A DNA stretch of 16,515 bases, from positions 1 to 16,515 of the forward strand of contig JAFAFF010000285.1 of assembly GCA_023423605.1 (NCBI GenBank), given 5' to 3'. How positions within the stretch are numbered: the stretch's first letter is position 1; each line of letters begins with the position of its first letter. Position numbers and translations under genes: made by a program. The DNA is from Pseudomonadota bacterium (GTDB taxonomy: Bacteria; Pseudomonadota; Gammaproteobacteria; Xanthomonadales; Xanthomonadaceae). Positions 1 through 16,515 of this stretch are shown here, in pieces. The notes beneath the pieces are model-generated. The model searched no databases and was not told the DNA's origin. It saw only the letters and a list, made by a program, of their open reading frames with translations.

Positions 1-2
1 GC

Positions 3-2060
3 ATGTCCGAGCGCCTGCGGCTTGCGGGGCCGGAAACGCCGTTGGCTGCCAGCGGCTCCTCGCTTGCTGCAGGCAATGGCACCGGGGTGTTGGACAGGCG
101 TCTGCCGTGGGACGCCACGGGTGATCATCCGCATGCCGTCGAAATCCTGTCAGCGCCGCTCAGTGCATGGCCGCTGGGCGGTGCCATGGCAGCACGCGGG
201 CGCGGCGGCGGACGGGGAAAGGCCCAGGCACCGGCGCCGGGCCACCGTCATCGCCACGGACATAAAGCGCGCGCGCATGCCACGGCAGGAAAATCGTCGT
301 CCTCGACCGGAAGGCGCGTGCAGATCAATCGCCGGCATGGTGCATACGCAAGTGATGCTGACCGGCCCAGGGATTATCGAGGCGCGCGCGGGAATCATGC
401 GGCACGCAATCCCACCGCCATGTCCGGGCATGGTGAAGGGCAGAAGGAATCCCTGCAGTCTCCACTCTCGCATTCCTCGAACAAGGCCTTGCGGGACAGC
501 AGCAGGACGTTCGACCACGACCGCAACCGTTACGTGCAGCGTGGGCCGGGTTCCCAGCACGGCCATGGGCTCCCGCCGGCACGGATAAAGGCCACGCCTT
601 CGCAGGTGGCGGCCGGTGGCTCGGCGCTGGATGCTTCAGGGTGCGAGGCAGCGGCTCGGGATCGACATGCCCCCACAGGTGCCGCACTGCACTGCGTCAC
701 CTTCAATGACGTGACAAGGACGCTCGACGAGGTGAGGAGGGCAGGTCACCGCCATTCGCTTCCACGCTTCTGCATGCATCCCAACGCAGCCGGCGTGTTC
801 ACCGCCATCTTCGATGGGGCAGGCGGGCTGCACTGGAACTCGGGACACTGGATGGTGACGCATACCATCCACGAGCGCGTCCATGAGCCGTTGCGGGCGG
901 TGGGGATATGGAAGTCGGACATCAATGCACATCAGCCCTCGCCCGTGGTCTCGACAGGTTCCACCCTTGGCAATGACACCCTGTTCTCGGTGGCGACGAT
1001 TTCGAGCAGCGCGTCGCTGGCGCAGGAGACAACGGACGAACAGGATCCGCGCTACCTGCCGCGAAACACCTTCCGCCTGATGAAATACATCGATGCCAAC
1101 GGCAGTGTGCGCCTGTACATGGCGTACTTCATCTGCCGCGACGTACCAGGCGAACGGGGCCTGAAGGCAGGTTTCCTGCCCCTGCATCACGCGCGCGGCG
1201 CGCAGGCAACGATGCATGACATGACCCGGAACCTGACGATCACCACCGATTCGTTGGCCACGCTTGCGGACGTTATCGAGACCATTACCGGACTCACTCA
1301 CCATGTCGCGGCCAGGCCTGTCCATGACGATGAATTCGATGACATCCAGGTCGAATGGGCGCTGCCTCTGCTGGTTGACGAAGACACGTTGTCGGCGGAC
1401 CCGCCTCACGCATCTATTCCCTACGATGCCGGACTGGAACTGTTTCCGGTTTCGCGCATCAAGGATCCGGACAACGACCGGGAATTGTTGCTGTACCGGA
1501 ACAGTTTCATCCTGGTCGGCCACGAGATTCTCTACGCCGATGCCGAAGGCAGGACCGGCACGCTTGTGTTCGGCTATCCACGTGGCGATGGAGGGCCCTC
1601 CGTGCTGTATGGTCTCGGCGACGGCCATGAAGCGTTCGCGCGGCGTCAGGGTCTGGAGATCGGTAGGGAATACCGGGTCGAGGACGTCATTGCACAACTG
1701 GATCTCAGGGGCATGTTCGCCATGCCCGCCCGCGATTCACACGAATCGTCAACGGAGGCCAGCGTGCGCAGCGTTCCGGCCGAACCTGCGGAGCCCGCCG
1801 ATGACCGCATGCTGCTGCCATCGTCCTTCCGGTTCGAAGCCGGAAAGGTACGTTTCCGCGATCACGCGGGTCGCCTTGGCACACTGGCCTTCGATAAAGC
1901 AGCCACCAGCGCGGTGCCCGGCTACCGGCTCCAGGAAAACCAGGAAGCGCTTGACCTGATCCTGGCGGAGCGCCTCCTCCTCCAGCAGGGCTTTGCATAT
2001 TCCGAGGAGGACATCATCAAGCGGCTCAATGACGAAGGGTTCGTACGCATCAGCGATTGA
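3..2060 (+). CDS. Hypothetical protein with low-complexity N-terminus and two related C-terminal modules; 5' end uncertain
   Basis: I do not recognise this protein and assign no function. The frame is open from the left edge, so the 685-residue start at base 3 is only the first ATG visible; the gene may begin outside the window or further in (for example the ATG at 420). Residues 1 to about 215 are rich in Gly, His, Arg, Ser and Ala and look disordered, with weak third-position GC bias. From about residue 225 the composition becomes that of a folded protein. Residues about 494-570 and 600-680 look like two copies of one module: each has a Ser-Phe near its start, a G-R-x-G-T-L-x-F strand, and ends in a Glu-Asp-(Val/Ile)-Ile-x3-Leu helix followed by Gly and Phe. 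No signal peptide or membrane segment is seen. A disordered N-terminus before a folded part also occurs in secreted effectors, but that is only a guess. The antisense frame at 636-1697 looks like a shadow. Confidence 0.6.
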   Translation: MSERLRLAGPETPLAASGSSLAAGNGTGVLDRRLPWDATGDHPHAVEILSAPLSAWPLGGAMAARGRGGGRGKAQAPAPGHRHRHGHKARAHATAGKSSSSTGRRVQINRRHGAYASDADRPRDYRGARGNHAARNPTAMSGHGEGQKESLQSPLSHSSNKALRDSSRTFDHDRNRYVQRGPGSQHGHGLPPARIKATPSQVAAGGSALDASGCEAAARDRHAPTGAALHCVTFNDVTRTLDEVRRAGHRHSLPRFCMHPNAAGVFTAIFDGAGGLHWNSGHWMVTHTIHERVHEPLRAVGIWKSDINAHQPSPVVSTGSTLGNDTLFSVATISSSASLAQETTDEQDPRYLPRNTFRLMKYIDANGSVRLYMAYFICRDVPGERGLKAGFLPLHHARGAQATMHDMTRNLTITTDSLATLADVIETITGLTHHVAARPVHDDEFDDIQVEWALPLLVDEDTLSADPPHASIPYDAGLELFPVSRIKDPDNDRELLLYRNSFILVGHEILYADAEGRTGTLVFGYPRGDGGPSVLYGLGDGHEAFARRQGLEIGREYRVEDVIAQLDLRGMFAMPARDSHESSTEASVRSVPAEPAEPADDRMLLPSSFRFEAGKVRFRDHAGRLGTLAFDKAATSAVPGYRLQENQEALDLILAERLLLQQGFAYSEEDIIKRLNDEGFVRISD

Positions 2061-2116
2061 GGCCGGGCCGCTCCGGCACCCCTGCCAGTGGAGCACCTTT
2101 CGATATTCCAAAAGTA

Positions 2117-2130
2117 TCGATCCGGATCGA
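2117..2130. promoter_or_regulatory. Perfect 14-bp palindrome upstream of the MFS gene
   Basis: TCGATCCGGATCGA reads the same on both strands. It lies in the 152-bp gap between the hypothetical gene and the MFS transporter, about 80 bp before the chosen transporter start. It could be an operator, but a perfect 14-mer can also arise by chance in GC-rich DNA. I see no convincing -35/-10 pair around it. Confidence 0.3.
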
Positions 2131-2212
2131 ACAGGTTATGGATCGACTCGGTTGGCGGATCTACTCTGGACAGGTCTTCCACCAGCGACCGCGCCTGCGG
2201 CCGAAACGATCA

Positions 2213-3481
2213 ATGAACGGCGACACCGCGGCCATCGAACGCCGCATCCCCTCTGCGGAAGCGTCCATCGACATTGCTTCGTCGGACCGGATCGAGCAGG
2301 GTACCCCCGCCTTCCGGCGTACGGCGGTGGCATTGTTCCTCACTGGGTTTTCCACCTTCGGGCTGTTGTATACCGTGCAGCCGCTGTTGCCGGAATTCAG
2401 CCGTCACTTCGGCGTGTCAGCGGCCAACAGTGCACTGTCGCTGTCGCTGAGCACCGGCCTGCTGGCGGTGATGATGCTGGTCGCCGGCCTGGTTTCCGAC
2501 CGCTTCGGTCGCCGCAACGTCATGATCATCGCGTTGCTGGCTTCCACCCTGCTGTCCGCGGCCAGCGCGCTGGTGGATGACTGGGCGATGCTGCTGCTGT
2601 TGCGCGCGCTGCTGGGCGTTGCCCTGAGCGGCGTGCCCGCCGTGGCGATGACCTATCTGGTTGAAGAGATGGACAGCCGTGCGATGGGCCTGGCGATGGG
2701 ACTGTACATCGGCGGCAACGCGATCGGTGGCATGAGCGGGCGCTTGATCGCTGGTATCGTCGCCGACCACTGGGGCTGGCGGTTCGGCATCGGTGCGGTA
2801 ACGTTGATCGCGATATCCAGCACCATTCTGTTGTGGGTGCAGCTGCCGCCATCGCGTCACTTCCAGCGCCGTCGCGGCGGTCTGCGCCAATTGCCTTCGC
2901 GTTGGCGCGCACTGTTCGCCGATGCCGGGCTGCCGTGGCTGTTCGCCACCGCCTTTCTGCTGATGGGCGTGTTCGTCACGCTGTACAACTACCTGGGTTA
3001 TCACCTGCTGGCGCCGCCGTACCGTCTCAGCCAGACCGTGGTGGGCCTGATCTTCAGCGTGTACCTGGTGGGCACCTTCAGCTCGGCGTGGATGGGGCAA
3101 CAGGCCATCCGCCATGGGCGTGGCCGCGTGCTGTCGATCTGCTACGCGCTGATCGTGCTCGGTATCGTGATGCTGGCATTGCCATGGTTGTGGAGCATGG
3201 CCATCGGCATCGCGCTGGTGACGTTCGGGTTCTTCGGCGGGCATTCGGTGGCCAGCAGCTGGGTAGGCAACCGCGCCGGGCCGATGCGTGCTGAAGCCTC
3301 GGCGCTGTACCTGTTTTCGTACTACCTTGGGTCCAGCGTGCTGGGCGCCATGGGCGGGCTGGCCTACAGCGCCTGGGACTGGCCGGGCGTATGCCTTTTC
3401 ACCGGCACCCTGACGCTGGCAGGTGGTGCCATCGCATGGGGGCTGTGGCGGAATTCCATGATGGGGCGCGGGCTGGATTGA
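2213..3481 (+). CDS. Major facilitator superfamily transporter, YnfM-like
   Basis: This is an inner-membrane secondary transporter of about 422 residues with 12 hydrophobic segments, the usual length for the family (E. coli YnfM is about 417). A hydrophilic N-terminus of about 40 residues precedes the first helix. The MFS motif A loop, G-x-x-S-D-R-F-G-R-R, is at about residues 92-103 between helices 2 and 3, and the T-V-Q-P-L-L-P segment at the end of helix 1 is typical of the YnfM drug/metabolite exporter branch. A basic loop after helix 6 (residues about 215-235) splits the two halves. I chose the ATG at 2213; an in-frame ATG at 2138 is possible, and neither has a strong Shine-Dalgarno. A YnfL-like LysR regulator lies just beyond, on the opposite strand, matching the ynfM-ynfL pairing of enterobacteria, although there the genes are divergent. 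The substrate cannot be told from sequence. Confidence 0.9.
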   Translation: MNGDTAAIERRIPSAEASIDIASSDRIEQGTPAFRRTAVALFLTGFSTFGLLYTVQPLLPEFSRHFGVSAANSALSLSLSTGLLAVMMLVAGLVSDRFGRRNVMIIALLASTLLSAASALVDDWAMLLLLRALLGVALSGVPAVAMTYLVEEMDSRAMGLAMGLYIGGNAIGGMSGRLIAGIVADHWGWRFGIGAVTLIAISSTILLWVQLPPSRHFQRRRGGLRQLPSRWRALFADAGLPWLFATAFLLMGVFVTLYNYLGYHLLAPPYRLSQTVVGLIFSVYLVGTFSSAWMGQQAIRHGRGRVLSICYALIVLGIVMLALPWLWSMAIGIALVTFGFFGGHSVASSWVGNRAGPMRAEASALYLFSYYLGSSVLGAMGGLAYSAWDWPGVCLFTGTLTLAGGAIAWGLWRNSMMGRGLD

Positions 3482-3532
3482 TGTACGGATATGGTACGGT
3501 CGGTTTTTCGGAATCGCACAGGGACGATGTGT

Positions 3533-3661
3533 ATGGGAAGCTGGACCACGATACTGTTTCTGCTGCTGATGACGTTTATTGCTTTGCTCGCGGTCGCGGC
3601 GGCTGTGACCTGGGTGGTCAAACGCGTATGGTATGCAGGAAAGGACAGGCAGCATCGCTAG
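3533..3661 (+). CDS. Small single-pass membrane protein (42 aa)
   Basis: This short gene begins 51 bases after the MFS stop. It encodes about 42 residues: a short polar start, one strongly hydrophobic stretch of roughly 24 residues rich in Leu, Ala, Val and Ile, then a positively charged tail containing V-V-K-R-V-W-Y and ending in R-Q-H-R. The basic C-terminal end predicts an N-out/C-in single-pass topology by the positive-inside rule. An AGGGA Shine-Dalgarno lies about 8 bases before the ATG at 3533, favouring it over the ATG at 3527 (44 residues). It could be co-transcribed with the transporter. The function is unknown, and I do not recognise a named family. Confidence 0.55.
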   Translation: MGSWTTILFLLLMTFIALLAVAAAVTWVVKRVWYAGKDRQHR

Positions 3662-3721
3662 CTGGAAGACTGGCGTTGGGCTGTGCCGAACGCTGGCTGG
3701 CAATCCCACGCCCGCAGCTGC

Positions 3722-3744
3722 GTAGAGCGGGGCTCTGCCCCGCT
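3722..3744 (+). repeat. SMAG-type REP palindrome (single copy)
   Basis: A GTAG tetranucleotide is followed by a hairpin whose arms GCGGGGC and GCCCCGC flank a TCT loop. This is the form of SMAG elements, the abundant short palindromes of Stenotrophomonas maltophilia. It sits between the ends of two convergent genes, where such hairpins can act as bidirectional transcription ends or protect mRNA 3' ends. Confidence 0.85.
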
Positions 3745-3767
3745 GCACGATGAAACCGCATCGGCCG

Positions 3768-4673
3768 CTACGCGAACTCCCCGCGCAGCAACGCAATGAA
3801 GTTGCGGACCAATGGCGTCACGCCTTCGCGGCGCCATGCCAGCTGCACCTCCGAATGCGCGCCACGGTCGGCCAGCGCGACGAAGCAGGCGCCCTCGACC
3901 TGTATATGATTGCACGAGGAGGGCAGGATCGCCGCACCCAGCCCGGCGGCAGCGAGACTGATCAGGGTCGATGCTTCGCCGGCTTCCTGCACGATGCGTG
4001 GAGTGAAGCCCGCCGCTGCACACAAGGCGATCATCTGGTCGTGGATCCCAGCACCGACGCTGCGATGAAAGCCCACGAATGGCTCATGCGCGAACTGCTT
4101 CAATGCCAGCACCGCCGTTGCAGGATCACGCCCGCGCAGCGCCGGATGGTCGCGATGCAGCACCAGCGCTAGAGGATCGGTGAACAGGCTGTGCGCCGCC
4201 AACTCCGGCGGCAGCACGCGCTTGCGGATGATGCCCACGTCCAGCACGTTCTCCAGCAGTGCATCGATCTGCTGCAGGGTGTTCATCTCGCGCAGTTGCA
4301 GGCGCACCTGCGGGAAGCGTTCGCGGTAAGCAAAGATCGCGCGTGGAATCTGCGGTACCAGTGGCGTGGCACGCGTCAGCCCGATACGCAGCTCGCCTAT
4401 TTCCCCGCGCTGCATGCGTTGCACTTCGTCCACCGCTACATCTACCTGCTGCAGGATCATGCGTGCCTTCTGCTGCAGAAGAACGCCTGCGTCGGTGAGC
4501 TGCACGCGGCGGTGGCTGCGCACGAACAGATGCGCGCCGATCAGCTGCTCCAGCTGGCGGATCTGCTGGCTGAGCGGCGGCTGTGACATGCCCAGCCGCT
4601 CGGCGGCCTGGCCGAAATGCAGTGTGTCGGCCACGGCGAGGAAGTAGCGGAGGTGGCGCAGTTCGATGGACAT
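3768..4673 (-). CDS. LysR-family transcriptional regulator, YnfL-like
   Basis: This is a DNA-binding regulator of 301 residues, the normal LysR length. The start at 4673 (M-S-I-E-L-R-H-L-R-Y-F) matches the family N-terminus; the frame is open upstream to 4775, but that extension is Arg/Pro-rich and lacks family character. The winged helix-turn-helix is at about residues 15-60, with A-A-E-R-L-G-M-S-Q-P-P-L-S-Q-Q-I as the core. The periplasmic-binding-like effector domain follows from about residue 90. From memory it resembles E. coli YnfL (same opening residues; R-E-M-N-T-x-x-Q-I in the effector domain; G-E-A segment near the C-terminus). The neighbouring YnfM-like transporter makes it a plausible regulator of that gene, although the two are convergent and share no intergenic promoter. 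The inducer is unknown. Confidence 0.9.
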   Translation of the reverse strand: MSIELRHLRYFLAVADTLHFGQAAERLGMSQPPLSQQIRQLEQLIGAHLFVRSHRRVQLTDAGVLLQQKARMILQQVDVAVDEVQRMQRGEIGELRIGLTRATPLVPQIPRAIFAYRERFPQVRLQLREMNTLQQIDALLENVLDVGIIRKRVLPPELAAHSLFTDPLALVLHRDHPALRGRDPATAVLALKQFAHEPFVGFHRSVGAGIHDQMIALCAAAGFTPRIVQEAGEASTLISLAAAGLGAAILPSSCNHIQVEGACFVALADRGAHSEVQLAWRREGVTPLVRNFIALLRGEFA

Positions 4674-4831
4674 GCAGGCCATTGTAGTGACAGGGCATGC
4701 CGGCCGGAGCGGTGCCCGCCGCATCGATGGCGCTCGTGGATGGCGTGGAGGATCGCGTACAAAGCAGCTTGGCATAATCTGTTTTCGGCAACCGGGAGAG
4801 AATCCCGCGTCTCACCACCGCTGTCGCCGCA

Positions 4832-5797
4832 TCAACGCTCCGAATGCCCGCTCTGGTCGTACTCCCGCGGTGAGAACAACTCCGGCTGGATCAGCTCCAC
4901 GAACGCGCGCGCCTGCGCCGACAATGCCTTTCCGCGCCGCACGATCACCCCGTAGCTGCGCTCCGGAAACCACTCACGCATCGACCGTGCCACCAGCTTG
5001 CCGGGGTCGGCATCGTTCAGGCACAGGGCCGGCACGATGGAAATGCCCATGCCCATCGCCACGTACTGCTTGATGACTTCCCAGCCGCCCACCTCCAGCG
5101 CCACGGTGTAGGGCAGGCGGTGGCGCTGGAACACCTGGTCCACGAGGCGGTAGGTGATCTGTCGTTTGGGCGGCAATACCAGCGGGCACCGTGATATGGC
5201 TTCCAGGCTCAGCTCGCCGCTCGCCAGCGGGTGGTCGCGCGGAATGATCAGCATCTGCTCGAAGCGGTAGGCGGGCGCATAGCTCAGGTCAGCCGGCACA
5301 TCGGTCATCGAGCCCACCGCCAGGTCCGCGGCGTCTTCCCGCAGCAGGTCGGTGCCGTCCGCGCTGATAGCGTTGTGCAGGGTAAGGCGCACGTCCGGGT
5401 GAACCTGCCGGAAGCGTTCGATGATGCGCGGCAGCAGGTAGAGGATGGTCGAGCTGTTGGCGGCGATGTTCAGCTCCCCGGCGTCGAGCCCACTGACCTT
5501 GTCGCGGAATCGCGCCTCCAGGCCGTCCAGGTCCTCCACCAGCGGTTGTGCCATCTCGAACAATACCTGGCCTTCGCGGCTGGGGATCAAGCGGCGTCCG
5601 CTGCGCTCGAACAACCCCACGCCCAGCTCCCGCTCCAGTGCCTGCAGCTGCTGGCTGATGGCCGGCTGGCTGACAAAAAGCGCTTCGGCGGCCCGTGAAA
5701 CCGAGCCCAGGCGTACCGTCTGGCAGAACGCCCGCAGCGGCTTCAGCCGATCGGATTTGTAGGAAAAACGGGGACTTGGCGGCGGACGTGTGGACAT
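4832..5797 (-). CDS. LysR-family transcriptional regulator divergent from aceB
   Basis: This regulator has 321 residues. The ATG at 5797 gives M-S-T-R-P-P-P and a short N-terminal extension before the winged helix; the longer open frame to 5938 overlaps the aceB promoter and start and is rejected. The helix-turn-helix is at about residues 31-56 (G-S-V-S-R-A-A-E-A-L-F-V-S-Q-P-A-I-S-Q-Q), followed by a linker helix and an effector domain. The segment Q-Y-V-A-M-G-M-G-I-S-I-V-P near residue 260 resembles the CysB-like branch. It is transcribed away from aceB, leaving 107 bp between the starts that holds a good inverted repeat. The classic LysR layout suggests it controls aceB-aceA and its own gene. 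Enterobacteria use the unrelated IclR for this job, so the assignment is inference from position. Confidence 0.9.
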   Translation of the reverse strand: MSTRPPPSPRFSYKSDRLKPLRAFCQTVRLGSVSRAAEALFVSQPAISQQLQALERELGVGLFERSGRRLIPSREGQVLFEMAQPLVEDLDGLEARFRDKVSGLDAGELNIAANSSTILYLLPRIIERFRQVHPDVRLTLHNAISADGTDLLREDAADLAVGSMTDVPADLSYAPAYRFEQMLIIPRDHPLASGELSLEAISRCPLVLPPKRQITYRLVDQVFQRHRLPYTVALEVGGWEVIKQYVAMGMGISIVPALCLNDADPGKLVARSMREWFPERSYGVIVRRGKALSAQARAFVELIQPELFSPREYDQSGHSER

Positions 5798-5813
5798 GGC
5801 GTCATGAGTATAA

Positions 5814-5836
5814 GCAAATCTTATGTACAAGATTGC
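5814..5836. promoter_or_regulatory. Candidate LysR operator between the regulator and aceB
   Basis: The arms GCAAATCTT and AAGATTGC are complementary except for one extra A and are separated by ATGTAC. The element also contains the T-N11-A shape usual for LysR boxes. It begins 17 bases upstream of the regulator start and overlaps the region where the aceB -35 would lie. This fits autorepression of the regulator and activation of aceB, by inference. Confidence 0.5.
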
Positions 5837-5858
5837 AAAAACTGCTTTGTCAAATAAT
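5833..5858 (+). promoter_or_regulatory. Possible aceB promoter
   Basis: TTGCAA at 5833 could be a -35 and AATAAT at 5853 a -10 (5 of 6 matches to TATAAT). The spacer is only 14 bp, shorter than the normal 16-18, so the promoter is weak by consensus and may need an activator. The -35 overlaps the right arm of the palindrome at 5814-5836. A Shine-Dalgarno GGAG follows at 5893, 8 bases before the ATG. Confidence 0.3.
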
Positions 5859-5904
5859 GCCGCGCATCGCACTGTGGAGACGTACCCAAAACGGAGTCGC
5901 CTCC

Positions 5905-7542
5905 ATGTCTGCCGTCGCTTCCGCCATCCCCGCCACATCGGCCAGGGCCACGCCCGGGATCGCCCTCACCACGCAGATCGCCGGGCAATCGGCGCTGCTG
6001 CCGGCGCCGCTGCTGGCCCTGCTGGTGTCCCTGCACCGCGCCGTGGAACCGGACCGGCAGGCGCGGCTGCAGGCGCGACGCGAGCGGCAGGCCTTTTTCG
6101 ATCAGGGCGGCCTGCCGGACTTCCGGGGCGACACCGTGACCATCCGTACCACGGACTGGAAGGTGGCGCCGCTGCCCGCCGCCCTGCAGGACCGCCGCGT
6201 GGAGATCACCGGGCCGACCGATCCGAAGATGGTCATCAATGCCCTGAACTCTGGCGCCAAGGTATTCATGGCCGATTTCGAGGACGCCACTGCACCCACG
6301 TGGCGCAACCTGCTGGCCGGCCAGCAGGCGTTGATCGGCGCCGTGCGCGGTGACCTGGAATTCACCGCACCGGCGACCGATGGCAAGCCGGGCAAGCAGT
6401 ACGCGCTGCGTCCGTTCGAGGAGCAGGCGGTACTGATCGTGCGTCCACGTGGCTGGCATCTGGACGAAAAGCACGTGCTGGTGGATGGACAGCAACTGGC
6501 CGGCGGACTGTTCGATGCCGCCGTATTCGCCTTCCACAATGCCCGCGCATTGCAGGCCAGGGACCGCGGACCATACTTCTACCTGCCCAAGCTGCAGAGC
6601 ATGGAAGAAGCCGCGCTGTGGGAGACCGCGCTGTCGCACATCGAGGGCATGCTCGGCCTGCCGCACGGGCAGATCAAGGTAACCGTGCTCATCGAAACGC
6701 TGCCGGCGGTGTTCGAGATGGACGAGATCCTGCACGCGCTGCGCGACCGTATCGTCGGCCTGAACTGCGGGCGCTGGGATTACATCTTCTCGTACCTGAA
6801 GACCTTCCGTCGCCACGCCGACAAGGTGCTGCCCGAGCGCGGCCAGGTGACCATGACCCAGCCCTTCCTGAAGGCCTATTCGGAGCTGCTGATCCAGACC
6901 TGCCACCGCCGTGGCGCGCATGCGATGGGTGGCATGGCCGCGCAGATCCCGATTGGCCATGATGCCGCCGCCAACGAGCAGGCGATGGCGCGGGTGCGCG
7001 CCGACAAGCTGCGTGAAGTGACCGCTGGCCATGACGGCACGTGGGTCGCGCACCCGGCGCTGATTCCGGTGGCAATGGCGATCTTCGACGAGCACATGCC
7101 TGGCCCGAACCAGCAGCACGTGTTGCGCCAGGACGTAAAGGCAGGCCGCGACTCGCTGATCGCACGGCCGACGGGGTCCATCACCCGCGCCGGTTTTGAA
7201 GGCAACGTCGAGGTGTGCGTGCGTTATCTGGCGGCATGGCTGGACGGCAACGGCTGCGTACCAATCCATCACCTGATGGAAGACGCGGCCACCGCCGAGA
7301 TCAGCCGCAGCCAGCTGTGGCAGTGGCTGCACACCGCCGGGCAGCAGCTGGACGACGGCACCGCCATCGACGCTGCGTTGCTGGATGCCACGCTGGAGCA
7401 GCTGCCGGCACGGCTCGGCGACCGTAGCGCACTGCCCGGTGGCAACCGGGTGGATGAAGCCATCGCGCTGCTGGCCGAGCTGAGCCATGCCGACGAACTT
7501 GATGATTTCCTGACCCTGCCGGCCTACGACCGCCTCGCGTAG
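5905..7542 (+). CDS. aceB: Malate synthase A
   Basis: The enzyme condenses glyoxylate with acetyl-CoA to malate, the second step of the cytosolic glyoxylate shunt, and allows growth on acetate and fatty acids. The protein has 545 residues (E. coli AceB is 533). The family signature G-L-N-C-G-R-W-D-Y-I-F is at residues 285-295, with P-R-G-W-H at 181-185, an acidic M-A-D-F-E-D motif at 122-127, and the A-M-G-G-M-A-A-Q-I-P segment near 340. The ATG at 5905 has a GGAG 8 bases upstream; the open frame further upstream crosses the promoter region. Its TAG stop is part of the GTAG that begins the first REP unit of the downstream array. It is probably co-transcribed with aceA, 272 bp downstream, and controlled by the divergent LysR protein. 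Confidence 0.97.
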   Translation: MSAVASAIPATSARATPGIALTTQIAGQSALLPAPLLALLVSLHRAVEPDRQARLQARRERQAFFDQGGLPDFRGDTVTIRTTDWKVAPLPAALQDRRVEITGPTDPKMVINALNSGAKVFMADFEDATAPTWRNLLAGQQALIGAVRGDLEFTAPATDGKPGKQYALRPFEEQAVLIVRPRGWHLDEKHVLVDGQQLAGGLFDAAVFAFHNARALQARDRGPYFYLPKLQSMEEAALWETALSHIEGMLGLPHGQIKVTVLIETLPAVFEMDEILHALRDRIVGLNCGRWDYIFSYLKTFRRHADKVLPERGQVTMTQPFLKAYSELLIQTCHRRGAHAMGGMAAQIPIGHDAAANEQAMARVRADKLREVTAGHDGTWVAHPALIPVAMAIFDEHMPGPNQQHVLRQDVKAGRDSLIARPTGSITRAGFEGNVEVCVRYLAAWLDGNGCVPIHHLMEDAATAEISRSQLWQWLHTAGQQLDDGTAIDAALLDATLEQLPARLGDRSALPGGNRVDEAIALLAELSHADELDDFLTLPAYDRLA

Positions 7543-7779
7543 AGCGGGGCTCTGCCCCGCTTGCCACAGAGCCCCTGAAGCCGGGCAGAGCCCGGCTCTA
7601 CCCCGCTGCCCAGGAACCACCCACCGCGTAGAGCGGGGCTCTGCCCCGCTTGCCACAGATCCCCTGCAGCCGGACAGAGCCCGGCTCTACCCCGCTGCCC
7701 AGGAACCACCCACCACGTAGAGCGGGGCTTTGCCCCGCTTGCCACAGATCCCCTGCAGCCGGGCAGAGCCCGGCTCTAC
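7539..7779. repeat. Tandem array of three SMAG REP dimers, 89-bp period
   Basis: Each unit is a forward SMAG hairpin (GTAGAGCGGGGC, loop, GCCCCGCT), a linker of about 20 bp (TGCCACAGA(G/T)CCCCTG), and an inverted SMAG hairpin ending in CTAC. Units begin at 7539, 7628 and 7717, an exact 89-bp spacing; each dimer spans about 63 bp and the 26-bp spacer CCCGCTGCCCAGGAACCACC... links one to the next. Differences are few: a TTT loop in unit 3, CCGGAC for CCGGGC in unit 2, and a GA/CA change in the linkers. The array fills most of the gap between aceB and aceA. Six stable hairpins in the mRNA could separate the stability or expression of the two genes. Confidence 0.9.
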
Positions 7780-7814
7780 AACGGCACCAAACCCTCAACG
7801 AACTGGAGAACGCC

Positions 7815-9107
7815 ATGAGCACGCTGCCCACTGCCGAACAGATCCAGCACGACTGGAACACCAACCCGCGCTGGCAGGGTATCGAACGCAGTTACAGCGC
7901 CGACGACGTCGTTCGCCTGCGCGGTACCGTCCATGTGGAGCATTCCCTGGCCCGGCTGGGCGCGGAAAAACTGTGGAACCATCTGCACGAGAAGGACTTC
8001 GTCAACGCGCTGGGTGCGCTCACCGGCAACCAGGCCATGCAGCAGGTGAAGGCCGGCTTGAACGCGATCTACCTGTCCGGCTGGCAGGTCGCCGCCGATG
8101 CCAACCTCGCCGGCCAGATGTACCCGGACCAGTCGCTGTACCCGGCCGATTCGGTGCCGGCGGTGGTCAAGCGCATCAACAACACCCTGCTGCGTGCCGA
8201 CCAGCTGCACCATGCCGAAGGCAAGGACGACATCGACTTCCTGCAGCCGATCGTGGCTGATGCGGAGGCCGGTTTCGGCGGCGTGCTCAACGCGTTCGAA
8301 CTGATGAAGGCGATGATCGAAGCGGGCGCAGCCGGCGTGCATTTCGAGGATCAGCTGGCGTCGGTGAAGAAGTGCGGGCACATGGGTGGCAAGGTGCTGG
8401 TGCCCACCCGCGAGGCCATCGAGAAGCTCAACGCCGCGCGCCTGGCCGCCGACGTGCTGGGCGTGCCGACCCTGCTGGTGGCGCGCACCGATGCCGAGGC
8501 CGCCGACCTGCTGACCAGCGACATCGACGGCAATGACCAGCCGTTCACCACCGGCGAGCGCACGGTGGAAGGCTTCTACAAGACCCGCAATGGCCTGGAC
8601 CAGGCCATCAGCCGCGGCCTGGCTTACGCGCCCTACGCCGACCTGGTGTGGTGCGAGACCGGCAAGCCGGACCTGGAGTTCGCACGGAAGTTCGCCGAGG
8701 CGATCCACGCGAAGTTCCCGGGCAAGCTGCTGGCCTACAACTGTTCGCCCAGCTTCAACTGGAAGAAGAACCTGGACGACGCCACCATCGCCAGGTTCCA
8801 GCGCGAGCTGGCCAGCTACGGCTACAAGTTCCAGTTCATCACCCTGGCCGGCTTCCATGCGCTGAACTACGGCATGTTCAACCTGGCCCACGGTTATGCG
8901 CGCCGTCAGATGAGCGCCTTCGTGGAACTGCAGGAAGCCGAGTTCGAAGCGGCCGAGCGCGGCTTCACCGCGGTCAAGCACCAGCGTGAAGTGGGCACCG
9001 GCTACTTCGATGCGGTCACCCAGGCCATCCAGCAGGGCCAGTCCTCGACCACCGCACTGACCGGATCCACCGAGGAAGAGCAGTTCCACAGCGGCCGCGC
9101 CGCCTGA
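7815..9107 (+). CDS. aceA: Isocitrate lyase
   Basis: The enzyme cleaves isocitrate to glyoxylate and succinate, the first step of the glyoxylate shunt, in the cytosol. The protein has 430 residues (E. coli AceA is 434). The catalytic signature K-K-C-G-H-M is at residues 185-190, with C187 as the expected nucleophile. Other family landmarks are the [10 protein letters not shown] metal/substrate loop, H-F-E-D-Q, R-T-D-A-E-A, and the N-C-S-P-S-F-N-W motif in the C-terminal half. The start at 7815 has GGAG about 7 bases upstream. The frame stays open back through the REP array, but that translation only reflects REP hairpins. No aceK (isocitrate dehydrogenase kinase/phosphatase) follows in this window, unlike the enterobacterial aceBAK operon. 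Confidence 0.97.
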
Positions 9108-9115
9108 CACCACGT

Positions 9116-9138
9116 CGTGCCGGGCTCTGCCCGGCACG
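9116..9138. repeat. REP-like perfect hairpin after aceA
   Basis: CGTGCCGGGC and GCCCGGCACG form a perfect 10-bp stem around a TCT loop, 8 bases after the aceA stop. The core CGGGCTCTGCCCG is the same as in the inverted SMAG arms upstream, but the GTAG tag is absent (GTCG in its place). No T-run follows, so it does not look like a standard Rho-independent terminator; it may mark the end of the aceBA transcript. Confidence 0.75.
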
Positions 9139-9240
9139 CCCTCCGAACGCCGCCATCGGCACCCTGTGTCCCGGCTCCGTGCGCCGGAATTCCGCCGGTC
9201 CGGCTGTCAAAAATGGGACGCACCGCACAGTTAAATCCGA

Positions 9241-9249
9241 TGCTATGCT
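9241..9249 (+). promoter_or_regulatory. Possible extended -10 promoter for the GGDEF-cyclase operon
   Basis: TGCTATGCT fits the extended -10 pattern TG-N-TATGCT. There is no good -35 at the usual distance, which such promoters can tolerate. Transcription would begin near 9256 and give a leader of about 35 bases before the ATG at 9290. Confidence 0.3.
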
Positions 9250-9289
9250 CCGACCTTGGAAGGGAGCCTCCGACTGGCGGACCAGGGGA

Positions 9290-10333
9290 ATGATCGGCAA
9301 CGGTGCAGCCGCTGACGTGTGCGAGCAGCCGGGCATCGCCGTGAGGGCGATGGCCGAGATCATGCAAGCCGTCCTCAGTGCCGAAGAGTTCGACCTGTTC
9401 GCCGGCTTCGCCACCCGGCACCGCGTCGGGCAGGGCCAGGATCTGTTTCGTCGCGGCCAGCGTGGCAGCAGCATGTTCGTCATCGCCACCGGCCAGGTGG
9501 AGCTGGATTTCGGCGAAGACCTGGTGATCAAGCGGCTCGGCCCGAACGAATTTTTCGGCGAGCTGGGACTGCTGATCGGCGATCATCTGCGCAGTGCCGA
9601 CGCCAGGGCCAGCGAAGATACCGAATTATTGGAACTCAGCCACGCAGATTTCCACCGCCTGGTGGAGCGCGAGCCTGGCCTGGTGGCCTACTTCCTGCGT
9701 CGCACCATCATGCGCGTGGTCAGCAACGAACAGGCGCTCATCGGCCAGCTGCGCCGTCGCAACCACGATCTGGAAACGGCGCTGGACAATCTCTACGTCA
9801 CCACCCACCAGCTCACCCACACACGCGAACTGGTACGTACTGACGAATTGACCGGGCTGCACAACCGACGCGGCCTGGCGCTCTATCTGCACGAATGCCG
9901 CGTGGACGATATCGGTCCCGCGCAGGGTCTGCTGCTTATCGACTGCGACAGTTTCAAGCAGATCAATGACCAGTTTGGCCATCAGGCCGGCGATCGCGTG
10001 CTGCAGAGCGTGGCCAACATCCTGCGCTCCATGGCCGGCCCTGACGACCTGGCCTGCCGGCTGGGCGGCGATGAGTTCTGTCTGCTGCTGCGGCGGGCCG
10101 ATGCCGCAACCGTCCAGCACGCGGCCGAATTCGTGCTCAACGCGGTCCACGGGCTGCTGGCACGCAGCCATGGCACCCCGCACGTGTGCCGGCTGAGCAT
10201 CGGCGCCAGCCTGCTGCGCGCGAAAGCGGACTGGAGCGAATGGTACGCCGGCGCAGACCGCGCGCTGTACCAGGCCAAGCGCGAAGGGGGCGACCGCCTG
10301 CGCTGGCCGCATGACGTGGTCGAAGCCGGCTAG
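9290..10333 (+). CDS. Cyclic-nucleotide-binding GGDEF protein (putative diguanylate cyclase)
   Basis: The product has 347 residues and two domains. Residues about 25-140 form a Crp-like cyclic-nucleotide-binding fold, with the F-F-G-E-L-G-L-L turn and an R-S-A-D-A-R-A phosphate-cassette-like stretch. A coiled linker leads to a GGDEF domain from D185-E-L-T-G-L, with metal-binding D218-x-D220-x-F-K and an intact G259-G-D-E-F263 active site, so c-di-GMP synthesis is expected. The inhibitory RxxD site, which should end six residues before GGDEF, reads G-P-D-D (250-253), so product inhibition is probably absent. From memory, X. campestris has the same architecture beside a class III cyclase (XC_0249/XC_0250), where cGMP binding stimulates c-di-GMP synthesis. 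The start is uncertain: the SD-like AGGGG lies too close to 9290, and the ATG at 9350 is an alternative. The cyclase gene begins 12 bp downstream, so the two very likely form an operon. Confidence 0.9.
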   Translation: MIGNGAAADVCEQPGIAVRAMAEIMQAVLSAEEFDLFAGFATRHRVGQGQDLFRRGQRGSSMFVIATGQVELDFGEDLVIKRLGPNEFFGELGLLIGDHLRSADARASEDTELLELSHADFHRLVEREPGLVAYFLRRTIMRVVSNEQALIGQLRRRNHDLETALDNLYVTTHQLTHTRELVRTDELTGLHNRRGLALYLHECRVDDIGPAQGLLLIDCDSFKQINDQFGHQAGDRVLQSVANILRSMAGPDDLACRLGGDEFCLLLRRADAATVQHAAEFVLNAVHGLLARSHGTPHVCRLSIGASLLRAKADWSEWYAGADRALYQAKREGGDRLRWPHDVVEAG

Positions 10334-10345
10334 GAAGGAGACCCC

Positions 10346-12796
10346 ATGCGCGGCGACACGGAAGCACCTGTCCACGTACCGATGATGCGGGCGCTGCTGT
10401 TCACTGACCTGTGTGATTCCACCCTGCTGGTGGAGCGGATGGGTGATGCTGCAGCGGCGGAACTGTTCCAGGATCACGACCGCCTTGTGATGGCGCTGCA
10501 GCAGCGCTGGACCGGGCAGCAGATCGACCGTTCCGATGGTCTGTTCATGCTGTTCGAACGGCCTGTCGATGCCTTGGGCTTTGCGCTGGATTACCAGCGC
10601 GGTCTGCAGGCGCTGGGCGGCAAGCGCAACATCCTGCTGCGCGCACGCATGGGCCTGCACGTGGGTGAAGTGCTGCTGTGGAACAACAGCACCGAGTCGA
10701 TTGCACTGGGTGCCAAGCCGGTGGAAGTGGAAGGCCTGGCCAAGCCGATGGCCGCGCGCCTGATGCAGCTGGCCCAGCCCGGCCAGTTCCTGGTGTCGGC
10801 CACCGCCGAATCGATGGTGCGCCGAGCCGCCGGGGATCTGGGCGAGGTCGCGCAGGGGCTGAAATGGAAGTCCTTCGGGCGCTGGCGCTTCAAGGGCGTG
10901 GCACAGTCAATGGAAGTGTTCGGCCTGCAGGACGCGGGCATGGCATCGACAGGGCGCCCGCGGCAGAGCGCCAAGGCCAGCCGTGATATCCCGTTCTGGC
11001 GGCAGCCGGCGATGATGACGGCTGAAGTGACTCTGGCTGCGGCGCTGCTGGTCGGCGGCTGGTTCCTGACGCGGCCGCAGCCGGCCATCGCTTTTGCTGA
11101 GCGTGATTGGGTGGTTCTCACCGATGTGCGCAATTTCACCGGCAATCCGGTGTTTGACGAGAGCTTAAACGAGGCCATGCGGATCAGCCTCGAGCAGTCG
11201 CGGCATGTAAACGTGTTGAGCGAACTGAAGGTCCGCGACACCCTCGGCCGTATGCGGCAAAGCCCGGACACACCGCTGGACGAGGCGCTGGCGCTGGAGG
11301 TCGCCCTGCGCGACGGCGTGCGTGCCGTGGTGGTGCCCTCGATCCGCGAGACTGAGGACCGCCTTCAGGTGACGCTGGATGTCATCGACCCACACACGCG
11401 ACGTACGGTCTACTCCAGCAGCGCTGCCGGTCGCGGAATGGAATCTGTGCTGACGTCCGCCGATACCGTGGTGGCGACGCTGCGCGGCCAGCTCGGCGAG
11501 TCGCGCGAGGGCATCCTGCGCGATTCACGCCCATTGCCGGACGTGACCACCGGCAACCTCGATGCCATGCGCGCCTATGCGCTGGGCGTGCAGGCATTTG
11601 CCCGGCAGCAGGACCGCGATGCGCTGGAGCATTTCGAACAGGCTACGCGCATCGACCCTAACTTCGCCTTCGCCTACATCGGCAGCATGCGGGTGCACTA
11701 TTCGCTGGGGCGGATGACGATGGCCGAACTCTTCTACCGACGCGCTGTCACGCTGCGTGACCACCTGACACCACGCGACGCGCTGTACCTGGCTGCATGG
11801 GGCGCGGAGTTCGAGGGTGCACCGGGCGATGTGGTGGAGCGCCGATGGAAGGCGCTGTCGGATCTCTACCCGGACTATTTCGGTGCGCGCGCCAATTTCG
11901 CCATTGCCCGCGCCAACCGGGGTGACTACGCTGGCGCGCTGGCCGCGGGCAAGCCCTTGCTTTCAGAGCAGAATGCGGCCCGTGCGCTGTCGCTGGATTT
12001 TCTTGGGCGCATGTCGCTGGCGCTTAACGATGTGGACGAGGCGCTGCAGTATTTCGTCGCATCGACGCGGGCCGGACAGGATAACGGTAGCCGGCTGATG
12101 GCGGCGGCCTATCTTGCACGTGGCGACTGGAAGCGTGGAGAAGAAATTCTGGCGCGCCTTCCGGACGAACTGCCTTCGCGCATCGAGCGCATCACCCTGG
12201 CTGCCGAGCGTCAGGACTGGTCGCTGGCGCGGCAGCTGGCCGAAGCAAGCCGCCGCGAATGCGGAAGCGAGCCAGTGCTGTGTGAGCTGTTCGCGGTTAT
12301 CGAACTCAATGTCCGCTGGTCATCCGGGGATGCACCCAGTCGCTCGCAGTGGAATGCTGTGATTGAACAGGGCCTGCGCACGGAAAGCAATGTGGACCGC
12401 AGTTCGCGACTGTTCACGCTGCTTGCGGCGGCTTGGCTGGCGCAGCGCGCCGGGCACCCCGGGATCGCCGAGGCGCACATGGCGCAATTGCAGAAGAACG
12501 TGGACGCGTTGAAGGACGACCGATGCCGGCAGATGCTGGCCATCGTGCAAGCCAACCAGCTGCTGGGCAAGCACAAGGCTGACGACGCGCTCGCACTGCT
12601 GCGGCCTTGGGAGGGCGATCGATCGCTGATCGCACTGCATGTCACCCTGCGCCAGATCCAGATCGCGCGCGGCGATGTATCCGCTGAGAACAGCCAGCGG
12701 GCGTGGCTGAGCGGCCAGCGTGGGCTGGCCTATGCCGATAATGTGGGCAGCTTCGTGCTGCAGACCCGCAATGTGCTGGATGTGGGGCCGCCCTGA
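10346..12796 (+). CDS. Class III nucleotide cyclase/TM/TolB-like/TPR protein (peptide modification system cyclase family)
   Basis: The protein has 816 residues. Residues about 13-195 are a class III adenylate/guanylate cyclase homology domain: L-L-F-T-D21-L-C-D-S-T supplies one metal-binding Asp and R-S-D64-G-L-F-M the second. In the N-x3-R transition-state motif the Arg is present (P-M-A-A-R-L), but Pro replaces Asn, so activity is not certain. One membrane helix lies at about 225-245. Residues about 250-390 resemble a TolB-like N-terminal domain (D-V-R-N-F-T-G-N opening), and about 405-790 are TPR-like helical repeats, presumably periplasmic. A strong AAGGAGA lies just before the ATG, 12 bp after the GGDEF gene. 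It matches my memory of the NCBI/TIGR family 'putative peptide modification system cyclase', found with NHLP-like peptides and SagB-like dehydrogenases in Xanthomonadaceae; both partners lie downstream here. It also corresponds to X. campestris XC_0250, reported as making cGMP. Confidence 0.88.
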   Translation: MRGDTEAPVHVPMMRALLFTDLCDSTLLVERMGDAAAAELFQDHDRLVMALQQRWTGQQIDRSDGLFMLFERPVDALGFALDYQRGLQALGGKRNILLRARMGLHVGEVLLWNNSTESIALGAKPVEVEGLAKPMAARLMQLAQPGQFLVSATAESMVRRAAGDLGEVAQGLKWKSFGRWRFKGVAQSMEVFGLQDAGMASTGRPRQSAKASRDIPFWRQPAMMTAEVTLAAALLVGGWFLTRPQPAIAFAERDWVVLTDVRNFTGNPVFDESLNEAMRISLEQSRHVNVLSELKVRDTLGRMRQSPDTPLDEALALEVALRDGVRAVVVPSIRETEDRLQVTLDVIDPHTRRTVYSSSAAGRGMESVLTSADTVVATLRGQLGESREGILRDSRPLPDVTTGNLDAMRAYALGVQAFARQQDRDALEHFEQATRIDPNFAFAYIGSMRVHYSLGRMTMAELFYRRAVTLRDHLTPRDALYLAAWGAEFEGAPGDVVERRWKALSDLYPDYFGARANFAIARANRGDYAGALAAGKPLLSEQNAARALSLDFLGRMSLALNDVDEALQYFVASTRAGQDNGSRLMAAAYLARGDWKRGEEILARLPDELPSRIERITLAAERQDWSLARQLAEASRRECGSEPVLCELFAVIELNVRWSSGDAPSRSQWNAVIEQGLRTESNVDRSSRLFTLLAAAWLAQRAGHPGIAEAHMAQLQKNVDALKDDRCRQMLAIVQANQLLGKHKADDALALLRPWEGDRSLIALHVTLRQIQIARGDVSAENSQRAWLSGQRGLAYADNVGSFVLQTRNVLDVGPP

Positions 12797-12818
12797 TGCC
12801 TGCAAGGGCGTCACTGGC

Positions 12819-13065
12819 TCAGGCTTGAGCGTTCACGAAGCAGAACGGATTACTGAACGCGGCCACTTGGGTGAGATGGCTGAGCAGCGCATCACGTGCG
12901 GCGGCGAACTGCTCCGGTGTTGCGAGGTGGGCGATGGCGAGGCAGCCGCAGCCGGCCTGCTCAGGGCTGGCGCCCAGCGATTCCAGTGCATCTTGTGGAT
13001 TGGCCGCAAACTGCTGGCGGAAGGCTTCGTCGGTCGGAGTTCAATCCTTTAGCGGCGGGAGGCAT
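12819..13065 (-). pseudogene. Frameshifted NHLP-like RiPP precursor peptide gene
   Basis: On the minus strand, 13040 to 12819 encodes T-D-E-A-F-R-Q-Q-F-A-A-N-P-Q-D-A-L and continues to G-C-G-C-L-A-I and a C-terminus N-P-F-C-F-V-N-A-Q-A. The frame has no start codon: a TGA at 13041-13043 closes it upstream. Removing one G near 13032-13033 joins it to an ATG at 13065 (M-P-P-A-A-K-G-L-N-S-D), giving an 81-residue peptide whose leader reads S-D-D-E-A-F. It aligns over its whole length with the intact precursor at 15093-15419 (D-(D/E)-A-F-R, C-L-A-(V/I), L-L-x-x-L-T, P-F-x-F). It faces the end of the cyclase gene 22 bp away. No Shine-Dalgarno is seen before the ATG, and the leader is shorter than usual, so the 5' end may be damaged too. 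A sequencing error is the main alternative to a pseudogene. Confidence 0.75.
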
Positions 13066-13135
13066 TGAATGTTGAGAGGCTTGTGTGCTGCCCGCATACG
13101 CGCCAACGTGCGCGCCTGTCTCCAGTGGACCGACC

Positions 13136-13660
13136 ACGCCGATCCGTCGTTGCAGCACTCTCTTCCTGGAAGCAGGCCAGCAGGTTGATTTCGACCTTCA
13201 GACCCGGGCGGAAGGTGGCAATGGCCCACGCGAGCATTTGGGCTGGAGGCGTGGACCCCTCATCTGGACGCACCGCTTCCGCTGGACGATGCACAGTGCC
13301 AGCTGCTGGGACGTACCCGTCCCGCCCGATGGTGTGATCCTGCAGCTCTCGGCGTAATGCGCAGCTGCTGTTGCCCGGGCTTCTCGACGCTTGGCTGCTG
13401 ATCGCAAGCACTGATGATGCGACCAAGGGTCCGCAAGTGCGGGATGCAGCCATCAGGCAGATGCACCGTTGGCCCCACACCGCCGTGATGCACCGTGCCG
13501 CCTGCTGGCGGCGGACCGGCCGAGGCCATCGATGGCAACCGCCGGGTGACCTGCGCTGGCGCCGATGCCGTTAAATACCGACGAGCGCATCGAACAATGG
13601 CTGGCCGGCCAGCACTGGTTCGCGGACGCTGCCGTGCACGTGGGCATAAGGGCCGGGTGA
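13136..13660 (+). pseudogene. Decayed second copy of the peptide maturation dehydrogenase
   Basis: Pieces in different frames line up in order with the intact dehydrogenase at 13896-15071. Piece 1 (13139-13230) gives I-R-R-C-S-T-L-F and Q-V-D-F-D-L...G-G-N-G, like R-R-C-S-A-L and G-G-T-G. Piece 2 (about 13245-13370) gives P-H-L-D-A-P-L, like A-H-L-D-E-P-V. Piece 3 (13371-13500) gives L-L-D-A-W-L-L-I-A and V-R-D-A, like L-L-D-A-G-L-L-I-A and V-R-D-A. Piece 4 (13564-13660) gives W-L-A-G-Q-H-W-F-A, like L-L-S-G-Q-H-W-F-A. The region matching residues about 136-270, including the flavin-site P-S-A-G-G-L motif, is missing, as is everything after residue about 300. An ACG at 13136 stands where the ATG would be expected. 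At least two frameshifts and a large deletion make function very unlikely. Its start is about 70 bp from that of the broken precursor, on the opposite strand. Confidence 0.7.
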
Positions 13661-13895
13661 GTCGATCAGGACGGTGGCGTAACATGGGATAACGCGGCAT
13701 CGGTATCCATGACGGCCCGTCCTGCACGGTCTTGAGAGCGCCACCATCAAAGTGCTCCGTGTTCAATTCATGTGCTCTGAGCGCCACCGCCATGTGGGAG
13801 GATGCTCTGCTATGGCAAACAGTCTGTGTCGCTGAATCGCCCAGCGCATTCGGTATCTTTGATGTACGACCCAACTTGAAGTAGACAGACCAAGT
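13661..13895. other. Intergenic stretch before the intact dehydrogenase
   Basis: I find no further recognisable dehydrogenase or precursor fragment, no strong promoter, and no REP in these 235 bases. The leader just before 13896 (GAAGTAGACAGACCAAGT) has no good Shine-Dalgarno. The composition is less GC-rich than the coding flanks, which fits decayed or non-coding DNA. Confidence 0.5.
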
Positions 13896-15071
13896 ATGAA
13901 TGTCTTGAGGTATCGTCGATGCTCTGCACTGGCAGTTCTTCCAGAAGAACAACCGGTGTTCTCCTTAGACAAGCTGCTGACAGGCGGGACGGGCGTCGAG
14001 TTCGAGCATCGGTTGCTGGTACGTGCAGCCCATCTGGATGAGCCCGTTGCCTTGACGATGCCCACCTGCATGTTCTTGCTCCAGAGCAGCGCGGAGCAGT
14101 GGCAGGTTGTTCCCGAAGAGCCCGATGCACGCGCCTTGGTAGTCGAATTGCTGGATGCGGGGCTGCTGATCGCCGAACAGGGTGAGCCGGTCGCACCAAG
14201 ACATGCAGACCAGCATGTGCGTGATGCTCATTGGCGGGCGCTCTCGGCGATCCATCACCGGCATTCCCGTTGGTCGGAGGTAGACAGCGCTGGCGAAATG
14301 GAGAGGAACCACCTGGTCACCGCACAGGATCTGGTCCAGCAGTTGGGCAAGCCGCCTGCCGAGGCGCCCCCCCGCATTCCAGGTGCCACAGCACTCCCAC
14401 GATCAGCACCGGATGCTGTTGCAGAACTCCTCGCGGGGCGCATTACCTGCCGCAACTATATGTCTGACCGCCCGCTGCCATTGGATAAGTTGGCTGGCAT
14501 GCTGCAGAACGTGTTGATGGCACAGGCCTTGGTAGAGACCGAGCCGGGCGTCCGATTCCTGAAGAAGAACGTGCCGTCGGCGGGAGGCCTGCACCCGTTG
14601 GAGGCCTATGTCATCGCCCGGAATGTGGAGGGGCTTGCGTCGGGCATTTATCACTACCATGCCATTGCACACGAGCTGGGACGTCAAGCTCGCCAGCCTG
14701 ACGACGTAGATGCGTTCTGTCTGCGCCTATTGTCGGGCCAACACTGGTTCGCCACCGCGCATGCCATGGTGGTGCTGGTCTGCCGGTTTGGCCGAAATTT
14801 CTGGAAGTACCGCAACCATGCCAAGGCGTATCGTGCGGTCAGCTTGGATGTTGGTCATGTCTCGCAGGCGTTGTACACCGCGGCTACCGCTCAAGGCCTG
14901 GGTGCTTTTGTCACCGCAGCGATCAACGAGACAGAGATCGAGGCGTTGCTTGGATTCGATCCGATGGTGGACGGGGCGCTGGCCGTGTGTGGATTCGGCT
15001 GGCGTGCCGCGCAGATGACTACGACCGAACTGGATCCGGCCGGAGTCGTCTGGCAATTGACCCACGACTGA
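13896..15071 (+). CDS. SagB-like nitroreductase-family dehydrogenase (putative peptide maturation dehydrogenase)
   Basis: The protein has 391 residues. Residues 1-175 form a Xanthomonadaceae-type N-terminal region, probably peptide-binding, opening M-N-V-L-R-Y-R-R-C. From residue 182 (R-I-T-C-R-N-Y) it is a SagB/ThcOx-like nitroreductase: P-S-A-G-G-L-H-P-L-E at 227-236, G-I-Y-H-Y-H, G-Q-H-W-F at 281-285, F-W-K-Y-R-N-H-A-K-A-Y-R near 305, and a C-terminal G-L-G-A-F...G-F-G-W-R. SagB enzymes use FMN to oxidise azolines to azoles in peptide natural products, but I see no cyclodehydratase (SagC/D) in this window, so the true reaction is unknown. It matches the family I remember as 'putative peptide maturation dehydrogenase, SagB-related', found beside the cyclase and NHLP-like peptide families. 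The gene is convergent with the intact precursor, 21 bp apart, so expression is probably independent. The start rests on homology, since no clear SD is present. Confidence 0.88.
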   Translation: MNVLRYRRCSALAVLPEEQPVFSLDKLLTGGTGVEFEHRLLVRAAHLDEPVALTMPTCMFLLQSSAEQWQVVPEEPDARALVVELLDAGLLIAEQGEPVAPRHADQHVRDAHWRALSAIHHRHSRWSEVDSAGEMERNHLVTAQDLVQQLGKPPAEAPPRIPGATALPRSAPDAVAELLAGRITCRNYMSDRPLPLDKLAGMLQNVLMAQALVETEPGVRFLKKNVPSAGGLHPLEAYVIARNVEGLASGIYHYHAIAHELGRQARQPDDVDAFCLRLLSGQHWFATAHAMVVLVCRFGRNFWKYRNHAKAYRAVSLDVGHVSQALYTAATAQGLGAFVTAAINETEIEALLGFDPMVDGALAVCGFGWRAAQMTTTELDPAGVVWQLTHD

Positions 15072-15092
15072 ACGGAGGCCTGTGTAGCCGCC

Positions 15093-15419
15093 TTAGGCTG
15101 CTGCGATAGTGGCCGTTTGCGGCCCCTCTTCGGCGAAGGTGAACGGGACCGTGTGTGCGCCCCGCGAGGTTAGGTTCTCCAGCAGACGGTCGTTACTGGA
15201 GGCGATGGCCTGCTTCGACGCCAGAGTGCGCACGGCTAGGCAACTGTGCCCAGCCAACGCGGCATCGGCTTGCCATTCCAGCAGGCCTACGCGCAGCAGT
15301 GCCTGCTTTGGCGAGGCTACAAAGCAGTCGCGGAACGCATCATCGGTGGCGAGTAGGGTCAGGAGTTGGTGGGCACTGGCCAGAGGGAATGGCGGGTGCG
15401 AGGTCGCGGATTGATCCAT
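15093..15419 (-). CDS. NHLP-related RiPP precursor peptide (putative modified peptide)
   Basis: The peptide has 108 residues. The N-terminal part (about residues 13-50) has the nitrile-hydratase-leader-like pattern of a helix, T-D-D-A-F-R-D-C-F at 25-33, a S-P-K-Q-A-L helix, and a G-L near 45. The C-terminal half contains C60-L-A-V, L-L-E-N-L-T at 79-84, and P92-F-T-F. Its only cysteines are C32 and C60. The conserved C-L-A and P-F-x-F blocks, shared with the broken copy at 12819-13065, are candidates for core or recognition sequence; no Gly-Gly cleavage site is seen. The ATG at 15419 has GGGAG 8 bases upstream; an in-frame TTG at 15449 would add 10 residues, but lacks an SD. It is the likely substrate of the convergent dehydrogenase. 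Family assignment (NHLP-related RiPP peptide / putative modified peptide) is from memory of the pattern and context. No peptidase-transporter lies in this window. Confidence 0.82.
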   Translation of the reverse strand: MDQSATSHPPFPLASAHQLLTLLATDDAFRDCFVASPKQALLRVGLLEWQADAALAGHSCLAVRTLASKQAIASSNDRLLENLTSRGAHTVPFTFAEEGPQTATIAAA

Positions 15420-15435
15420 TGCATCTACTCCCGTG

Positions 15436-15463
15436 GTTGGATTGTCCAACGAGAAGAATTAGA
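15436..15463 (-). promoter_or_regulatory. Inverted repeat and possible -10 upstream of the precursor gene
   Basis: On the minus strand GTTGGA-CAA-TCCAAC (15450-15436) is a perfect 6-bp inverted repeat with a 3-base centre, ending 3 bases before the GGGAG Shine-Dalgarno. Just upstream TCTAAT (15463-15458) matches 5 of 6 of the -10 consensus; no good -35 is seen. The repeat would sit at the start of the mRNA and could be an operator or a small 5' hairpin limiting ribosome access. Confidence 0.35.
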
Positions 15464-15511
15464 TGACTGGCACGGCACTCTACGGCATCTTCAGCCTAGC
15501 GACAGTAACGC

Positions 15512-16515
15512 TTAACCCGTCTCGAAATCCACCAGCACGGCCCCGTCCAGTACCTGCTGGCCGGGCTGCACGCGGAAACCATTCACCGTGCCATCGGCCG
15601 GGGCCTGCAGGGTGTGCTCCATCTTCATCGCTTCCAGCACCACCAGCGGCGTGCCACGCTTCACCTGCGTGCCGGCGTCCACCAGGGTAGCGACGATCTT
15701 CCCCGGCATCGGCGCCAGCAGGCTTCCCGCGTCGGCCACTGCATTATCCGATTCGCCCACCGGATCGTGCAGGGTAAAGCGGTGCTGGCCATCGGCGCCG
15801 AACAGGTATAGCTGATCGCCTTCGCGCAGCAGCTGCAGCGACCAGAGGCGGCCCTCCAGCTGCACGGACAGGCTGTTGCCGGTGGCGCTGCCAACCACCG
15901 CCGACGGCGCCGCGTCATCGCACTGCACGCGCCAGCCACCGGCCTGCGTCCACACCTTCAGCGTGTGCCGGCGCTCGCCCTGTTGCAGCGGCAGCACGCG
16001 CGCTGCGGACGCACCCAGGCGCCAACCATCCTGCACCTGCCACGGCGAATGCGGATCGCGCGCATCGCTGCCGGCCGGCGCGGTGCTGGCCACGGCGGCG
16101 ATGGCCGCCAGTTGCCACAGCGCATCGTCGCTGTCGCCCACGGCGCTCAGTGCAGCCTGTTCGCGTTCGATCAGCGCGGTGTCCAGCTTCGCGTTCGCGA
16201 ACGAATCGGTGTTCACCAGCCGGCGCAGGAAGCCGGCGTTGGTGGTCACGCCCACCACCTGGCAGTCGGCCAGGGCCTGGCTCATGCGGCGCAGCGCGGC
16301 CTCGCGGTCCACGTCCCAGACGATCAGCTTGGCGATCATCGGGTCGTAGTACGGGGTGATGCTGTCGCCTTCCTCGACACCGGTATCCACGCGCACGTTC
16401 GCCGAGGGCGTCGGCAGGCGCAGGCGGCGCAGGGTGCCGGTGGACGGCAGGAAACCACGGTCGGCATCTTCGGCATACAGGCGCGCTTCGATGGCATGGC
16501 CGTGGATGGCCAGCT
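15512..16515 (-). CDS. Biotin-dependent acyl-CoA carboxylase alpha subunit (probably methylcrotonyl-CoA carboxylase), C-terminal part
   Basis: The gene runs off the right edge; about 333 C-terminal residues are visible. The visible part opens with the end of the biotin-carboxylase domain (G-H-A-I-E-A-R-L-Y-A-E-D, then L-P-S-T-G, Y-Y-D-P-M-I-A-K), continues through a linker/BT-like region, and ends with a biotinyl carrier domain. The biotin attachment motif E-A-M-K-M-E-H has its Lys at 15623-15625, 36 residues from the C-terminus as usual. Such subunits carboxylate biotin with ATP and bicarbonate and pass the group to a carboxyltransferase partner. The linker composition and length fit 3-methylcrotonyl-CoA carboxylase (leucine catabolism), but propionyl- or geranyl-CoA carboxylase cannot be ruled out. 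The gene ends 92 bp before the RiPP precursor start on the same strand; they are probably unrelated. Confidence 0.9.
   Translation of the reverse strand, partial: LAIHGHAIEARLYAEDADRGFLPSTGTLRRLRLPTPSANVRVDTGVEEGDSITPYYDPMIAKLIVWDVDREAALRRMSQALADCQVVGVTTNAGFLRRLVNTDSFANAKLDTALIEREQAALSAVGDSDDALWQLAAIAAVASTAPAGSDARDPHSPWQVQDGWRLGASAARVLPLQQGERRHTLKVWTQAGGWRVQCDDAAPSAVVGSATGNSLSVQLEGRLWSLQLLREGDQLYLFGADGQHRFTLHDPVGESDNAVADAGSLLAPMPGKIVATLVDAGTQVKRGTPLVVLEAMKMEHTLQAPADGTVNGFRVQPGQQVLDGAVLVDFETG

What the first reader, a model, noticed from the sequence alone, without database searches (positions are those of the whole stretch)
9290..15419. A cGMP/c-di-GMP-type signalling pair joined to a RiPP precursor and SagB-like enzyme
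A cNMP-binding GGDEF protein and a class III cyclase form an apparent operon. Next to them lie a SagB-like dehydrogenase and an NHLP-like peptide. From memory, the first pair corresponds to the X. campestris XC_0249/XC_0250 cGMP relay. The cyclase, dehydrogenase and peptide correspond to three NCBI/TIGR families defined by co-occurrence as a 'peptide modification system'. To my knowledge the two descriptions have not been tied together. A modified peptide might signal through the cyclase's periplasmic TolB/TPR part, or second messengers might control peptide production. No classical exporter or cyclodehydratase is present, so the chemistry is open.
Basis: partly seen in the sequence, partly recalled or inferred. 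Interest (0 to 1): 0.9.

Follow-up and report, generated by a model that had tools for sequence, protein, structure and literature searches.

The report
Swappable peptide-sensing cGMP signalling cassette
In Stenotrophomonas and Xanthomonas, the predicted outward-facing half of a cyclic-GMP-making enzyme, a small peptide gene and an enzyme predicted to modify that peptide differ together, as a block, between close relatives while the genes on both sides stay much the same, so the peptide is likely a group-specific signal read by the cyclase.

Summary
Cyclase, dehydrogenase and peptide pass NCBI's cut-offs (TIGR04510, TIGR04511, TIGR04509) beside an intact cNMP-GGDEF gene; the peptide is on the minus strand. 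In 149 family genomes cyclase and peptide agree in 145.

The real find is larger. In 619 close pairs of Stenotrophomonas genomes, median protein identity is 94-99% in the upstream genes but 30% and 23% in the cyclase's TPR halves, 25% in the peptide core and 37% in the dehydrogenase N-half; DNA similarity returns beyond. Xanthomonas shows the same. Receptor and peptide-core types match one to one in 41 close genomes, eight of each; dehydrogenase types cross. This is the anatomy of agr and comQXPA pherotype cassettes, built from unrelated parts.

Best reading: a modified peptide is the ligand of the cyclase, whose cGMP drives c-di-GMP synthesis. Modification, export and binding are inferred; physical linkage and the missing exporter are the main weaknesses. 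86 of 95 genomes with the system lack YcaO, so azole chemistry is unlikely. The window also holds a decayed resident peptide and dehydrogenase.

The parts
9290..10333 (+). cNMP-binding + GGDEF protein, XC_0249-like predicted cGMP-activated diguanylate cyclase (the open frame reaches back to 9179)
   Evidence: Pfam PF00027 and PF00990; PDB 5h5o 157 bits with the Asn-Glu pair aligned; GGDEF motif in 90 of 90 genus alignment rows, window counted twice
10346..12796 (+). TIGR04510 class III nucleotidyl cyclase with TolB-like and TPR half, XC_0250-like
   Evidence: 1003.7 bits, cut-off 400; AlphaFold2 model, mean pLDDT 89.5, pTM 0.63
10346..11005 (+). predicted cytoplasmic cyclase domain (aa 1-220), the more conserved, output side
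   Evidence: Foldseek to Rv1900c and Ma1120 cyclase domains; 80-100% per 20-residue bin between types in Xanthomonas; in Stenotrophomonas it already falls to 40-45% at aa 161-200
11006..11071 (+). single predicted membrane helix (aa 221-242); in Xanthomonas conservation drops here
   Evidence: hydropathy, one segment in 88 of 91 rows; helix in model; profile
11072..12793 (+). predicted periplasmic TolB-like (aa 254-385) and TPR superhelix (aa 405-813), the hypervariable sensor
   Evidence: model; median identity 45, 30 and 23% in close genus pairs for TolB, TPR1, TPR2
12825..13100 (-). decayed resident TIGR04509-type peptide in the canonical slot, interrupted by an in-frame stop
   Evidence: tblastn alignment to L164 and other peptides; sequence
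13106..13643 (+). fragments of a decayed resident SagB-like dehydrogenase in three frames
   Evidence: tblastn, blastn
13896..15071 (+). intact TIGR04511 SagB-related dehydrogenase
   Evidence: 514.5 bits, cut-off 240; model pLDDT 92.2, best PDB folds ThcOx, BmdC, McbC
14805..14810 (+). Lys304-Tyr305 of the dehydrogenase, recalled as the catalytic pair of azoline oxidases
   Evidence: invariant in 46 of 46 rows and 91 of 91 genus rows, window counted twice; the role is recalled
15093..15419 (-). intact TIGR04509 NHLP-related precursor peptide, 108 aa, convergent with the dehydrogenase
   Evidence: 84.5 bits, cut-off 34; start codon; same 108-aa protein P0001 in the database, marked as the window's own

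Best explanation
The locus is a polymorphic signalling cassette in which a small RiPP-like peptide, likely matured by the SagB-like enzyme and predicted to leave the cytoplasm, would be read by the cyclase's predicted periplasmic TPR half and turned into cGMP and then c-di-GMP. Shown here: gene content, near-perfect co-occurrence, and a block (sensor half of the cyclase, peptide, N-half of the dehydrogenase) that differs between close relatives while the cGMP-binding GGDEF protein and the flanks stay conserved, with receptor type and peptide-core type matched one to one. Known from one relative (PMC3770947): the cyclase makes cGMP, which binds the cNMP domain and stimulates c-di-GMP synthesis. 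Inferred: exchange of the block by recombination, peptide modification, export, binding to the TPR domain, and specificity between types (pherotypes).
For: Co-occurrence: cyclase and peptide both in 91 of 149 family genomes, only one in 2+2, neither in 54. Stenotrophomonas, 619 close pairs (ICL >=97%, GGDEF >=90%) among 84 loci: median identity ICL 99, cNMP 95, GGDEF 94, cyclase domain 75, TolB 45, TPR1 30, TPR2 23, peptide core 25, DH N-half 37, DH last part 59. DNA of six different-type pairs: 81-96% identical up to the cyclase's membrane region, nothing but matches of ~100 bases for 2.4-2.7 kb, then 82-96% again from inside DH onward; a same-type pair is continuous. Type is decoupled from background: Mantel TPR1~GGDEF -0.04 (p 0.77), peptide core~GGDEF 0.08 (p 0.13), peptide core~TPR2 0.70 (p 0.0005). 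In the largest ICL cluster (41 genomes) 8 TPR1 types match 8 core types one to one; in all 20 threshold settings one partition is nested in the other, whereas DH N-types cross TPR types in all. Natural recombinants L154, L156, L157 share TPR1 (75-84%) and core (52-74%) with the L170-L182 group but not DHn (41-46%). Xanthomonas, 26 loci, 286 close pairs: cyclase domain median 95%, TPR2 24%, peptide 28%; peptide >=61% within and <=51% between six TPR types. Within types all parts are under purifying selection, median dN/dS 0.02-0.33. One predicted membrane helix puts the TPR half outside the cytoplasm.
Against: The matched block is physically contiguous, so matching of receptor and peptide types could be linkage alone; in partial correlations the leader follows TPR2 as strongly as the core does (0.58 vs 0.51 given DHn). 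No exporter or protease was found in the locus; C39 peptidases occur in 66 of 95 system genomes, 29 lack one. In Stenotrophomonas the divergence already starts inside the cyclase domain, so the output side is not fully constant. Within-type variability is higher in the TPR helices that I assigned as B (0.26) than as A (0.17), not what a concave-groove binding site predicts. No median dN/dS above 1. One genome per species was available, so polymorphism within a species was not examined. In the window itself the intact peptide is not in the canonical slot, and its match to the window's cyclase is unknown. In Xcc the isolated cyclase domain is active and restores biofilm, so gating by the TPR half is unproven.
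Confidence: 0.6

Rival explanations
1. The peptide is an antagonistic product (bacteriocin-like) and the cyclase's outer half senses or protects against it; the cassette is a polymorphic weapon-and-recognition set, with cGMP as alarm.
For: Polymorphic matched cassettes are also typical of toxin-immunity sets (recalled); six actinobacterial loci have peptide and dehydrogenase without the cyclase nearby, and the one such genome searched whole has none, so the peptide can have a role of its own; several peptides per locus in some genomes.
Against: No exporter or small immunity gene recognised in the window; the partner protein is a guanylate-cyclase family member next to a cNMP-GGDEF gene in 69 of 73 loci with a cyclase.
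Confidence: 0.15
2. Diversification is driven by something external (phage, host or competitor) that recognises the cyclase's outer half; the peptide and dehydrogenase hitchhike through linkage.
For: The block is contiguous and linkage explains the correlations as well.
Against: The peptide core and the dehydrogenase N-half are about as divergent between relatives as the sensor (25% and 37%) and under purifying selection within types; the genes co-occur as a set.
Confidence: 0.1
3. The second messengers control production of the modified peptide (output rather than input).
For: The relay is adjacent; peptide and dehydrogenase are usually divergently transcribed and could share a regulated promoter.
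Against: No Clp/CRP-like site enrichment in 63 tested spacers: 1 locus with <=2 mismatches against 1.5 expected. It does not explain why the cyclase's sensor half varies with the peptide.
Confidence: 0.1
4. Neighbouring but unrelated genes near the glyoxylate shunt genes.
For: The published study of the relay does not contain the word 'peptide' in its main text.
Against: Co-occurrence across 149 genomes and co-variation across 84 and 26 loci.
Confidence: 0.02

Closest known systems
XC_0250/XC_0249 cGMP to c-di-GMP relay of Xanthomonas campestris (PMC3770947)
   Same: Adjacent class III cyclase with TPR half and cNMP-GGDEF protein; Asn-Glu cGMP-contact pair in the window protein.
   Different: The paper's main text does not contain 'peptide' or 'operon' and calls the TPR domain of uncharacterised function; here the TPR half belongs to a polymorphic cassette with a RiPP precursor and SagB-like enzyme.
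NCBIfam TIGR04509/TIGR04510/TIGR04511 'putative peptide modification system'
   Same: All three families hit over cut-off and co-localised.
   Different: The family names shown do not state the cNMP-GGDEF partner, a signalling role or the allelic cassette structure.
agrBDC and comQXPA specificity cassettes (recalled)
   Same: Processing enzyme, peptide precursor and receptor input domain adjacent, hypervariable and matched, with conserved output domain and flanks.
   Different: No homology recognised: receptor is a guanylate-cyclase-type TPR protein, peptide is NHLP-related, enzyme is SagB-like, hosts are Gram-negative.
SagB/McbC/ThcOx azoline dehydrogenases
   Same: Fold (E 5e-14, TM about 0.4-0.5 by query length) and an invariant Lys-Tyr pair.
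   Different: No YcaO cyclodehydratase over cut-off in 86 of 95 system genomes, so the substrate should not be an azoline; chemistry open.
NHLP/proteusin RiPPs
   Same: NHLP-related leader.
   Different: No exporter or cyclodehydratase recognised in the window; the core varies by receptor type.

Membership tests
TIGR04509/10/11 peptide modification system | each protein over its curated cut-off | tested here: met
   84.5/34, 1003.7/400 and 514.5/240 bits
TIGR04509/10/11 peptide modification system | co-occurrence of the three genes | tested here: met
   89 of 149 family genomes have all three over cut-off (91 counting two partial dehydrogenases), 53 have none
XC_0249/XC_0250 cGMP relay | cyclase next to a cNMP-GGDEF protein | tested here: met
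   window; 69 of 73 loci with a cyclase, two of the four misses (L068, L080) cut by a contig end
XC_0249/XC_0250 cGMP relay | Asn-Glu cGMP-contact diad | tested here: met
   window NE; genus rows 79 NE, 9 SE, 2 HE of 90, window counted twice
XC_0249/XC_0250 cGMP relay | guanylate cyclase activity and cGMP-stimulated diguanylate cyclase activity | not testable with these tools
   published for the Xcc proteins (PMC3770947); Xcc sequences not compared
polymorphic peptide-receptor cassette (agr/comQXPA-like working) | receptor input domain, peptide and enzyme hypervariable as one block, output and flanks conserved | tested here: met
   in Stenotrophomonas the cyclase domain is only partly conserved (median 75%)
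polymorphic peptide-receptor cassette (agr/comQXPA-like working) | group-specific activation and lack of cross-talk | not testable with these tools
   needs peptide and reporter assays
agr or comQXPA by homology | AgrB/ComQ and histidine kinase receptor | tested here: not met
   none listed for the window proteins scanned (some lists cut at 25 rows); the receptor candidate is a class III cyclase
azole (TOMM) pathway | YcaO cyclodehydratase | tested here: not met
   none listed for the window proteins scanned; 9 of 95 system genomes have one over cut-off
NHLP RiPP export | C39-peptidase exporter | tested here: inconclusive
   66 of 95 system genomes vs 25 of 54 others, Fisher p 0.008; none listed in the window

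The most novel reading that the evidence does not exclude
This is the first polymorphic (pherotype) peptide-signalling system in Gram-negative bacteria, with a nucleotidyl cyclase as receptor: closely related Stenotrophomonas and Xanthomonas carry different, mutually deaf versions of a SagB-modified peptide and its guanylate-cyclase receptor, exchanged as a cassette, so that kin identity is read out as cGMP and then c-di-GMP.
Probability: 0.5. Interest if true: 0.95.

Novelty: new variant of a known kind. Interest (0 to 1): 0.86.

Why it matters
The 2013 paper and a 2019 review both call the TPR half of the X. campestris guanylate cyclase a domain of uncharacterised function, so what this cGMP relay senses is open. 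The cassette structure names a candidate ligand, encoded next door, and makes the question testable by exchanging alleles. If true, it would give Gram-negative bacteria a peptide pherotype system like agr or comQXPA, with a cyclase in place of a histidine kinase, and a reason why close relatives could differ in biofilm signalling. It also points to YcaO-independent SagB-like peptide chemistry in a locus carried by 95 of 149 genomes examined in this family.

Tried and rejected
No whole genome is held for the window. Clp/CRP sites between peptide and dehydrogenase: no enrichment in 63 spacers of 40-600 bases out of 88. C39 exporter as obligate partner: rejected as obligate, weakly enriched. YcaO partner: rejected as general. 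Positive selection within types: not seen. Concave TPR groove as the variable face: not supported (helix register assigned by me). Actinobacterial neighbours, ten proteins of three loci: no shared partner found. Rfam at gathering thresholds: nothing. Papers: no link found between the relay and the peptide families. The paper on bacterial guanylate cyclases cited in the review (PMC4644428) is not held. Residue numbering of the published cyclase mutants was not mapped, for want of the Xcc sequence. Rows dropped: L162 (no intact cyclase frame), L112 (GGDEF and peptide not passing), L123, L129, L132, L185 (no isocitrate lyase found in the stretch held) and the window (its canonical peptide is broken). 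Of 28 Xanthomonas-genus genomes over cut-off, 26 were fetched; G244 and G259 (dehydrogenase in pieces) were not.

Full report
WHAT IS THERE. The window carries, on the plus strand, malate synthase and isocitrate lyase, a cNMP-binding GGDEF protein (9290-10333) and, 12 bases on, a class III nucleotidyl cyclase with TPRs (10346-12796). It also carries a SagB-like dehydrogenase (13896-15071, +) and a small precursor peptide (15093-15419, minus strand). The three named families all pass their curated cut-offs: TIGR04510 1003.7 against 400, TIGR04511 514.5 against 240, TIGR04509 84.5 against 34. Two corrections: the peptide is on the other strand, and the 1.1 kb gap holds a second peptide broken by an in-frame stop and a second dehydrogenase in fragments.

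THE LOCUS IN OTHER GENOMES. A dehydrogenase profile brought 80 named loci, the best of 294. 73 hold the cyclase and 69 of those the cNMP-GGDEF gene. Of the four without it, L068 and L080 are cut by a contig end; L063 and L078 lack it in the sequence held. Every one of the 80 has at least one peptide match by an iterated profile built from these same loci. The usual order is isocitrate lyase, cNMP-GGDEF, cyclase (+), peptide (-), dehydrogenase (+): the 3' ends of cyclase and peptide face each other. Six actinobacterial loci have peptide and dehydrogenase without the cyclase in the stretch held; one of those genomes was searched whole and has none. In 149 genomes of the family, 93 have the cyclase over cut-off, 91 the dehydrogenase and 93 the peptide. 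Cyclase and peptide agree in 145 of 149: 91 both, 54 neither; Fisher p = 1.4e-35, relatedness not corrected. The exceptions are G060 (cyclase only), G132 (cyclase and dehydrogenase each partial at a contig edge, no peptide), and G017 and G126 (cyclase in pieces). In the class at large 3 of 274 genomes have the cyclase, all three already in the family set. In the genus of the S. maltophilia reference, 90 of 91 genomes have the dehydrogenase over cut-off; in the Xanthomonas genus 28 of 35.

THE CASSETTE. Comparing 16 Stenotrophomonas loci region by region gave the unexpected result. Isocitrate lyase is 92-100% identical and the GGDEF domain 74-99% (91% or more among 13 of the 16), yet the cyclase's TPR halves go down to 26 and 20% and the dehydrogenase N-half to 29%, in discrete types. 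blastn between six different-type pairs shows DNA 81-96% identical up to the cyclase's membrane region, then only two matches of about 100 bases in all six for 2.4-2.7 kb, and 82-96% again from inside the dehydrogenase to the end of the stretch held, with small breaks. The same-type pair L069/L070 is continuous there at 93.5%. The edges taper: by protein, the cyclase domain and the dehydrogenase C-half are intermediate. I then fetched one locus from each of the 90 genus genomes and used the 84 with all five genes passing. Among 619 close pairs (isocitrate lyase >=97%, GGDEF >=90%; 67 genomes; 3486 pairs in all) the medians are: isocitrate lyase 99, cNMP 95, GGDEF 94, cyclase domain 75, TolB-like 45, TPR first half 30, TPR second half 23, peptide core 25, leader 24, dehydrogenase N-half 37, its middle 52, its last part 59. 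In 26 Xanthomonas-genus loci (286 close pairs) the contrast is sharper: cyclase domain median 95, TPR second half 24, peptide 28, dehydrogenase N-half 39. Between Xanthomonas types, 20-residue bins are 80-100% identical up to residue 220, 45% at the membrane helix, 80% at 241-260, 30-60% at 261-540 and 10-30% at 541-780. In Stenotrophomonas the fall begins earlier, inside the cyclase domain (40-45% at 161-200). In L226 a cassette with an inverted dehydrogenase sits behind a cyclase domain 98% identical to that of L209.

MATCHING. In the largest isocitrate-lyase cluster (average linkage at 97%, 41 genomes), eight TPR types pair with eight peptide-core types one to one. In all 20 threshold settings tested the number of TPR-core combinations equals the larger number of types, so one partition is always nested in the other; dehydrogenase N-types cross TPR types in all 20. 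Mantel tests on these 41: peptide core with TPR2 0.70 and with TPR1 0.64 (p 0.0005 each), with the dehydrogenase N-half 0.61 (p 0.0005), with GGDEF 0.08 (p 0.13); TPR1 with GGDEF -0.04 (p 0.77). L154, L156 and L157 share TPR (75-84%) and core (52-74%) with the L170-L182 group but not the dehydrogenase N-half (41-46%). In Xanthomonas, peptides are at least 61% identical within and at most 51% between six TPR types. Linkage is the standing objection: the matched parts are neighbours, and in partial correlations the leader follows TPR2 (0.58 given the dehydrogenase N-half) at least as well as the core does (0.51), so a clean split of core with receptor and leader with enzyme is not shown. Genes within a type are under purifying selection (71 pairs, 43 loci; median dN/dS 0.02-0.33), so they are working genes, not debris.

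HOW IT LIKELY WORKS. Topology: one hydrophobic segment in 88 of 91 genus rows (three have two; window counted twice) and a model with cyclase domain, membrane helix, TolB-like domain and TPR superhelix (pLDDT 89.5, pTM 0.63). The cyclase domain folds like Rv1900c and Ma1120; D21 and D64, which I take from the class III pattern (recalled) as the metal aspartates, are present in 91 of 91 rows. In X. campestris the corresponding pair makes cGMP and uses it to stimulate c-di-GMP synthesis (PMC3770947; abstract, first part of Results and the Discussion read); the window's cNMP domain aligns to PDB 5h5o with the Asn-Glu pair kept. The same paper found the isolated cyclase domain active and able to restore biofilm, so any gating by the TPR half remains to be shown. 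The dehydrogenase has the fold of ThcOx, BmdC and McbC and an invariant Lys-Tyr pair, yet 86 of 95 system genomes have no YcaO over cut-off, so an azoline substrate is unlikely. I infer that the dehydrogenase oxidises the peptide, that a mature form leaves the cytoplasm by an unlinked route, and that it binds the TPR half and gates the cyclase.

THE WINDOW ITSELF. It is a mosaic: its isocitrate lyase is nearest L155 and L144 (97%), cNMP-GGDEF L139, cyclase domain L115 (94%), TPR halves L164 (58 and 51%), dehydrogenase L200. The resident peptide, nearest L164's, is broken, as is a resident dehydrogenase; an intact dehydrogenase-peptide pair of another type lies behind. In L001 (the same genome as L200) the downstream peptide is in pieces and the resident one is intact. 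This looks like cassette turnover caught midway. Whether the window's cyclase still recognises the surviving peptide cannot be told.

KNOWN OR NEW. The relay and the three families are known separately. The relay paper's main text does not contain the words peptide, operon or XC_0251; a 2019 review calls the TPR domain one of uncharacterised function (PMC8042644, passages). Searches for the family names, neighbouring locus tags, and combinations of NHLP, SagB, pherotype, cGMP and Xanthomonas found no paper joining them in the open library (listings only, apart from PMC3770947, passages of PMC8042644 and PMC4046712, and the abstract of PMC12455567); most subscription papers are not covered. It works like agr or comQXPA (recalled) but is not a member of either.

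Noticed in passing
window 12825-13643: Decayed resident peptide (in-frame stop) and dehydrogenase (three frames) between cyclase and live dehydrogenase.
   Followed up: yes
L001 11276-11648 (same genome as L200): The reverse state: the downstream second peptide is in two pieces while the canonical one is intact; L191 and L199 keep both.
   Followed up: partly
L226 9178-10688: Cassette with dehydrogenase inverted relative to the cyclase, behind a cyclase domain 98% identical to that of L209.
   Followed up: partly
L227 (genome G060): cNMP-GGDEF and cyclase without any peptide or dehydrogenase match in the genome: a possible orphan receptor.
   Followed up: partly
L011, L012, L013, L015, L020, L025: Streptomyces and Kribbella carry divergent peptide-dehydrogenase pairs without the cyclase nearby; Kribbella L015 has five peptides.
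   Followed up: partly
spacers between peptide and dehydrogenase in genus loci: GCCGATA (or its complement) in 17 of 63 spacers against 0.5 expected from shuffles; relatedness not controlled.
   Followed up: no
genomes G028, G073, G046: Nine, five and five TIGR04509 matches in one genome, on the contig of the cyclase and dehydrogenase and within a few kb of them.
   Followed up: no
genus alignment of the cNMP domain: The Asn-Glu cGMP-contact pair is Ser-Glu in 9 and His-Glu in 2 of 90 rows, although the 2013 paper calls it conserved in all xanthomonad homologues.
   Followed up: no
genomes G244, G259, G261 (Xanthomonas genus): Dehydrogenase in separated or partial pieces; in G244 the two parts lie about 13 kb apart.
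   Followed up: no
Xanthomonas comparison table in PMC4046712: A 'glyoxylate shunt' region XCC0232/XCC0240 is listed as absent in X. fragariae, Xoo and X. albilineans; it may include this locus, which would fit the Xanthomonas genomes without the system.
   Followed up: no
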